A stretch of DNA of 64,000 nt from Candidatus Thioglobus sp. MED-G25 (GTDB taxonomy: Bacteria > Pseudomonadota > Gammaproteobacteria > Arenicellales > UBA868): contig NTKC01000002.1 of the NCBI GenBank assembly GCA_002456995.1, positions 1-64,000 on the forward strand, in the 5' to 3' direction. Below are positions 1 to 64,000 of the stretch, piece after piece; the stretch's first letter is position 1, and every line of letters begins with the position of its first letter. Below the pieces are notes generated by a model that had not been told where the DNA came from, searched no databases, and saw only the letters and a program-made list of their open reading frames with translations. The position numbers and the translations under genes were made by a program.

Positions 1-1
1 G

Positions 2-721
2 GTGTCGCAAGCAGCTACGGGTCGTATTGATGATGGAGCGCGTCAGCAGCGGCAGAAATGGATGGTGGAGCTACGAGAGATTGAAGCCACCAAGCTCGAC
101 AAATTGATGCCGATGTTTACTACTGATCAGAACCCAATTCATCCTTATCGGTTAGCCTATGAAATAAACGAGTTTCTTGGCGAGGATACAATCTATATCG
201 GCGATGGCGGTGATATCGTGACCATTTCTGCTCAGGCGGTACGTCCGCGCAATCCGGGGCAGTGGATGGATCCGGGCGCGCTTGGCTCGCTTGGCGTAGG
301 GACCGGGTTTTCTATGGCAGCGAAGCTCGCACATCCAAATAAGGAGGTAGTTTGTCTCTACGGTGATGGTGCCTTTGGTATGACAGCCTTTGACATGGAA
401 ACCGCACAACGATTCGGTGCGCCGTATCTCGCGGTGGTCGGGAACAACTCGGCCATGAATCAGATTCGTTATGGACAGCTCAGCAAGTATGGTGAGGAAC
501 GTGGTGATGTCGGGAATAAGCTCGGCGATGTGCCTTTTTCTAAGTTTGGAGACATGATTGGCGGTTATGGAGAAGAGGTCACTGAAGCTGGCCAAATTCA
601 ACCGGCAATGCAGCGTGCACGGGAAGCAATTGCAAAAACCGGCAAGTGTGCCGTAGTCAATGTCTGGGTTGATCCCAATGAATATGCGCCGGGTACTAAA
701 GCCCAAACCATGTATAAGTAA
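2..721 (+). CDS. ThDP-dependent enzyme, C-terminal part (oxalyl-CoA decarboxylase / 2-hydroxyacyl-CoA lyase / acetolactate synthase family)
   Basis: The window cuts this gene; only the last 239 codons are present, and the GTG at position 2 is an internal codon. The visible part is the pyrophosphate-binding C-terminal domain of the large ThDP enzyme family. It shows the GDGAF start of the ThDP motif at visible residues 121-125 and the closing NN at 148-149, with a glycine-rich PGALGSLGVGTGF stretch before it. Family members are usually 550-600 residues, so a little more than half is missing. The next gene, 43 bp downstream on the same strand, is a formyl-CoA transferase, which suggests oxalyl-CoA decarboxylase or another formyl-CoA-producing lyase. 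The visible sequence (GDGAF, not the GDSAF I recall for Oxc) is also compatible with acetolactate synthase-like enzymes, so no gene symbol is given. Confidence 0.72.
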   Translation: MSQAATGRIDDGARQQRQKWMVELREIEATKLDKLMPMFTTDQNPIHPYRLAYEINEFLGEDTIYIGDGGDIVTISAQAVRPRNPGQWMDPGALGSLGVGTGFSMAAKLAHPNKEVVCLYGDGAFGMTAFDMETAQRFGAPYLAVVGNNSAMNQIRYGQLSKYGEERGDVGNKLGDVPFSKFGDMIGGYGEEVTEAGQIQPAMQRAREAIAKTGKCAVVNVWVDPNEYAPGTKAQTMYK

Positions 722-764
722 AAATTCTTTTTAAACTTCGATAGCCTTAAAGTAGAGAGTTTCA

Positions 765-2015
765 ATGTCACAACCACTCGACGGTATACGAATTCTGGAT
801 TTCACACACGTCCAGTCTGGCCCCACTTGTACCCAATTGCTCGCATGGATGGGTGCTGACGTGATCAAGGTGGAGCGCCCGGGCGTTGGTGATGCTACGC
901 GAAACCAACTCGTCGACGTGGAAGGAGCTGACAGCCTCTATTTCACCATGCTCAATCACAATAAGCGTTCCCTGACCCTCAATTCTAAGACCGAAGCAGG
1001 CAAGGAGGTGCTAGAACGATTGGTAAGAAAATGTGATGTCCTGGTGGAGAACTTCGCCCCAGGTGCACTTGATCGGATGGGATTTGGCTGGGAACGTATC
1101 CAGGAACTTAACCCCCGAATGATCATGGCTTCGGTTAAGGGTTTCGGGCCAGGACCTTACGAGGATTGCAAGGTTTATGAAAATGTTGCGCAGTGTGCGG
1201 GCGGATCTGCGTCCACCACAGGCTTTCGCGATGGGTTGCCTATGGTTACCGGTGCGCAAATTGGTGATTCCGGCACTGGCCTACATCTGGGTTTTGGCAT
1301 CCTGGCCGCGTTGTTGCATCGGGAAAAAACAGGCCGTGGGCAACGTGTGCTTGCCGCAATGCAGGATGGGGTGATTAACCTATGCCGGGTTAAGTTACGT
1401 GACCAGCAGCGCTTAAAGGCTGGCCCCCTGAAAGAGTACTCACAACACGGCGAGAATGTACCATTTGGTGAGGCCACGCCGCGTGCCGGCAACGATTCCG
1501 GCGGTGGGCAACCAGGCCGTATCCTGAAGTGCAAAGGATGGGAAACCGATCCCGATTCCTATACCTACTTCATTACTCAGGCTGCTGTCTGGAAAAATAT
1601 TTGCGATGTTATCGGCAAGCCGGACTGGAAGGAAAACCCAGACTATGCAACGCCTCTAGCGCGTCTGCCACATCTAAATGAAGTCTTTTGTGCGATTGAG
1701 GATTGGACCGTGACTAAGACTAAGTTCGAAGTTATGGAAATTTGTAATCCTCTGAATATACCGGTTGGACCGATCCTTTCGATGAAGGAGCTTGCCGAGG
1801 AGCCATCCTTGCGGGCAACTGGCACTATCGTCGAATGTGATCACCCTGAGCGTGGGCCCTACCTATCGGTCGGATGCCCGGTAAAACTTTCGGATAACGA
1901 TGTCACAGTAACACGTTCGCCCTTACTTGGTGAGCATACCGATGAAGTGTTGTCTAATGTGTTGGGGTATAACGAAGAGGATATCGCAAGTTTTAGGGAA
2001 GCTGGCGCAGTCTAA
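765..2015 (+). CDS. frc: Formyl-CoA:oxalate CoA-transferase (class III CoA-transferase)
   Basis: Class III CoA-transferases move CoA between carboxylic acids through an aspartyl-CoA thioester; Frc passes CoA from formyl-CoA to oxalate, giving oxalyl-CoA and formate in the cytoplasm. The 416-residue length is typical. The N-terminus ([17 protein letters not shown]) follows the Frc pattern. The catalytic Asp is D168 in a GDSGTG context, matching Asp169 of the Oxalobacter enzyme as I recall it, and a glycine-loop segment GGGQPG followed by LKCKGWETD is very Frc-like. It lies between the ThDP enzyme and a formyltransferase-like gene on the same strand, consistent with an oxalate or formyl-CoA operon. 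Other carboxylate acceptors remain possible, since CaiB/BaiF relatives share the fold. Confidence 0.86.
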
Positions 2016-2063
2016 ATGCACGGCCCTGTACATCATATTGCTGCAAGGGAATTGGAGTAACTA

Positions 2064-2981
2064 ATGAAATTAATTGTTCACGGCCAGCAGGCATTCGGCA
2101 AATCGGTCCTAGAAGCCCTTTTGGGTCGAGGGGAGATAATCTGTGCCGTTTTCTGCGCGCCTGACATCGATGGCGGCCGACCGGATCCGCTTAAGGTGTT
2201 TGCACAGGACCAAGGATTGCCTGTATACCAGCCGAAAAGTTATAAGGACCCGACTGTGTGGGATCAGATTAGGTCGCTGGAAGCTGACCTGTGTGTCATG
2301 GCGTATGTTACCTTGATGGTCCCGGAGGAAGCGTTAAATGCGCCTCGTTTGGGGACAATTCAGTACCATCCTTCGCTGTTGCCTATGCATAAAGGACCCA
2401 GTTCAATCAACTGGCCGATTATTAATGGAGAGAATAAAACAGGATTGAGTATTTTCTGGCCGGACAACGGTCTGGATACTGGCCCGATTCTGTTGCAGAA
2501 GGATGTGGTAATCGATCCGGATGATACCTTGGGATCACTGTATTTTAATCATCTGTTTCCCATGGGGGTCGATGCAATATTGGAAGCTGTCGATTTGGTG
2601 CGGGATGGAACAGCGCTGAGATTAAATCAGGATCCAGCGAAGGGTTCCTATGAGGGATGGTGTCAACGTGCTGATGTAGAGATTGACTGGGTTCAGTCGA
2701 TGGATGTGGTCTACAACTTGATTCGAGGTGCCAACCCTCAGCCCGGTGCCTGGACAACACTCAACGGACAACCAGTCACCATCCTGGATAGTAAAAAGGC
2801 TATCGGATTTGCTAATAGTGACCCGGGTTCAGTCGTTGAGGTAGATGCCGATGGAATCAGTATTGGTTGTGTCGAGGGCGCAGTTCGTGTCGAGAAATTT
2901 AAGCCAGAGGGAGCTGGAAAAATGAGTGCTAAGGAGTTTCTAGAGCACTACCGTATAGAACCGGGTGCTCGGTTTGGGTAG
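2064..2981 (+). CDS. Stand-alone formyltransferase / 10-formyl-THF hydrolase-like protein (FDH N-terminal domain type)
   Basis: This 305-residue protein has the two-part layout of methionyl-tRNA formyltransferase relatives: an N-terminal formyl-transferase fold (about 1-190) and a C-terminal OB-like domain (about 205-300). It resembles the hydrolase domain of animal 10-formyltetrahydrofolate dehydrogenase (ALDH1L1) more than Fmt: the segments YHPSLLP, INWPIING, FWPDNGLDTGP and LYFNHLFP are of that type. The catalytic His (H102) and Asp (D138) are present, while the Asn of the Fmt triad is Gln (Q100); ALDH1L1 has Ile there, as I recall. It follows frc by 48 bp, so a role in moving a formyl group between CoA, tetrahydrofolate and water is likely, but the acceptor is not shown. 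The cell's fmt gene is not in this window. The start has a modest GGAGT upstream. Confidence 0.75.
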   Translation: MKLIVHGQQAFGKSVLEALLGRGEIICAVFCAPDIDGGRPDPLKVFAQDQGLPVYQPKSYKDPTVWDQIRSLEADLCVMAYVTLMVPEEALNAPRLGTIQYHPSLLPMHKGPSSINWPIINGENKTGLSIFWPDNGLDTGPILLQKDVVIDPDDTLGSLYFNHLFPMGVDAILEAVDLVRDGTALRLNQDPAKGSYEGWCQRADVEIDWVQSMDVVYNLIRGANPQPGAWTTLNGQPVTILDSKKAIGFANSDPGSVVEVDADGISIGCVEGAVRVEKFKPEGAGKMSAKEFLEHYRIEPGARFG

Positions 2982-3033
2982 CTAATCTCCAGGCAACTTT
3001 AGATGTTTCCACAAAAGCCATGTTCAGTATCGC

Positions 3034-4821
3034 TTGAATCTGATCTTAGGTGTGACTGAATCCTCATTTTTTAGGCGAAAGGATCAGTTGGGTTCAACAC
3101 TTGAATCAACCGCCTCGGTTGCGGAATTGGTACTGTCTGAATTCGATAAGTTTTATCTTGAGTTTCAGCAACTAACAGCAGCTGCTAAGTCCGCATTCGA
3201 AAAACGAGAATACCAAATCTCCCTTCGTATCAGTGAACAGAAGCTGGCACTTTACAGTACCAGTATGTATTCCCTAAGTGAGCGTCTCTCTAATTCATTT
3301 CCTGTGACCTTGCAGGAGTCTTCACTCTGGGATGCCATTGAATCCGATTATCAGAAGTTCGTAAGCGTTCGGTATGAAGCTGACCTCGGAATTGCGTATT
3401 TCCATTCTGTGCGTCGGGCAATCTTTCGAAGTGAATGGAATCCAGTTGCATATTCATTTGGTATTTCTGTCGACAGGCGCGCTGCCGATTCTGACTATTT
3501 ATTTTGTGCGGTTATTGGCGGGGTGATGACCCACGAGGTTGTGGTCGATATTCTGTCTGTTCCCAGGTTCAGTGTGCCTTATCGTGATACGGAAGCAGAT
3601 GCTGCGAATGTAGCCAACCGGGTGTCAGAAGAACTTCAACGCCTTCATCCTGAGCAAGCTGCACATAGTGTAGAGGTGATCAAGGGAGGGTTCTACCGGA
3701 ATCGCGGTGTCTATATCGTTGGTCGAATAGTCCTGACTAATAACGCAGTAATACCACTTATCTTGGCGTTGTTGAACAGCGAGGACGGTATTTACGTCGA
3801 CGCTGTTCTGACAAAAGAGTCCACGGCACATAATCTTTTTAGCACAACGCGAGCAAACTTCAACGTAACGAATGATAAGTACCACGAGGTGTCTGAGTTT
3901 TTGTACAACATTATGCCTAACCGCCCATTAGGGCTTCACTATTCTACGATCGGATTCAATCACTTCGGTAAAGTGGCAGTGATGGACGAGCTGAAATCAG
4001 AACTGGTGTCCCTAGATGTATCTTTTAGTAGGGCGATCGGCTACCCCGGGACGGTTGCTATTGGATTCCACTCTCCAGATTCAACCTATAACTTAAAAGT
4101 AATCAGGAACAAACCGACTGCCCAGTACAAATGGGGTGAGTTCGAGGGGCTTGACCGTGTATTGGCAAAATATAGTCAGGTTCACGATATTAATCGTACG
4201 GGAAGCATGTTGGATAACATCATTTACTACAATGTGAAGTTAGAGCGGAAGTGGTTTGACGATGAACTCCTGCGCGAGCTTCTTTATGAGGCAAGCGAGA
4301 CCGTGACAGAGCAGGGTAACTCTATAGTTTTCAAGCATCTTATTGTCCAAAGACGTATGACGCCGCTGCCGGTTTACCTAGAAACAGCCTCACCAGAAGA
4401 CTGTGAGGTGGCAGTTGTGAATCTTGGATACTGTATAAAAAACAATACAGCGGCAAACATTTTTAATCGTGACCTAGATGCGAGAAACTATGGTGTTGGC
4501 GGTTTTATGCGCGTGTACCTATTTGATTACGATGCATTGACAGCGTTCACTGAAGTAAAAATTCGTAGTAATAGAGACCGGTATGATGGTGAAGAAGACA
4601 TTCCTGACTGGGTTTTTGAGGATGGCGAGGTGTTTTTGCCTGAGGAAATAGAATGGGGCTTAAGAATCCCAAGTCGTCGTCTTAGGCAATTATTTAGAAA
4701 AGTTCATGGTGATCTCCTGCGGGTTGATTACTGGGAGCAGATCCAAGAACAACTACAGAAGGGCAGGGTGCCCAGTGTGCGTGTGTATCCGGAGCGCGAC
4801 CAGTTGCACTGGAAATGTTAA
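3034..4821 (+). CDS. aceK: Isocitrate dehydrogenase kinase/phosphatase
   Basis: AceK phosphorylates and dephosphorylates isocitrate dehydrogenase and so diverts isocitrate into the glyoxylate shunt. The 595-residue frame is close to the usual 570-600. Recognisable blocks are GFYRNRGVYIVGRI near residue 220, HYSTIGFNHFGKVAVMDEL near 300, and a conserved acidic C-terminal part with DIPDWVFEDGEVFLPEE. The first possible start is TTG at 3034; GTG at 3052 is an alternative, and neither has a convincing Shine-Dalgarno. In enterobacteria aceK follows aceBA; here no aceA or aceB is adjacent, so the gene is separated from the shunt enzymes. acnA, which makes isocitrate, lies about 20 kb away. Family assignment is firm; the start is not. 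Confidence 0.93.
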   Translation: MNLILGVTESSFFRRKDQLGSTLESTASVAELVLSEFDKFYLEFQQLTAAAKSAFEKREYQISLRISEQKLALYSTSMYSLSERLSNSFPVTLQESSLWDAIESDYQKFVSVRYEADLGIAYFHSVRRAIFRSEWNPVAYSFGISVDRRAADSDYLFCAVIGGVMTHEVVVDILSVPRFSVPYRDTEADAANVANRVSEELQRLHPEQAAHSVEVIKGGFYRNRGVYIVGRIVLTNNAVIPLILALLNSEDGIYVDAVLTKESTAHNLFSTTRANFNVTNDKYHEVSEFLYNIMPNRPLGLHYSTIGFNHFGKVAVMDELKSELVSLDVSFSRAIGYPGTVAIGFHSPDSTYNLKVIRNKPTAQYKWGEFEGLDRVLAKYSQVHDINRTGSMLDNIIYYNVKLERKWFDDELLRELLYEASETVTEQGNSIVFKHLIVQRRMTPLPVYLETASPEDCEVAVVNLGYCIKNNTAANIFNRDLDARNYGVGGFMRVYLFDYDALTAFTEVKIRSNRDRYDGEEDIPDWVFEDGEVFLPEEIEWGLRIPSRRLRQLFRKVHGDLLRVDYWEQIQEQLQKGRVPSVRVYPERDQLHWKC

Positions 4822-4887
4822 TTACAACTGCTCGTTACGGCTTATCGACGTAATTAATTTTGTGATGAGGTATGTTTGCGTTGTGAG

Positions 4888-4906
4888 ACATAAATTTCAT
4901 TTATGT
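4888..4906. repeat. 8-bp perfect inverted repeat after aceK
   Basis: ACATAAAT and ATTTATGT are separated by TTC, 66 bp beyond the aceK stop. There is no following T run, so it is a poor intrinsic terminator; it could be a protein site. The rest of the 4822-5031 gap shows no gene. Confidence 0.4.
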
Positions 4907-5031
4907 GCGCCGTAAAACTTTCTTACTGGTTAAATTAAGCAAAAGCAGTTAGTTTCCCGCACATTACTTTGGAACCTGCCTGATACCCCAGATTTGGGTA
5001 CCAGACTACAAATTCCCCCGAGGCCTGGTTG

Positions 5032-6042
5032 ATGAAAGTGTGTGTGGTGGGTGCGGGTGCGATCGGTGGCTACATGGCAATACGCATAGCGTCTGTTGGC
5101 CACGAGGTGTCTGTTGTTGCGCGTGGTCCCCATCTTGCGGCCATAAAAGCCAATGGCATGAAGCTGATAGAAGGGGATCAGGAGACGATTGCCCAGGACC
5201 TAAACGCAACCGACAACATCAGCGACTTGTGTCCGCAGGATATCGTGCTGATGGCACTCAAGGCCCATCAAATCGAACCAATTGTAGATAAACTGTCGTC
5301 TGTAATGGGTTCGGAAACTGTAATGGTGACCTTACAAAATGGAATTCCATGGTGGTATTTTCAGAATTTTGCAGGGCCTTATACGAATAGACCCGTTCTA
5401 TCTGTAGATCCACACCGAAAACTATTCGATGGTATAGATCCTGACTGTCTGATTGGTTGTATCGCCTATCCAGCAACTACCATCTCTGAACCGGGGGTTG
5501 TACGGCATATAGAAGGCAATCGATTTCCGGTTGGAGAACTCGATGGACAGGAAAGTGAACGTGTACAACGAGTATCGACATTGTTTGAAGAGGCAGGCTT
5601 TAAGTCTAGAATTCTCGATGATATCCGATCTGAAATTTGGTTGAAGCTCTGGGGCAATCTGACCTTTAATCCTATCAGCGCACTGACCCATTCCACACTT
5701 GAAGATATCTGTCGGTTTCCGTTAACGCGGGAATTGTCCGCTAATATGATGATAGAAGCGCAGACTATCGGTGAGCGACTTGGAGCCCACTTTCGAGTCC
5801 CGATGGAAAAAAGAATTGCCGGTGCAGAGGCTGTAGGCTCGCATAAAACATCAATGCTTCAGGATGTCGAGCAAGGCAAACCCCTGGAAATAGAGGGCAT
5901 GCTCGGAGCGGTGATTGAATTGGCGGCGTTAACCAAGATCGAGGTCCCGACACTTAAGGCACTTTATGCCTGCGTCAGCTTACTGGACCAGACTGTACAA
6001 GCCAGCCGCGTGAAGATAAAAGGAATCCAGGACAGGCAATAG
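5032..6042 (+). CDS. 2-dehydropantoate 2-reductase family protein (PanE/ApbA-like)
   Basis: This family uses NADPH to reduce ketopantoate to pantoate for coenzyme A synthesis; some members reduce other 2-oxo acids. The 336-residue protein opens with the Rossmann motif GAGAIGG (7-13), has LQNGI near residue 102, and the conserved segment WLKLWGNLTFNP with the catalytic Lys at 205. Glu in KPLEIEGMLG near residue 285 lies in the position of the substrate-binding acidic region. ATG at 5032 is preferred over an in-frame TTG three bases earlier. No panB or panC is nearby, so it may be a paralogue acting on another 2-oxo acid. It converges on phnX. Confidence 0.82.
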   Translation: MKVCVVGAGAIGGYMAIRIASVGHEVSVVARGPHLAAIKANGMKLIEGDQETIAQDLNATDNISDLCPQDIVLMALKAHQIEPIVDKLSSVMGSETVMVTLQNGIPWWYFQNFAGPYTNRPVLSVDPHRKLFDGIDPDCLIGCIAYPATTISEPGVVRHIEGNRFPVGELDGQESERVQRVSTLFEEAGFKSRILDDIRSEIWLKLWGNLTFNPISALTHSTLEDICRFPLTRELSANMMIEAQTIGERLGAHFRVPMEKRIAGAEAVGSHKTSMLQDVEQGKPLEIEGMLGAVIELAALTKIEVPTLKALYACVSLLDQTVQASRVKIKGIQDRQ

Positions 6043-6129
6043 ACTATCGTTGTCATCCCAATGACAGTCAGAATTCACAGCTGACAACCACCATTGAGAT
6101 CTAACAAAGAAAGTTCACCGGAAACCGGT

Positions 6130-6978
6130 TTAAGGCTTCTCGCCTCGACCAAGCCGAATATTGACATCCTCAATGACGTCCGGCATCTGTTGCCAGGTAT
6201 CAATTACGTAGTGTGCACCTGCTTTTTGAAGTAAGTCCCGCGTGTGTGCCAAGCGTCGCTTGATTTCGTCTTCCGACAAGCTGTCGGCTTCTTCGAGTGT
6301 GTCCATATCCATGTAGTTGCTATAGCGCGCAATACCTACACCCCAGCATCCCGCTTCCAAGGCTTCTCCAACCCCCGATACCGTGTCATCGACTTTGATT
6401 ACGGATTGGATCGGGTGAACGTCCATGAGATCTAGATTACGGTAGACCATAAAAGGTTTTGGGCGGGCACCATTGATTACTTCATCGCCAGCAACTGAAG
6501 CATCAGGTGTGTAGCCCTGTTTGCGCGCATCCTCTTCAAGGATGTCTACCATGCTGCGTACAAAGCCGGTAGAACTCCCGATCTTGATGCCTTGTTTCTG
6601 CAATGACTGCGTCGTTTCGGCAACCAGTGGTAGAAGTGTTGTGTAATTACGAAGGCAGTCTAGTTGCAGGGGTACAAAATCTTCGAACATCCGGTCAACA
6701 TTCGCCTGATTAGGATATTGTCCGTGGATGCCGTGCCATCGTTCTCGAATCTCTGGAATCTCGGTCATTGCTTTGATATGAAGATCTTTACGCAGCCCCA
6801 TTGGCCCACGAGCCTCGGACATCGTGACGTCGACGCCGTGATTTTGAAATACTTGGACAAATACAACAGCCGGGGCAAGTACATACGCGTCAGCTGTGGT
6901 ACCGCTCCAATCAAGAATTAGACCTTTCACTTGGCCTGTATAGCTGCGGTTATAGACGAAGTTTTGTCGGATTGTCAT
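6130..6978 (-). CDS. phnX: Phosphonoacetaldehyde hydrolase (phosphonatase)
   Basis: PhnX cleaves the C-P bond of phosphonoacetaldehyde, giving acetaldehyde and phosphate, as the second step of 2-aminoethylphosphonate breakdown. It is a HAD-superfamily enzyme: the nucleophile D23 sits in LDWSGTTAD, where ordinary HADs have DxDGT. The PhnX-specific Schiff-base lysine is K64 in PMGLRKDLH, with H67 nearby; these match Lys53 and His56 of the Bacillus enzyme as I recall it. Later HAD motifs are GSSTGF near residue 133 and KVDDTVSG near 195. Length 282 is close to the family norm. A clear AAGGAG lies 7 bases before the ATG. It is downstream of phnA on the same strand with a 137-bp gap that holds an inverted repeat. 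Confidence 0.93.
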   Translation of the reverse strand: MTIRQNFVYNRSYTGQVKGLILDWSGTTADAYVLAPAVVFVQVFQNHGVDVTMSEARGPMGLRKDLHIKAMTEIPEIRERWHGIHGQYPNQANVDRMFEDFVPLQLDCLRNYTTLLPLVAETTQSLQKQGIKIGSSTGFVRSMVDILEEDARKQGYTPDASVAGDEVINGARPKPFMVYRNLDLMDVHPIQSVIKVDDTVSGVGEALEAGCWGVGIARYSNYMDMDTLEEADSLSEDEIKRRLAHTRDLLQKAGAHYVIDTWQQMPDVIEDVNIRLGRGEKP

Positions 6979-7067
6979 TAAAACTCCTTAAAAATCCTAG
7001 ATAAGTAGTAGATTGGATGCTGCTCTCGGACAACCTGCACTGGGAGATGAACTGCAGAATAGTATTT

Positions 7068-7091
7068 TATCTGGTCGTTGCTTACCAGATA
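7068..7091. repeat. 8-bp inverted repeat between phnA and phnX
   Basis: TATCTGGT (7068-7075) and ACCAGATA (7084-7091) are exact inverted arms with an 8-base loop. Read on the minus strand it lies after the phnA stop and before phnX. No T run follows, so an operator or RNA-processing hairpin is as likely as a terminator. Confidence 0.4.
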
Positions 7092-7115
7092 GGAGATTCG
7101 CGTTGGTGCGCGCGG

Positions 7116-8378
7116 TCAGCCAGCTGAATGATTGAGCGCAGCGTCGAAAATATCATAGTTGCGTAAAGTGGTGCTGGTCCGCAGTTGAGATGCCGGGCGA
7201 TTCAGAATAAACGGTACCCGCTGTTCGGACAGTCCCCCATGTGAGCGTAAAGGCTCGGAGAGCGCTGATAAGTCATGATACTGTTGAGAATGACCTAGAA
7301 CCGACTCAGCGCTGGAAATCACCACGATATGACCCACCCGGTCCGGGGGCAGGGAAAATCTCTCACACGCTAGCGGGCCTTCAAGTACTAGCTCGATCCC
7401 TTTTTGTGCTGACAATTTGTGGCACACCGGTTGTACATCGGCAGGGTCGGCCAGGTAGATTGTGGCGAATCCACCCAGCGCACCATGATGAACAACGTAT
7501 GGATCTGTGATTGGCAGGATGATTCGGAATCTGTCAGAGGCTAATAGTTCTTCGATGAGCGGTTTCAAATAGACAATATTCGGTTGTCCGGCTGAATCGT
7601 GTTTGGCTTTCATACCGTGATCGGCAGTCAAGGCAATGACGGCATCATGTGCTTGCATTTTTATAAGATGATGATCGATCATGCTGTAGAACGCATCTGC
7701 TGCCGGGGTTCCGGGCCCGTGTTTATGTTGGATGTAGTCACTGGTTGATAGGTAGAGTATGTCAGGTGCCCAGGTATCCAGAAGTTTCAGACCGGTGGAA
7801 AATACATACTCAGACAGTGCGCCGCTGTAGACGTCCGGTGGTGGCAGGTCAGTTAGCTGGTCGGCATCGTCTATACCGTTTTCACTCTGTGTTGTCAGTT
7901 GACATTTTTCGGCGGAAAAACAGATCGCACTACCTTGCTCAAAATCTAGTTCATGACCAAGCATCCGCCTGAGTTTATCTTTAGCCGTGATGACGGCGAT
8001 TCTTGCACCTTGATCTTGGAATGCCTTGAAAATCGTACCCACACGTAGAAATGCAGGATCATTCATCATCACTTCAGCGTCCGACCCAAGGTCGTAGAAA
8101 AAGTTGCCTGATATGCCATGAATGACCGGTGGTGTTCCAGTCACAATCGAAATGTTGTTGGGGTTTGTAAAACTGGGAATTGTGGCATCAGCGGTTCGAA
8201 ACAACCCACGGTTTTTGATCGAAGCCAGATAGGGCATCTGACCGTTCTCAATGGCACGGTCGATATAACCACCCCCATCCGATAGCGGGTAGCCGGGTTC
8301 ACTGCCGTCCAGGCAGATCACAACGACGGGTCTGTCGGGCCACCGGTACTTCCGATTATTGCAGGTCACATAACGCAT
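7116..8378 (-). CDS. phnA: Phosphonoacetate hydrolase
   Basis: PhnA hydrolyses phosphonoacetate to acetate and phosphate and belongs to the alkaline phosphatase superfamily with two zinc ions. The 420-residue protein has the nucleophile Thr at T71 in PSFTNPNN and the metal ligands D214, H218 (SDYIQH), D253-H254 (ADHGM) and H380 (SHGGLSE). Their spacing agrees with the Sinorhizobium enzyme residues I remember (T68, D211, H215, D250, H251, H376) at a shift of 3-4. The ATG has no Shine-Dalgarno, but the reading frame of the truncated phnW ends 7 bases upstream, so translation may be coupled to it. It lies between the phnW stub and phnX on the same strand. No phosphonoacetaldehyde dehydrogenase (phnY), the usual source of its substrate, is present. 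Confidence 0.92.
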   Translation of the reverse strand: MRYVTCNNRKYRWPDRPVVVICLDGSEPGYPLSDGGGYIDRAIENGQMPYLASIKNRGLFRTADATIPSFTNPNNISIVTGTPPVIHGISGNFFYDLGSDAEVMMNDPAFLRVGTIFKAFQDQGARIAVITAKDKLRRMLGHELDFEQGSAICFSAEKCQLTTQSENGIDDADQLTDLPPPDVYSGALSEYVFSTGLKLLDTWAPDILYLSTSDYIQHKHGPGTPAADAFYSMIDHHLIKMQAHDAVIALTADHGMKAKHDSAGQPNIVYLKPLIEELLASDRFRIILPITDPYVVHHGALGGFATIYLADPADVQPVCHKLSAQKGIELVLEGPLACERFSLPPDRVGHIVVISSAESVLGHSQQYHDLSALSEPLRSHGGLSEQRVPFILNRPASQLRTSTTLRNYDIFDAALNHSAG

Positions 8379-8385
8379 GGATATG

Positions 8386-8529
8386 TTAGGTCATACAACA
8401 GGCCAGGGACCACAGGTGCAGTATCGCTTGTTTGGCGGTGGTTGATGTTCTGAGTGGCCCGGGTGTGAGAAGCAAGGGTTCACCACCAGGTGAAGTCGCG
8501 ATTGCCAGATGTTCTTGATCGTTTTTCAT
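8386..8529 (-). pseudogene. phnW: Amputated phnW (2-aminoethylphosphonate:pyruvate transaminase), N-terminal stub
   Basis: This 47-residue frame carries the signature N-terminus of PhnW, LLLTPGPLRTSTTAKQAIL at residues 19-37, where known PhnW proteins read LLLTPGPLTTS followed by a similar helix. After residue 37 the similarity ends abruptly (HLWSLACCMT and stop), and about 320 residues including the PLP lysine are missing. phnA begins 7 bases after the stop. A deletion joining the start of phnW to the region just before phnA explains this. The stub could still be translated and could deliver ribosomes to phnA, which lacks its own Shine-Dalgarno. An ATG at 8529 is the most natural start; the frame opens further upstream at a TTG (8571). 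Confidence 0.75.
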
Positions 8530-8615
8530 CGGTTTCAAATTGGGTGTGTAGATGAATGTTAAGGCACTCAAAGATCATTAAGCCCCTTGGGGGTATTGGG
8601 CGCTATGAAATTTGG

Positions 8616-9389
8616 TTATGGGTTTAGCGAGCTGCGGGTCAGAACACCTTCTGCTTTAACTTTACCTTTGCGTAACTGTTTGAGCTTCACGACCAGATAG
8701 TCCAATTTTGGAGACAGCCAGTAGTACAGCTGCCGGCTGGACTTCCGATCTATAAAATAGCGTAGGCTTTCTACGGGCTGTCCTTCAATGGTAACCGTTT
8801 CGGCTTGCTCCAGTACAAATTGATACGGACGAAGCTGGTCACCCTCGTGTACTGTGTAAAGTGGCTCGGTCACACCTTGCCGAATGTCAATCCGGGCCAT
8901 GAGTTCGAACGAGAGTGGATCCAGCACGTTGGGTGTCAGTGGCATGGTCAGCTCGGTACCGCGATAGTGGACGTGGCTTGTACCGGATGACCAGTCGAAT
9001 TCAATCCGAATAGCGCGATTACTATCTTCGGCACCATCGTCTGTGGTATAGAGATTGGGTCGTATTCGACCTGAATGCAGCTGAAAATGTGAGTGCTCGA
9101 CCACCGTACCGATGCCTGTGAGCGACCCCAGTCCCTTGAGTCGTGTCGATGCGGTTAAGTGATAGTGTTGGCCAGAACGGATCAGTTCAACTTTTCGTTC
9201 AATCTTAAGGCCGGAGCGGGTGATTGCGTAATCAGCTGAAAATGGTTCAATACCTTTGCCACCGCTCGCTTGTGCCGACAGCAGAACCAAAATCAGCAGC
9301 CATAGGGGTGTGCCCTTGGGGCATAAGCAGCGCGTGCTACGCTTAATATGGCGCAGTGGATACCGGAAAATGCAGGAGATATGAAGCAC
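8616..9389 (-). CDS. DUF3108-type exported protein of unknown function
   Basis: The protein matches the DUF3108 pattern: an N-terminal hydrophobic signal (WLLILVLLSAQASG), a mature part beginning PFSADYAITRSG, then a beta-rich body with VLDPLSFELMARIDIRQG and a C-terminal segment with YWLSPKLDYLVVKL. That layout points to a periplasmic or outer-membrane-associated protein; the family's role is not known to me. The start is uncertain. The frame opens at ATG 9419, overlapping the maoC-like gene by 28 bp, and a GTG at 9389 lies directly after that gene's stop. Both give an unusually long stretch before the signal sequence. It is probably co-transcribed with the MaoC-like gene. Confidence 0.65.
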   Translation of the reverse strand: MLHISCIFRYPLRHIKRSTRCLCPKGTPLWLLILVLLSAQASGGKGIEPFSADYAITRSGLKIERKVELIRSGQHYHLTASTRLKGLGSLTGIGTVVEHSHFQLHSGRIRPNLYTTDDGAEDSNRAIRIEFDWSSGTSHVHYRGTELTMPLTPNVLDPLSFELMARIDIRQGVTEPLYTVHEGDQLRPYQFVLEQAETVTIEGQPVESLRYFIDRKSSRQLYYWLSPKLDYLVVKLKQLRKGKVKAEGVLTRSSLNP

Positions 9390-9391
9390 AA

Positions 9392-9862
9392 TCAGCCGGT
9401 ATATTGTCGGGTGATCCATATGGCGGACAAGGCCGGGCGCTCATTGCGTTCAATTTCGACAGAAATATTGTGGTGCAATGTCCATTCACCGGCTGTTCGT
9501 TCTTCAGCAAGTTCAAGCGTGAAGTGTGCACGCACGCGGGCATCAGAGGGCACGGGGGTGATGAATCGGATCCGATCAAATCCGTAATTGATGCTCATTC
9601 GTACGTCCTTGATGATGGGCAGCGTGGATTCGGCCATCTGTGTGAGTTGTGACAGCGTCAGGAAACCATGTGCAATTGTCCCGCCAAAAGGTGTTTGCGC
9701 ACCTGCTCGTTCCGGATCAGTGTGTATGAACTGATGATCGTTCGTAATATCGGCGAACTGATTGACCATCAATTGTGATAGCTGTACCCAAGGAGATATG
9801 CCGAGCTTTGTTCCCTGCATGCTTTGCAGTTGGTCTACGGCAATTGTAGTCAGTTTTGTCAT
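9392..9862 (-). CDS. MaoC-like (R)-specific enoyl-CoA hydratase / hot-dog dehydratase
   Basis: MaoC-like hot-dog proteins hydrate trans-2-enoyl-CoA to (R)-3-hydroxyacyl-CoA in fatty acid or polyhydroxyalkanoate metabolism. The hydratase motif is visible as FADITNDHQFIHTDPE near residues 37-52, with the Asp and His of the catalytic pair, followed by TIAHGFLTLS and the SINYGFDRIRFITPV strand. Length of 156 residues is normal for a single-domain member. A strong GGGAGG 4 bases before ATG 9862 fixes the start. The DUF3108 gene follows on the same strand. The true substrate is not shown. Confidence 0.85.
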   Translation of the reverse strand: MTKLTTIAVDQLQSMQGTKLGISPWVQLSQLMVNQFADITNDHQFIHTDPERAGAQTPFGGTIAHGFLTLSQLTQMAESTLPIIKDVRMSINYGFDRIRFITPVPSDARVRAHFTLELAEERTAGEWTLHHNISVEIERNERPALSAIWITRQYTG

Positions 9863-9927
9863 GAAACCTCCCTGCAAATGGGGATACGCCCTGAAGTATC
9901 GGCCTGATAGAGTGACGTCGGGTCGTT

Positions 9928-10045
9928 ACAGGCCACACGTCTGGCGTAAAATAAGACTTGTCGTCCAGATGTAATTCGACATTCTATCCCGGCCCGCTGG
10001 AAACGTGTGGCCTGTGTGTTCGGTACGGAAAAACCAATTTTACGC
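9928..10045. repeat. Two interleaved inverted repeats in pseudoknot order
   Basis: Arm A (9928-9940, ACAGGCCACACGT) is the exact reverse complement of A' (10003-10015). Arm B (9944-9952, GCGTAAAAT) is the exact reverse complement of B' (10037-10045). The order is A, B, A', B', which as RNA would be an H-type pseudoknot. The block fills the gap between the MaoC-like gene and the divergent M50 gene. It may instead be two pairs of operator half-sites. Confidence 0.5.
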
Positions 10046-10052
10046 AAAAGTG

Positions 10053-10691
10053 ATGATTCAACTGCTTTACCAAGGCCAGTGGCTACTTTTCTGTGTCATT
10101 CTGGTGGCCCTTCTTTTTTCTCTATCGTTTCACGAGTTTGGGCATGCCTGGGCCGCAAAGCGCTTTGGTGACGACACTGCCCAGCGGGCAGGCCGTCTTA
10201 CACTCAACCCGATATCTCACATCGACCCTATGGGATTGATGATGGTGGTGTTTGTTGGATTCGGCTACGCGAAACCGGTACCGACTGATCCACGGCGGTT
10301 TACATCCCGTTATGCCGAGATGCTGGTCGCTGCTGCTGGTCCAGCAATGAATCTGCTGTTGGCGGTGATTACTGTAAATATCTTTGTCCAGGGACTACAA
10401 TTTGGTTGGTACAGTCCATACGAGACGCTACCGCAGTCTATGCTGTTTGTTGCTCGGATTAACCTATTGTTGATGGTATTCAATCTGCTGCCGATCGGTG
10501 CGTTGGACGGACACTATATTTTGCCTTATTTTCTACCGCGACAACTGTCGCAGCGGTATCGTTATTACAACGAACGATACGGGAATCTCGCATTATTGGG
10601 ATTGATAGCACTGTCGTTTTTGGGCATCCCAGTTTTGCAGACTGTTTGGCATATCAGCGATGTTCTGTTACCACTTGTTGTGTTTGTGTGA
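10053..10691 (+). CDS. Site-2 protease family (M50) membrane metalloprotease
   Basis: M50 proteases cut substrates inside the membrane using zinc. This 212-residue protein has the HExxH zinc motif as HEFGH near residue 28 in the first membrane segment, and the third-ligand motif as LPIGALDGHYI near residue 152, where the family has NxxPxPxLDG. It has about five hydrophobic segments and lacks a PDZ domain, which matches the short YwhC/Rip3-like subgroup rather than RseP. ATG 10053 is chosen because the upstream part of the frame is unlike the family. Its substrate is unknown. It is divergent from the MaoC-like gene across the interleaved inverted repeats. Confidence 0.86.
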   Translation: MIQLLYQGQWLLFCVILVALLFSLSFHEFGHAWAAKRFGDDTAQRAGRLTLNPISHIDPMGLMMVVFVGFGYAKPVPTDPRRFTSRYAEMLVAAAGPAMNLLLAVITVNIFVQGLQFGWYSPYETLPQSMLFVARINLLLMVFNLLPIGALDGHYILPYFLPRQLSQRYRYYNERYGNLALLGLIALSFLGIPVLQTVWHISDVLLPLVVFV

Positions 10692-10712
10692 ACAGTTGCC
10701 AAACACGGCGCA

Positions 10713-11375
10713 ATGGCGAATTTGATCATGGCTGATCAGAACGGATCACCGTCAGCAGCATCACAACGGATTCTGGAAAGGGCTTATGCCCTTAAGACTC
10801 CAGACGAAGCGAAGACTCTCTATCGCGATTGGGCTGTGTCATACGATCAGCAACTGGAGCAGGGACTGCATTACATTGCGCCTGCTTGTATAGCGCAGAT
10901 CTTGGGAAACGTTCTGGAGGATCGTACTGCTTTGATCCTGGATATAGGCTGTGGCACCGGGCTTGTGGGAACGTATCTGGTCGGTCATGGGTATTCGGTA
11001 ATCGATGGACTGGATTTTTCTGCTGAAATGCTTAACCAAGCCAGGAACAAGCGGGTCTACCAGACACTGATTCAGGGCGACCTCAATACCGTGCTTGACA
11101 TCCCGGATCAGACCTATGATGCAGGTATTTCCTGCGGAACGTTTACCCACGGCCATGTTAAAGCAGATGCCTTGGATGAGATTCTCAGAGTGCTGAAACC
11201 CGGTGCCTGCTTTGCATGCACAATTCATCGGGAGGTCTGGCAATCAGCAGGGTTTGAGAGCAAATTTGCCCAGCTTATGGCGTCAGGTATTGCAGAGCTG
11301 GAAAGCATGAACGAACAGCCTTTTTACAAGAATGCGCCTGATGATGGCCGTTTCTGTGTTATCAGACGACTGTAG
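10713..11375 (+). CDS. Class I SAM-dependent methyltransferase, substrate unknown
   Basis: The 220-residue protein has motif I of class I methyltransferases, LDIGCGTGLVG near residues 76-86, an acidic motif II (GLDFSAEML), and a FTHGHVKADALDEILRVLKPGG-like motif IV-VI region in which the last Gly is Ala. The N-terminal part (AKTLYRDWAVSYDQQL) is typical of the UbiE/WBSCR27-like group. It starts 21 bp after the M50 gene, so the two may be co-transcribed. Two start candidates exist (ATG 10713 and ATG 10728) and neither has a clear Shine-Dalgarno. I do not recognise a specific substrate. Confidence 0.8.
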   Translation: MANLIMADQNGSPSAASQRILERAYALKTPDEAKTLYRDWAVSYDQQLEQGLHYIAPACIAQILGNVLEDRTALILDIGCGTGLVGTYLVGHGYSVIDGLDFSAEMLNQARNKRVYQTLIQGDLNTVLDIPDQTYDAGISCGTFTHGHVKADALDEILRVLKPGACFACTIHREVWQSAGFESKFAQLMASGIAELESMNEQPFYKNAPDDGRFCVIRRL

Positions 11376-11465
11376 CGAGGTCATTCATAATTGTGTTTGG
11401 GGGTTGATGCGAGTGCTAGAATGACCGCAGCAGACTGTTTGGTTTAGTGGTTAAGGACCGTTTTC

Positions 11466-11583
11466 TGGCGGTGGCAGTCGGTCTCCCTGGTGGCGATAAA
11501 TTGTGAACCCGGTCAGGTCCGGAAGGAAGCAGCCGCAGCAATTCATTCGGGTGCCGGGGTCGGGCCGGCTGGCGCCGTCTCCA
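11466..11583 (+). ncRNA. ffs: Signal recognition particle 4.5S RNA
   Basis: The universally conserved tip GGTCAGGTCCGGAAGGAAGC lies at 11511-11530, flanked by the asymmetric loop and helix expected for bacterial small SRP RNA. The ends pair: TGGCGGTGGC (from 11466) with the segment running to CTCCA near 11583, and AGTCGG (11476-11481) with CCGGCT. Bounds are from this folding and may be off by several bases. It binds Ffh for co-translational protein targeting. Placement directly ahead of dnaX is seen in other bacteria. Confidence 0.93.
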
Positions 11584-11647
11584 GTTACCATTCAGTCGGT
11601 ATTGATCCTATGCAGCAAGATCCTGTTTCAGCGAGAATAGAAACTGT

Positions 11648-13324
11648 ATGAGCTACCAGGCATTGGCAAGACGCTGGCGCCCTCGACACTTCAAAGATGT
11701 CGTCGGTCAGGAGCATGTCGTATCAGCGCTTACCAGTGCTTTAGACAATGAACGGGTTCACCACGCATTTTTGTTCTCAGGCACCCGCGGTGTCGGAAAA
11801 ACCACTTTGGCAAGATTACTGGCCAAAGCACTAAACTGCGAACAGGGTGTCAGTTCACAGCCGTGTGGATCTTGTTCAGCCTGCCAGGGTGTGGATGAAG
11901 GAAGATTTATTGACTTGCTTGAGGTCGATGCTGCGTCCAGGACTCGAGTTGATGATACGCGGGAGATTCTCGATAACGTCCAATACACTCCAACCCAGGG
12001 TCGTTGCAAAGTTTATCTGATTGACGAAGTCCATATGCTCTCAGGCCATAGTTTTAATGCTTTGTTGAAAACACTCGAGGAACCACCAGACCACGTCAAG
12101 TTTCTCCTGGCTACTACAGACCCACAAAAGCTGCCAGCCACGATTATTTCCCGTTGTCTCCAGTTCAACCTGCGTGCTCTATCGCCTGACCAGATAGCGG
12201 CACAGCTGGATAAGATTCTGACAGCTGAAGAAATAAAGCACGACAGCGAATCTCTGGAAATTATTGCGCGTGCCGCTTCGGGCAGTATGCGCGATGCGCT
12301 GAGTCTGCTTGATCAGGGTATTGCCTTTGGCAGTGGCCATGTGAGTGTCGATTCAATGCGGGACATGCTGGGAATGATCGAGACAAGACACGTAGAGCAT
12401 ATACTCAGGGGCCTTGCTGCCCATGATGGTGCCAGTGTCTTGGCTGTAGCAGACGACATGGCTGAACGGGCGCTGGACTATATGTCTGCCCTTGATGATT
12501 TGCTTCTCGCCCTCCAGGATGTTGCTGTCTATCAAGTATCTCCTCAAGGTTATGCGGCCAAGGGCGAAGTTTCGGCTTTCACCACTGAATTGGGCGACCT
12601 GATGAGTCCTGAGGACGTTCAGCTCTATTACCAGATTGCGTTGTTGGCAAAGCGTGATCTGCATTTGGCACCTGATCCTGGGTCTGGATTTCAGATGGCG
12701 CTTCTCCGAATGTTGACCTTCATCCCTGATCTGGTAGAAGAGTCCGCTCCTTCCACGGGTCTCCCAAACCGCCCACAGAAAAAAAGCGTTAGCAAAGCCA
12801 AGTCTGTCAGACAAAAACCTGCCCAAGTACGCAATGATCTGCGCGGGGAGGTTGGTGCAGAGTCACCTAAGCGAGCCCCAATCGAGGTCAGTAACTCAAC
12901 TGACGCAGATCCGGCGGATCCGGAAATATGGACCGACCTGGTTGCGACTGCTGATCTGACTGGGATTACCCGTGAGTTGGCCATGAATTTGGCACCACAG
13001 CGATTTATCCAGGGTGTGCTTGAGGTATCCTTGGCGAAGTCGCTCGGGCACTTGGCGAATGACGCTCGAATTAAGACTCTAGAGAAGTCGCTTTCGGTGC
13101 AGCGAAAAGGCGTTCTGAAACTAAAGCTTGTGGAGCCGATGGAAGATAAGGTTTCCACGCCAACACCGGTGCAAACCGAGAAACGCCAGGCGGATGAGGC
13201 CAAGCAGGCGGCCTATCAGTCTATGCTCGAAGACCCGGCTGTACAGGAGATGATGAAACGGTTTGATGCAACAGTTGTGCCTGAGTCAGTCAGACCCGCC
13301 AAATCGCAAGAGGTTGGAAAATGA
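11648..13324 (+). CDS. dnaX: DNA polymerase III subunits gamma and tau
   Basis: DnaX is the clamp-loader ATPase of the replicase. The AAA+ domain has Walker A GTRGVGKT (45-52), four zinc-binding cysteines C64, C73, C76 and C79 at the same numbers as in E. coli, Walker B with DEVHML, and the LEEPP and SRC segments. The C-terminal third (from about 375) is the variable tau region that contacts the polymerase and helicase. Length 558 is between gamma and tau of E. coli. A run of seven A at 12779-12785 with a -1-frame stop close behind could yield a short gamma-like form. The ATG of ybaB overlaps the dnaX stop, and the SRP RNA lies 64 bp upstream. Confidence 0.95.
12779..12792 (+). other. Possible programmed -1 frameshift or slippage site in dnaX
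   Basis: Codons 378-379 are AAA AAA inside a run of seven A (12779-12785). A -1 shift here reads AAG CGT and then TAG at 12790-12792, which would give a product of about 381 residues lacking the tau tail. The phase is not the perfect A-AAA-AAG of E. coli, because the base before the two AAA codons is G. Confidence 0.35.
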
Positions 13325-13647
13325 AGGGACCGCTGGGAAATATTATGCAACAGGCGCAAGCCATGCAGGAGAATTTCAAGAAAGCACAGGAAGAGTTGGC
13401 CCAGATCGAAGTCACTGGGACGTCTGGCGGCGGGTTGGTGGAAGTGGTCATGACATGTCGGCACGATGTCCGGCGCATCAAGATTGATGATAGTTTGGTC
13501 AGTGATGACAAAGAAGTGCTGGAAGATCTGATCGCAGCTGCAGTAAACGACGCGGTACGACGGGTCGAACAGGCGAGCCAGGAGAAAATGAGCGGGTTGA
13601 CTTCGGGGCTTAATATTCCCGGACTGAACCTACCTGGTGGACTATGA
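13321..13647 (+). CDS. ybaB: YbaB/EbfC nucleoid-associated protein
   Basis: A 108-residue DNA-binding dimer of the YbaB/EbfC family, usually encoded between dnaX and recR as here. The characteristic opening ([24 protein letters not shown]), the strand segment [17 protein letters not shown] and the C-terminal helix with [12 protein letters not shown] are all present. Its ATG overlaps the dnaX stop by the ATGA junction and its own stop overlaps the recR start the same way, so the three genes are translationally coupled. The exact role in nucleoid structure or recombination is not settled in the family. Confidence 0.95.
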
Positions 13648-14255
13648 AAGAAGGCCACGCAATTGAACAGCTGAGGCGTGCGCTTCGACGCCTACCAGGT
13701 GTGGGGCCCAAGACGGCTCAGCGGATGGCTTTTTATCTTCTCGAGCGAGATCGGGATGGTGCCGGCCAACTTGCTGAGGCACTCACCGAAGCAGTGGCTA
13801 CCATCAAGCACTGTACGCGGTGTAACAATTTCAGTGAAGAGAATTTGTGTCCAATATGTACATCTGGGAAACGCGATGAGAGCCTGTTGTGCGTTGTTGA
13901 GACCCCGGCCGACTTGGCTACCATCGAGCAGGCGGGTGCCTTCTCTGGCTATTACCTAGTTCTGATGGGGCACCTTTCACCATTGGATGGTATCGGCCCA
14001 GACGATCTTGCGGTCCAGCACCTATTGAAGGTTCTGTCGGACTATCCAATACAAGAGGTCATTTTGGCGACTAACCTGACAGTTGAAGGGGAGGCGACAG
14101 CTGATTATCTGTCGGATCTTATGGCGCTATCCAAGGTTCAGATTAGTCGTCTGGCCCGTGGTGTCCCAGTAGGCGGTGAACTTGAATATATGGATTCCAA
14201 CACGCTTAATCAGGCTTTCTCCGATCGACGTGCTGCTCGGGTCGAGTTAGCCTGA
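13644..14255 (+). CDS. recR: Recombination mediator protein RecR
   Basis: RecR, with RecO and RecF, loads RecA on gapped DNA coated with SSB. The 203-residue protein has the N-terminal helix-hairpin-helix ([16 protein letters not shown]), a C4 zinc finger with C57, C60, C69 and C72, and a Toprim domain starting [12 protein letters not shown] and running through [14 protein letters not shown]. The C-terminal [19 protein letters not shown] block is diagnostic. It overlaps ybaB by ATGA. Its stop lies one base from the end of the convergent yheT pseudogene. Confidence 0.97.
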
Positions 14256-14256
14256 G

Positions 14257-15216
14257 TCAAAACTGTACAAGTCTAATTTCCAGCCAATAGCGTGCCAACC
14301 CGGGAACGTAACCTTTAACAAAGCCTGTGTGGCCACCTTTGTCACTGAGTTCCAATTAGACACCAGGCCCGAGTTCGTTCTCCTCAGGTAATAGATCTTG
14401 CGTCATGAAAGGATCATCTCTGGCCTGAAGGATCAACGTTGGTGTGGTGATCCGCGGTCGGTGTTGTCGGCAGCTGTCTGTAGCGTAGTAGTGTTCAGCA
14501 TCACGGAATCCGCGGAGGGGTGCCCAGGTTGTCGAGCTCGCGAAAAGTTCGAGTCTTAAGTAGAGCAGGTATATCCAGACCGGTATCGTGCTGATCAGTA
14601 TTCCTGATGGCGGTTTTCTTCATTGACCCTATGAGCCAGTGTTGGTAAACCTTGGAGAGGCCTTTTTCCAGTCGGGATGCACACTGTGACAGTTCGAAGG
14701 GAACCGAAACAGCTGCTGCCAAAGGGATTTCCGGGTCTTTTTGTCCAAGCAGTTTCAGGCGCATGTTTCCATCCAGAGAGTAACCCACGGCAAACAAAGG
14801 TACGTTCGAATTGTGTAGATGAAGCCAACGTATCACGTGATCCAGGTCGTTGGTTTCGCCGGCGTGATAGGTTCTGGAAAGTCGGTTATCTTCTCCGCTG
14901 CAACCCCGATAGTTCATCACACGAGTACGAAATTCATGCTGGTTGAGGGCTGAGCATAACCCGCGTACATCGTGAGACTGTGAAGATCCTTCTAGGCCAT
15001 GAAGTACCAGAACTACGGGTCTGGCCCCGGCCAGTCCAGATCAAGAAAGTCTCCGTCTGGGAGCTCCAGACGTTGACGATGATAATCTACGTTGAGTCGG
15101 TGACGGCCAAAAATTGGCTACAGCGTCTGCTGGTGTGGGTTTCGGCACCACCAAGCTGGCTTAAATTCAGAACGGACCTTCCTACGCCTGCCCAAATCTA
15201 TGAAGCTGGCTATCTT
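14257..15216 (-). pseudogene. yheT: Decayed YheT-family alpha/beta hydrolase
   Basis: Reading the minus strand across three frame segments restores nearly a whole YheT-type hydrolase: FKPAWWCRNPHQQTL, then RLELPDGDFLDLDWPGPDP, VVLVLHGLEGSSQSH, NYRGCSGEDNRL, the nucleophile elbow, TPTLILQARDDPFM (acid residue) and LSDKGGHTGFVKGYVPG (catalytic His), ending at 14257. The lesions are a TAG at 15118-15120 where Leu is expected, a one-base deletion near 15017, a compensating frame change near 14519, and a TAA at 14356-14358. The elbow reads GYSLDGN instead of GYSLGGN, so even the catalytic site is altered. Multiple independent lesions argue against sequencing error. The start codon is not recognisable. 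It would have followed pyrC on the same strand. Confidence 0.85.
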
Positions 15217-15232
15217 GGTGCCACCCGCAAGA

Positions 15233-16573
15233 TCAGGTTCTGGGTTGACTGAAAGTGAGTGGTTTGCCGTAGACGCCGGGTCGGATTCTGCCGGACTCAA
15301 AGACCACCTGTCCGCCTACAATGGTATAGATAGGCCACCCTACAAGTTCCAGGCCAGTGTATGGACTCCATCCTGCACGGCTGAATACTTCCTCATCTCT
15401 GACCGGATGGTGCCGCTCCATATCGACCAGGGTCAGATCAGCATCAAAGCCCTCACCAATACAGCCTTTGTTTGGAATGCCGTATATCTCGGCAGGTCCA
15501 ATACTCATCCAATTCTGCACCTGCTGTAATGTGCATTTCCCAGCCTTGAACTGGGTCAGCATTAGCGGAAGGGAGGTTTCCACACCCGGCATCCCGGCCG
15601 GAGAGTCGGGATAGGGTCGAGATTTTTCCTCAAGTGTGTGCGGTGCGTGGTCTGTCGCAATGATATCTATAATGCCGTCTTTTAAGCCGCACCACAGAGA
15701 ATCTGCATTTTGGGGGCTACGAATCGGTGGGTTCATCTGCGCCCGGGCACCGAGTCGAGCGTAATCATCAGTACTCAGGAACAGGTGATTGGGAATTACT
15801 TCACAACTCACCTGAGCAGACTTGTGCTGACGTAGGTATTCGACCTCGATAGCAGTCGACAGATGGAGAATGTGGAGGCGTCGGCCATATTTTTTGGATA
15901 GCTCTAGCGCCCGTTGGGTGGCGATAAGGGCGGTCTGGGGGTCACGAATTTCAGAGTGAAGCTGATGGGTTACTGAGGTGTTGGAGTCAGATAGGATAGC
16001 GGCTGTGCGTTGATTGATACGTTCTTCATCTTCGGCGTGCACCGCGATGAGGCGCTCGCCTGAAGAGAATATGCGGTCAAGAGATTTATCGTCGTCGACT
16101 AGCAGGTCACCCGTGCTTGATCCCATGAAAATCTTGATCCCACAAGCAGGGTGCGTGGTGTTCAGGGATTGCAGATTGTCTCGTGTAGCACCGATAAAAA
16201 AACCGTAATTTGCAACGCAAGTTTCCGCGGCCCGGTTCAGTTTCCAATCCAGCTGTGCCTGATCTATTGTGGCAGGCTTACAGTTCGGCATCTCCAGGAA
16301 GCTGGTAACACCGCCTCTGACGGCAGCACGAGAACCTGACCCCAGGTCTTCCTTGTGGGTGGCTCCTGGCTCCCGGAAGTGGACCTGTGGGTCGATGATA
16401 CCGGGAAGCAGCAGATTACCGTGTGCATCAATGGTTTCTCTAGCTTCGCCGCTAATTGTCTGGTCGATCCGTTCGATTCTGCCGTTTGTGCAGGCAAGAT
16501 CAGCGTCAACGATAGATCCATCTGGATGTGCGACCCGGGCGTTCTTGATGACGAGATCGAACATTTGTCTCAT
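15233..16573 (-). CDS. pyrC: Dihydroorotase, class I
   Basis: Dihydroorotase closes carbamoyl aspartate to dihydroorotate in pyrimidine synthesis. The 446-residue amidohydrolase shows GIIDPQVHFREPG near residue 60, the carboxylated-lysine region GIKIFMGSSTG near 153, HAEDE near 184, LHILHLST near 243, and ATDHAPH near 316. The first His of the usual HxH metal motif is Gln; I recall the same IDxQVHFREPG form in Bacteroidetes dihydroorotases, so this looks like a subfamily trait rather than damage. Either ATG 16573 or ATG 16564 could be the start. A dihydropyrimidinase- or allantoinase-like role is possible but less likely given FREPG and the MNPPIR segment. Confidence 0.85.
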   Translation of the reverse strand: MRQMFDLVIKNARVAHPDGSIVDADLACTNGRIERIDQTISGEARETIDAHGNLLLPGIIDPQVHFREPGATHKEDLGSGSRAAVRGGVTSFLEMPNCKPATIDQAQLDWKLNRAAETCVANYGFFIGATRDNLQSLNTTHPACGIKIFMGSSTGDLLVDDDKSLDRIFSSGERLIAVHAEDEERINQRTAAILSDSNTSVTHQLHSEIRDPQTALIATQRALELSKKYGRRLHILHLSTAIEVEYLRQHKSAQVSCEVIPNHLFLSTDDYARLGARAQMNPPIRSPQNADSLWCGLKDGIIDIIATDHAPHTLEEKSRPYPDSPAGMPGVETSLPLMLTQFKAGKCTLQQVQNWMSIGPAEIYGIPNKGCIGEGFDADLTLVDMERHHPVRDEEVFSRAGWSPYTGLELVGWPIYTIVGGQVVFESGRIRPGVYGKPLTFSQPRT

Positions 16574-16682
16574 GTGCTTACCGAGTAAACTGCTGTCTCA
16601 CTATATTGTACGGCCCAAGAGCTATCTAGGCGATAGTGTCGTGCGATTGATTTTGTTGCTGGCCGGAAACGAAGTCGCAATG

Positions 16683-17120
16683 TTAAGCAAGTTGTTTTTC
16701 CCGGATTTCATCAAGAGTCTTACAGTCGATGCACTGGTTGGCCGTGGGGCGTGCTTCTAGACGCTTTATACCAATGGATACCCCACAGCTATCACAATAA
16801 CCGTAGTCGCCACTGTCGATCATTCCGATGGACTCTTCGATTTTCTTAACCAGTTTCCGCTCACGGTCACGGGTTCTCAGTTCAAATGAGCGGTCGGTCT
16901 CCTGTGTCGCGCGATCATTGGGGTCGGGCAGATTAATTGACTCATCCTGCATGGACACCACTGTCCTTTCGGTATCGTCGATCAGTTCCTGCCGCCAGGC
17001 ACTTAAGATTGCCTTGAAGTGTTCCTGCTGGTCGTCGTTCATGTATTGCTCGCGCTTCTTGGCTCGATAGGGCTTGATGCCATGGATTAGTTCTGCGAGT
17101 TTTGTTTTTGCTGTGGCCAT
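16683..17120 (-). CDS. dksA: RNA polymerase-binding transcription factor DksA
   Basis: DksA enters the secondary channel of RNA polymerase and, with ppGpp, represses rRNA and activates amino-acid promoters. The 145-residue protein has a coiled coil (about 35-105) whose tip carries the acidic pair D66 and D69 in DPNDRATQE, matching the essential tip of E. coli DksA, and a C4 zinc finger C109, C112, C130, C133. The N-terminal extension is short and basic. It is transcribed away from smc and is divergent across a 400-bp gap. Confidence 0.94.
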
Positions 17121-17520
17121 CTAGAAAATCGCTCTAATGAGATTAACTTGCAAGCACGGGGCTCACTGCTCCGTTCTCTCGAAAGCGGGCCGTTATACCA
17201 GAGTGGCCTCTGGTGTGCAACCATTTTTGGTCGGGACCTACAGTAGCAAATATCGATTGAATTATACCCATATCAGCTTGGGTCTACGGTTTGACACTGG
17301 GAAACCAACGTGGTGTCGTCTCTCGCTCTATTTGCCTGGAAACAGTAAAGTTCTGGCTGCGAAACGGGTAAGTTCAGATATAATGTAATGCCAGTTTGGA
17401 TCAGATAATTCTAACCGCGAATTCTTGCGATGGCTGTGGCGTTGGTCACCAGTCGCGAGTAATTGCATGTGTTGAGTCCCGAAAGAAGCCCAATGCCCGT
17501 AAAACAAATGAGCTGAGTTG
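17121..17520. other. Intergenic region between dksA and smc, no gene seen
   Basis: This 400-bp gap separates the divergent dksA and smc genes. I see no tRNA or plausible coding frame. A TATAAT hexamer at 17379-17384 in the smc direction could be a -10 element about 140 bp from the smc start, but no good -35 is spaced correctly. Confidence 0.4.
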
Positions 17521-20500
17521 ATGCAGCTTAAGAAACTCAACCTTTCTGGATTTAAGTCTTTCGTAGACGCTACATCTATTACTATTCCGGCCGACTTTAC
17601 TGGGATAGTTGGCCCGAATGGCTGTGGCAAGTCTAATGTCATCGATGCGGTTCGCTGGGTCATGGGTGAGGCATCCGCCCGCAACCTTCGCGGTGAGAGC
17701 ATGTCAGATGTCATTTTTAACGGTTCCGGTTCGCGGAAACCGGTGGGCAAAGCTTCAGTAGAATTGCTATTTGACAACAGTGAGGGCACAGCGCCTGATG
17801 CGTACGCAGCGTTTGCTGAAATATCTGTCAGACGCACCTTGTCCCGTGATGGTACTTCTGAATACCTGATAAATCGTACCCGTTGCCGGCGAAGGGATAT
17901 AACGGATCTTTTCCGTGGTACCGGTTTGGGTGCCCGTTCCTATTCCATCATTGAACAAGGCATGGTCTCAAGAATTGTAGAGGCCCGCCCAGAGGAACTT
18001 CGTAGTTTCGTTGAGGAAGCAGCCGGTATCACCCGCTACAAAGACCGGCGCCGCGAAACAGAGACACGGATTCGGCACACACGGGAAAATCTTGACCGGA
18101 TCGGAGATATTGTAAGTGAGCTCGCCAGTCAGCTCCGCAGACTGCAGCGCCAGTCGCAGGCCGCCCGGCGTTATCAGAAGCTCCGGGATGAAGAATGGGT
18201 TGTCAATGGTCAGTTGCTTGCCGTGCGCTATGTCATGATGAAGCAGAGAAGTGAAGAACAAGATAGGAGTACGGCCCAGGCAAGAAATCAGGTGGAAGCT
18301 GAACTGGCTCAGCAGAGATCGCTTGAGGGTCAGGTGGAAGAGATCCGGGCACAACAGTCAGATGCCCAGAAACTGATGAATGACATTCAGGCAGGGTTTT
18401 ATACGGTGGGCGCTGAGGTCGCCTCGGTTGAACAGAAGATAGAGCACACCCGTGAAACCGAGCAGCAGCAGCGATCTGAGTTGGGTCGATTGACAGCTGA
18501 TTTGGAATCGATCAGTACGCAGTTGGAGCAGGATTCACTGGAAAGTCAAAAACTGGAAGATCTGATGTCTCGCAGTGAAGCACAGCGTGCCAGTCGGGAA
18601 TCAGGACTTCAATCTGCTCAGCAGCAACTTCAGAATACAGAACAGCTATTCGAGGACTGGCAGGAGCGTTGGCACGACTTTACCCAACAAGCGGCTGAAC
18701 CTGCCAGGAATCAGGAAGTGCAGCGAACGCGGATAGAACAGTTCGAATCAGTAGATCATAAAACACAAGAGAGACTGGCTCGTCTAGATGAGGAAGATCT
18801 AAAACTCCTTGAGGAAGAGGAGCAGCTTGATGTGGAGGGAACGAGGACAGTTTCTCAGCAACATGACCAGCAAGTTGAGGACAGGCGGGCTGATTTTCAG
18901 AAACTCGTACAAAGCATAGAGGATGGCCGTCGGGCTGCAGAGAGCCTAGCTCAGCGTGTTGACGAAGGGCGGAAGAACATGCACGCAACGAACAGTCGTC
19001 TTGAGAGTTTGATCGATCTGCAGGAGTCGGCCTTGAAGCATGACGATCGCTATCAGGAGTGGCTGGTTCGTCGGGGTCTTTCGCACGCACCCAGGCTTGC
19101 GGAGGAGGTCAAGGTCGCCGATGGATGGGAGGCCGCAGCTGATGCGTTATTAGGAAATCGACTTGCCGGGCTGGGTGTTGGCAGTATAGAAAATACCATT
19201 GCCGATGAAACTGCGCTGCCAGCCAGCAATTTGTTTTTTATTGAGTCTGGTCCAATTTCCGAAATTGCTGATGATTTTAAAACCCTGTCGAGCATGGTAC
19301 GCAGTTCACGCTATGACCTGCAGTCGGTGTTGGCAGGGGTTTATATTGCTGAAACACTGCCCGAAGCGATGCAAAGGAGAACTACTCTAAAGCTGCATGA
19401 ATGCGTAGTTACGCGCTGTGGGACCGTGGTAGGAATAAACTGGGTTCGAGCACCGCGCAGGCCAGATAACGAGACAGGCCTGCTGTCCAGGGAGGATGAA
19501 ATAGACGGGTTACGCGAAGAAGTTTCCCATCTCGTACCCGCTACGCAGGCGCTGGAAGATGAGCTACTCTCTGTCCGTGATCGGTTTCGAATTTTAGAAC
19601 AGCAACAGCAGACCGAGCAACAAGAAGTGCACGGCTTGCGCCTTACGCGAGACGAACACCGCCAGTCTCTGGCTGATAAGGAAGCACGCTTTGCTCAGAT
19701 TGAAACCAGACGACATCAGCTTGCCAGCGAAATGGAAGAACTTATCTCCGAGCTGGGTAAAACAGGAGAGGGGCTCGATGAGGCCCGTCGAAATCTTGCT
19801 TTAGCAGAAAATGAGACAGGTTCGGTTGATGGTGATCGGGAAGTCCTGCTGAAGGAAAAGCAGCAGGTATCAGATGTACTGATTCAGTCGAGGCGTGCGG
19901 TACAGGATAATCGAGATCAATTGCACCGAGCCGAGCTCGACCTTCAAGGTGTTAGGGCATCGCTTGAATCGCTCCAGGCCGGTCTTGAACGACTGACAAC
20001 GCAGCATCAACAGACTGCCTTCCGACATCAGGAACTGGAGCATACGTTACGGGTTGGTGTCGAGCCAGAACAGGTTTTGAGACAGCGACTGGACGAACTG
20101 CTCGATAGTAGGATCGAAGTCGAAACTAGGTTGACTGCTGCCAGAAATGATTACGCCCAGTTTGACGAGAATCTCCGAGACACACAGGCACTGGTGTCCG
20201 AATGTGAACAAAGGGTTGCAGTAGCCAGGGATGCATTGCAAGAACAGCAATTAATAGCTCAGGAACTCGATGTGCGGATGGATACGTTGCGCGAGCAGAT
20301 CGAAGCGAGCAAATACCTCCTTGAGAAACTATTGGCCGAGTTGCCGGATGACGCCGAAGAATCTCTCTGGACGGAGAAATCGCAGCAGCTGGGCGAAAAA
20401 ATAGCCAAGATAGGGCCGGTAAATCTTGTGGCTATTGAAGAATTTGAAGAGCAATCTGAACGTAAGAACTATCTGGATAAACAACAGGCTGACCTCGTTG

Positions 20501-21024
20501 AGGCTCTTGACACACTCGAGAATGCGATCAAAAAAATAGACAGAGAAACCCGAGATAGATTCAAACAGACATTTGATAACTTGAACGCTGGATTCATTGA
20601 ATTTTTCCCACGATTGTTTGGAGGAGGAAGCGCTGTACTTGAACTCACTGATGGAGACTATCTGACTGCTGGTGTTACAGTGATGGCCAGGCCTCCCGGT
20701 AAGCGTAACAGTACGATTCACCTGCTTTCAGGTGGAGAGAAGGCATTGGCAGCAGTCGCCTTGTTGTTCGCATTATTCCGCCTCAATCCAGCCCCTTTTT
20801 GTATTCTTGATGAGGTTGATGCGCCGCTTGATGATGCGAATGTGGTTCGATATTGTCAGACTCTAAGAACCCTTTCAGAACGTTCACAGCTGATCGTAAT
20901 TACGCATAACAAGATTACAATGGAATCCTCAGATGTGCTTCTCGGCGTAACCATGGGTGAGCCCGGAGTATCTTCTATCGTTTCAGTCGATATCGAAGAA
21001 GCCGTAGAGATAGCTGCACAATGA
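17521..21024 (+). CDS. smc: Chromosome segregation protein SMC
   Basis: SMC is the ATP-driven condensin subunit that organises the chromosome. The 1167-residue protein has an N-terminal ATPase half with GPNGCGKSN at about 32-40, two long coiled-coil arms rich in Gln and Glu, a hinge at about 500-650 (ADALLGNRLAGLGVG and following), and the C-terminal half with the ABC signature LSGGEKALAA and Walker B FCILDEVDAPLDD. ATG 17521 is preferred over a TTG three bases upstream. It is followed 1 bp later by zipA and then ligA, a gammaproteobacterial arrangement. This lineage therefore uses SMC-ScpAB rather than MukBEF; scpAB are not in the window. Confidence 0.96.
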   Translation: MQLKKLNLSGFKSFVDATSITIPADFTGIVGPNGCGKSNVIDAVRWVMGEASARNLRGESMSDVIFNGSGSRKPVGKASVELLFDNSEGTAPDAYAAFAEISVRRTLSRDGTSEYLINRTRCRRRDITDLFRGTGLGARSYSIIEQGMVSRIVEARPEELRSFVEEAAGITRYKDRRRETETRIRHTRENLDRIGDIVSELASQLRRLQRQSQAARRYQKLRDEEWVVNGQLLAVRYVMMKQRSEEQDRSTAQARNQVEAELAQQRSLEGQVEEIRAQQSDAQKLMNDIQAGFYTVGAEVASVEQKIEHTRETEQQQRSELGRLTADLESISTQLEQDSLESQKLEDLMSRSEAQRASRESGLQSAQQQLQNTEQLFEDWQERWHDFTQQAAEPARNQEVQRTRIEQFESVDHKTQERLARLDEEDLKLLEEEEQLDVEGTRTVSQQHDQQVEDRRADFQKLVQSIEDGRRAAESLAQRVDEGRKNMHATNSRLESLIDLQESALKHDDRYQEWLVRRGLSHAPRLAEEVKVADGWEAAADALLGNRLAGLGVGSIENTIADETALPASNLFFIESGPISEIADDFKTLSSMVRSSRYDLQSVLAGVYIAETLPEAMQRRTTLKLHECVVTRCGTVVGINWVRAPRRPDNETGLLSREDEIDGLREEVSHLVPATQALEDELLSVRDRFRILEQQQQTEQQEVHGLRLTRDEHRQSLADKEARFAQIETRRHQLASEMEELISELGKTGEGLDEARRNLALAENETGSVDGDREVLLKEKQQVSDVLIQSRRAVQDNRDQLHRAELDLQGVRASLESLQAGLERLTTQHQQTAFRHQELEHTLRVGVEPEQVLRQRLDELLDSRIEVETRLTAARNDYAQFDENLRDTQALVSECEQRVAVARDALQEQQLIAQELDVRMDTLREQIEASKYLLEKLLAELPDDAEESLWTEKSQQLGEKIAKIGPVNLVAIEEFEEQSERKNYLDKQQADLVEALDTLENAIKKIDRETRDRFKQTFDNLNAGFIEFFPRLFGGGSAVLELTDGDYLTAGVTVMARPPGKRNSTIHLLSGGEKALAAVALLFALFRLNPAPFCILDEVDAPLDDANVVRYCQTLRTLSERSQLIVITHNKITMESSDVLLGVTMGEPGVSSIVSVDIEEAVEIAAQ

Positions 21025-21025
21025 C

Positions 21026-24248
<3,223 letters not shown>

Positions 24249-24305
24249 TTTGATGTCGGGAAAAAAGAGTCAGCGCTAAGATACAATCTACCTTGTACCA
24301 CCATA

Positions 24306-24339
24306 GCCCGGAGGGCGGTTTGCCCAGACAGGACTGGGC
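24306..24339 (+). repeat. Two short GC hairpins in the acnA leader
   Basis: GCCC-GGA-GGGC (24306-24316) and GCCCAG-ACAGGA-CTGGGC (24322-24339) lie back to back between ligA and acnA. They end 19 bases before the acnA AGGAG. They could be a ligA terminator without a T run, or leader hairpins of acnA. Confidence 0.4.
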
Positions 24340-24368
24340 CATAGTTAATCCCATTGTCAGGAGATATG

Positions 24369-27029
24369 ATGAAAGACACGTTCGGTTCACGTGAAAGACT
24401 TGATGTCGGGGACGAGTCCTACGAGATTCGGGCACTCGATGCGCTTAACGATGAGTATGACATTACGCGTCTGCCCTACTCGTTGAAGATTTTGCTGGAA
24501 AACCTGCTCCGTAACGAAGACGACTCCAGTGTCAGTGCAGAGGATATCCGTACCCTCGCCGGATGGGATCTCCAGGCAGGTGCAGTATCTGAAATCGCTT
24601 ATACGCCTGCCAGGGTATTGATGCAGGATTTAACCGGCGTGCCTTCAGTAGTAGACCTGGCTGCCATGCGTGAAGCTATGACGGAACTTGGCGGTGATCC
24701 TGATCGTATCAATCCATTGTCGCCGGCTGACATGGTAATAGACCACTCTGTCATGGTAGACCATTTCGGGTCAGCTCAATCCCTAGATCTCAATGCGGAG
24801 CTCGAATACAGTCGTAATCGAGAACGGTATTCATTCTTGAGATGGGGTCAGCAGGCTTTCAGTAACTTCAGCGTCGTTCCACCGGCAACAGGAATTGTTC
24901 ACCAAGTGAACATTGAGTACTTGGCTCGCGTGGTATTCAGTCGAAAGGTGGACGGTGTGCTTCAGGCCTATCCCGACACGGTCGTGGGTACCGATTCGCA
25001 TACCACCATGGTGAATGGACTTGGCGTTTTGGGGTGGGGGGTCGGCGGTATTGAGGCTGAAGCGGCTATGTTGGGTCAGCCCATCAGTATGCTGATACCC
25101 CAAGTTGTGGGGTTTGAACTGCAAGGAGAATTGCCTGAAGGTGCCACGGCCACTGACCTGGTACTGACAGTGGTAGAAAAACTGCGCCAACATGGTGTGG
25201 TCGGAAAGTTTGTTGAATTCTACGGCTCCGGACTCGATTATTTATCCCTGGCTGATCAGGCAACGATTGCGAACATGGCACCTGAATACGGAGCAACCTG
25301 CGGCATTTTCCCGATTGACTCTGGAACGCTGAACTACCTGAGGCTAACAGGACGACGTGAGTCGGACATCGCGCTGGTTGAAGCCTATGCACGGCGGCAG
25401 GGTATGTTCAGGGACGAGAACATGTCTAGTGCACAGTACACAGAGAGTCTTTATCTTGAATTGTCATCGGTTGTACCCAGTATTGCTGGTCCTAAACGTC
25501 CCCAGGACCGGATCAGCCTGTCAGAAGCGAAGAGGAAGATCGCTGAAGCCTGTATTGATGTCTCATCCGGTAAGGCCGGTGTCCCACAATCTGTCGTGTT
25601 AGAGGGACAACAGGTTGACCTTAAAGACCAGCACATCGTTATCGCTGCGATCACCAGTTGTACAAACACCTCAAACCCAGGTGTTATTGTGAGTGCCGGG
25701 CTAGTAGCAAGAAATGCGCTGGCTGCCGGTCTTAACGTCAAGCCCTGGGTAAAGACATCGCTTGCACCGGGATCAAAAGTAGTGACGGACTATTTGTCCA
25801 AAGCCGGCCTACTCGATGCGCTTGCTCAGATAGGGTTTGATGTGGTGGGTTACGGCTGTACCACCTGTATCGGGAATTCGGGTCCTTTGCCCGTCCCGGT
25901 GAGCGAAGCCATACAGGCGGGTGATCTTGTGGCCTGCTCAGTCCTTTCAGGAAATCGTAACTTTGAAGGCAGAGTGCACACTGAGGTCAAAATGAACTTT
26001 TTAGCCTCTCCACCGTTGGTCGTTGCATATGCCCTGGCAGGGACCATGGCTGTGGATTTCGAAATAGATCCGCTTGGAACCACAGCCAGTGGCCGCGACG
26101 TTTATCTGCGCGATATCTGGCCTGCCCAGGCTGAAATTGAACAGGTCATCAGTGGCAATGTGACCCGAGACCTATTTGAGGCGCGTTATTCGGATGTATT
26201 CACTGGGGATGCCCGCTGGTCGGGGATTAAGGTTGATTCTTCAAGCCTGTTTAAGTGGGACACCGAGTCTACCTATGTACGGCATCCGCCGTATTTCGAG
26301 AGCATGACCCGGCAAGTGCCCGGCATCAAGGGCGTCCGTAGAGCTCGTGTTCTGGCCAAACTTGGCGACAGCATCACGACCGACCATATTTCTCCTGCCG
26401 GCGCTATCAGTCCAGACAGCCCGGCGGGTGATTATCTTCAATCACATGGTGTAGCCCAGGCTGATTTTAATTCGTACGGGTCACGTCGCGGAAATCACGA
26501 GGTGATGATGCGCGGTACATTTGCCAACATTCGCCTACGTAACGAACTGGCTCCGGGTACGGAAGGCGGATGGACCTGCCATCAGCCAAGTGGCGAGCAG
26601 GTGACAATTTATGATGCGGCTATGCGCTATAGGGCCGAGGGCACGCCGCTGATGGTAATTGCCGGCAAAGAATACGGCACAGGGTCTTCGCGGGATTGGG
26701 CAGCCAAGGGTTCCTTATTGTTAGGCGTGACAGCTGTCCTGGTTGAAAGCTTTGAGCGAATTCATCGTTCGAATCTGGTCGGTATGGGCGTACTTCCTTT
26801 GCAGTTTCAAGCAAGCGAGGGGAGTGAGGTTCTCGGACTATCCGGGCACGAACTGTACGATCTGGATGATCTTGAGCCCGGTAAGCGTGAAATTGGTGTA
26901 ACAGCGACTGATGCGGAGGGTGGAATAAAGCGATTTTCGGTGATTGTTAGAATCGATACTCCCAAGGAATGGGAATATTTTGATCATGGTGGAATCCTGC
27001 AATATGTGATACGTAAGTTGCTGAACTGA
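24369..27029 (+). CDS. acnA: Aconitate hydratase A
   Basis: Aconitase isomerises citrate to isocitrate with a [4Fe-4S] cluster. The 886-residue protein is of the AcnA/IRP type: [21 protein letters not shown] near residue 200, the cluster cysteines in [11 protein letters not shown] and in [12 protein letters not shown], and the swivel domain with [16 protein letters not shown]. An AGGAG five bases before ATG 24369 supports that start; ATG 24366 is possible. It probably has its own promoter, because a 120-bp leader with hairpins separates it from ligA. Its product feeds the step controlled by aceK, also in this window. Confidence 0.95.
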
Positions 27030-27041
27030 ACCAGGTATCGA

Positions 27042-27947
27042 TCAGGTTTCGATATCCCGTGCTTTATTTTTAGCGGTCCTGCTGACGATAAAGATTCCGC
27101 TGAGTACCAACACAAGTGCAGTCGGTATTCGCCAGTCAGGCACCTCATGCAGGAAAAATATCCCCCAGGCTGCACCAAAAACCGGAATGATGTAGTTGAC
27201 CTGTGAGAATGTGGTTGCGCCAACACGGTGGATCAGATAGTAGAAGATCAGAGAGGCGAGCGCGGTGGCAACAATACCCAGGATAAGAACCGAAATAACT
27301 GCCACTCCATCTGGACGCAGCGTCCATGGTTGTTCCAGTACGATTGCCATCGGTAGTACCCAGATCAGACCAGCGAGTGTAGAACCGGTCGACATGACTG
27401 GTCCGGGCAGGCGTGCAAATCGCCGGGCAAAGGTCGTTGAGACAGCGTAGCTTACCGCGGCGATAATGATGGCAAACTGTGCGATGACGGCCGTGTCAAG
27501 GCTATGTAGTGCATCGGCGCCTATTAAAATGATCAGACCGCCGAATCCGATCATGATGCCCAGCCCGGTGCCAAAATTGAAACGTTCATCGGCAATGAAC
27601 AAGTGAGCAAGCATTGCTGTTGCAACGGGCATCGTTCCCATCAGAACGGCGGTAAGGCCACTGTCGATATAGACCTCGCCCCAGCTGATCAGTGTAAAAG
27701 GCAGAGCGGTACCAAATAATCCGAGTACCGCGAAAATCGTCCAGTTTTTTATGTCGGTGGGCAAACCCTGTCGTTTAAATGCGAGGTAGCCAGCCAGAAT
27801 GACCACAGCGACCGCGATGCGTGCTGCTGTCAATGTGTAAGGTGGAACTGTCGAGATCGCGAGTTTTATGAAAAGAAATGAGGAGCTCCAAATCAAACCT
27901 ACACCAAGGAGCAGTAAGTAGTCTCGCGGTGAGACAGCCGTGTTCAT
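27042..27947 (-). CDS. EamA/DMT-family transporter
   Basis: A 301-residue integral membrane protein with about ten hydrophobic segments arranged as two EamA repeats. The first starts LLLLGVGLIWSSSFLFIKLA and the second begins near residue 150. The drug/metabolite transporter superfamily moves amino acids, nucleosides, sugars and other metabolites, and the substrate cannot be read from sequence. It is convergent with acnA across 12 bp. The start ATG 27947 sits directly before the charged-then-hydrophobic first helix. It may belong functionally with the upstream minus-strand genes, but a 99-bp gap separates them. Confidence 0.85.
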   Translation of the reverse strand: MNTAVSPRDYLLLLGVGLIWSSSFLFIKLAISTVPPYTLTAARIAVAVVILAGYLAFKRQGLPTDIKNWTIFAVLGLFGTALPFTLISWGEVYIDSGLTAVLMGTMPVATAMLAHLFIADERFNFGTGLGIMIGFGGLIILIGADALHSLDTAVIAQFAIIIAAVSYAVSTTFARRFARLPGPVMSTGSTLAGLIWVLPMAIVLEQPWTLRPDGVAVISVLILGIVATALASLIFYYLIHRVGATTFSQVNYIIPVFGAAWGIFFLHEVPDWRIPTALVLVLSGIFIVSRTAKNKARDIET

Positions 27948-28046
27948 GGCTTATATGGGGTCATACTTGGCTATAAGGGCTAGCAGGTACAACAGCAGCG
28001 GTTCATGCCAAGATGTGTGGTCCCCAATAGTGTAAAGCCTGTTGTA

Positions 28047-29000
28047 CTAATGTTCTGAATGTGGTTTTTTCGTAGCGTTCGAAAATTGTTCCAATCTGTC
28101 CAGATACTGGCGAGTACTCTTTGGCATCGGTACTCTTACGCCAGCCATATAGGAGATCAGATCAACTCCCTCAGATAAAATTCTTTTACCCCATCCATGC
28201 ACCTCCTCAAGATTAGTTCTGTCGGAATTGATAGATGGTTCGTACTGTTTTATGCGTGCTGCCAGAGTGACGAATTCCGGCCAGCTATAAAAAAAATCTG
28301 GATCGCTTTTCATGATTTCGCTTTCTTGGCGTGCGGCCCGTGCGTAGTCGAGAATACCGTCTTCGGCTTTGTCGAAGCCAGGAATAGCCTTAAAGGTGGA
28401 CACCATGTGGTCGGCGACATTGTCGATGGCTGCCATCGCCTGGGAGATCTTGACGTATCGACTTTCATAATACGCGGCGATCGACTGAGTGAAAACTTTT
28501 AACGGTTCACCCCAGAGTTCATCTATTCCTTCATGCCCACTTGAATGACGTACTTGTTTTCCCAGTTCCAACGCTTCCTGAAAGCACTCGCTGCACTGTG
28601 TCATCAACTCGTTGTCGGTATCGATACGAATGCCGCGCTCCTCAAGGTCGACAATACTGGTGAAAAGATCAGTCGCTCGATTAAACAGCGCGCCTGCAAG
28701 CATCGCGGCATTAACTCGCTTCCGCTCGGGGGCACGTTCACTTTCGTAGGCCTGTCTGGCTGTCTCAACTCTATTTCCAGGTGTATTGATTCCGGGCTCA
28801 GTATGGTGGAACGTGCGGCGTGTCAGAACAAGAAGAAGGTCGCGTTTGGCCGACAGAGTTTCATCGGGAGGTGGATAATAACGGATCCAGTAGCCATCAT
28901 AGAAGATGTGGGGCTTGCCGTTAATCTCTTTTCGAGATCCGTTTGCGATACCTGTATTCATATTTTGAAGCGCCATGCGGTGTCTGCTCCAGTTAGACAA
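28047..29000 (-). CDS. Conserved-looking protein of unknown function, 317 residues
   Basis: I do not recognise this protein. The N-terminal third has a compact aromatic motif, HIFYDGYWIRYYPPPDE (about 31-47), followed by a basic segment with TRRTFHHTEPGINTPG. The rest (about 90-310) is predicted helical, with paired segments rich in Asp, Glu and Ala, and one Cys-containing helix (TQCSECFQEAL). No signal peptide or membrane segment is evident, so it is probably cytoplasmic. Codon use looks like that of its neighbours, which argues for a real gene. Start candidates are GTG/ATG codons near 29000, 28976 and 28961. It lies 195 bp downstream of the HyuA-like gene on the same strand, so a link with that enzyme is possible but unproven. 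Confidence 0.7.
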   Translation of the reverse strand: MSNWSRHRMALQNMNTGIANGSRKEINGKPHIFYDGYWIRYYPPPDETLSAKRDLLLVLTRRTFHHTEPGINTPGNRVETARQAYESERAPERKRVNAAMLAGALFNRATDLFTSIVDLEERGIRIDTDNELMTQCSECFQEALELGKQVRHSSGHEGIDELWGEPLKVFTQSIAAYYESRYVKISQAMAAIDNVADHMVSTFKAIPGFDKAEDGILDYARAARQESEIMKSDPDFFYSWPEFVTLAARIKQYEPSINSDRTNLEEVHGWGKRILSEGVDLISYMAGVRVPMPKSTRQYLDRLEQFSNATKKPHSEH

Positions 29001-29195
29001 ACTAGGCGGTCAGAACGGCGCGGGTCTATTATCAAGTGTGTTACGGCGAGGTCGTTTGGGAAGAATCTGCTTCAGTGGAGCGGGATTGTACGCCGACCGG
29101 TTTGAAAGGCAATAGCTGGCAGTCGTTTCATTAATCTACCAGGGTATATAACTGACAAACAGAAAGACTATCGCCTTTTCACTGTGAATATAAGG

Positions 29196-31265
29196 TTATT
29201 GATTCTCTGACCAGGGTGGCTCTTGGTTAGCAGGGGATACGACCGGACGGCCGGTCGAGGTGGCTGTAACACGGCCCCCAAAGAAGACATCATTGGAAAG
29301 GTCGTCGGGAGACACTGTGTTTTCATAACGGCTCACAACAGTACCGATGGCGGTTGCACCAGCCCTGACGGCTTTGATTTGAGCAAGTTCTGATGCGGCA
29401 GTCTCAGCCCATACAAACGCACTGGATCGATCCTGGAAATCGACCGGACCTTCTAGGCTGTGGACTCGAAAAGTTCCCTGGCTGGGTTGAGTAATCGTGA
29501 TGTGTTCGCGTTGAACGACACTGCCTACAACGGCACCTATAGCATTTGCGACATCGCTGTGCTTTGGTATCTTCAAGTCGATGCCAAGCATGCGGCTTGC
29601 TGCAGGGTAATAAAACGGGGCGGGAGCACCCACGGCCACCAGAGATCGGCCAGGGTCGAAATTCACAGCGAACAGCCCACCGTCGATTGTCCCGTTGTCC
29701 ATAATCCATTCAGTGAGTAATCGGTTAATTTTTTTGAATACCGCACTTTCATTACGGGGGCCACCAGTCGCCATACAGGCTTTTATAACGGTTTCGCAAA
29801 TGGTACTGACGACCTTGTCATGTACAACTTGACTGACGGCAGAAGAATCATTGGGGTCAAAGCTGCCCCAGCCGTATACCTGGCGCATCTGTTTTGCCCA
29901 GATGACTGCCGCAAGATGAGCCGCTTCTGTTGACCAGTGGTTACTAAAACCGAGAACATGGGCTGCGTCCGAGGGGGTGAAGCCACTGTATATCACCATT
30001 CCTTTACGTACCATGACAGCGGCAGCCTGGGCTTGTTCGCGTGCGTCGCGATACAGGGATTCGAGTTCGAGGGGGCGTTCAGCCAGACGCTCCCACACTA
30101 ATTTTTCAACAGGTGAGAGCTGGGCGATTTGACTGCTGTCAGCGAAAAGCGGAAGAAAAAATCGGTTACTTCGCGGTGTCGGTTTAGTATCACGCTGACG
30201 TTTGAGGGACTCAATCACCCAGTCATTGTCAAATGCAAGCAAGCTCATCGGCACTACCCGGCGGGGTCCAATTCCCAGGCCTTCGCCACCGCTGTACCGT
30301 GCTTCGCTGTCACCGCCGAGCCCTACCGAGAAAACCCGGGTAGACTCAATCATTGGTCGCCACTCTCCAATCACAGTAGCGTCTGTACTGAAGACGGGAA
30401 GGCCATCGGTTACGATGGCAACATCAGTTGTGGTGCCTCCCATGTCGGCAACAATGGAGTTTTTAGTCTGGGCGAGAAATGCAGCACCCACAACGCTTGC
30501 AGCAGGTCCGGACAGTACGGTCTCTACCGGTCGTGTCAGAGCAACCGCTGCCGTAATCAGGGAGCCGTCGCCTTTAACCACCATGAGCGGTGCACTGACT
30601 CCATAATCGGATAGAAGCGCCTGCATGGTACGAATTAGTCGGTCGATATACGACACTAGAGAGGCATTGAAGGCCACAGTCACTGCCCTGCGCGGTGCAC
30701 CCAGAGACGAGGCGAGTTCATGGCCGCAGGTCACAGGCCTATCAGACAGAGAATGAATCAGTTCGCGTAGAGTAATCTCATGGGCGGGATTGCGAACGCT
30801 GAACATGCTCGAAACACCAAATGCCGATACTCGATTCCTGTACTTCTCGATGGTGCGACTCGCCATTTCCAAGTCTAGTGGCCACTTCTCTCGGCCGCCG
30901 GCGTCGTGACCACCCTTCAGTGCGACACAGGCTCCACCACGGACGATATGTTCCAGCTTCGCCCGCTCTATCTGGCTGGCAGTGTAACCCGGAAGCAGCA
31001 GACAAACAGGGGTACCACGGCCTTCGACAACGGCATTGGTTGCGAGCGTGGTCGACAGCGAGGCCAGCGTAACTTTTGAAAGAAGGTCGGAAGGAAGCTT
31101 TTTGAGTACAGCACTGATTCCAACTTCGAGCTGGCGGTGCGTGGTTAGGGATTTGCCACTGGCTACGACCTGGTTCGCGGCATCGACAAGTGCGGCATCT
31201 GTATAGGTTCCGCCTGTATCAATACCCAGACGGAGTTGCGTCTGTCCAGAGCTCTCTTCAGCCAT
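29196..31265 (-). CDS. Hydantoinase A / 5-oxoprolinase family protein (HyuA-like)
   Basis: HyuA-type proteins are ATP-dependent enzymes of the hydantoinase/oxoprolinase/acetophenone carboxylase family. The frame shows an actin-like ATPase N-terminus, LRLGIDTGGTYTDAALVD, then LSTTLATNAVVEGRG, and the central VADMGGTTTDVAIV motif, followed by a long C-terminal part. The usual partner HyuB is absent on both sides, so it is either a stand-alone member or pairs with a distant gene. ATG 31265 is chosen because it starts 4 bases after the stop of the upstream dehydrogenase; an in-frame ATG at 31301 would overlap that gene. Substrate unknown. Confidence 0.82.
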   Translation of the reverse strand: MAEESSGQTQLRLGIDTGGTYTDAALVDAANQVVASGKSLTTHRQLEVGISAVLKKLPSDLLSKVTLASLSTTLATNAVVEGRGTPVCLLLPGYTASQIERAKLEHIVRGGACVALKGGHDAGGREKWPLDLEMASRTIEKYRNRVSAFGVSSMFSVRNPAHEITLRELIHSLSDRPVTCGHELASSLGAPRRAVTVAFNASLVSYIDRLIRTMQALLSDYGVSAPLMVVKGDGSLITAAVALTRPVETVLSGPAASVVGAAFLAQTKNSIVADMGGTTTDVAIVTDGLPVFSTDATVIGEWRPMIESTRVFSVGLGGDSEARYSGGEGLGIGPRRVVPMSLLAFDNDWVIESLKRQRDTKPTPRSNRFFLPLFADSSQIAQLSPVEKLVWERLAERPLELESLYRDAREQAQAAAVMVRKGMVIYSGFTPSDAAHVLGFSNHWSTEAAHLAAVIWAKQMRQVYGWGSFDPNDSSAVSQVVHDKVVSTICETVIKACMATGGPRNESAVFKKINRLLTEWIMDNGTIDGGLFAVNFDPGRSLVAVGAPAPFYYPAASRMLGIDLKIPKHSDVANAIGAVVGSVVQREHITITQPSQGTFRVHSLEGPVDFQDRSSAFVWAETAASELAQIKAVRAGATAIGTVVSRYENTVSPDDLSNDVFFGGRVTATSTGRPVVSPANQEPPWSENQ

Positions 31266-31269
31266 GGAG

Positions 31270-32124
31270 CTACTGACCGTAGTCGAAGAATCCCTTGCCA
31301 CTCTTTCTGCCCAGATAACCTGCGTCGACCATTTGTTTTAGGAGTGGGCTCGGCCTGAATTTCGAATCTCCAAACTCCTCTAGAAGAATATTCATAACGT
31401 AGAGACAAACATCGATACCGATCATGTCAGCGAGTGCCAGAGGCCCCATAGGGTGGCCGGCACCCAGTTTCATCGCTGCGTCGATCTCATCTGCACTGGC
31501 GATACCCTCGTAAAGTATGAATACGGCTTCATTTATCATAGGAACCAGCATGCGATTAACCACAAATCCTGGGCTGTCTTTTACGCTTACAGGTGTTTTG
31601 CCCAGTTCCCGGGTCAGTTCATGGACTCTAGTGAAGGTGTCATCTGAAGTCTGCAATGCTCTTATGATTTCTACCAACGCCATCATTGGCACTGGATTAA
31701 AGAAGTGCATGCCGATTACCTTGTCTGGCCTGTTGCTGACTGAAGCAAGTTTTGTCAGTGACAGCGACGATGTGTTGGAGGCAATAATGGTCTCCGGGCC
31801 GGAAACTTTGTCTATCTCCTCAAACAGGTCGAGTTTGAGAGCCATGTTTTCTGTAGCGGCTTCTATGACGAGATCGCAGTCAGCTAGGTCCGATAGATTG
31901 GTGGTGGTGCTGATTTTCCGAATTGCTGCGTCTTTCGCGTCAGCGGTAATCTTTTCTCGGTCTACTAGTCTTTGCAGGCTTTTATCAATTGTACCTAGGC
32001 CTCGGCTGGTTGCTTCATCTGACACATCCTGCATGACGATGTCATAGCCGGTGAGGGCAGCTATTTGAGATATTCCGCTGCCCATCGTGCCGGCACCGAC
32101 TATCCCGATGTTTCTGATTTGCAT
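31270..32124 (-). CDS. 3-hydroxybutyryl-CoA dehydrogenase
   Basis: This enzyme oxidises (S)-3-hydroxyacyl-CoA to 3-oxoacyl-CoA with NAD, or the reverse. The 284-residue protein has the Rossmann motif GAGTMGSGISQ near residue 10, EAATENMALKLDLF, SNTSSLSLTKLA and the active-site His region GMHFFNPVPMMALVEII. It ends with the C-terminal LADMIGIDVCLYVMNIL and GRKSGKGFFDY motifs. ATG 32124 (MQIRNIGIVGAG) fits the family; the frame extends 11 codons further upstream without similarity. It is the first gene of a minus-strand pair with the HyuA-like gene. Confidence 0.92.
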   Translation of the reverse strand: MQIRNIGIVGAGTMGSGISQIAALTGYDIVMQDVSDEATSRGLGTIDKSLQRLVDREKITADAKDAAIRKISTTTNLSDLADCDLVIEAATENMALKLDLFEEIDKVSGPETIIASNTSSLSLTKLASVSNRPDKVIGMHFFNPVPMMALVEIIRALQTSDDTFTRVHELTRELGKTPVSVKDSPGFVVNRMLVPMINEAVFILYEGIASADEIDAAMKLGAGHPMGPLALADMIGIDVCLYVMNILLEEFGDSKFRPSPLLKQMVDAGYLGRKSGKGFFDYGQ

Positions 32125-32253
32125 TTTGCATGCTCCTGTTCTGATCCACGGGTACATTTACAAGGGGGCAAGGCTAACCTAAACCGGCGGCGAAACCAAT
32201 GGCCGGCTGCGTTCGGGAGATTGTCGGTATACACTGCCCATTAGACGACAACT

Positions 32254-33405
32254 ATGGTACTGATCATGAACAGTAAACAGATGATCGAGCAGCTGGTTGG
32301 ATTTAACACAGTGTCTCGTGACAGTAATCTTTCTCTTATCGACTTCGTGCAGAATTATCTGAATGATCACGGTGTCGCATCAACTCGTGTCGTCAGCGAT
32401 GACGGTGAGAAATCGAACCTTTATGCCACTATCGGACCGCTAGAGGAAGGTGGTGTAGTTCTATCCGGGCACACAGATGTTGTTCCTGTAGATGGTCAGG
32501 ACTGGCACACGGACCCATTTCTGCTGACTGAAGACAACGGCAGGCTTTATGGTCGTGGAACTTGTGATATGAAGGGTTTTATCGGGATTGCCTTATCACT
32601 TGTACCGGACATGAAATTACTGCGGCGTCCTATACACCTGGCGCTATCATATGATGAAGAAGTAGGGTGCCGTGGTGCACCAGCCATGATTGAGCAGATG
32701 GTGACCGATCTACCCGCACCGGAAGCTGTTATCGTTGGTGAACCTACGAGCATGAGTGTAGTCACCGGGCATAAGGGTATTGTTGGTCTCAAGACAACCG
32801 TCCGTGGCTATGAGACGCATTCCAGCCAGACCAATCGTGGTGTGAGCGCGGTAATGAATGCTGCCAGACTGGTCAGTTACCTCAGTGCAATGGCAGAGCG
32901 CCTCGAGCGCGATACGCCGTCGGACAACGGATTTAACCCTCATCATACCAGTATCCATGTGGGCGTTATTAATGGCGGCACCGCGATGAATATCGTTTCA
33001 CGCCACTGCGAGTTTGTTTGGGATGTCCGCAATATTCCTGGAGATGATCCGGATGCTTTGATTGAAGAGTTCGAAAAATATTGTAAGGAAGAAGTGTTGC
33101 CTGAGATGCGGCAGCGATGGTCGGAGTGTTTTATTCAGACAGAAGTCATTGCCCGTGCGCCGGAATTTTCACCAAAGGGGTCTGCAGCGCTTGAATTGGT
33201 GCAAGCCATTACCGGAACTCAGGATACCAGCCGAGGCGCCTATGTCGCCGAAGCCGGACAATTCCAGGCCGCAGGGTTTCCAACGGTAATGTGTGGACCA
33301 GGCTCAATTGACCAGGCGCATCAACCTGATGAGTTCATCAGTCTCGAGCAGGTTGCACAGGGGGAGTCATTCCTACGTCGACTGATTCAAGATCTATCGA
33401 CTTGA
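32254..33405 (+). CDS. argE: Acetylornithine deacetylase
   Basis: ArgE removes the acetyl group from N-acetylornithine in arginine synthesis. The M20 peptidase pattern is complete: SGHTDVVPVDGQDW with the first metal His and Asp, GRGTCDMKGFIG with the shared Asp, YDEEVGCRGA with the catalytic and metal Glu pair, GEPTSM, and the C-terminal His in DQAHQPDEF. TVSRDSNL near the N-terminus is typical of ArgE rather than DapE. Length 383 is normal. ATG 32254 and ATG 32266 are both possible starts, neither with a strong Shine-Dalgarno. No other arg gene is adjacent. Confidence 0.92.
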   Translation: MVLIMNSKQMIEQLVGFNTVSRDSNLSLIDFVQNYLNDHGVASTRVVSDDGEKSNLYATIGPLEEGGVVLSGHTDVVPVDGQDWHTDPFLLTEDNGRLYGRGTCDMKGFIGIALSLVPDMKLLRRPIHLALSYDEEVGCRGAPAMIEQMVTDLPAPEAVIVGEPTSMSVVTGHKGIVGLKTTVRGYETHSSQTNRGVSAVMNAARLVSYLSAMAERLERDTPSDNGFNPHHTSIHVGVINGGTAMNIVSRHCEFVWDVRNIPGDDPDALIEEFEKYCKEEVLPEMRQRWSECFIQTEVIARAPEFSPKGSAALELVQAITGTQDTSRGAYVAEAGQFQAAGFPTVMCGPGSIDQAHQPDEFISLEQVAQGESFLRRLIQDLST

Positions 33406-33416
33406 GGAGTGGCGAT

Positions 33417-34523
33417 TTAGGTCGATAGCAGTTCTGAAACCAGCTGAGCGACCTGTAAGCTGCCGTTGAGAGTCTGCTGCCGACAGGCAGGTTGGACAGC
33501 CAGTAAATTCTCCAATTCACTGAGCCAGTCGCCCGACATGTAGTCTTGTGCTGACAGTAAAATTCCATCCGTGTTGTGCTGGAGAAAATTAACCAGTGCT
33601 TGCATTTCAGGATAATCCTCCCGCACGAAATAGCCAAATCGCACCTGGCTTTGGTAGATCTCAGCGATGGTGCTGTAACCTGCCTTGCCGATTACAGCAT
33701 CGGCCGCATTGATCAGGTCGGGGTGATAGTGGCTGCTGTTTGCCGGAAGAAGACGAACATTCGGTGCCGCCCACTCTTTTCTTGCTTCAATGCCGGCAAT
33801 CACGAAGTCTATTGTACTGAAATCTCGGTGGAGCCTGCTTACGAACGGGTATTCCTGGGGTACACCACCCATAGTCAGAAATACCATCGACCTTTTACTT
33901 TGTAGTCCCAGTGCTTTTCGGGTGTTGTCCCTGTTCTGTCGTGGGGAGCGGGCAATTGGGTTGACATGAATCGCGCTACTTACCGGATTGCACACGGGTT
34001 GTGTTTGGATATGAACCTTGGCATTGGTAAAGACCTGCTCTAGCGCGTCAGCGTATGTCAGGAACGCCGGATGCCCTTGAGCGAGTGACCTGTAGATCCA
34101 ATCCCAGGTGAAGTTCTCGATCAGAACACTGGGAAGGCCAGCTGCCCGTGCGACTGCTATGCCCATCGGTGCAATGTCGCAGATGACCAGTTCACAGTGT
34201 GTATCGGTTAGTTTGTTGGCCAGAGCATGAATTTGCGTGGATTTGAACGGTATCTCGTCGGCCAGTGCTTCCAGAGTACCGGGAATATCTGTATTCAATG
34301 CATCATGTTGAACTAAGCCGATATCGCAGTTCAGTTGATGAAATCGGAAATCATCGAGGGTGCCGGAGAAATACCACTGAGGGATTGAGGAGAAGATCTC
34401 AAACCGCACTTCCGGCCTGATATCGGTCAGGGCTTTGGCGACCGCACAAGCACGGGACGCATGACCAAACCCATGAGAAGTCACGAACAAGGCGACTGAG
34501 CGAAAGCTGTATTGTTCTACCAC
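33417..34523 (-). CDS. Glycosyltransferase-like protein (GT-B, MurG/GT28-like)
   Basis: The 368-residue protein looks like a GT-B nucleotide-sugar transferase. It opens with ALFVTSHGFGHASRACAVAKAL, the glycine-rich HGxGHxxR loop of this group, and carries in its second half VFLTMGG followed by a DAVIGKAGYSTIAEIYQ segment like the donor-binding site of MurG relatives. A similar N-terminal domain is found in plant L-arabinokinases. No membrane segment is evident. The acceptor and sugar are unknown, and no cell-wall or polysaccharide genes are near. It lies 33 bp downstream of gshA on the same strand, possibly in one transcript. Confidence 0.7.
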   Translation of the reverse strand: MVEQYSFRSVALFVTSHGFGHASRACAVAKALTDIRPEVRFEIFSSIPQWYFSGTLDDFRFHQLNCDIGLVQHDALNTDIPGTLEALADEIPFKSTQIHALANKLTDTHCELVICDIAPMGIAVARAAGLPSVLIENFTWDWIYRSLAQGHPAFLTYADALEQVFTNAKVHIQTQPVCNPVSSAIHVNPIARSPRQNRDNTRKALGLQSKRSMVFLTMGGVPQEYPFVSRLHRDFSTIDFVIAGIEARKEWAAPNVRLLPANSSHYHPDLINAADAVIGKAGYSTIAEIYQSQVRFGYFVREDYPEMQALVNFLQHNTDGILLSAQDYMSGDWLSELENLLAVQPACRQQTLNGSLQVAQLVSELLST

Positions 34524-34556
34524 GCCCTAAACCAGACAGATCGACAAGTTGCTCTA

Positions 34557-36113
34557 TTATTGATTGAAGTATTGATCCAGAAACTCAGTAAACCCTATTC
34601 GATCTGCTTGTTCCATTGCCCGCTGACGGTCGATGGAGTCCATGGCGTCTTGTGACATCTGGTGGAGCTGTTCCGCGGGAAGGTTCAGATTGTCAAAGTA
34701 TTCGCCCGTCCTAACAGCCTGAGCCAGTGCGAAATTGAAGAAGTTGTCGTCGTGTTTTCGCATGGCTTCAAGGACCTGAGCTGAAGGAGTGAGGCTTGAG
34801 TCGTTGAACTTATCCTGCTGTCTACGTACCGTATTGCTGTAACCCTTGCCGCCATGCTGATCGAGAAATTCAGCCAATATTTTGAAATGACTCATCATGC
34901 TGCTGCCCAGTTTGGTCAGTTTCTGATTTCCGATGGTCAGGAAGAGATCGGGATCACGGCCTCGTTCAACAACTTGTTTTAGTGTGGTATGGCAATCTTG
35001 CTGTTCAGCGGCAGACATTGGTGGGCTATCTGAGAGCAAACAGTAAAGCAGGAAAAGATCGAGGAAGAGAATTTGTGAGTGGTCAATGCCAATCGGCAAA
35101 AAGGGGTTGAGGTCTATACTTCGCAGTTCAACATATTCAACACCGCGCTTTTGGAGGGCATAAGTTGGTTTCTCACCGGTTTGAATGGTTCGTTTGGGGC
35201 GTATCGATGCGTAATACTCGTTTTCAATCTGTAGCAGGTTGGTGTTCAGTTGCCTGTATTCACCGTCGACCCGAAGGCCGATCTCCTCATAAGGAGGGTA
35301 GGACTCAGTCGTCGCCCGAGTCAGTGACTCGATATAGGTTTCCGTACTGTCCAGGTTAACTTTAATAGACGCCTGAGCATCACTCTGATAGCCGAGATCA
35401 CTCAAACGTAGACTGGTTGCGTAGGGGAGGTAATAACTCGACTCACCCAAGAGTTCCAGATGGTGGTCTCTGTCGTCAAGAAAAGTTCGACAGACAGCGG
35501 GTGATGCACCGAACAGATAGGATATGAGCCAGCCGTAGCGGTAGACGTTGCGTACAAGACCGAAGTAGCCTTCGGACTTGAAATCCTGGAGTGGTACGGT
35601 TGAACCACAGATTGTCCGCCAGCTGCGCCAGAAATCGTCGCCAATTGAGAAATTGAAATGAATACCAGCAATGGTTTGCATCAACTTGCCATAACGGTGA
35701 GCCAGACCAATTCGATAAATGGTCTTCATACGCCCGACGTTTGATGTTCCGTAGTTGGCGATGGAAATACTGTCTTCCCCATGCAGTATGCACGGCATAC
35801 TGTTAACCCATAGCAATTCATCTCCAAGATTACGGTAGGTAAATTGGTGAATGTTGGTCATGTCCTGCAGCAGTGTTTCCGTGTCTCGATGTGGGGGGGT
35901 AATGAGCTCAATTAAGGCCTCTGAGTAATCCGTAGTAATGTAAGGATGGGTCAGGGTTGATCCCAGACGAGAGGGGTGTGGCCGTTGAGAAATGATACCT
36001 TCCTGATTTACGCGGAGACTTTCTTTTTCTAGCCCTCGGCGAATGCTGAGGAGGCTGCTTGCAGCACCTGCCTGCTCGATCTTTCCCAGAGTCCGTGTTA
36101 GCGTTTGGGTCAT
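34557..36113 (-). CDS. gshA: Glutamate-cysteine ligase
   Basis: GshA makes gamma-glutamylcysteine, the first and rate-limiting step of glutathione synthesis. The 518-residue length and motifs are those of the proteobacterial type 1 enzyme: RRGLEKESLRVNQEG near residue 25, TTDYSEALIELITPPH, LLWVNSMPCIL, GIHFNFSIGD and QKRGVEYVELRSIDLNPFLPIGI. The ATG at 36113 fits the family N-terminus. Its 5' end overlaps that of the divergent yjbQ gene, because yjbQ has no start codon further downstream. Confidence 0.96.
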   Translation of the reverse strand: MTQTLTRTLGKIEQAGAASSLLSIRRGLEKESLRVNQEGIISQRPHPSRLGSTLTHPYITTDYSEALIELITPPHRDTETLLQDMTNIHQFTYRNLGDELLWVNSMPCILHGEDSISIANYGTSNVGRMKTIYRIGLAHRYGKLMQTIAGIHFNFSIGDDFWRSWRTICGSTVPLQDFKSEGYFGLVRNVYRYGWLISYLFGASPAVCRTFLDDRDHHLELLGESSYYLPYATSLRLSDLGYQSDAQASIKVNLDSTETYIESLTRATTESYPPYEEIGLRVDGEYRQLNTNLLQIENEYYASIRPKRTIQTGEKPTYALQKRGVEYVELRSIDLNPFLPIGIDHSQILFLDLFLLYCLLSDSPPMSAAEQQDCHTTLKQVVERGRDPDLFLTIGNQKLTKLGSSMMSHFKILAEFLDQHGGKGYSNTVRRQQDKFNDSSLTPSAQVLEAMRKHDDNFFNFALAQAVRTGEYFDNLNLPAEQLHQMSQDAMDSIDRQRAMEQADRIGFTEFLDQYFNQ

Positions 36114-36571
36114 GGAATCTTAATCCGGGGCAGAAGTCTGGCGACTGGTATCAGGAGACAATCGAGGTCGATACTGTTGGTCGAGAGACTCGTGAACTCA
36201 CAGGGTTGATTGACCAGTTTGTCGCTCGATCAGATATGCAGACAGGGTTATGCCACATTTGTTTACAACACACCAGTGCATCGTTGCTGTTATCAGCAAA
36301 TACCGACCCGGTGGTACAGGTAGACTTGGAGCATTTGATGCAGCGTATCATTCGAGATGGCGATCCGGTTTGCCGGCATGCCAGCGAAGAATCTGACGAC
36401 ATGTCGGCCCATCTTCGTTCGGTGTTGACTGGAAGTTTCCTGACCTTGCCAGTGGTTGAACACTGGCTGGGACTTGGTGTGTGGCAGGGTGGATATCTTT
36501 GGGAGTATCGATATCAAGGTCGCAAACGGTGCCTAGTCTTGACTATCCAGGGTGAGATCAGAGCTTTATGA
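36095..36571 (+). CDS. yjbQ: YjbQ/UPF0047 family protein
   Basis: YjbQ is a small conserved protein reported to have weak thiamine-phosphate synthase side activity; its real role is unclear. The family core begins DWYQETIEVDT and continues through GLCHICLQHTSASLLLSANTDP, with metal-binding His residues, DMSAHLRSVLTG and the C-terminal WQGGYLWEYR. The only usable start codons are GTG 36095 and TTG 36059. Both overlap the beginning of the divergent gshA gene by at least 19 bp, which is unusual. The stop overlaps the dusA ATG, so the two are translationally coupled. Confidence 0.9.
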   Translation: MLAFGSWNLNPGQKSGDWYQETIEVDTVGRETRELTGLIDQFVARSDMQTGLCHICLQHTSASLLLSANTDPVVQVDLEHLMQRIIRDGDPVCRHASEESDDMSAHLRSVLTGSFLTLPVVEHWLGLGVWQGGYLWEYRYQGRKRCLVLTIQGEIRAL

Positions 36572-37590
36572 ATCGAATGAGTTCAGTGCTTGGTAGCCAG
36601 AACGTGGCCGCAGCCCACCGTTACAGTGTTGCACCGATGATGGATTGGACTGACCGGCATGAACGTTATTTTCTGCGCTTGATCACGCATCGAGCGATGT
36701 TGTATACGGAGATGATCCCTGCGGCAGCGCTGTTACATGGTGATCGAAACCGCTTACTTGTACATAGCGCGGCCGAGTATCCTCTAGGGCTGCAACTGGG
36801 GGGTAGCAATCCCCGTGAGATGGCTCTTTGTGCTCGCTTCGGTGAAGCAGCGGGATTCAATGAAATCAATATGAATGTGGGCTGTCCGAGTGCGCGTGTC
36901 CAGTCTGGCCGTTTCGGAGCATGCCTGATGGCAGAACCGGAACTGGTGAGCGATTGTTTCAGCGCTATGGCATCAACGGTCCGTATTCCTGTCACCATCA
37001 AATGTCGCATAGGCATTGATGACCGAGACAGTTATGAAGATCTTGAATCGTTTGTTACTACACTTGTAGAAGGTGGTTGTCGCACATTCATTGTTCATGC
37101 CCGCAAGGCCTGGCTAACCGGCTTAAGTCCCAAACAGAACCGCGAAGTACCCCCGCTACACTACAACATAGTGTATCGGCTGAAGCAAAACTACTCTGAT
37201 CTGGAGATTATTGTCAATGGCGGAATCTGTAGCATTGAAGCTGCCCGCTCTCATCTAGAGCACGTCGATGGTGTGATGGTTGGACGAGAGGCCTACCAAA
37301 ATCCTTTTTCACTCGCCGATGTTGATGGGGAACTGTTCGGTATAAAAACTCCGTCACTAACGCGCTGGCAGGTGCTGGACCAGTACAAATCCTATATAGC
37401 CAGTGAAATTGAGTCTGGCACTCAGCTTAAACACATGTCTCGACATATGCTGGGTCTTTTTGCGGGACAGGTGGGCGCCCGGGCCTGGCGCCGGTATCTG
37501 AGCGAGCATGCAGTTCGGCACGGTGCAGGCCTAGAGGTCATCGAAGCGGCCGAACGTATTGTGCGGCAGAAGATGCAGCACGCGGCATAG
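36568..37590 (+). CDS. dusA: tRNA-dihydrouridine synthase A
   Basis: DusA is an FMN enzyme that reduces uridine to dihydrouridine in the D-loop of tRNA. The 340-residue protein has VAPMMDWTDRHERYFLR at the start of the barrel, the catalytic Cys in NVGCPSARVQSGRFGACLM near residue 110, the FMN-phosphate site GVMVGREAYQNP, and the C-terminal helical domain with HMSRHMLGLFAGQVGARAW. The QSGRFGACLM block separates DusA from DusB and DusC. It overlaps the yjbQ stop by 4 bp. Confidence 0.95.
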   Translation: MNRMSSVLGSQNVAAAHRYSVAPMMDWTDRHERYFLRLITHRAMLYTEMIPAAALLHGDRNRLLVHSAAEYPLGLQLGGSNPREMALCARFGEAAGFNEINMNVGCPSARVQSGRFGACLMAEPELVSDCFSAMASTVRIPVTIKCRIGIDDRDSYEDLESFVTTLVEGGCRTFIVHARKAWLTGLSPKQNREVPPLHYNIVYRLKQNYSDLEIIVNGGICSIEAARSHLEHVDGVMVGREAYQNPFSLADVDGELFGIKTPSLTRWQVLDQYKSYIASEIESGTQLKHMSRHMLGLFAGQVGARAWRRYLSEHAVRHGAGLEVIEAAERIVRQKMQHAA

Positions 37591-37639
37591 ACGTTTTGAG
37601 TTCTGTCGTTTCGATTGAGAACTCTGCGTAGGCCGAATC

Positions 37640-39865
37640 ATGATTCAAAAGAAAACCACCCTATTAAGTGTGTCGGCTCTGCTGGTGCTTTTGGCCTTTA
37701 CCATAGGGCTGACAGCATTGGCGCTGAATACCGTCAATTTACGCAGCAGCTTTGCCGAATACATCACTCAACAGACTAAAAGAAACGTCACCATCGGGGG
37801 TGACGTTGAGATGGATCTTGGATTTAGTGAGTCTGGTTCGTTGTTACTGACCCTCAAGACAGAGGACCTGGTGGTCTATAACAATCCCGATTTCAGTGCT
37901 GAGCCTATGCTCCATGTGCCATGGGTTGAACTTAAACTCGGGTTGTTGTCAATTCTGACAGGAGGGTTCGATGTCCATGGTTTACTGATCGAGCGTCCTA
38001 GGTTCGATCTTGTCCGACTAATCGACGGACGTTCAAACTGGCAAGATATTGGGATTCTTGCTGTTCTACCCGCTAATCAAGTGAACGTATACGCGGGCGT
38101 GGTTCATTGGCGCGATCGTATGACTCAGCAGGCGGTAACGCTAGCCGACCTGTCTTGGCGTTCGAGCAGATCCGAGACTGACCCGACAATCTCCTGGCAG
38201 ACTTCATTTCAACTCTTGTCGGAGGTGTTTCGCTCGCCGTTAGCTGTGCGTCTATCGGCAAATGCTCCAGTTAAACTTGGTCAATCGAGTGACGTGGAAT
38301 TGAATGAAGTTGTTGGTAATGTGACAGCGCCTGGATTGGTGTTGAGTATGAGACTGCCAGAGATGAACGTGGGCATAGACAGCGGCAGGATCCATGTGGC
38401 GGAATCAGTAGTGACTATCGCTGCCGCTGGTGCTGAAGTCGCTTTGAAAATTGCCGATCTGAATATAGATACCAGCGCCCGACAGATCAGGGCCGCACTG
38501 CTCGACGCAGATTGTTTTATCGGTCGATTCCCGTCCACTATTACTGCTGATGCAATTGCCATCGATCTGTCCAATCAGCGCATTGTTGTGCCGAAGGTGG
38601 CCGTGACTTGGCTGGATACAGAACTCTTTGGAGATTTGTCAGCTACCTGGGCAGAAGGAGAGCCAGAGGTTTTGGCTGACTTCGATATACCGTCGGCAGA
38701 TGTTCAGGCAATTCTGCGCAATGCCGGCGTTGCGCTGTCGGATTTTGTGTCGAGCGGACTTCGTCCGATATCTCTGAGTGGAAAGGTGCGTTGGCAGGAG
38801 AATCAGTGGGATTTAGATGGCCTCACTGTAAAGGCGGACGATACCATCGTCACGGGATGGGTCAGGAACCACAGAGAAGATTCAGCAGCCTGGACATTTG
38901 CTCTGGAATCAGACGATTTTCTCCTGGTCGATAAGGCGGAAGATGGTTCTCGCTCTATTACTTCTGCGGGTGTGCTTGTCGGTTTGTTGGCCGACCGGCT
39001 TTCAAATCTTCCAGCAGATGTGACGGCAACGGGAAGTATTGTTATCGGGCACCTGTGGATCGACCAGATGCTGACGAAACATGTGATCGCACAGATTCGC
39101 TCCAAAGGAAAAATAATGTCCATTGCTCCATTGTCGGGTGAGCTTTACGAAGGTACTGGCAAGCTGTTTTTGTGGCTAGATCGTCGTGCCGAGTCACCCC
39201 TAATTCTTGTCCGCCAAGCAGTAGGTGATTTCAATTTGGGAAAACTGCTGCGCGATGCGGACGATATAGCTGGTATAGAAGCATCAGCTGATTTTGAATT
39301 AGTCCTGGCGGTGGAGGGAAGGACCGGCGCTGAATTACTCAAGAATGCCCGTGGGGTTGCCACGGTTGACCTGCGTAACGGGGAGCTTTCGGTAGAGTTG
39401 TTCAAGCAAGTTTTAGGGAGTTTCAATACCCAACTGGTCAGAGCGATCAGCGCGCAGTTGCCTGAACTTAAAGTCGAGCAGGCATCGACAACCATTCGAA
39501 TCGATCGCGGTATGGTTCAGAACCAGGATTTTAGATTTGTTGGCCCTGAATTCTGGATGGAAGGTAAGGGTTCACTGTCCCTGTCTGCCGGTGCTATGGA
39601 TTATAGAATCCTGCTTGCTCTTGAGAATGATCTAAGCAGAGATTTAGGCGGTATACCAGTCATTCCATTCCAGATCACAGGGTCAGTAGGTGATCCCAAG
39701 ATTACTCTAGATGTCCAGGAACTGGTGCGATTCAAAATTGAACATGAACTCACCGGCGTTTTGCCGCGACCATCCAGCGTATTACCCGATCAGGCCGCAA
39801 TCACGTTGATCCAGCAACTCGAACGGCAGATTACAAACCTTCAACAGACGCTAGATTCGGAATGA
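37640..39865 (+). CDS. AsmA family inner-membrane/periplasmic protein
   Basis: AsmA-like proteins are anchored in the inner membrane and extend through the periplasm; relatives take part in lipid transport to the outer membrane. The 741-residue protein starts with one membrane segment (about 8-30), followed by GDVEMDLGFSESG, a long beta-rich region, and a C-terminal AsmA_2 portion with RGVATVDLRNGELS, FRFVGPEFWMEGKGSLSL and VIPFQITGSVGDPKITLD. A final coiled segment carries Gln/Leu repeats. It is followed by ilvD after 122 bp. The precise paralogue cannot be told from sequence alone. Confidence 0.88.
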   Translation: MIQKKTTLLSVSALLVLLAFTIGLTALALNTVNLRSSFAEYITQQTKRNVTIGGDVEMDLGFSESGSLLLTLKTEDLVVYNNPDFSAEPMLHVPWVELKLGLLSILTGGFDVHGLLIERPRFDLVRLIDGRSNWQDIGILAVLPANQVNVYAGVVHWRDRMTQQAVTLADLSWRSSRSETDPTISWQTSFQLLSEVFRSPLAVRLSANAPVKLGQSSDVELNEVVGNVTAPGLVLSMRLPEMNVGIDSGRIHVAESVVTIAAAGAEVALKIADLNIDTSARQIRAALLDADCFIGRFPSTITADAIAIDLSNQRIVVPKVAVTWLDTELFGDLSATWAEGEPEVLADFDIPSADVQAILRNAGVALSDFVSSGLRPISLSGKVRWQENQWDLDGLTVKADDTIVTGWVRNHREDSAAWTFALESDDFLLVDKAEDGSRSITSAGVLVGLLADRLSNLPADVTATGSIVIGHLWIDQMLTKHVIAQIRSKGKIMSIAPLSGELYEGTGKLFLWLDRRAESPLILVRQAVGDFNLGKLLRDADDIAGIEASADFELVLAVEGRTGAELLKNARGVATVDLRNGELSVELFKQVLGSFNTQLVRAISAQLPELKVEQASTTIRIDRGMVQNQDFRFVGPEFWMEGKGSLSLSAGAMDYRILLALENDLSRDLGGIPVIPFQITGSVGDPKITLDVQELVRFKIEHELTGVLPRPSSVLPDQAAITLIQQLERQITNLQQTLDSE

Positions 39866-39987
39866 AATCTAGAGTTGGACTTCTATTATTAGATTAGCTC
39901 AGGTGTTGTTTCTGTTATGATTTGCTGTAACTTCTAGCAGCTACCTCAACAGTCGCCGATTTCCTCGGTCTTAAATTGGAGAACGTT

Positions 39988-41670
39988 ATGAGCGGTGAAA
40001 AGCTCAATAAAGTCAGTGCTCGTATCACGCAGCCGCCTTCCCAGGGTGCGTCCCAGGCAATGCTCTATGCCACTGGCATGTCACGTGAAGACATGGACAA
40101 GGCCCAGGTCGGTATTGCTAGTGTTTGGTGGGAGGGCAATCCCTGCAATATGCACTTGAATGATCTCTCTGCGGAGATTAAACGTGGAGTTGAAGAGGCG
40201 GATCTCATTGGTATGCGTTTCAATACCATCGGTGTCAGCGATGGTATTTCGATGGGCACAGAGGGTATGTGTTATTCGCTCCAATCCCGGGATCTCATTG
40301 CCGATTCCATAGAAACTGTTATGGGGGGGCAATGGTACGATGCGCTGGTAACGGTGCCTGGTTGCGACAAAAACATGCCAGGCGTCATGATGGCAATGGG
40401 TAGAGTGAATAGACCCTCACTTATGGTCTACGGAGGTACGATTCAACCCGGAATCGCCAGCAAACAGGTTGTTGATATCGTTTCAGCGTTCCAGAGTTAC
40501 GGAGAGTTTCTCGCTGAGAAAATAACAGACGATGAACGTGAAGCTATCGTCAGAAATGCCTGTCCAGGGGCTGGTGCCTGTGGCGGCATGTATACCGCCA
40601 ATACTATGGCAAGTGCGATTGAGGTCATGGGTATGTCACTGCCTTACAGCTCATCCAATCCGGCAGTGGATTCCAGTAAGACTGAAGAGTGCTTTAGAGT
40701 GGGTGCGGCCATCAGAAAGTTGATGGAACTTGATCTTAGGCCACGCGATATTATGACGCGGGATGCATTTGAAAACGCTATGGTTATCGTCTCTGCCTTG
40801 GGGGGATCAACAAATGCTGTGCTTCATTTGATTGCTATTGCCCGTTCTGTAGATGTTGATCTGAGGATAGACGATTTCCAGGCGGTAAGTGATCGAATAC
40901 CGTATCTTGCTGATCTGAAGCCAAGTGGGCGTTACGTGATGGAAGACCTACACCATGCCGGTGGCATTCCGGGCGTTATGAAGTATTTACTCAGCGAGGG
41001 GTTAATCAGCGGGGACTGTATGACCGTAACTGGTTATACGGTTGCCGAGAACCTGGAGACTGTACCGGAGCTAGAACCGGGGCAGGCCATAATTCATTCC
41101 CTGTCCAATCCGATCAAAAAGACTGGCCACTTAAGAATTTTGAAGGGCAATCTGGCGCCGGGTGGTGCCGTGGCTAAAATCACCGGTAAGGAAGGTGAGC
41201 AGTTCAGCGGTCCCGCCCGTGTGTTTGACTGTGAGGAGGATATGCTATCCGCCCTTGAAGAAGGACGTATACAAAAGGGCGATGTCATTGTTATCCGCTA
41301 TGAGGGGCCCAAGGGCGGGCCCGGTATGCCGGAAATGCTGACACCAACATCTGCCGTCATGGGAGCTGGTCTGGGCGACGATGTTGCACTGATCACTGAT
41401 GGTCGTTTTTCTGGTGGTTCTCATGGATTTATCATCGGCCATGTCGTCCCTGAAGCCCAAGAAGGTGGCGCCATAGCTTTGTTGCGTGATGGGGACGCGA
41501 TCAACATTGATGCTGTCGCGAATTCAATCACCGTCGACTTGAGCGCCGAAGAGTTGGCCGAACGGTTATCAGAGTGGACAATGCCGCCTTACGAAGCTGT
41601 TCGGGGCACACTCTACAAGTACATCAAGAACGTCAAGACAGCCAGTGAGGGCTGTGTAACCGACGAATAG
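39988..41670 (+). CDS. ilvD: Dihydroxy-acid dehydratase
   Basis: IlvD is an iron-sulfur enzyme that dehydrates dihydroxy-isovalerate and its homologue in valine, leucine and isoleucine synthesis. The 560-residue protein has [26 protein letters not shown], the Cys of [32 protein letters not shown] and the C-terminal [12 protein letters not shown] and TDGRFSGG motifs. It belongs to the shorter (about 560) subgroup found in archaea and many bacteria rather than the 610-residue enterobacterial type. GGAG six bases before ATG 39988 fixes the start. No other ilv gene is adjacent. Confidence 0.95.
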
Positions 41671-41703
41671 AGTGTAGGGGTATTCTCTCGTTGCCACCAA
41701 ATG

Positions 41704-42387
41704 TCAGTTCAGACTGATCTTGATCGCCGCCGCCGCAGCGATTGGTGCAAGACACAGCGCAAGAACTGCCATTGCACTTAATAAATAGATCTGCCCGGCA
41801 ATAGGTAGACCAAGTTCGGCGTTCTGTACTGCGGTACTGCCAAATACCAGCACAGGTATGTAGAGTGGCAGAACAATCAGGCTCAATAGGACACCGCCGC
41901 GTCGCGTGCCGACGGTCAGTGCGGTTCCAACGCTACCTACCAGACTTAAGATCGGTGTGCCAATTAAGAGCGTCAGTAGCAGCACTGCTGTAGAAAGGCC
42001 AGTTAGCTGCATCATCGGTGCAAGTAGGGGTGTGACTAATAGTAGAGGGAGACCGGTAACACACCAGTGTGCCAGGATTTTGCCCAGAATTAGAAGTGGT
42101 ACGGGTCCAGTAGTTAGAACCAGTTGCTCCAGTGATCCATCGTCGAAATCCGACCGGAAGAGTCCTTCTAGTCCGAGTAATGTGGCCAGCAGAGCTGCGA
42201 TCCAGATTACTCCGGGGGCAAGTGCCTGCAGTTGTGTTGGGTCCTGACCGATCGCAAGTGGGAACAGTGTGAAGACGATGACGTAGAACACGACAGAATT
42301 CGCTGCATCTGCCCGATTGCGTATCGCGATCATAACGTCGCGCCGGATAATCGCTGTGAAAAGTGCAAATAGCCCGGTGCGATTCAT
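41704..42387 (-). CDS. ccmB: Heme exporter protein CcmB
   Basis: CcmB is the membrane subunit of the CcmABCD complex, which releases heme-loaded CcmE for cytochrome c maturation. The 227-residue protein has six hydrophobic segments and the family landmarks FDDGSLEQLVL, LGLEGLFRSDF and PIAGQIYLLSAMAVLALCLAPIAAAAAIKISL. Its ATG overlaps the stop of ccmA by 4 bp. It is convergent with ilvD, so ccmC and later genes must be elsewhere. Confidence 0.93.
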   Translation of the reverse strand: MNRTGLFALFTAIIRRDVMIAIRNRADAANSVVFYVIVFTLFPLAIGQDPTQLQALAPGVIWIAALLATLLGLEGLFRSDFDDGSLEQLVLTTGPVPLLILGKILAHWCVTGLPLLLVTPLLAPMMQLTGLSTAVLLLTLLIGTPILSLVGSVGTALTVGTRRGGVLLSLIVLPLYIPVLVFGSTAVQNAELGLPIAGQIYLLSAMAVLALCLAPIAAAAAIKISLN

Positions 42388-42998
42388 GTGGATAAGTGCA
42401 GGCTCTTGATGTTCCTGCCTTCAAACTGAAGATGCTGATGTCCTGTCAGCACGATTAGCCCACCATCATCCAGGTGCCGGCTAAACCGTGATCTGGCTAT
42501 ATCAATCCCATCCTGATCGATCGCAGTCAGTGGCTCATCTAGGATCCAGATCGATGCCCGGGTAATGAAAAGCCAGGCCATTGCTACTCGTCGGCGTTGA
42601 CCTGCTGAAAGATGGATGCAAGGGACATCACGAACCAAGGAAAGGCCAGATTGAGTCAAGGCCTCACCGATTTGGGAGCTGACAGAAAAGCCCTTGATAG
42701 CAGCTAGGCATGACAAGTTTTCAGCGGGACTGAGTTCAAGTTTAATGCCGTTGCTGTGGCCGATGTAGGCGAGGTGTTCGTAGTAAGTCGAACGACAGGT
42801 TCGAATATCCTCTGATTGCCACAGTACAGTGCCATTGTCGGGTTGTGTGGTGCCGCAAAGGATTCGAAGCAGACTGGTCTTTCCTGATCCATTGGATCCC
42901 TGGATGTGTAGAATTTCTCCCGCATCAATCGTCAGGTTCAGGTCGGTGAACAACGCTCGCTCTCCACGAATGCACGTAATTTCGTGTGCTGTCAGCAC
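42384..42998 (-). CDS. ccmA: Heme exporter ATP-binding protein CcmA
   Basis: CcmA is the ABC ATPase of the CcmABCD complex; ATP hydrolysis frees holo-CcmE for heme delivery to apocytochromes. The 204-residue protein has Walker A GSNGSGKTS (about 34-42), the ABC signature LSAGQRRRVA, Walker B IWILDEP and the switch His region VLTGHQHL. It is the first gene of a two-gene unit with ccmB. The usual ccmCDEFGH string is not attached, which is not the common gammaproteobacterial layout. Confidence 0.93.
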   Translation of the reverse strand: MLTAHEITCIRGERALFTDLNLTIDAGEILHIQGSNGSGKTSLLRILCGTTQPDNGTVLWQSEDIRTCRSTYYEHLAYIGHSNGIKLELSPAENLSCLAAIKGFSVSSQIGEALTQSGLSLVRDVPCIHLSAGQRRRVAMAWLFITRASIWILDEPLTAIDQDGIDIARSRFSRHLDDGGLIVLTGHQHLQFEGRNIKSLHLST

Positions 42999-43322
42999 GT
43001 GCAGGGACCACGTCGGACGTTCAGGTTGACCAAGGGTATCAGTAGAATCATGTGTTAGATTATTCTGGACTAGTAGCTGGACCGGGTAGGTGAATTACGG
43101 GCGGTAGGCATAATCTCGTACGCAAGGATCACAATTGGTGGCCACATAGACCTTATAATCTAACTATCCAATTGGCGATAATGGCATTATGCACTTAGGC
43201 AAACCCTACAGTGCACTGGCACTATTATCAACGTAAATGCTGAGACTATCATCCGGATTTCCAAGTTGTTTTGATGGTCGGTGAGGAAATAGATGCGGCT
43301 TGATCATGAGTGACTCTATAAA
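42999..43322. other. Intergenic region between ccmA and the formate dehydrogenase operon
   Basis: No gene is evident in these 324 bp. It separates divergent transcription units. TATAAT at 43154-43159 in the direction of the dehydrogenase is a possible -10 element, about 165 bp before the first gene; I see no well-spaced -35. A short frame ATG AGT GAC ... TGA lies just before the TTG start at 43323. Confidence 0.4.
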
Positions 43323-45005
43323 TTGACTACAACAAGCACGAGGCGGAAAAAGCGTTTCGGTCGTAACAGAACTAGACAGGTCGGCGAGGAGGATCGACAG
43401 TCGGTTCTAGAGGCTCTCGGTGATATGCCTATTCAGCGTGATTTGCTGATCGAGTATTTACATAAGCTGCAGGATCGATATAGCCATATCTCTGCTGGAC
43501 ACATCGTTGCATTGGCAGATTTAATGAAGCTTGCGCCTGTTGAGATTTACGAAGTTGCTACGTTCTACCATCATTTCGATGTTGTTGCCGATGGCCAACC
43601 GATACCGCCGGCTCTTACCGTTAGAGTGTGTGAATCAGTGACGTGTGAACTTTTCGGGTCAGAGTTGCTGGTCAGCTCGCTTCAGGCAAGTTTGGGGGAT
43701 GATGTCAGGGTCCAGCGAGTCCCCTGCGTGGGCCGCTGTGACGAGGCGCCTGTGGCCGTCGTGGGAAAGAACGCGATTCCAAGGGCAACTGTGTCGCAAG
43801 TGTCCGATGTGATTCGGGAAGGCAACACCGCAATCACAGTGCAACCTGACTGGATCAGTATTGAGGAGTACAGGCGAGGCGATGGATACAAGACTTACGA
43901 GGCTTGTCGTGCTGGGTCTCTGACTCACGAACATATTCTTGACGAACTAGAAAACTCTGGATTGCGGGGCTTGGGCGGAGCTGGATTTCCTGCTGGAAGG
44001 AAGTGGCGGATCTTGAAGGATCAGCCAGCACCTCGACTGATGGCCATCAACATAGATGAAGGCGAGCCCGGTACCTTTAAAGATCGTTATTACCTAGAGC
44101 GAGATCCTCATCGATTCATTGAAGGTATGCTGATTGCGGCCGAGGTAATTGGTATCGACTGTTGTTATCTTTATGTGCGTGATGAATATCCGGGTGTGCT
44201 GCAGATACTCGAGGATGCGATTAAAGAACTGGGCTCGGTATTCGATAATCAATTACCGGAGGTTCATATTCGGCGAGGGGCTGGTGCGTATATATGTGGT
44301 GAAGAGTCAGCGATGATCGAGTCAATCGAAGGCAAGCGCGGCATGCCGCGTCTGCGACCTCCATACGTTGCGGAAGTTGGTCTATTCGGCAGGCCTACGC
44401 TTGAGCACAACTGTGAAACACTCTACTGGGTTCGAGACATACTCGAGCATGGTGCGGACTGGTTTTCAGGCCAGGGCCGACGTGGACGACACGGGTTACG
44501 GTCTTTTTCTGTCAGTGGCCGTGTCAAGAAACCAGGTGTTCACCTGGCTCCGGCTGGAATCAGTGTGAGAGAGTTGATTGAGGAATTCTGTGGTGGGATG
44601 CTGGATGGTCATACATTTAACGCATATTTTCCAGGTGGTGCTTCAGGAGGAATCCTTCCCGCTTCGCTGGGTGATGAGCCGCTCGACTTTGATACGCTGC
44701 AGGCGCACGGTAGTTTTATCGGCTCAGCTGCCGTGATCATCTTGTCCGACCAAGATAGTCCCAGGCAAGCGGCCCTGAATACAATGCGATTCTTTTCGCA
44801 CGAATCGTGTGGTCAATGTACGCCCTGTCGCGTGGGTTGCGATCGGGCGGAGCGTCTGATGGAGTTGCCACATTGGGATACAGAACTCCTCGAGGAATTG
44901 GCCTGTGTCATGGAGGATGCGTCTATTTGCGGTTTAGGTCAGGCAGCGCCGAATCCTATACGCACGGTAATTCGGTATTTCCCAGAGGAGGTGGGTGCAG
45001 AATGA
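43323..45005 (+). CDS. NAD-dependent formate dehydrogenase, fused gamma-beta (NuoE-NuoF type) subunit
   Basis: This subunit passes electrons from the formate dehydrogenase catalytic subunit to NAD through FMN. The 560-residue protein joins two units normally separate in Fds enzymes. A NuoE-like thioredoxin-fold part (about 25-170) has 2Fe-2S cysteines C103, C108, C135 and C139. A NuoF-like part (about 190-555) has the NADH/FMN site GLRGLGGAGFPAGRKW, GAGAYICGEES, and the 4Fe-4S motif SCGQCTPCRVGC. The TTG at 43323 is the first possible start and lacks a Shine-Dalgarno; ATG 43425 would remove only the basic N-terminal tail. The catalytic subunit gene overlaps its stop. Confidence 0.88.
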   Translation: MTTTSTRRKKRFGRNRTRQVGEEDRQSVLEALGDMPIQRDLLIEYLHKLQDRYSHISAGHIVALADLMKLAPVEIYEVATFYHHFDVVADGQPIPPALTVRVCESVTCELFGSELLVSSLQASLGDDVRVQRVPCVGRCDEAPVAVVGKNAIPRATVSQVSDVIREGNTAITVQPDWISIEEYRRGDGYKTYEACRAGSLTHEHILDELENSGLRGLGGAGFPAGRKWRILKDQPAPRLMAINIDEGEPGTFKDRYYLERDPHRFIEGMLIAAEVIGIDCCYLYVRDEYPGVLQILEDAIKELGSVFDNQLPEVHIRRGAGAYICGEESAMIESIEGKRGMPRLRPPYVAEVGLFGRPTLEHNCETLYWVRDILEHGADWFSGQGRRGRHGLRSFSVSGRVKKPGVHLAPAGISVRELIEEFCGGMLDGHTFNAYFPGGASGGILPASLGDEPLDFDTLQAHGSFIGSAAVIILSDQDSPRQAALNTMRFFSHESCGQCTPCRVGCDRAERLMELPHWDTELLEELACVMEDASICGLGQAAPNPIRTVIRYFPEEVGAE

Positions 45006-47746
45006 ATAGATTGGGAGACCAGGAAGTAGCTCCGATTAGCTTTGTGCTTGACGGCCATTCGGTTACTGCCCAGCCACAAGAAACCATCCTCCAGGTCGCA
45101 AAGAAGAGCGGTGTTGACATTCCCCACTTGTGTTACTCAGAAGGGTTGCGGGCTGACGGCAACTGCCGGGCCTGTATGGTTGAAATTGAAGGTGAACGCG
45201 TGCTTGCGCCGGCGTGTTGCCGGCAACCGACTGAAGGGATGAATGTTCAGTCAACAAGTGACAAAGCATTGCGCTCTCAGTCGCTTGTCCTGGAATTGTT
45301 GAAGGGCGAAGTGGGCCCTGCCCGCCACAGTCCGATCTCGGAGTTAGAGTATTGGTGTGACAGTCGTGGATTGTCTGAGAGTCGATTTGGTGGCCGGACG
45401 CAACCACATGCCGACCAGTCACATCCGGCAATAACCGTCAATCTTGAAAGTTGTATCCAATGCACCCGTTGTCTGCGAGCGTGTCGAGAAGAACAAGTCA
45501 ACGACGTAATTGGGCTGGCATACCGGGGTGCCCGCGCTGAGATCGTTTTTGATCTTGGTGATGGTATGGGTGACAGTTCTTGCGTGGGCTGTGGTGAGTG
45601 TGTTCAGGCCTGTCCAACCGGGGCTCTGATGCCCTCGGGGAACGTGGCGCAGGAAAGTGGTGATACCACTGTGGACTCGGTGTGTCCGTATTGTGGTGTG
45701 GGGTGTCTACTGACTTACCATATTAAAGACAAGAAAATAAAATATGTTACGGGCCGTGATGGGCCAGCTAATCATGGAAGACTGTGTGTTAAGGGGCGTT
45801 ATGGGTTTGACTATGTCAGTCACCCGGACCGAATTACGCAGCCGCTGATACGGCGAGAGGGAGTTGCAAAGGGCTTGACCGATCAGTTTGACCCGAAAGA
45901 TCCTCTGAAGACTTTTAGGCCGGTAGGTTGGGATGAAGCCCTCGATTTTGCAGCTCAGGGGTTTAAGGCTATCTTGTCAGAGAACGGTCCAAATGCGCTC
46001 TCCGGATTTGGATCGGCCAAAGGCAGTAACGAAGAGGCTTACTTGTTTCAAAAGCTGATCCGCACCGGCTTTGGCAGCAATCACGTTGATCATTGCACCC
46101 GACTGTGTCACGCATCGTCCGTTGCAGCTTTGTTGGAAGGAATAGGGTCTGGTGCTGTATCCAATCAGGTGGCTGATGTTGCGCAGGCAGAGGTCATAAT
46201 TGTTATCGGTGCCAATCCGACTGAGAACCATCCGGTTGCGGCGACATTCATGAAAAATGCCGCACAGAAAGGCGCTACCTTGATTGTGATGGATCCGCGT
46301 AAAAACCAGCTAGCACGTCATGCTACTCATTATCTCCAGTTTCGCCCAGATACTGATGTCGCGTTATTGAACGCGATGATCCACACCATTATCGATGAGG
46401 GTCTGGTTGATGAGCAGTTTATCGCTGAACGCACCACGGATTTCGACCTGGTACGTGAAAATGTTAAGGACTTCAGTCCTGAGAATATGGCGGAGATTTG
46501 TGGCATAGATGCTGAGGCGATTCGCTGCGTTGCCCGCGCCTATGGCCAGTCGCGCCGCGCTATGATTTTTTGGGGAATGGGTATATCACAACATGTGCAC
46601 GGTACGGATAACGCCCGTTGCCTCATCGCGTTATCCATGATGACCGGTAATATTGGGCGTCCGGGTACAGGATTACACCCGCTGCGAGGTCAGAACAATG
46701 TACAGGGTGCGTCTGATGCCGGTCTAATTCCTATGATGTTCCCGGACTACCGTCGTGTAGACGACTCCGAAGCATTGGCTTGGTTCTCGGATTATTGGGG
46801 TACTGAACTTGATTCCACCCCAGGTCTAACTGTTGTCGAGATTACTGATGCCGCACTTTCCGGACAAATCAAGGGGATGTATATCATGGGTGAAAATCCG
46901 GCTATGTCTGATCCGGACCTGAACCATTCCCGTGCGGCGTTGGCGAAGCTGAAGCACCTGGTTCTACAGGATCTGTTTCTGACTGAAACCGCCGCATTCG
47001 CGGACGTGATTTTACCGGCCTCCGCGTTCCCCGAAAAAACGGGCACATTTTCAAATACAGATCGACGTGTTCAATTGGGTCGGCAGGCGCTCGATCCACC
47101 TGGCGATGCGCGTCAGGATCTCTGGATCATTCAGCAAATTGCAAAACGGTTAGGGTTGAAATGGGAATACGCCGATGTTCGCGACGTTTTTAATGAAATG
47201 CGTGATGCAATGCCAAGTATTTCCGGCATGACCTGGGAAAGACTGGAAAGTGAGCACAGCGTAACCTATCCATGTGAGAAAGCGTCCGATCCGGGTCAGA
47301 GTGTGGTTTTCGAAGAAAGTTTCCCGACCGCAGACGGTCGTGGACGATTTGTGCCGGCTGACCTCAAATCGGCCGACGAAAAACCAGACCAGGATTATCC
47401 TTTTGTGCTGATCACGGGCCGGCAATTGGAGCACTGGCACACCGGGGCTATGACACGTAGAGCGAGTGTTCTCAACACTATTGAACCCGGCGCCGTGGTC
47501 TATAGTCATCCAGACGATTTAGACGCGCTCGGAATGAAAGATGGAGACCTGGTGAAGGTTTCGTCCCGGCGAGGTGAGATCATGGCGCCTTGCCGATCAG
47601 ACGATGGTTTGCAGCCTAAATCCATATTCATTCCGTTTTGTTACCAAGAGGCGGCAGCCAATCTACTGACCAATGCAGCCCTGGATCCGGTCGGGAAAAT
47701 TGCTGAAGTAAAATACTGCGCGGTTAATCTAACCGCTCCAAGTTGA
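45002..47746 (+). CDS. NAD-dependent formate dehydrogenase, molybdo/tungsto catalytic subunit
   Basis: This 914-residue protein oxidises formate to CO2. Its iron-sulfur chain is visible in order: 2Fe-2S cysteines C44, C55, C58 and C72/C73; two ferredoxin-type clusters with C151, C154, C157, C161 and C194, C197, C200, C204; then a 4Fe-4S motif C228, C231, C235, C262. The metal ligand is Cys C369 (not Sec), followed by His H370, in [11 protein letters not shown]. The C-terminal molybdopterin domain includes [16 protein letters not shown]. The start ATG overlaps the previous stop by 4 bp. No fdhD chaperone or fdsD subunit accompanies it. The domain order matches FdsA-type soluble enzymes. Confidence 0.92.
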
Positions 47747-47757
47747 ACGGGATTGCA

Positions 47758-48639
47758 ATGACTGGAATTATGGACGGTAAGGCGTTTGCTGCAGAACTTA
47801 GAGGACGCGTAGCGACTGCCGTGAGCCACCTAGAATCAAGCCATGGGCTGATTCCTGGGCTCGCTGTGGTGTTGGTCGGTGAAGATCCTGCCAGTGAGGT
47901 TTATGTCCGAAATAAGGGCAAACAGACTGTGGAAGTCGGTATGGCATCGTTTGAACACCGACTGTCTGATCAGACAACCGAGCGCGAACTTCTGGTGCTG
48001 ATTGATCAGCTTAATAGTGATCCAACGGTCCATGGAATTTTGGTCCAGTTGCCACTGCCTGCTCAGATCAATAGCCATGCGGTGATTAATGCGATTGATC
48101 CAGACAAAGATGTTGATGGATTTCACCTGATCAATGTCGGGCGATTAACCACGGGTGAATCTGGACTGGTCCCCTGCACCCCGCTGGGCTGTATGATGCT
48201 GCTGCGTGCGTATGCCGGTGATTTGTCGGGTCAGAATGCGGTGATTGTGGGCAGATCGAATATTGTCGGTAAGCCGATGGCTGCTCTGCTCCTGGCGGCG
48301 CACTGTACGGTGACAGTCGCACATTCTCGCACGAAAGATCTGACCGATGTCTGTCGGCAGGCAGATATACTCATTGCAGCAGTGGGTAGAGCCGAGATGA
48401 TACAGGGGGACTGGATAAAACCAGGTGCAACGGTAATCGATGTGGGGATCAATCGTATCGATGGCGAAAACGGCAAGAAGCGACTGGTGGGTGATGTGGA
48501 GTTTGCATCGGCCAGTGCCGTGGCCGGTGCAATTACACCGGTGCCCGGTGGAGTGGGACCAATGACGATCGCGTGTTTGTTGCGTAATACGGTTCAGGCA
48601 GCCTGTGCCGTCAATGGGATCGACTTCACTCTGGAATAG
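47758..48639 (+). CDS. folD: Bifunctional methylenetetrahydrofolate dehydrogenase / methenyl-THF cyclohydrolase
   Basis: FolD interconverts 5,10-methylene-, methenyl- and 10-formyl-tetrahydrofolate. The 293-residue protein has the substrate region [14 protein letters not shown] with its catalytic Lys, VQLPLPAQI, the Asp of [17 protein letters not shown], the NADP-site [14 protein letters not shown] and the closing [11 protein letters not shown]. It begins 11 bp after the formate dehydrogenase subunit, so it is probably in that operon, linking folate-bound C1 units with formate oxidation. ATG 47758 fits the family better than the upstream TTG. Confidence 0.95.
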
Positions 48640-48643
48640 AGAT

Positions 48644-51600
48644 CTACCTGAAGTTACGTGACCGGTTGGTAAGGTTTGCCAGCAGACTGCTGTGATCCAG
48701 CAATCGATGGGCAATCAGGTGTAAAACATCACCATCACGTTGAACTTCTCCCACCGCGCCGAGTAGGTGGGCGCCAAGCAGTTCCCGCCGCTGTTTTTCA
48801 GCCAGGTGTTTCCACACAACCAGATTAATATTGCCAGTCTCATCCTCAAGAGTGACGAACGTAACACTGTTAGCGCTGGCAGGGCGTTGTCGAGTGATTA
48901 CCAGGCCAGCAACCTGAGCTTTTTGGCCGTTGGTTTTCTGGTAGACCTCAGCGCTTGTGGAGATACCCAGTTGGTCCAGTTCGGAACGCAGTAGAACCAG
49001 TGGGTGTGGTCCCAGGCTGAGACCAGTACTGCCATAGTCCGCTTGAATCTCTTCGGCGGTACTCGGTGTGCGCAGCAGGGGAGATCCTTCAGGTACCTGC
49101 ATGTTTTGAAATATTGGGTTACTGTCTTTTAGACCTGAAACTGCCCAAAATGCCTGCCGACGGTGACTATTTACCAGGTTGGATAGAGCATTTGCTCCAG
49201 CCAGTGCCTGGAGATCCGATTTACTGAGACCACCTCGTTGAGAAAGGTCATGTAGGTTCTGGAAAGGTATCTGGCCCCGGAGTCGAACCAGTCGTTGTGC
49301 GCCTGGCAGCGTGAATCCTTTTACCATTCGAAGCCCTAGCCTTATAGCGAGCTGATCGTTTTTTTCCTCTAGAGTACAGTCCCAGTTGCTAGAAAGTGCA
49401 TCTACAGGTTGTATAACAACGTTGTGACGACGGGCATCCTGTACCAGTTGCGCAGGGGCATAAAAACCCATTGGCTGGCTGTTCAATAATGCGCAGGTAA
49501 ATACCGCTGGATAATGATGTTTTAGCCATGCGGAGATATAGACCAGTAGTGCAAAACTGGCAGCATGGGATTCGGGGAAACCATACTCGCCAAAGCCCAG
49601 AATCTGGCGGTAGATGTTGCGAGCGAAAGTTTCATCATAGCCGCGTTTTCGCATGCCGTTGATCAGCTTGCGTTCGTAATTTTCAAGTCCACCCTGTCGG
49701 TGCCAGGTTGCCATGGATCGCCGTAGTCCGTCGGCTTCACCGGGCGTAAAGCCGGCAGCAACCATCGCTAGTTTTATGACTTGTTCTTGGAAGATCGGCA
49801 CACCCAGAGTTCGTTCAAGTACCTGGCGTACCGCATCGCTTGGATAGGTGATCGGTTCTTCACCCCGTCGCCGCTTAAGATAGGGATGTACCATGTCGCC
49901 TTGTATAGGCCCCGGTCGGACGATTGCAACCTCGATAACGAGATCATAAAAGCAGGCCGGTCTAAGTCTGGGCAACATAGCCATCTGCGCTCGAGATTCG
50001 ATCTGGAATACACCGACGGTATCGGCACGACTGATCATGTCGTAGACCGCGGGGTCTTCTGCTGGAATCGATGACATGGTTAACGCAATGCCTTGGTGTT
50101 TTTGAATCAGATCGAAGGCGCGGTGGATAGCAGTCAGCATGCCCAGAGCAAGGCAATCAACTTTCAGCAGTCCAAGTGTGTCAATGTCATTTTTATCCCA
50201 TTGAATTACAGTGCGATTCGCCATAGCAGCGTTCTCAACCGGCACAAGGTCATAAAGAGGCTCCCGGGAGATGAGGAATCCTCCTGTGTGTTGTGATAGA
50301 TGACGAGGGAATCCGATGATCTCGCTGGCCAGTTCGAGTGCTGTGGAAATCAAAGCATTTCTGGAGTTGAAACCAGCTTCATGCACTCGCTGGGGGATAA
50401 TTTTCCCATCGTCCCCCCAGCTGATATTTCGTGCTAGCCGGTCGACCTGGTCTAGACTGAGTCCAAGTGCTTTACCCACATCACGAATGGCACTGCGAGG
50501 TCGGTAGGTCACTACAGCTGCAGTCAATGCAGCATGCTCACGGCCATATTTCCGATATACATACTGCATGACCTCTTCACGCCGCTCGTGTTCAAAGTCG
50601 ACATCGATATCGGGGGGTTCATTGCGTTCCCGCGATATGAATCGCTCAAATAGAATCTCCATTCGGGCGGGGTCGACTTCAGTAATACCCAGACAGAAAC
50701 AGACTACAGAATTGGCCGCAGAGCCACGCCCCTGGCAGAAGATATTGCGCGATCGAGCAAAGCGTACGATGTCATATACCGTAAGGAAATAGGCTTCATA
50801 GTTGAGCTCTTCAATCAATGAGAGTTCGTGCTGAATCTGTTTCTTGATTGTTTCTGAAACAGTATTTGGCCAGCGTCGGTGCATGCCTTTTTCGACCAGA
50901 TGGCGAAGGTATACAGTTGGATTGAGATGATCCGGACAGAATTTATCTGGGTACTGATAGCGTATCTCGTCGAGAGAAAAACTACACTGTTCCGCAATAA
51001 CAGTAGTTTCGGAGAGAATATCTGCCGGGTACATCCGTTCCAGCAGTTGTAGGCTACGAAGGTGGCGCTCAGCATTCACATAAAGTAGATGTCCGGCCTG
51101 GGGCACAGTAATACCCAGGCGAATCGCGTTAAGCGTGTCCTGAAGTCGCTGTCGTGTTCTGGTGTGCATATGAACATTGCCGCTTGCAACCAGCGGTACC
51201 CTGGTTCTCGTTGAGACGTTTCGAAGCTGCACAAGGTGCTGGGAATCTTGGCCATTGATAAGCTGTTCTACACCAATCCATACACGGTTTGGCAGGAGTT
51301 CACTCAACCAGCCAGTGCTTTGTTCAAGAGTTCTGTAATAGTCAGCACATGTATGGCTGGGTGTTGATTCCAGACTGCACAGTATCAAGACAAGACAGTC
51401 AGTAAGCGCTTCGTAGGTCATATCATCTGTCACAAGTCGATACTGTCCTTTGGGGGTAGTTGATCGTGCCTGAGTCACCAGTCGGGTCAAGGAACGATAG
51501 CCGTACCGACTGGTCGCGAGTAGCACCAGCTTAGGCCCGTTAGCGAGTGAAAATTCGCTGCCAATAATCAGGGGCAGGTGGTGTTTCTGAGCGGCAACAT

Positions 51601-51754
51601 GGGCTCTGACCACACCAGCGAGACTGCATTCATCAGTCAGTGCGAGTGCGCGGTAACCAAGTTCTTGAGCTCTTTTAACCAGTTCCTCAGGGTGAGATGC
51701 CCCTCGAAGGAATGTGAAGTTAGACAGGCAGTGGAGCTCCACATATTCCGGCAT
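48644..51754 (-). CDS. dnaE2: Error-prone DNA polymerase DnaE2 (ImuC)
   Basis: DnaE2 is the translesion DNA polymerase induced by damage; it normally works with ImuA and ImuB. The 1036-residue protein is a C-family polymerase with an N-terminal PHP domain (ELHCLSNFTFLRGASHPEEL), the catalytic aspartates in PPDIDVDFEHERREEV, the GFPESHAASFALLVYISAWL block diagnostic of DnaE2, and a C-terminal OB fold with TLEDETGNINLVVW. No imuA or imuB is beside it; the upstream gene is an MFS transporter. A perfect LexA palindrome ends only 7 bases before the ATG, and no Shine-Dalgarno is visible there. GTG at residue 5 is an alternative start. Confidence 0.95.
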   Translation of the reverse strand: MPEYVELHCLSNFTFLRGASHPEELVKRAQELGYRALALTDECSLAGVVRAHVAAQKHHLPLIIGSEFSLANGPKLVLLATSRYGYRSLTRLVTQARSTTPKGQYRLVTDDMTYEALTDCLVLILCSLESTPSHTCADYYRTLEQSTGWLSELLPNRVWIGVEQLINGQDSQHLVQLRNVSTRTRVPLVASGNVHMHTRTRQRLQDTLNAIRLGITVPQAGHLLYVNAERHLRSLQLLERMYPADILSETTVIAEQCSFSLDEIRYQYPDKFCPDHLNPTVYLRHLVEKGMHRRWPNTVSETIKKQIQHELSLIEELNYEAYFLTVYDIVRFARSRNIFCQGRGSAANSVVCFCLGITEVDPARMEILFERFISRERNEPPDIDVDFEHERREEVMQYVYRKYGREHAALTAAVVTYRPRSAIRDVGKALGLSLDQVDRLARNISWGDDGKIIPQRVHEAGFNSRNALISTALELASEIIGFPRHLSQHTGGFLISREPLYDLVPVENAAMANRTVIQWDKNDIDTLGLLKVDCLALGMLTAIHRAFDLIQKHQGIALTMSSIPAEDPAVYDMISRADTVGVFQIESRAQMAMLPRLRPACFYDLVIEVAIVRPGPIQGDMVHPYLKRRRGEEPITYPSDAVRQVLERTLGVPIFQEQVIKLAMVAAGFTPGEADGLRRSMATWHRQGGLENYERKLINGMRKRGYDETFARNIYRQILGFGEYGFPESHAASFALLVYISAWLKHHYPAVFTCALLNSQPMGFYAPAQLVQDARRHNVVIQPVDALSSNWDCTLEEKNDQLAIRLGLRMVKGFTLPGAQRLVRLRGQIPFQNLHDLSQRGGLSKSDLQALAGANALSNLVNSHRRQAFWAVSGLKDSNPIFQNMQVPEGSPLLRTPSTAEEIQADYGSTGLSLGPHPLVLLRSELDQLGISTSAEVYQKTNGQKAQVAGLVITRQRPASANSVTFVTLEDETGNINLVVWKHLAEKQRRELLGAHLLGAVGEVQRDGDVLHLIAHRLLDHSSLLANLTNRSRNFR

Positions 51755-51761
51755 AGTGTGA

Positions 51762-51799
51762 TATTCGGTATACTGTATATATATACAGTATACCGAATA
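51762..51799. promoter_or_regulatory. 38-bp perfect palindrome containing a consensus LexA (SOS) box
   Basis: The centre, 51771-51790, is TACTGTATATATATACAGTA, identical to the E. coli LexA consensus (CTGT-N8-ACAG). The symmetry continues without mismatch for nine more bases on each side, giving 38 bp in all. It lies directly upstream of dnaE2, so SOS control of dnaE2 is the natural reading. Because the arms reach within 7 bases of the ATG, LexA would cover the start region itself. Confidence 0.92.
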
Positions 51800-51834
51800 A
51801 TTCAGATGTCAGTCGATGGATCAGATTGGAGACC

Positions 51835-53070
51835 CTATCGATTGTGGGTAGAGCTGGGGTAATTAGTGCGCGGATGTTCACTTAATGCTATAGCTGTGAT
51901 TCCAATACTGATAAGTGAGAAACCAGCTGCCAGAGAAAAGGCATAGTGGAGTTCAAAATTGCCAATAAGACCTGCCGTGACTCCACCGAGAGCACCCACA
52001 CCATCCATAAGAGCAAAACTAAACCCCAACGTGGTAGCTTCACGCTGTCCTGAGTGGTCAACAGCCATAGCGAGAACGCTGGAGCGAACAAATACCAGAG
52101 TTGCCATAGCTGCGATGAGCACCCCAGCCGTCCACCCTTGATGCGGGAATCCCGTAGCCAACAGGGCACACGCACCTGCAATCGTTAAGCCACAGATGAA
52201 TACACGACGACGCCCAATCCGGTCGGACCAGCGGCCGACCAAGGGCTGTCCTGTTGCACCGATTAACATTGCCAGTGCAAAAAACAGGCCAGTCTCGCTG
52301 GTTGAATACCCGAGTTCGCGCTGAACAAACAGCGGTGAAATCGTCATCAGTGCAATGAGTGCCATGTTATAGGTGGTTATAGCAGTGATCAAAGCGAGCC
52401 CTTTTCGGGTGGTCCAGCTGCGAAGAAGATTAATCAGATCAACCTTACTGATGCTGCTGGTTGTTGAAATCGGAATGGTGTTACGAAATTTATAAAACAC
52501 AACACCCATAATCAGCGGAGGTAAGATAGAAAGTTGCAGTGCCGATCGCCACTCCATTACCGACAGCAGAATGCCTATCACTAGCGGTGAAAAGACCTCC
52601 GCCAGAGTACCTCCTACCGCATGAATTCCCAGAGCCAGACCTTTGCGTGTGGGGAAGCGACGTGCCAAGGCACCCGTTGCGATGGGGTGCCATGCCGCAT
52701 CACCCATACCGGCTATGGCAAGCACTGCCGCGAGGATCCAGAAGTTTTGGGCAAATGATGCCAGGAAATAGCCTAATCCGACCCACCAGAACGTGAACAG
52801 CAACAGCTTACCCGGTCGTTGCACCCGATCTGAGAGGATCCCGGCTGGCAGATAAGCCAGTGCAGCACCAAAAGAGTGGAGTGTGATCAGAAGGCCAATT
52901 TGAGAAGGCTGCAGGTCGAATGCAAGCCCAATCGCCGGTGCCAGCAGCCATATCGCAGCCGGTGACCAGTCATTAGCAAGGTGCCCTACCGCCAGTAATC
53001 CCTGGAGCTTTCGGGCGGAGGCCAGATCAGAGTTGTTCTGTTTAGATGGATTGGGCATTCTAGATGGCAT
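51835..53070 (-). CDS. MFS transporter
   Basis: The 411-residue protein has about twelve hydrophobic segments in two halves, as in the major facilitator superfamily. Loop motifs are visible: PAGILSDRVQRPGK after segment 2 and the matching VGRWSDRIGRRRVF in the second half. The layout resembles the fosmidomycin-resistance (Fsr) group and other small-molecule exporters, but the substrate cannot be deduced. ATG 53070 or ATG 53058 is the likely start; the frame opens at a TTG four codons before. It ends about 80 bp before the dnaE2 start on the same strand, with the SOS palindrome between them. Confidence 0.87.
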   Translation of the reverse strand: MPSRMPNPSKQNNSDLASARKLQGLLAVGHLANDWSPAAIWLLAPAIGLAFDLQPSQIGLLITLHSFGAALAYLPAGILSDRVQRPGKLLLFTFWWVGLGYFLASFAQNFWILAAVLAIAGMGDAAWHPIATGALARRFPTRKGLALGIHAVGGTLAEVFSPLVIGILLSVMEWRSALQLSILPPLIMGVVFYKFRNTIPISTTSSISKVDLINLLRSWTTRKGLALITAITTYNMALIALMTISPLFVQRELGYSTSETGLFFALAMLIGATGQPLVGRWSDRIGRRRVFICGLTIAGACALLATGFPHQGWTAGVLIAAMATLVFVRSSVLAMAVDHSGQREATTLGFSFALMDGVGALGGVTAGLIGNFELHYAFSLAAGFSLISIGITAIALSEHPRTNYPSSTHNR

Positions 53071-53207
53071 CCTGTGCCACAATCAGCGCTTCACTAGTAT
53101 TTTCGATCCGACCAACAGGTTGTGTCTTGAGTCAGGGTCAACTTGATTCGTTAGATGTGATCGGAAGATAGGTATGTTGCCACACAGCGAGGAGGCAAAG
53201 TATACAG

Positions 53208-54362
53208 ATGACAAACCTTCACTTTCCACGCGGCGAATATGATCGTCGCTTGAATGCTGCCGTTAGCGCTCTGGATCAGCAGGGTATGCACGGTGTCGTT
53301 CTCTTTCGTCAGGAGAGTATGTATTACTTGAGTGGATACGATACCGCTGGTTACACCATGTTTCAGGCCATGTACCTGGGCGTTGATGGTCGTATGGCGC
53401 TCCTGACTCGATCTGCTGATCGTATCCAATCCCGTATGACGTCGATTGTCCCTGATATTCGGATCTGGACTGACCGCGAGAACGCATCTCCCGCCGAGGA
53501 GTTGCGGGAGCTGTTACGCGACTATGGCTGTGAAAATCAGACTATTGGTGTTGAATACCACGCTTATGGCCTGACCGGGCAGCGGGCTTTGGCCGTGAAT
53601 GCAGTGCTCAAAGACTTTTGTACGCTGGTAGATGCGTCAGATACTGTTCGGCTTGTCAGATTGGTAAAAAGTGACCTGGAACTCGATTATGTTCGAAAAG
53701 CGGGTGCGCTCTGTGATGAAATGCTAGCGGTCAGTATTGAACACACCCAACCCGGTAACACGGTGAAGTCTGTTTATGGCGCCATGATGCAGGCTCTGAT
53801 GGCTGGGGGCGGTGATCCGTCAGCAGGTCGCTGGCCAATGGGTGCTGGAGAGTCAGCGGTGTTTTGTCGCTATCACACGGGTGACGAAGTCATTCAAGAT
53901 AGCGACCTGGTCATTTTTGAGCCTGGAGCGGCTTACCGCCATTATCATGCCTGCATGATGTATAACATTGTTACGGGCGACATTGATCCGAGGTATCGGG
54001 CAATGCATGAATCATGTGTTGATGCCTTAGAAAGTTGTCAGGCCTTATTACGCCCAGGAAATACAGTCGGGGAGTTGTATGCCGCGCATGCGAATGCGTT
54101 TGAGCGAGGGGGGTACGCCACGGCGTCCCTTGCTGCTTGTGGATACAGTGTCGGTATCGCCTATCCACCAACCTGGATGGATTGGCCGATGATCTGGGCT
54201 GACAATCCCCAAGTGCTTGAACCGGGGATGGTCTTTTTTATGCACATGATACTGCTCGACGACAGTACGGGACTGAGCATGAGTCTGGGGGAGACAGCAA
54301 TCGTTACCCAGGGGGACTGTGAACGGGTTAATCACATGCCACGGGGTGTGATCCAGGTTTGA
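53208..54362 (+). CDS. M24-fold protein with altered metal site (creatinase/ectoine hydrolase-like)
   Basis: The 384-residue protein has the two-domain layout of the M24 (pita-bread) family: a creatinase-type N-domain (about 1-150, with MYYLSGYDTAGY) and a catalytic C-domain from about 160. The five ligands of aminopeptidase P are mostly lost. The first Asp is Glu and the second aligns with Cys in FEPGAAYRHYHAC; the HGxGH segment reads CGYSVGIAYPPTW; the first Glu region reads FFMHM; only the last Glu (GETAIVT) remains. This resembles non-metal members such as creatinase and ectoine hydrolase, so a C-N hydrolase acting on a small compound is more likely than a peptidase. The substrate is unknown. 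Confidence 0.75.
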   Translation: MTNLHFPRGEYDRRLNAAVSALDQQGMHGVVLFRQESMYYLSGYDTAGYTMFQAMYLGVDGRMALLTRSADRIQSRMTSIVPDIRIWTDRENASPAEELRELLRDYGCENQTIGVEYHAYGLTGQRALAVNAVLKDFCTLVDASDTVRLVRLVKSDLELDYVRKAGALCDEMLAVSIEHTQPGNTVKSVYGAMMQALMAGGGDPSAGRWPMGAGESAVFCRYHTGDEVIQDSDLVIFEPGAAYRHYHACMMYNIVTGDIDPRYRAMHESCVDALESCQALLRPGNTVGELYAAHANAFERGGYATASLAACGYSVGIAYPPTWMDWPMIWADNPQVLEPGMVFFMHMILLDDSTGLSMSLGETAIVTQGDCERVNHMPRGVIQV

Positions 54363-54433
54363 ATTCTGTTCTGTGAGTTTGTTGGTGACGGTACAATAAC
54401 GGACATAGTTTGCGGAAGCTTTAGGAGAAAGAA

Positions 54434-55408
54434 ATGACGAAGGCAATACGTGTGCACAACACCGGGGGCCCTGAGGTGATGACCCTTGAAGATGTGGAAA
54501 TCGGACAACCCGGTGTTGGTGAGGTGCGTGTCAGGCATACAGCCATAGGGTTGAATTTTATCGATGTCTATTTTCGGACTGGAGCCTATCCAGCGCAGAC
54601 TCCATTTACGCCGGGCTTCGAGGCGGCAGGTGTTGTCGAGGCGGTTGGAGGTGGAGTGAACAACTTGTCTGTAGGGGACCGTATCGCCTATGCAGCACAG
54701 CCTATTGGCGCTTATGCTGAAGAACGACTGATCGCCGCAGACCGGGTGGTCAAGCTGCCTGATCAAATTGAGGATCGAGTCGGTGCCGCAATCATGCTCA
54801 AGGGCATGACGACCGAGTATCTGTTAAGACGAACATACGCCATCAGTGCCGGAGACACCATTCTCTTTCATGCAGCTGCTGGAGGGGTTGGTCTGATGGC
54901 CTGTCAGTGGGCAAGCCATCTCGGTGCAACGGTTATCGGCACGGTAGGATCAGAAGAAAAAGCAGAGCTTGCCCAGGCGCATGGCTGTCATCACACTATT
55001 ATTTATACCCAGGAAGATTTTGTAGAACAAGTGAAAGAGATCACGGATGGTAAGGGGGTAAACGTGGTTTATGACGCAGTTGGTAAGGATACATTTCTCA
55101 AGGGGTTTGATTGCCTGCAGCCATTGGGAACCATGGTCTTGTTCGGCGCTTCGTCGGGTGCGCCAGATTCGATCAGTCCGGCGCTGCTTCAAGCAAAAGG
55201 GTCACTGTTTCTCACCCGACCGTCGTTGTTCAACTACATCGCCGAGCAGGAGAGTCTCACTCAGTCTGCACTCGAGCTGTTTGATGTGGTTTCGACCGGT
55301 GCTGTAAAAGTTGAGGTCAATCAAGAATATAGACTCGGTAATGCGGCGGAATCTCATCGTGAGTTAGAAGGTCGACGTACCACCGGTGCGACAATTCTGA
55401 TTCCCTAA
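54434..55408 (+). CDS. qor: NADPH:quinone oxidoreductase (zeta-crystallin type)
   Basis: This medium-chain reductase transfers electrons from NADPH to quinones and similar acceptors. The 324-residue protein lacks catalytic zinc ligands and has the Qor pattern: IGLNFIDVYFRTGAYP, PGFEAAGVVEAVG, and the NADPH fold HAAAGGVGLMACQWA near residue 145. A clear TAGGAGAAAG lies 6-7 bases before the ATG. It sits between the M24-like gene and trpD, all on the plus strand. Physiological substrate unknown. Confidence 0.92.
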   Translation: MTKAIRVHNTGGPEVMTLEDVEIGQPGVGEVRVRHTAIGLNFIDVYFRTGAYPAQTPFTPGFEAAGVVEAVGGGVNNLSVGDRIAYAAQPIGAYAEERLIAADRVVKLPDQIEDRVGAAIMLKGMTTEYLLRRTYAISAGDTILFHAAAGGVGLMACQWASHLGATVIGTVGSEEKAELAQAHGCHHTIIYTQEDFVEQVKEITDGKGVNVVYDAVGKDTFLKGFDCLQPLGTMVLFGASSGAPDSISPALLQAKGSLFLTRPSLFNYIAEQESLTQSALELFDVVSTGAVKVEVNQEYRLGNAAESHRELEGRRTTGATILIP

Positions 55409-55450
55409 ATTATCCTTGACTACTTCATTGGCGCCAGTCGGAGGAAAACC

Positions 55451-56476
55451 ATGAATATGCACGATGCCATACGTGCAGCTTGTCAGCCGCGGAACCTGAA
55501 TACTGTGGAGATGCAGGATGTCATGCGCATTATCATGGATGGTTCGGCAACTCCTGCTCAGATCGGTGCGTTTCTGGCGGCTCTTCATATTAAAGGCGAG
55601 ACTGTCGATGAATTAACGGGTGCCGCGACAGTGATGCGTGACTATGCGGCGAAGGTAGAAGTCTCGGCAGAGAAAGTAGTGGATACGGTCGGTACCGGTG
55701 GAGATGCGGCGGGGCTGTTCAATGTTTCAACAGCAGCTGCGTTTGTGGCTGCTGCGGGTGGTGCTGTCGTGGCCAAGCATGGTAACCGGGCAGCGACTGG
55801 CAAATCGGGTAGTGCTGATGTACTTGAAGCAGCTGGCGTCAATATAGCGCTGTCTCCTGGGGACGTTGCTAGAACGATCGAAGCAGTTGGTATCGGCTTT
55901 ATGTTTGCACCGACACACCATGGTGCCACTCGGCATGCCGTGGGGCCTCGTCGGGAAATCGGTGTACGCTCGATCTTCAACCTGTTAGGGCCTTTGACCA
56001 ACCCTGCTGGTGCAAGATGGCAACTGGTTGGTGTTTATGAGGAACGATGGGTGCGACCGCTTGCTGAGTCCTTTGGGAACTTGGGGAGTGTGCATACACT
56101 GGTGGTTCATGCTGAGGATGGACTTGATGAGATCAGTATTGCTGCGCCCACCACTGTTTCCGAATACAAGGACGGCAACATCGCTGATTTTACGATTAAG
56201 CCTGATGATTTCGGGTTGACGATTCAGTCGTTGGATTCGATTCGTGTGGACAGCGCTGAACAGAGTCTTGAACTGATCCGGCAGGCATTAGGTGGTAATC
56301 CCGGCCCAGCCTATGACATGGTCATGCTAAACGCAGGCGCCACACTTTATGCAGCAGACCTCGCACCGTCTCTCTCTGAAGGGATTATTGCGGCTAGAGC
56401 TATCCTAGATTCCAGTGCAGCGCTTGGAAAACTTGAGGAGATGGCAGCCTACACCCAACGGTTTGAGGAAAGCTAA
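55451..56476 (+). CDS. trpD: Anthranilate phosphoribosyltransferase
   Basis: TrpD transfers phosphoribose to anthranilate in tryptophan synthesis. The 341-residue protein has the PRPP-binding glycine motif VGTGGD followed by FNVSTAAAFVAAAGG, then KHGNRAATGKSGSADVLEA, the anthranilate-side FMFAPTHHGATRH and RSIFNLLGPLTNPA. A strong GGAGG precedes the ATG. No trpE, trpG or trpC is adjacent, so the gene is detached from the rest of the pathway, or belongs to a TrpD-like side group; the motif set favours true TrpD. Confidence 0.93.
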   Translation: MNMHDAIRAACQPRNLNTVEMQDVMRIIMDGSATPAQIGAFLAALHIKGETVDELTGAATVMRDYAAKVEVSAEKVVDTVGTGGDAAGLFNVSTAAAFVAAAGGAVVAKHGNRAATGKSGSADVLEAAGVNIALSPGDVARTIEAVGIGFMFAPTHHGATRHAVGPRREIGVRSIFNLLGPLTNPAGARWQLVGVYEERWVRPLAESFGNLGSVHTLVVHAEDGLDEISIAAPTTVSEYKDGNIADFTIKPDDFGLTIQSLDSIRVDSAEQSLELIRQALGGNPGPAYDMVMLNAGATLYAADLAPSLSEGIIAARAILDSSAALGKLEEMAAYTQRFEES

Positions 56477-56495
56477 ATACATGGAGGGCACTTAG

Positions 56496-56735
56496 ATGCA
56501 GACTATATTCGTCCAGATTAAATGTGAATTGGGTCAGTCCTATCGTGTGGCGGAAGAATTGGTGGAGATCGATGGTGTATCAGAGGTCTACTCGATATCG
56601 GGTCCTTATGATCTGCTCGTTAAGTGCTACGTAGCCGATGATGGTGACGTGGGACACTTTGTGAACAATCAAGTTCAGTCGGTGCCAGGGATCCGAGATA
56701 CTCTGACAATTATCACCTTTAATGCATTTGGGTAA
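56496..56735 (+). CDS. Stand-alone Lrp/AsnC ligand-binding (RAM) domain protein
   Basis: Only 79 residues long, this protein is the effector-binding half of Lrp/AsnC regulators without any DNA-binding domain. It shows the alternating strands and helices of the RAM fold (TIFVQIKCELG, VDGVSEVYSISGPYDLLVKCYV, VPGIRDTLTIITF). Stand-alone RAM proteins form rings and may bind amino acids. It follows trpD by 19 bp with a good GGAGGG upstream, suggesting co-expression and possibly an amino-acid sensing role. Confidence 0.88.
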   Translation: MQTIFVQIKCELGQSYRVAEELVEIDGVSEVYSISGPYDLLVKCYVADDGDVGHFVNNQVQSVPGIRDTLTIITFNAFG

Positions 56736-56761
56736 TGCCCGGGGCCTGGGGCTAAAAGTCC

Positions 56762-57403
56762 ATGCGTTATGACAACCTCATTTTTGATCTTGATGGAACT
56801 ATCAGCGACCCGAGTGTGGGGATATCTCGGTCAATTAATTACGCGCTTCTCCATCATGGGTTTGAAGTGTGTTCCAGGGAGCAGATCTCGAGTCTGATCG
56901 GGTTGCCGCTTGACCAGATGTATTACCGTCTCGCCACAGATGTCGATGAAAGGCAGATACCGAGCATGGTAGACAAGTACCGGGAACGCTACCTGGAGAT
57001 CGGATTCAGCGAAAACGTCATGTATGACGGCATGCGGGATGTTATCGATGAGCTCGACCAGCTGGGTAGCTGTAATCTTGGCATCTGCACGTCGAAGCGA
57101 AACGATATTGCGGAAAAGATACTGCAGATGTTTGAGCTGACGGAGTGTTTCAGATTTGTCAGTGGTGGGGAGATCGGTATCAGCAAATCGCACCAGATCG
57201 CAGTATTATTGGAATCATCAGCGATTTCAGACCGCTCGATGATGATCGGTGATCGTTCAGTCGACATTTTGGCAGCCCACAGTAACGGGCTTCAATCAAC
57301 GGGCGTGCTCTGGGGTTACGGCAGTCGCTGCGAACTTAAAGAGGTCTGTGCCGGGCACCTTTCTAATGAACCTGCTGAACTCCTGGAGTACCTGAATACC
57401 TAA
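56762..57403 (+). CDS. HAD-superfamily phosphatase, phosphoglycolate phosphatase-like
   Basis: The 213-residue protein is a HAD hydrolase with a small helical cap. Motif I is FDLDGTISD with D9 as the nucleophile and D11 as the acid/base; motif II is GICTSKR; motif III includes the Lys of GISKSHQ; motif IV is MIGDRSVDI, where most have GD..xD. The overall pattern (phosphoglycolate phosphatase / PpaX / YqaB-like) does not fix the substrate. It starts 26 bp after the RAM-domain gene. Confidence 0.85.
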   Translation: MRYDNLIFDLDGTISDPSVGISRSINYALLHHGFEVCSREQISSLIGLPLDQMYYRLATDVDERQIPSMVDKYRERYLEIGFSENVMYDGMRDVIDELDQLGSCNLGICTSKRNDIAEKILQMFELTECFRFVSGGEIGISKSHQIAVLLESSAISDRSMMIGDRSVDILAAHSNGLQSTGVLWGYGSRCELKEVCAGHLSNEPAELLEYLNT

Positions 57404-57700
57404 GCTGTCTAGCTCACTTTAGAATTAAGTGTACTGGACAGAATCGGGTCGCCGTCGTTATCTTCATGATGCCGACGAGGCACTCCCCCATCTGCAGAAG
57501 CCGGGAACATTCACTGAATGGGAGGATATACTTGCCGACAGTGACGTGATCAGGGTTTCGTGATCGCGGCTTGAAATCCATTATCTTTGAATCCCCCAGC
57601 TTAGTCGTTCCCGATCTGGGACGACGCTATACTTTGCTTAGCGTTCGAAGCGCTGTAAATTACAGCGTCTTCCTATTATCGAATCGCCTGGAACAGAGTC
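57404..57700 (+). other. Gap with one doubtful 44-codon frame
   Basis: The 297 bp before the AidB-like gene hold no recognised gene. A frame from GTG 57429 to TGA 57563 encodes 44 residues with a plausible composition (Trp, His, Asp and Glu rich, ending DILADSDVIRVS), but it has no Shine-Dalgarno and I cannot match it. It may be a gene remnant. Confidence 0.3.
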
Positions 57701-59371
57701 ATGATTCCCGCTAGACCGCTTGCTAACCTTCCCACTCATGACGTCGAAAATATGCCGCCTTATATTGGCGACCAGGATCTGTGGTCAAATGACCAGGCTC
57801 TTCAGGAAGGCATCGAGCGAGAAGGTGCTGATTGGGCGCAAGAAAGATTGAGCGAGTTTGGCAGGGGCACCGGTTCGGCCGAAACGTTCAGAAAGGCTGA
57901 TCTTGCCAACCGTTATCCACCCGAGATGCGTGCTTTCGACCGCTATGGGATGCGTATTAATCAAGTTGATTACCACCCGGCCTACCATGAATTGATGGCC
58001 TTGGCGATCGAGAATGATGTTCCGAGTTTTGCCTGGAAAAATCCGCGGTCCGGTGGACAGGTTGCTCACGCGGCGCTGACTTACCTGTTTACCCAGGCTG
58101 AGGGTGGTGTGCTCTGCCCCATGGCAATGACCTATGCAGCAATACCCGCGTTGCGGATGACGCCAGTCATTGGTGATGAATGGATTCCCCGATTGCTGGT
58201 AGACAAATATGACCCACGGGATATTCCGGTACACCAAAAGACTGGTGCCACCATGGGCATGTTCATGACTGAGAAACAGGGTGGTTCAGACGTGCGGGCT
58301 AACTCTACTCGAGCTATTCCTGTGGGTGTCCAGACCGGGGAGGCCGCTGAATACCATCTCACTGGACACAAGTACTTCTGTTCGGCGCCGATGTGCGACG
58401 CATTTCTGACACTGGCCTACACAGATAATGGCCTGTCGTGTTTTCTGGTCCCACGCTGGAGACCGGATGGTGAACGTAACGCTCTTTTTATACAGCAACT
58501 CAAAGATAAACTCGGTAACCGGTCAAATGCCTCTTCAGAAATGGAATATCAGAATACCTGGGGATTGATGGTCGGCGAGGAGGGTAGGGGTATCCCGACG
58601 ATCATTGAAATGGTGCGAGGTACTCGCTTCTACTGTTGTGCCAGTTCTGCTGGCCTGATGCGCCAAGGGTTGGTGCAGGCTATGCATCACACAACACACC
58701 GGGCTGCGTTCAATAAAAAGCTCATTGATCAGCCCTTAATGCGCAATGTGCTTGCTGATCTCGCACTTGAATCAGAGGCTGCGTTGGCACTGACATTGCG
58801 ACTTGGTCGCGCAATCGACGAATCAGCCGAGAACGAGCAAGCAGCGGCATTTGCACGCATTGTCACAGCCGTTGGTAAGTACTGGATCTGCAAACGGACA
58901 CCGGCTCATTGTGTTGAGGCCCTTGAATGCCTTGGGGGCCCAGGTTATATCGAAGACTCGATCATGCCCCGTCTTTATCGCGAGGCACCACTGAACAGTA
59001 TCTGGGAGGGGTCAGGAAATATCATGTGCCTGGATGTATTGCGGTCCATGTATAGAGAGACCGCAGCCATCCCAGCGATTCTGACCGAACTCGAATCCGT
59101 ACGAGGTGAAAACTCTCAGTTGGATGCTGCTATTGACAGGCTGGCCACTGAACTTGGTGATCCTGAAAGGCTAGAAGTACGAGCACGACAGTTGACTGAA
59201 CTGATCGCTTTAACACTGCAAGCCGCTCTTTTAGTAGAGCATGCACCAATCGCTGTTTCCGATGCGTTCTGTGCTACACGGCTTGGGTCCCACTGGTTGG
59301 GTAGCTACGGTACTTTACCGGCCGGTACGGACTTCAATTCGATTCTTGAACGGGCACTACCAATCGGATGA
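57701..59371 (+). CDS. Acyl-CoA dehydrogenase, AidB-like
   Basis: The 556-residue protein belongs to the long acyl-CoA dehydrogenase subgroup of E. coli AidB. Features are the N-terminal extension with ENMPPYIGDQDLW, the flavin region GMFMTEKQGGSDVRAN near residue 190, the KYFCSAPMCDAFL segment, and the C-terminal ALECLGGPGYIEDSIMPRLYREAPLNSIWEGSGN block. AidB binds DNA and FAD and is linked to alkylation damage, though other subgroup members are plain acyl-CoA dehydrogenases. It stands alone, with a terminator about 65 bp after its stop. Confidence 0.88.
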   Translation: MIPARPLANLPTHDVENMPPYIGDQDLWSNDQALQEGIEREGADWAQERLSEFGRGTGSAETFRKADLANRYPPEMRAFDRYGMRINQVDYHPAYHELMALAIENDVPSFAWKNPRSGGQVAHAALTYLFTQAEGGVLCPMAMTYAAIPALRMTPVIGDEWIPRLLVDKYDPRDIPVHQKTGATMGMFMTEKQGGSDVRANSTRAIPVGVQTGEAAEYHLTGHKYFCSAPMCDAFLTLAYTDNGLSCFLVPRWRPDGERNALFIQQLKDKLGNRSNASSEMEYQNTWGLMVGEEGRGIPTIIEMVRGTRFYCCASSAGLMRQGLVQAMHHTTHRAAFNKKLIDQPLMRNVLADLALESEAALALTLRLGRAIDESAENEQAAAFARIVTAVGKYWICKRTPAHCVEALECLGGPGYIEDSIMPRLYREAPLNSIWEGSGNIMCLDVLRSMYRETAAIPAILTELESVRGENSQLDAAIDRLATELGDPERLEVRARQLTELIALTLQAALLVEHAPIAVSDAFCATRLGSHWLGSYGTLPAGTDFNSILERALPIG

Positions 59372-59434
59372 AGTTTCCTGTCTAGCAGTCGGAATTACTC
59401 TGTATCCATTCGAATGTAGACGTAGGAATCGAAA

Positions 59435-59460
59435 ACCCGGGCTGATTTGCTCAGGTTTTT
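59435..59460 (+). terminator. Intrinsic terminator after the AidB-like gene
   Basis: Arms ACCCGGGC (59435-59442) and GCTCAGGT (59449-59456) pair with one mismatch and one G-U around a six-base loop, and five T follow. AAA before the left arm makes it partly two-way. Confidence 0.6.
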
Positions 59461-59701
59461 CAATCAATGGGTCAATTCAGATGATAACGGCTGTTAGCCT
59501 TGCTCCCAAACAGCGTAAGTTTTGCCGGAATTGTTGAATTCATATAAAACAGCTTCCTCCATATTTAGAAAATAGAGGCTTTAGTGAACCGGTAAGGCTT
59601 AAAGCATCTCTAGTCTCGGAGACACTTCGATCATCGGCGATTCTGCTAGGTTGGGATAGCTTCGCACCAGAATGTTGTTTCCGATAGAAATCAATTATTC
59701 T
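59461..59701. other. Non-coding stretch between the terminator and the SDR gene
   Basis: With the terminator, this makes a 330-bp gap between convergent genes. I see no open frame with good coding character and no further structure. Confidence 0.4.
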
Positions 59702-60502
59702 TTAGTCGAGTTTTGGAAACTGGCTGGGTGGGAAAGTGTCTACATTGGCCGAGCGCTGCTGAACGAGGACGCCGCCATCGATCACAATGCGGTGTCCGGT
59801 GATGTAGGCAGCATCTGAAGAGGCTAGAAACACAGCACTGCCAGCCAGGTCAGCAGCTTCACCCATACGGCCCAGCGGCACAATCGCACCCTGTTTTTCG
59901 CGAACTTCCTCACTGGCCCCGTAGGTGTCAATGAATCCCGGCACCAGGCAGTTGACACGTACGCCGTAAGGTCCCAGGTCTAACGCAAGTGCACGCGTCA
60001 TCGCTTCAATTCCGCCCTTGGAGGCATCATAGGCGACAAAAGCTCGATGTGCTTTGGTCGCTCCACCGGATGACATGTTGATTATGCTGCCCTCTCCTTT
60101 GCGTGCCATGATATGAGCTGCCCGTCGTGCACAGAGGAAAGTACCCGTGAGATTGGCTCCAATTAGCCTGTCCCACCAGGCCTTGTCTACTTCCAGAACA
60201 TGCTTGACCGGTGATATAAGGCCCGCGTTGTTGACAAGCACATCAACAGTGCCGTATTCGTTTAGTGCGGTGTCGAACAAGGCATCGACCTGTTCTTCGA
60301 TAGCAACGTCGGTCGCTATTGGGACAGCTGACCCACCATCAGTGATTATCTTCTCTGCAACGCTTTCGATGCCATCTTTATCTAGATCAGCCAGTACGAC
60401 ACTCGATCCTTCAGTTGCAAAACGCTCAGCGATAGCCTGACCAATGCCACGGGCAGAACCCGTCACAATCACTACCTTGTCTTTCAGTTCAGGTACATGC
60501 AC
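59702..60502 (-). CDS. SDR family NAD(P)-dependent oxidoreductase
   Basis: A classical short-chain dehydrogenase of 266 residues. The cofactor motif is TGSARGIG (14-21), followed by the NNAG motif in VLVNNAG, the active-site Ser in INMSSGG, and Tyr-Lys in YDASKGG. The segment ADLDKDG after the second strand has an acidic residue that favours NAD over NADP. The C-terminus has GHRIVIDGGV. The start is GTG 60502, supported by GAGGAT six bases upstream; no in-frame ATG is near. The substrate is unknown. Confidence 0.88.
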   Translation of the reverse strand: MHVPELKDKVVIVTGSARGIGQAIAERFATEGSSVVLADLDKDGIESVAEKIITDGGSAVPIATDVAIEEQVDALFDTALNEYGTVDVLVNNAGLISPVKHVLEVDKAWWDRLIGANLTGTFLCARRAAHIMARKGEGSIINMSSGGATKAHRAFVAYDASKGGIEAMTRALALDLGPYGVRVNCLVPGFIDTYGASEEVREKQGAIVPLGRMGEAADLAGSAVFLASSDAAYITGHRIVIDGGVLVQQRSANVDTFPPSQFPKLD

Positions 60503-60631
60503 GATTAAATCCTCATCAGAATACCATCACAGTATATCAACTCTGGGTCAGTCGTTGCCGGACTGTTAAACTTGTATTGAAGTTTGAAACAGCTTGTAAT
60601 TCAAAAACGACAAATGTAAGGAGAACACAAC

Positions 60632-60964
60632 ATGCCACGTTATCTGCACACATTTAGTTATTCTAAAGAAGCGGTCAAGGGTCTCGTGTCGAAACCCGAA
60701 AACCGAATAGAAGCCGTTAGACCGCTGATTGAAGCGGCTGGTGGGAAACTGATCGATGCCTATTACACTCTGGGCGATTCGGATGGAATCATAATCACCG
60801 AATTTCCAACCGACGTTGATGCCCTCACTGTTTCAATGGCGGTTGGCTCTACTGGCGCAATTGCAGAGATCAGCACCACAGCTCTAATTCAGATTGACGA
60901 TGCGGTGAAGGCAGCCGAAAAGGCCGGTATGCTGACAGGAGCTTATCGCGCGCCCGGTCAATAG
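60632..60964 (+). CDS. GYD domain protein
   Basis: A 110-residue protein of the GYD domain family, whose biochemical function is not known to me. The N-terminus MPRYLHTFSYS, the central GGKLIDAYYTLGDSDGIIITEFP (the GYD-like turn) and the C-terminal helical tail are typical. A good AAGGAG lies 8 bases before the ATG. It is divergent from the SDR gene, across 129 bp that presumably hold both promoters. Confidence 0.88.
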   Translation: MPRYLHTFSYSKEAVKGLVSKPENRIEAVRPLIEAAGGKLIDAYYTLGDSDGIIITEFPTDVDALTVSMAVGSTGAIAEISTTALIQIDDAVKAAEKAGMLTGAYRAPGQ

Positions 60965-61124
60965 CGGCAGTACTTCGTTATGTGGTGTACTTAGGCGTTG
61001 CTCGATTTGAGGGCCTTGGACAGCAGGGCCGCTCTTCAGAGGCCTGTAGAGGGTATGGCGGAGAGGTTGGGCTAGATATGTTTTACGCTCGATAGTTGCA
61101 AACCTATGTGCGTGAGTGCTTGCA

Positions 61125-61265
61125 CTAGAGCGGAAGAAAACTGTCCAGGAGCCTTAGTCTGTAGATAACAATATATAAAATAAATGCTGCTATACACCCG
61201 ATGACTAGATTTTTCCCGAACTTTTTAATAGCTTTGTCTTTTTGTTCTTTCGTTGGTTCTTCCAT
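61125..61265 (-). CDS. Small single-pass membrane protein, 46 residues
   Basis: This short frame begins MEEPTKEQKDKAIKKFGKN, a charged cytoplasmic-type start, followed by a hydrophobic segment LVIGCIAAFILYIVIY and a short basic/hydrophobic tail. The layout is that of a small inner-membrane protein. It starts 5 bases after the stop of the 44-residue frame, which itself follows the NTF2-like gene by 23 bases, so the three look like one minus-strand operon. No Shine-Dalgarno is evident. I do not recognise a family. Confidence 0.5.
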   Translation of the reverse strand: MEEPTKEQKDKAIKKFGKNLVIGCIAAFILYIVIYRLRLLDSFLPL

Positions 61266-61270
61266 GGTAA

Positions 61271-61405
61271 CTATTTATAGGTAGTAGGTTGCTTAGGTTT
61301 TTTATAACGCTGTTTTGTTCGTCTGTCATACCCGTAGACAGTTCCCGTCGGGCGAATTACTCCTTTAATAGCTTGCTTTTTTGCACTGAAATCTGGATGT
61401 TCCAT
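61271..61405 (-). CDS. Small basic protein, 44 residues
   Basis: The frame encodes a soluble, strongly basic and Tyr-rich peptide (AKKQAIKGVIRPTG, then YGYDRRTKQRYKKPKQ). It has no Cys and no membrane segment. It lies between the NTF2-like gene (23 bases upstream) and the 46-residue membrane frame (5 bases downstream) on the same strand. Its tight packing and biased composition favour a real gene, but there is no clear Shine-Dalgarno and I cannot name a family. Confidence 0.42.
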   Translation of the reverse strand: MEHPDFSAKKQAIKGVIRPTGTVYGYDRRTKQRYKKPKQPTTYK

Positions 61406-61428
61406 AGTTGCAATTCAGTGACTGTATT

Positions 61429-61818
61429 CTAATTACTCTCTAAATGTGGTTTATCTACCTTCATATAAGCCAACTTTTTTGCTAGCTTATTTCCTTGAAA
61501 CTCCAACACATCAATGCCACGGATTACGGAAACATCACCGTCTTTGTCAAGGCTCAAACGCCAGCTAGCCAATACCTTTCCAGTTTCAACTTCAGCAAAA
61601 ACGTCCTCTCCGTCAAACCGAATCCTGCCTCGTGATCCACCAACTAGCGGCTCAAAGGCAATTCGTATGGCTTTATGGCCAACATGTCTGCCTCCGGCGG
61701 AGTCTTCATAGACGGCATCTTCTGAAAAAAAGGAGAGAACATCATCAAGATTCATGCGATTAAATGCATCAACAAATTGATCAGTGAGTGCGAGAAGTTC
61801 TTGTCTACGGTCTGTCAT
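61429..61818 (-). CDS. NTF2-like / SnoaL-like domain protein
   Basis: A 129-residue member of the nuclear-transport-factor-2-like fold. The helix FVDAFNRMNLDDVLSFFSEDAVYED is the classic start of SnoaL-like domains, followed by GHKAIRIAF and strands ending VIRGIDVLEF. Such proteins are small-molecule binders, isomerases or cyclases; the ligand cannot be read here. It is the first gene of a probable three-gene minus-strand unit in an AT-richer region, divergent from a pair of membrane microproteins. Confidence 0.85.
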   Translation of the reverse strand: MTDRRQELLALTDQFVDAFNRMNLDDVLSFFSEDAVYEDSAGGRHVGHKAIRIAFEPLVGGSRGRIRFDGEDVFAEVETGKVLASWRLSLDKDGDVSVIRGIDVLEFQGNKLAKKLAYMKVDKPHLESN

Positions 61819-61914
61819 AGCTGATTCTCAAATTGGTGTGATTCAATAGCAATGTAACAGATGTGCGTATGGGAGTGCGTGAGTTAGGATAACAGGTAGA
61901 GAGAATAAATGTAG

Positions 61915-62103
61915 ATGATTAAGAAGTTGGTAATTGCAAGTACGCTGATTATCCCAATCTTGCTGGTTGCGGTTGCCCATGGATGGGAATCAATATTCGC
62001 TGGTAGTGTGATTTGGTTCTTAATCTGGTTCGTGCTTCTTGGTTTATCTCGCGGACTTTGGGGTTTAGGTAAAGAAACGAAAAAAGATGAGTATCATTCA
62101 TGA
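61915..62103 (+). CDS. Small two-helix membrane protein, 62 residues
   Basis: Two hydrophobic segments are clear: LVIASTLIIPILLVAVAHGW at about 5-24 and VIWFLIWFVLLGLSRGLWGL at about 32-51, with a charged tail GKETKKDEYHS. It is predicted to sit in the inner membrane with both ends on one side. Its stop overlaps the ATG of the next frame by ATGA, so the two are translationally coupled. I do not recognise the family. Confidence 0.62.
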   Translation: MIKKLVIASTLIIPILLVAVAHGWESIFAGSVIWFLIWFVLLGLSRGLWGLGKETKKDEYHS

Positions 62104-62318
62104 TCATAACGGCAATTTTCACATTACTAGATGGCAATTTCACAGCGGTGATGTTCCACCCGAAATTAATTTTGTTCTGGATGTTTGAGATTTGTGCCGT
62201 CGGCATTACTTACCTTATTTTTAGTATAAGAAAGAGTGGTTGGATATGGCGCAAGACAATACTAATAATTAGTGTTATAGAGCTTGGAATGATCGCCGTC
62301 GCGCCTCTTTACTCCTAG
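62100..62318 (+). CDS. Small membrane protein, 72 residues, coupled to the previous one
   Basis: This frame has three hydrophobic stretches (about 2-8 weak, 22-43, 52-69), including LILFWMFEICAVGITYLIF and TILIISVIELGMIAVAPLY, separated by a basic loop SIRKSGWIWRK. It shares ATGA with the stop of the upstream membrane frame, the usual sign of coupled translation of interacting partners. No family is recognised; the function could be in transport, stress or toxin-antitoxin, but nothing in the sequence decides. Confidence 0.6.
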   Translation: MIITAIFTLLDGNFTAVMFHPKLILFWMFEICAVGITYLIFSIRKSGWIWRKTILIISVIELGMIAVAPLYS

Positions 62319-62494
62319 TTCAGGGTTGATATGGCTGGGATAAAGTTTTCCTCTATCCAGGAAAATATCTTCTAAAACGGTGTCGGTCGTGTTTTCGACA
62401 ACTCTGACCTTCAGTTGTACGGCATCAAATTTTCACATGGCGTAACGATCTTTGCGCTCTACGCGCCTAAATCACTGCGGCTAGTCACGACTCT

Positions 62495-62698
62495 CTAGCG
62501 CCCATCCTGTCGCCGCACCAGCTTTTTGATCAACCACCATGCGGGTATAAGCGGTAGGCACCATAGCGCTGCTGAAATAAAAGCTAGGCTGAATAGGTGA
62601 CTTACTGTCATGACCAACAGTAAAAACACTAAGTTGTATAAGAGGTTCGACTTCCCGATATCCCAACGGCCAGTTGCTTTTGTTGGATCGTTACTCAT
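62495..62698 (-). CDS. Small membrane protein, 67 residues
   Basis: The N-terminal 18 residues are polar (MSNDPTKATGRWDIGKSN). They are followed by a hydrophobic segment LVFLLLVMTVSHLFSLAFI and a second one FISAALWCLPLIPAWWLI, then a basic end KKLVRRQDGR, consistent with a two-helix inner-membrane protein. It is the last of five same-strand small genes running from 63705 to 62495. The family is not recognised. Confidence 0.58.
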   Translation of the reverse strand: MSNDPTKATGRWDIGKSNLLYNLVFLLLVMTVSHLFSLAFISAALWCLPLIPAWWLIKKLVRRQDGR

Positions 62699-62777
62699 AC
62701 TGCGACCATATCGTTAGATCACTATCTATGACCAGACCACATAGGAAGAGCAAAATATTCAAGCCATATCCGTCAAT

Positions 62778-63203
62778 TTACTGTAGATCCGATAAGATTC
62801 TAGTCATCAATTCTTTTGATCTTTTCGACGGTTGTTTAATCAGTAACCACCCCTTCATAGCTATGTCATATGGTGGCTGTCTATCTTCAGATAAGAATTG
62901 ATCAATAGTTACATCTAACTTATTACCCAACTCATCCTGTAGCCACCAATGGCTAATTCCATTCTCATCTTTAGCGTGATAAGGGTAATACTTGTCCGTT
63001 TGTTTGATTGGAAAATTACTACCGATGACGTGATCTTGTTTGAGTAAGTGATAAAGAGTTTCCGTAGCCACATAACTATGGCCAAACATACGATTGGTCT
63101 TATTGTGTTCCCTGTATTCTGATTTCAATAGATCAGGAGTTAGATGTTTTTGTATTGAAGATATCAACTGATCCACTCGTTGAAATCCTTTGACCGTCAC
63201 CAT
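62778..63203 (-). CDS. Uncharacterised protein with YunG-like pattern, 141 residues
   Basis: The middle of the protein has GHSYVATETLYHLLKQ and later GISHWWLQDELGNKLDVTIDQF, a pairing that I recall from YunG-like proteins of Bacillus and phages, in which a GHCYVA-type helix precedes an HWxL...G...DxTxxQF strand. The arrangement hints at a small cysteine/histidine-type fold, but Cys is missing here and no activity is known to me. AAGGA about 4 bases before ATG 63203 supports the start. It is followed by the 67-residue membrane gene. Confidence 0.65.
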   Translation of the reverse strand: MVTVKGFQRVDQLISSIQKHLTPDLLKSEYREHNKTNRMFGHSYVATETLYHLLKQDHVIGSNFPIKQTDKYYPYHAKDENGISHWWLQDELGNKLDVTIDQFLSEDRQPPYDIAMKGWLLIKQPSKRSKELMTRILSDLQ

Positions 63204-63219
63204 AAGTCCTTCATCCTGA

Positions 63220-63330
63220 CTACCTTTTCTTTCCAGACTTCCTTTTTACGAACTTATAAGAAGGTAATACCCTTCGTGGGACTTTCTTCAGTTTTGTAGT
63301 CAAGTAGTCACCATAATAATCATCATCCAC
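63220..63330 (-). CDS. Possible small protein, 36 residues, acidic start and basic tail
   Basis: The frame starts with GTG nine bases after the stop of the 93-residue gene and ends 16 bases before the 141-residue gene. The peptide has an acidic Tyr-rich head (DDDYYGDYL) and a very basic tail (KFVKRKSGKKR). It is supported only by its tight placement and biased composition; there is no Shine-Dalgarno or known relative. Confidence 0.3.
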   Translation of the reverse strand: MDDDYYGDYLTTKLKKVPRRVLPSYKFVKRKSGKKR

Positions 63331-63339
63331 TAGTGGCCG

Positions 63340-63621
63340 TTAAATCTTTGAAGGTTTGATCTCGATAATCGTAATGTCGGGGCTGACCCCGCTCTTCTTT
63401 AAAGACTGTACTTTGGCCTGATCTATTCCGGTGGTGTCGTTGACAAGAGCAGCAAACCAGTCCTTATTCTTTCGGTAAGTTCTCTTCCACTGTGAAAGAA
63501 ATAATTTACCAGCTTCTTCCTCATCGGGTGTCCAACGAAATACACTGCCTTCAACGATAGTTTCAACTCCACCTTCAATTAAACAAACTTGAAAACGAAT
63601 TTCCCACTCATGGATGTCCAT
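63340..63621 (-). CDS. Uncharacterised small protein, 93 residues
   Basis: A soluble protein predicted to alternate strands and helices: WEIRFQVCLIEGGVETIVEGSVF near the start, then a helix with EEEAGKLFLSQWKRTYR, and a C-terminal ITIIEIKPSKI strand. No catalytic motif or membrane segment is visible. It follows the 26-residue frame by 3 bases. I do not recognise it; phage- or island-type accessory protein is a guess based on the AT-rich context. Confidence 0.6.
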   Translation of the reverse strand: MDIHEWEIRFQVCLIEGGVETIVEGSVFRWTPDEEEAGKLFLSQWKRTYRKNKDWFAALVNDTTGIDQAKVQSLKKSGVSPDITIIEIKPSKI

Positions 63622-63624
63622 ATC

Positions 63625-63705
63625 TTAGCTGTACCTTTTAGACATATAGATGCCGTCATTGTGCAAGGCTCTTAATTTCTTTTTTGTGGTTTTGTCTTCC
63701 GGCAT
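63625..63705 (-). CDS. Possible leader-sized peptide, 26 residues
   Basis: The peptide begins MPEDKTTKKKLRALHNDGIY and is strongly basic. Its stop is 3 bases before the ATG of the 93-residue gene, so it might act as a coupling leader. There is no Shine-Dalgarno. A frame this short could arise by chance. Confidence 0.25.
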   Translation of the reverse strand: MPEDKTTKKKLRALHNDGIYMSKRYS

Positions 63706-63757
63706 AGTAGAACTGTAGCAGAAACTGTTCTAATCCTTTTAGGTTTAATATAGCGAG

Positions 63758-63907
63758 ATGAAATCCATCTACACGTTCCTCTGTCTATTCGTGCCTACAA
63801 TGAAAAGTATCTTTCGATTTGCATGTTTAACCGATGATGAATTGCGAGAAAACCTATATGAGATGGATGACATGATTGCAAGGAATCTACTCATCGGTAG
63901 GAGATAA
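63758..63907 (+). CDS. Possible small protein, 49 residues
   Basis: A frame from ATG 63758 to TAA 63905 encodes a hydrophobic start (IYTFLCLFVPTM) followed by an acidic helix (LTDDELRENLYEMDDMIARN) and a basic end. The C-terminal half looks protein-like and an internal ATG at 63800 could be the true start. GCGAG is right at the first ATG, too close for a normal Shine-Dalgarno. Not recognised. Confidence 0.28.
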   Translation: MKSIYTFLCLFVPTMKSIFRFACLTDDELRENLYEMDDMIARNLLIGRR

Positions 63908-64000
63908 GAATGTCGGCAGACATTGTTGAATAAGTAGAAAAGTTTACAGTTTTAGTGGGATGTTGGGACTAAAACACATCTAAACTTTCACTCTAACGCA

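Follow-up and report, generated by a model that had tools for sequence, protein, structure and literature searches.

The phnW remnant and its neighbours

The locus lies on the reverse strand of the window, by which we mean the whole 64,000-nucleotide stretch analysed (contig NTKC01000002.1 of Candidatus Thioglobus sp. MED-G25). A 47-codon open reading frame (ORF; 8389-8529) ending in a TAA stop at 8386-8388 is followed by phnA, for phosphonoacetate hydrolase (7116-8378), and phnX, for phosphonoacetaldehyde hydrolase (6130-6978). The upstream flank holds a DUF3108 gene (PF11306; 8616-9419, also on the reverse strand), which occupies the same place in the genus-mates G005 and G003 and, as far as known, lies outside the phosphonate pathway.

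Both hydrolase genes scored above the cut-offs of their family models, with 506.2 bits for PhnA (TIGR02335, cut-off 407.6) and 291.3 bits for PhnX (TIGR01422, cut-off 220). PhnA matched the solved enzyme 3szy (E=1.2e-147) and has kept its motifs, and PhnX aligned along its length with solved enzymes. Residues D23, K64 and D198 of PhnX fell on conserved positions of the solved Bacillus-type enzyme (1rql/1fez), and we take them to be the nucleophilic Asp, the Schiff-base Lys and the Mg-binding Asp, respectively.

The original prediction described the short ORF as a frame with the N-terminal signature of PhnW that stops 7 bases before phnA, and this was borne out. The phnA ATG is at 8378, 7 bases separate it from the remnant stop, and residues 17-41 of the translation matched the PhnW models NF010006 (E=8e-05, 21.9 bits) and TIGR02326 (E=0.0012, 18.1 bits). 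These scores are below the full-length cut-offs (296 and 400.8 bits, respectively); for comparison, the full-length PhnW of G005 gave 517 and 475 bits. A truncated PhnW N-terminus had thus been correctly recognized, but its length, put at about 37 residues, needed correction: codons 1-38 are homologous to PhnW and the last nine are out of frame. The PhnW part therefore stops well before the PLP-binding lysine, which, placed by motif, we assume to be residue 205 of G005 PhnW.

Comparison with the intact phnW of genus-mates

The locus was compared with those of three genus-mates (G003, G004 and G005), which together with the window's genome (G000) make up our genus sample. In all three, an intact phnW of 383 codons immediately precedes phnA, in the order phnW-phnA-phnX (the phnX of G003 runs off its contig), and their phnW genes are 87-89% identical to one another. 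In G004 (L035) the phnX-phnA-phnW block adjoins a phosphate transporter gene (PHO4) and an FAD oxidoreductase gene rather than the DUF3108 gene, either because the locus has moved or through an assembly join.

Pairwise alignment of the window with each sister gave a single gap of exactly 1,025 bp, corresponding to phnW nucleotides 115-1139 of 1149. The junction lies at 8415/8416 on the reverse strand, 8416 being the last PhnW base and 8415 the first base past the junction. The stub aligned without gaps to the phnW start in all three sisters and the sequence after 8415 to the end of the same phnW, so that its likeness to PhnW is more than chance. What is left of the old 3' end are its last 13 bases (8403-8415), ten coding bases and the stop codon, now in another frame; the stop itself reads TGG in the window and TGA in the three sisters. 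Since 1,025 does not divide by three, the stub reads on for nine out-of-frame codons to a new TAA.

The sister sequences read CTGCAC|GACT at the left end of the gap and CAGCAA|CTGTGG at the right end, and the window reads CTGCAC|CTGTGG. The two ends have only GCA in common (GCAC, assuming an ancestral C in place of A). Such letters point to what was probably a short-homology deletion at 3-4 nt of microhomology, arising through end-joining or slippage.

Outside the gap, the window is collinear with contig C13 of G005 over about 61 kb, and the loss of phnW was thus a local event. Within this block phnW is the only G005 gene seen as a stub in the window; two further genes, one for a GntR-type regulator and the other an ORF of 297 codons, are without a full counterpart there. 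With one gap and collinear flanks, the stub derives from phnW at the same syntenic place, as a phnW pseudogene should.

The proposed deletion of most of phnW hence held, with 1,025 bp missing relative to three of three sisters, each with an intact phnW-phnA-phnX, and no second PhnW in the assembly. The suggestion that phnY went with it did not, since phnY is absent from the locus in all genus-mates. A conserved, separately evolving small gene was sought in the relatives and none was seen; those that keep the gene have a full-length phnW.

Some other gene differences between the window and G005 were observed in the collinear block. In G005, aceK (isocitrate dehydrogenase kinase/phosphatase) is reduced to 152 codons and its panE-like neighbour is missing (L036 8541-8999); both are whole in the window (3034-6042), the reverse of what happened to phnW a few kb away. 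The GntR-type regulator of G005 lies between a 306-codon ORF and aceK (L036 9033-9719) and is absent from the corresponding window interval (2981-3034); it scored 100.9 bits with the phnR_burk model TIGR03338, below the cut-off of 271.5. Conversely, the window gene at 27042-27947, from its sequence presumably a DMT-type permease, is without a counterpart in the G005 contig.

Erosion of the stub

We have then investigated whether the stub has kept the residues that PhnW conserves. The stub stretch holds 16 columns in which the PhnW of the family is conserved at 95% or more, and the stub departs from five of these (D to E, W to L, T to R, V to A and M to I). Over the same columns, 26 of 28 intact PhnW loci (27 genomes) had no change and the other two had one each, a comparison that concerns a single lineage and for which rank 1 of 29 is the best attainable. 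With the branch dS at 0.105-0.233, the probability of five or more changes was 0.0004-0.012 at an omega of 0.16, a constraint similar to that of phnA, and 0.32-0.92 at an omega of 1, the neutral case. A codon model fitted to the stub, which offers only 38 codons, was not significant (omega 0.70 against a background of 0.40, p=0.52), nor was one of its 23-codon core (0.655 against 0.184, p=0.24), although the direction agrees with erosion. By its sequence, then, the stub is an eroding pseudogene rather than a fresh assembly cut, and the extent of erosion would fit neutral drift over most of the window's branch, although this dating is rough.

These data bear on whether the organism really has an intact phnW that was lost in assembly or binning. 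A draft of 33 contigs and 86% completeness leaves room for such an artefact, but the GCA common to the junction ends is far too short for a graph collapse, which needs a longer word, and window positions 8001-9000 contain no N. Moreover, five near-invariant changes and a mutated old stop are unlike a false cut in a healthy gene. We consider an artefact of this kind very improbable. From the short overlap of the ends and the erosion of the stub, we judge that the organism itself carries the deletion and that the event is probably an old one on the scale of the window's branch. Less probably, the junction could reflect a chimeric consensus or a variant within the population.

Translation of phnA

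The stub might have been kept as a leader ORF, with ribosomes terminating 7 nt before phnA and reinitiating there, phnA having no Shine-Dalgarno (SD) sequence of its own. The ORF is indeed open and its TAA suitably placed. In the sisters, 24 nt separate the end of phnW from phnA with no SD in sight, so an ancestral coupling that the stub could inherit is plausible. The absence of an SD before phnA, which the original prediction had noted, was confirmed, but it is not a consequence of the deletion, the three sisters lacking one as well. Starts of this kind are in fact usual in the window: an SD 4-mer is missing from 20 of the 31 long ATG-start ORFs, its frequency (11 of 31) comparing with 18.9% at random places. 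The nearby stop, taken as telling, turned out not to be, for whichever frame is read, a stop falls between -15 and +10 of the phnA ATG. Drifting neutrally along the branch, a 47-codon frame would also stay open with a probability of 0.31-0.59. Neither feature, then, argues for selection, and none of the relatives showed a conserved small gene of this type. A scan of 8300-8700 found no sigma-70-like promoter site.

On these grounds we regard a selected leader ORF as unlikely. Translational coupling to phnA may have been inherited from phnW, but a leader-peptide role is not needed to explain the stub. A broader proposal would have PhnA and PhnX working as a pair in this lineage since the loss of phnW, their substrates coming from phosphonates different from 2-aminoethylphosphonate (imported phosphonoacetate, say, and phosphonoacetaldehyde made by some amine oxidase or transaminase), with the stub as a translated leader coupling ribosomes into phnA; it seems to us improbable as well.

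Search for a replacement of PhnW

The assembled genome (1.61 Mb, 33 contigs, 86% complete) was searched for a full-length phnW, as the original prediction had suggested, and none was found, either at E<=1e-20 or above a model cut-off. The PhnW models returned five matches, none near the cut-off, one of them a SufS-like gene by sequence. As far as this 86%-complete assembly extends, the functional PhnW that the phnWYA and phnWX pathways require is thus missing.

The best PhnW-like match in the genome was a class V aminotransferase (G000:C2:51144-52397), with 132 bits for the PhnW-AepZ model TIGR03301 (cut-off 361); its neighbour is, as we read its sequence, a carbamate-kinase-like ORF. This paralogue might have taken over the PhnW function, but the protein lies below every PhnW cut-off and its best model was pyridoxamine-pyruvate transaminase, again below cut-off. 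In addition, it is present at 96-98% identity in all three genus-mates, which retain PhnW, and was therefore not gained as a replacement. We find such a takeover quite improbable.

Other routes to the substrates were surveyed likewise. PhnY, whose search had also been proposed, was above cut-off in no genome of the genus, and the C-P lyase PhnJ was found in none of the four. Phosphonoacetaldehyde from endogenous phosphonate synthesis was rejected as a source, PEP mutase being over cut-off in none of the four genomes. The phosphonate-binding protein PF12974 occurs in one of the four, which is not the window's genome. For PbfA (NF049939, cut-off 525 bits), the best score was 271.5 (L192) among nine of the ten class III aminotransferases of this incomplete assembly, the partial tenth (L199) having been left out. 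The genome encodes ten DAO-domain proteins; with no PbfB, PbfC or PbfD model among the NCBIfam matches, any of them would be no more than a candidate for such a role.

Dependence on a second phnW or on imported phosphonoacetate, as originally put forward, is an incomplete pair of options: phosphonoacetate would feed PhnA only and not PhnX. We would rather suppose that the two enzymes are now fed from other sources, PhnA by imported phosphonoacetate and PhnX by phosphonoacetaldehyde from an amine oxidase, a lyase or a broad transaminase that acts independently of PhnW.

Selection on phnA and phnX

Codon models of phnA and phnX were fitted to three genomes (window, G004 and G005). G003 was omitted because its phnA frame break coincides with a scaffold gap of 15 N. 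On the window branch, omega was 0.158 for phnA (background 0.165; omega of 1 rejected, p=3.7e-07) and 0.050 for phnX (background 0.142; p=8.3e-19), these values being averages over the whole branch, such that a recent deletion would give the same figures from selection before the loss. Intact and under purifying selection, both genes very probably still serve the cell in the absence of an adjacent PhnW.

The opposite view is that the whole pathway is decaying, phnW having died so recently that phnA and phnX have had no time to follow. In the textbook pathway both enzymes depend on the phosphonoacetaldehyde made by PhnW (PMC8154272), and the lack of PhnY and PhnJ in the genus also fits this view. 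Against it, the stub erosion is compatible with neutral drift over most of the branch, whereas omega is not raised in either gene. General decay is possible but doubtful in our opinion. The erosion suggests that the deletion came early on the branch; in that case selection would have retained phnA and phnX without a neighbouring phnW, and this retention is the one point at which the locus appears to go beyond simple gene loss.

PhnW, PhnA and PhnX in the family and at other loci

A protein search of 33 family genomes (E<=1e-20) found PhnW in 28, that of G001 being only a 27% paralogue, and not in the window's genome or in G006-G009. PhnX occurs in 14 of the 33, five of them without PhnW (the window's genome, G001, G006, G007 and G008), and PhnA in 25, three of them without PhnW (the window's genome, G007 and G008). 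PhnY above cut-off was confined to one other genus (16 of the 33 genomes).

In G007, G008 and G006 (L167, L168 and L169, respectively), the PhnW-less phnX adjoins a 303-codon EamA-type permease gene at the usual place of phnW, whose product is possibly a phosphonate transporter.

PhnA loci were surveyed as well, 80 named loci being kept out of 97 that encode relatives, with flanks of up to 4 kb. A full PhnW lay in the fetched stretch of 38 loci, one had a partial PhnW at a contig edge and 41 had none, this last number being an upper bound since many flanks were ended by contig ends. An N-terminal phnW stub was seen at none of the other loci. The partial PhnW beside PhnA in L118 was considered as a second case and rejected, as no more than 95 bases separate it from the end of its contig. 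An independent phnA-phnX pair was found in a Methylomirabilota draft (L126 3959-6077), where the two genes adjoin and the 4 kb preceding phnA hold no PhnW.

Discussion

We are confident that the stub is best read as the dead remnant of phnW left by a single 1,025-bp deletion, with phnA and phnX kept intact and constrained. In an ancestor of the window's genome, one internal deletion would have removed phnW codons 39-380, the PLP lysine included, and shifted the frame, producing a 47-codon ORF devoid of enzyme function. The remnant would then have drifted, while phnA and phnX behind it would have been retained under purifying selection. As such, the loss of phnW is an ordinary gene-inactivating deletion with one modest puzzle, that of the retained phnA and phnX.

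The window's phnA and phnX are clear members of the phnW-phnX and phnW-phnY-phnA clusters for 2-aminoethylphosphonate hydrolysis, the stub being what is left of the beginning of phnW in the sister arrangement, phnW-phnA-phnX. The window departs from these clusters in that phnW is inactivated and phnA and phnX stand together without phnY. A marine genome survey holds that neither PhnA nor PhnX can serve 2-aminoethylphosphonate use without PhnW and puts the co-occurrence of phnA and phnX per genome at 6-12% (PMC9381506). Clusters with phnX and no phnW are known from another report, fed by the FAD-dependent oxidoreductases PbfB, PbfC and PbfD (PMC10590968). They resemble the window in having a phosphonoacetaldehyde hydrolase gene without an adjacent phnW, but no FAD oxidoreductase adjoins the window's phnX. 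PbfA is named as another source of phosphonoacetaldehyde (PMC8154272).

Stand-alone PhnA loci offer a second parallel, since PhnA could in principle use imported phosphonoacetate without PhnW and 41 of the 80 surveyed loci have no PhnW in the flank. Unlike these, the window retains its ancestral neighbour phnW as a visible remnant. A Salmonella study describes growth on phosphonoacetate with no need for phnA, against the simple reading. In a literature search, judged by title or abstract, we found no printed case of a phnW remnant.

At this locus the entry enzyme for 2-aminoethylphosphonate degradation has been lost cleanly and in a way that can be dated. Together, the window's genome and the four family members with PhnX but no PhnW make phnX and phnA imperfect markers of the 2-aminoethylphosphonate pathway, and surveys taking either gene as evidence of 2-aminoethylphosphonate use would miscall the window's genome. 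If it is true that the constraint on phnA and phnX postdates the deletion, an unrecognised source of their substrates would exist.

Follow-up and report, generated by a model that had tools for sequence, protein, structure and literature searches.

The dnaE2 gene in the window, as we call the whole 64,000-nucleotide stretch of Candidatus Thioglobus sp. MED-G25 DNA analysed here, raises the question of why a LexA operator should be symmetrical far beyond LexA's need. SOS mutagenesis drives adaptation, and leaky expression of a mutator polymerase should therefore be costly. We analysed this operator together with its partner genes and its counterparts in relatives, and found self-pairing that is conserved while the letters change, a pattern that points to a possible second lock on mutagenesis.

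The dnaE2 gene and its palindromic operator

The dnaE2 product scored 1472 bits against NCBIfam PRK05672, the curated error-prone DnaE2 model (cutoff 939), and contained the Pfam domains PHP, DNA_pol3_alpha, finger, HHH and OB. Before its start codon (ATG, 51754-51752) lies a perfect 38-bp palindrome, TATTCGGTATACTGTATAT/ATATACAGTATACCGAATA, with 19-bp arms, zero spacer and zero mismatch, whose centre, TACTGTATATATATACAGTA, is the consensus gammaproteobacterial LexA box (Table 1). At the local composition, the nine further pairs outside the 20-bp box would arise by chance with a probability of about 4e-6, and the whole motif occurred once in the 64-kb window, with none expected. An initial annotation of this DNA had reported a consensus LexA box inside a mismatch-free dyad; the palindrome stands, and more strongly than was put there, although the span given from 51752 took in the dnaE2 ATG. 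Also borne out were its observations that the palindrome ends 7 nt (TCACACT) from the ATG, that no Shine-Dalgarno sequence is visible in TCACACT-ATG, and that the upstream neighbour is an MFS transporter gene, which is co-oriented with dnaE2 and has its stop codon about 36 nt before the palindrome. The double operator that it had considered is not supported, since the palindrome holds a single CTGT-N8-ACAG and its outer arms vary in sequence between lineages.

The -10 element of the predicted promoter falls inside the palindrome and the LexA box. The upstream outer arm spans the end of the predicted spacer and the beginning of the -10 region, and the downstream outer arm is part of the predicted mRNA leader. 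Because of this -10 position, the SOS transcript should begin near the palindrome centre, without the upstream arm, and its leader is predicted to be largely unstructured as long as transcription does not include the upstream arm. Such a placement has precedent: the LexA boxes of ISCR1 and ISCR8 hold a -10 element (TACTGT), and mutating it nearly abolished promoter activity with LexA removed (PMC13393415). No intrinsic terminator was found, and an Rfam search matched no known RNA family.

Table 1. Features of the dnaE2 upstream region (positions in the window; arms named in the dnaE2 direction)
Feature	Position	Strand	Basis
dnaE2 (imuC), error-prone C-family DNA polymerase, 1036 aa	48644..51754	-	NCBIfam PRK05672; Pfam domains
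MFS transporter gene	51835..53082	-	Pfam MFS_1, 208 bits; same strand as dnaE2
Predicted sigma-70-like promoter, TCGACT-18 nt-TATACT	51787..51816	-	Weak: 1 found, 0.6 expected in shuffles
Predicted SOS-transcript leader, about 26 nt, no Shine-Dalgarno	51755..51780	-	Inferred start site
LexA operator with covarying outer arms, 38-bp perfect palindrome	51762..51799		Sequence; covariation in relatives
LexA (SOS) box TACTGTATATATATACAGTA	51771..51790		16-bp core CTGT-N8-ACAG, 51773-51788; conserved in relatives
Outer arm upstream of box	51791..51799		Pairs with 51762-51770; paired changes in relatives
Outer arm downstream of box	51762..51770		Sequence; paired changes in relatives

A split mutasome cassette

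The genome assembly comprises 1.61 Mb in 33 contigs and is 86% complete. The initial annotation had described a dnaE2 without imuA and imuB, which holds locally but not for the genome: the search that it proposed for imuA, imuB and lexA recovered all three in one operon on contig C9. This operon consists of lexA (TIGR00498), imuA (NF033429; 199.8 bits, cutoff 150) and, directly after imuA, a gene for an ImuB-like IMS-domain (Y-family) protein, and a LexA box heads it about 50 nt before lexA. The dnaE2 gene lies on contig C12, so that imuA, imuB and dnaE2 do not share an operon, and no full imuAB-dnaE2 cassette, which would have spoken against the earlier description, was found elsewhere in the genome. 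Loss or replacement of imuAB was ruled out by the operon on C9. Since the ImuB-like protein is the sole Y-family match in the assembly, no substitute polymerase need be invoked, and the suggestion that dnaE2 works with another Y-family polymerase is not upheld.

Among the family genomes with a lexA match, lexA and imuA occurred together in 28/28 and imuB came next after imuA in 27/28 (in L117 the contig ends in imuA), while dnaE2 was found within about 1.5 kb of lexA in none of the 28. As lexA-imuA without an adjoining dnaE2 recurs in all 28, the dnaE2/imuAB split is a shared, working arrangement. Judged from its sequence, the dnaE2 locus is half of a split mutasome cassette, an arrangement already known.

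A CTGT-N8-ACAG at the predicted promoter, conserved in relatives, and a lexA gene in the genome assign dnaE2 to the predicted LexA regulon. The genome contained 18 CTGT-N8-ACAG matches, not above the 22 of a reversed control pattern, and only the dnaE2 and lexA sites among them had the A/T-rich spacer of a LexA box. No LexA box was found before recA in this genome. LexA may here control hardly anything beyond lexA itself and the mutasome, and from contigs C9, C12 and C27 the SOS regulon looks minimal, with recA apparently lacking a box. A second TACTGT-N8-ACAGTA lies at 62603-62622 of the window with a mixed spacer (TACTGTCATGACCAACAGTA); because the window's CTGT-N8-ACAG count is compatible with chance, it is probably no LexA site.

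Conservation of the box and paired changes in the outer arms

CTGT-N8-ACAG was kept in nearly all family members with an upstream region available, at 14-29 nt before the dnaE2 start (L187 was counted from a different start). The initial annotation had named a lack of its conservation in relatives as evidence against the reading given there, and had left it to an alignment whether the central 20 bp or all 38 bp are conserved. The results showed that the box is kept as sequence, whereas the outer arms are kept as pairing and their letters vary: the window's own genus has CGG/CCG, CGA/TCG and CAG/CTG, and other lineages have GATTCCAG/CTGGAATC, CCAAG/CTTGG or CCTT/AAGG.

We counted covariation at the nine outer pairs of 28 distinct dnaE2 operators against 500 shuffles. 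The operators are pooled from related sequences, so that the counts overstate independent events and the shuffle figures are not probabilities; read in this way, 81% of the outer pairs were paired compared to 59.5% in shuffles (0/500), double-change cells numbered 53 compared to 17.8 +/- 3.4 (0/500), and the covariation score was 0.543 compared to 0.174 (0/500), a signal that fell on sliding. Transversion-type double changes were common among the outer-arm pairs. The lexA operators of the same family, counted in the same manner, showed 38% pairing and no excess of paired changes. Out of 8 possible extra pairs, dnaE2 operators had 6.18, lexA operators 2.54 and near-consensus boxes of mostly other genes 3.56.

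In the clade of L093, L095 and L098-L100, the outer arms differed at 0/18 sites in all ten comparisons, while dnaE2 fourfold sites differed by 9-54% and the flank at up to 18/30. In the window's own genus, the arms roughly kept pace with fourfold sites, yet a change in one arm nearly always came with a change in the other. Selection for pairing would account for either pattern, and template switching for the second as well. Covariation and recurrence support the view that what is maintained in the dyad outside the LexA footprint is the ability of its arms to pair, and probably not its letters. Mismatches in the outer pairs comprised 18 G-U and 11 A-C, and sense and antisense strands folded about equally well, so pairing as RNA rather than as DNA is not shown by these counts. 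L106 (G013) shares the right half of the dnaE2 operator with its sister genomes but not the left half or the upstream gene; the switch lies at the palindrome centre and reflects either recombination or misassembly.

Recurrence in other lineages and genes

Long dyads with unrelated arms were also present at dnaE2 in L187, L226/L263, L233 and L234, and partly in L254. The first of these is a second, 51%-identical dnaE2 of G031 (L187/L154), whose dyad stops roughly 1 nt short of an in-frame ATG; it lies on a short contig, carries one of the longest dyads seen, and may be a paralogue or belong to a contaminant contig. One lexA gene had a long dyad, a roughly 50-bp palindrome that stops a few nucleotides short of the ATG (L216 in G108), in a reading frame that is interrupted in the assembly. 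The near-consensus umuDC, dinB and recA boxes tested were mostly without a long dyad, and no extension was found at the fully symmetric umuDC boxes L219 and L220 or at boxes overlapping a start codon. That LexA boxes are extended in general was ruled out by the same-family lexA boxes and by near-consensus boxes elsewhere.

Two other arrangements were observed. In L206, L208 and relatives (family f2) and in the Litoricola-type L042, L044 and L060, the dnaE2 ATG lies directly beside the LexA box or overlaps with it, and a TATAAT within the box of L042, 6 nt before the A of the ATG, suggests a leaderless SOS mRNA. Among the lexA leaders of L124, L126, L129 and L139, off-centre pairing is possible between the conserved GACAG of the -35 region and a CTGTC of the leader in one lineage whose upstream gene is co-oriented.

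Predicted folding and orientation of the upstream gene

A 169-nt read-through stretch with both arms had a predicted folding energy of -56.7 kcal/mol (z -6.3), with a 17-bp stem adjoining the start codon, and the predicted folding of an RNA starting at the palindrome centre was ordinary (z -0.36). The predicted cost of opening the start region was 10-29 kcal/mol in the read-through RNA of all family members with a co-oriented MFS gene (19 kcal/mol in the window's own), compared to 3-10 kcal/mol in RNA from the SOS start. Stable start-region structure is predicted in read-through RNA and not in native RNA, whose start is itself inferred. For the SOS transcript, with its predicted -10 inside the palindrome, the 5'-end hairpin proposed in the initial annotation is unlikely, but such a hairpin fits read-through transcripts. 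In MFS-flanked members the contiguous dyad ended 5-16 nt before the start codon, and none was seen to run into the dnaE2 coding sequence.

In the g6 genomes and L109, where the upstream gene is divergent, the predicted opening cost was 2-5 kcal/mol; L097 still keeps the dyad. Inside the family, the dyad was associated with a co-oriented neighbour except in L187 and, in part, L106; the upstream genes were open-reading-frame calls, not all of which had a Pfam match. The dyad of L187 is among the longest although its neighbour is divergent; L267 and L228 lack a dyad although their neighbours are co-oriented; and about 12/28 lexA genes have a co-oriented neighbour and no extension. Upstream orientation is thus suggestive inside the family and was rejected as a clean test.

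A possible two-layer lock and the rival explanations

The reading that we prefer, while stopping short of calling it probable, is that LexA blocks the promoter and that only in RNA reading through from the MFS gene does the palindrome fold, which would hide the leader. Its first layer is well supported: the box sequence, the lexA gene in the genome and the retention of the box beside dnaE2 in the family argue that LexA, on a near-ideal box overlapping the promoter, would keep dnaE2 off until DNA damage. For the second layer, the MFS gene would be the source of possible read-through RNA carrying both arms, and a hairpin over the leader of such RNA would leave ribosomes unable to start on dnaE2. 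RNA from the SOS promoter would start inside the palindrome, lack the upstream arm, remain unfolded and be translated. LexA on the DNA and a hairpin in stray RNA would together make the mutator polymerase proof against read-through. The wider proposal, that a repeatedly evolved SOS operator doubles as an RNA lock by which mutator transcripts from anywhere but the SOS promoter are untranslatable, is plausible but is offered with more reserve.

The strongest rival, concerning both the origin and the upkeep of the symmetry, is replication template switching at a quasi-palindrome seeded by the LexA box, which would copy one arm onto the other, make each paired change a single mutation event and leave the extension mainly as a by-product without a function of its own. 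Both the formation and the repair of perfect hairpin stems, as well as multi-base compensatory changes, have been reported for template switching (PMC8794818), and this process would suit the frequent transversion-type double changes, the own-genus arms that change in pairs at about the fourfold rate, and L187 with its lack of a co-oriented neighbour. However, most other near-consensus boxes remain unextended, including the fully symmetric L219 and L220; dyads stop before the start codon, though an intergenic arm could copy coding sequence; and arms frozen at 0/18 in the L093/L095/L098-L100 clade amid diverging fourfold and flanking sites require selection. We therefore regard template switching as an unlikely main explanation and argue that it does not fully account for the symmetry.

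A role at the DNA level, in which cruciform extrusion, extra LexA contacts or cooperative LexA binding tightens repression, would agree with a perfect AT-rich palindrome centred on the operator and with symmetry kept equally on both strands. It appears improbable, as there is no second CTGT-N8-ACAG and the same-family lexA operator has no extension; moreover, arm sequences that differ between lineages make sequence-specific LexA contacts unlikely. A hairpin within the SOS mRNA itself, tuning dnaE2 translation or mRNA stability, could draw on the strong fold predicted when both arms are present, but it needs a promoter upstream of the palindrome, whereas the sole promoter-like match puts the start near the centre, and a structure of up to 29 kcal/mol by the start codon would render the induced gene nearly silent; we give this account slightly less credence again. 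It is barely credible that an ordinary LexA box was extended by chance in this genome: other boxes do have palindromic extensions of a few pairs, but the probability of nine extra pairs is about 4e-6, paired changes maintain the dyad across the family, and dyads recur elsewhere.

Should the preferred reading of an operator that also acts as an RNA lock be confirmed, a single palindrome would keep dnaE2 silent at the level of transcription and of translation alike, which would explain operator symmetry far in excess of what the repressor uses. Genes under such a tight lock could then be recognised by a simple signature, and the operator would be well suited to telling selection for pairing apart from template-switch mutation. 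Our literature search found no paper joining LexA, a hairpin and read-through, and as far as we searched, an operator with extra symmetry kept by paired changes has not been described.

Comparison with known systems

The locus resembles the split imuABC of Mycobacterium tuberculosis, in which, according to the review section cited, dnaE2 lies apart from imuB and an imuA-type gene and each locus has a LexA box (PMC3901139). Here, by contrast, lexA heads the imuAB operon, and dnaE2 has a covarying extended dyad, a feature unmentioned in that section (PMC3901139). The operator shares the consensus CTGT-N8-ACAG of the gammaproteobacterial LexA/SOS box and here overlaps the predicted promoter, but its dyad extends over 38 bp rather than the usual 16-20 bp and its outer arms are variable yet paired. 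In ISCR transposase genes under LexA the box likewise overlaps the -10, whereas palindrome, hairpin and stem are not mentioned (PMC13393415).

The closest parallels to the proposed mechanism are transposase genes in which a dangerous enzyme is kept from being translated by a structure in RNA that originates outside the gene. The IS10 and IS50 transposase genes are subject to read-through occlusion. In the IS200 transposase gene, stem-loops halt transcription coming in from outside and mask the ribosome binding site (PMC3196728). The likeness to dnaE2 would lie in this blocking of outside RNA; the difference is that dnaE2 is a chromosomal SOS polymerase gene and not a mobile one, and that the putative hairpin is the repressor's operator itself.
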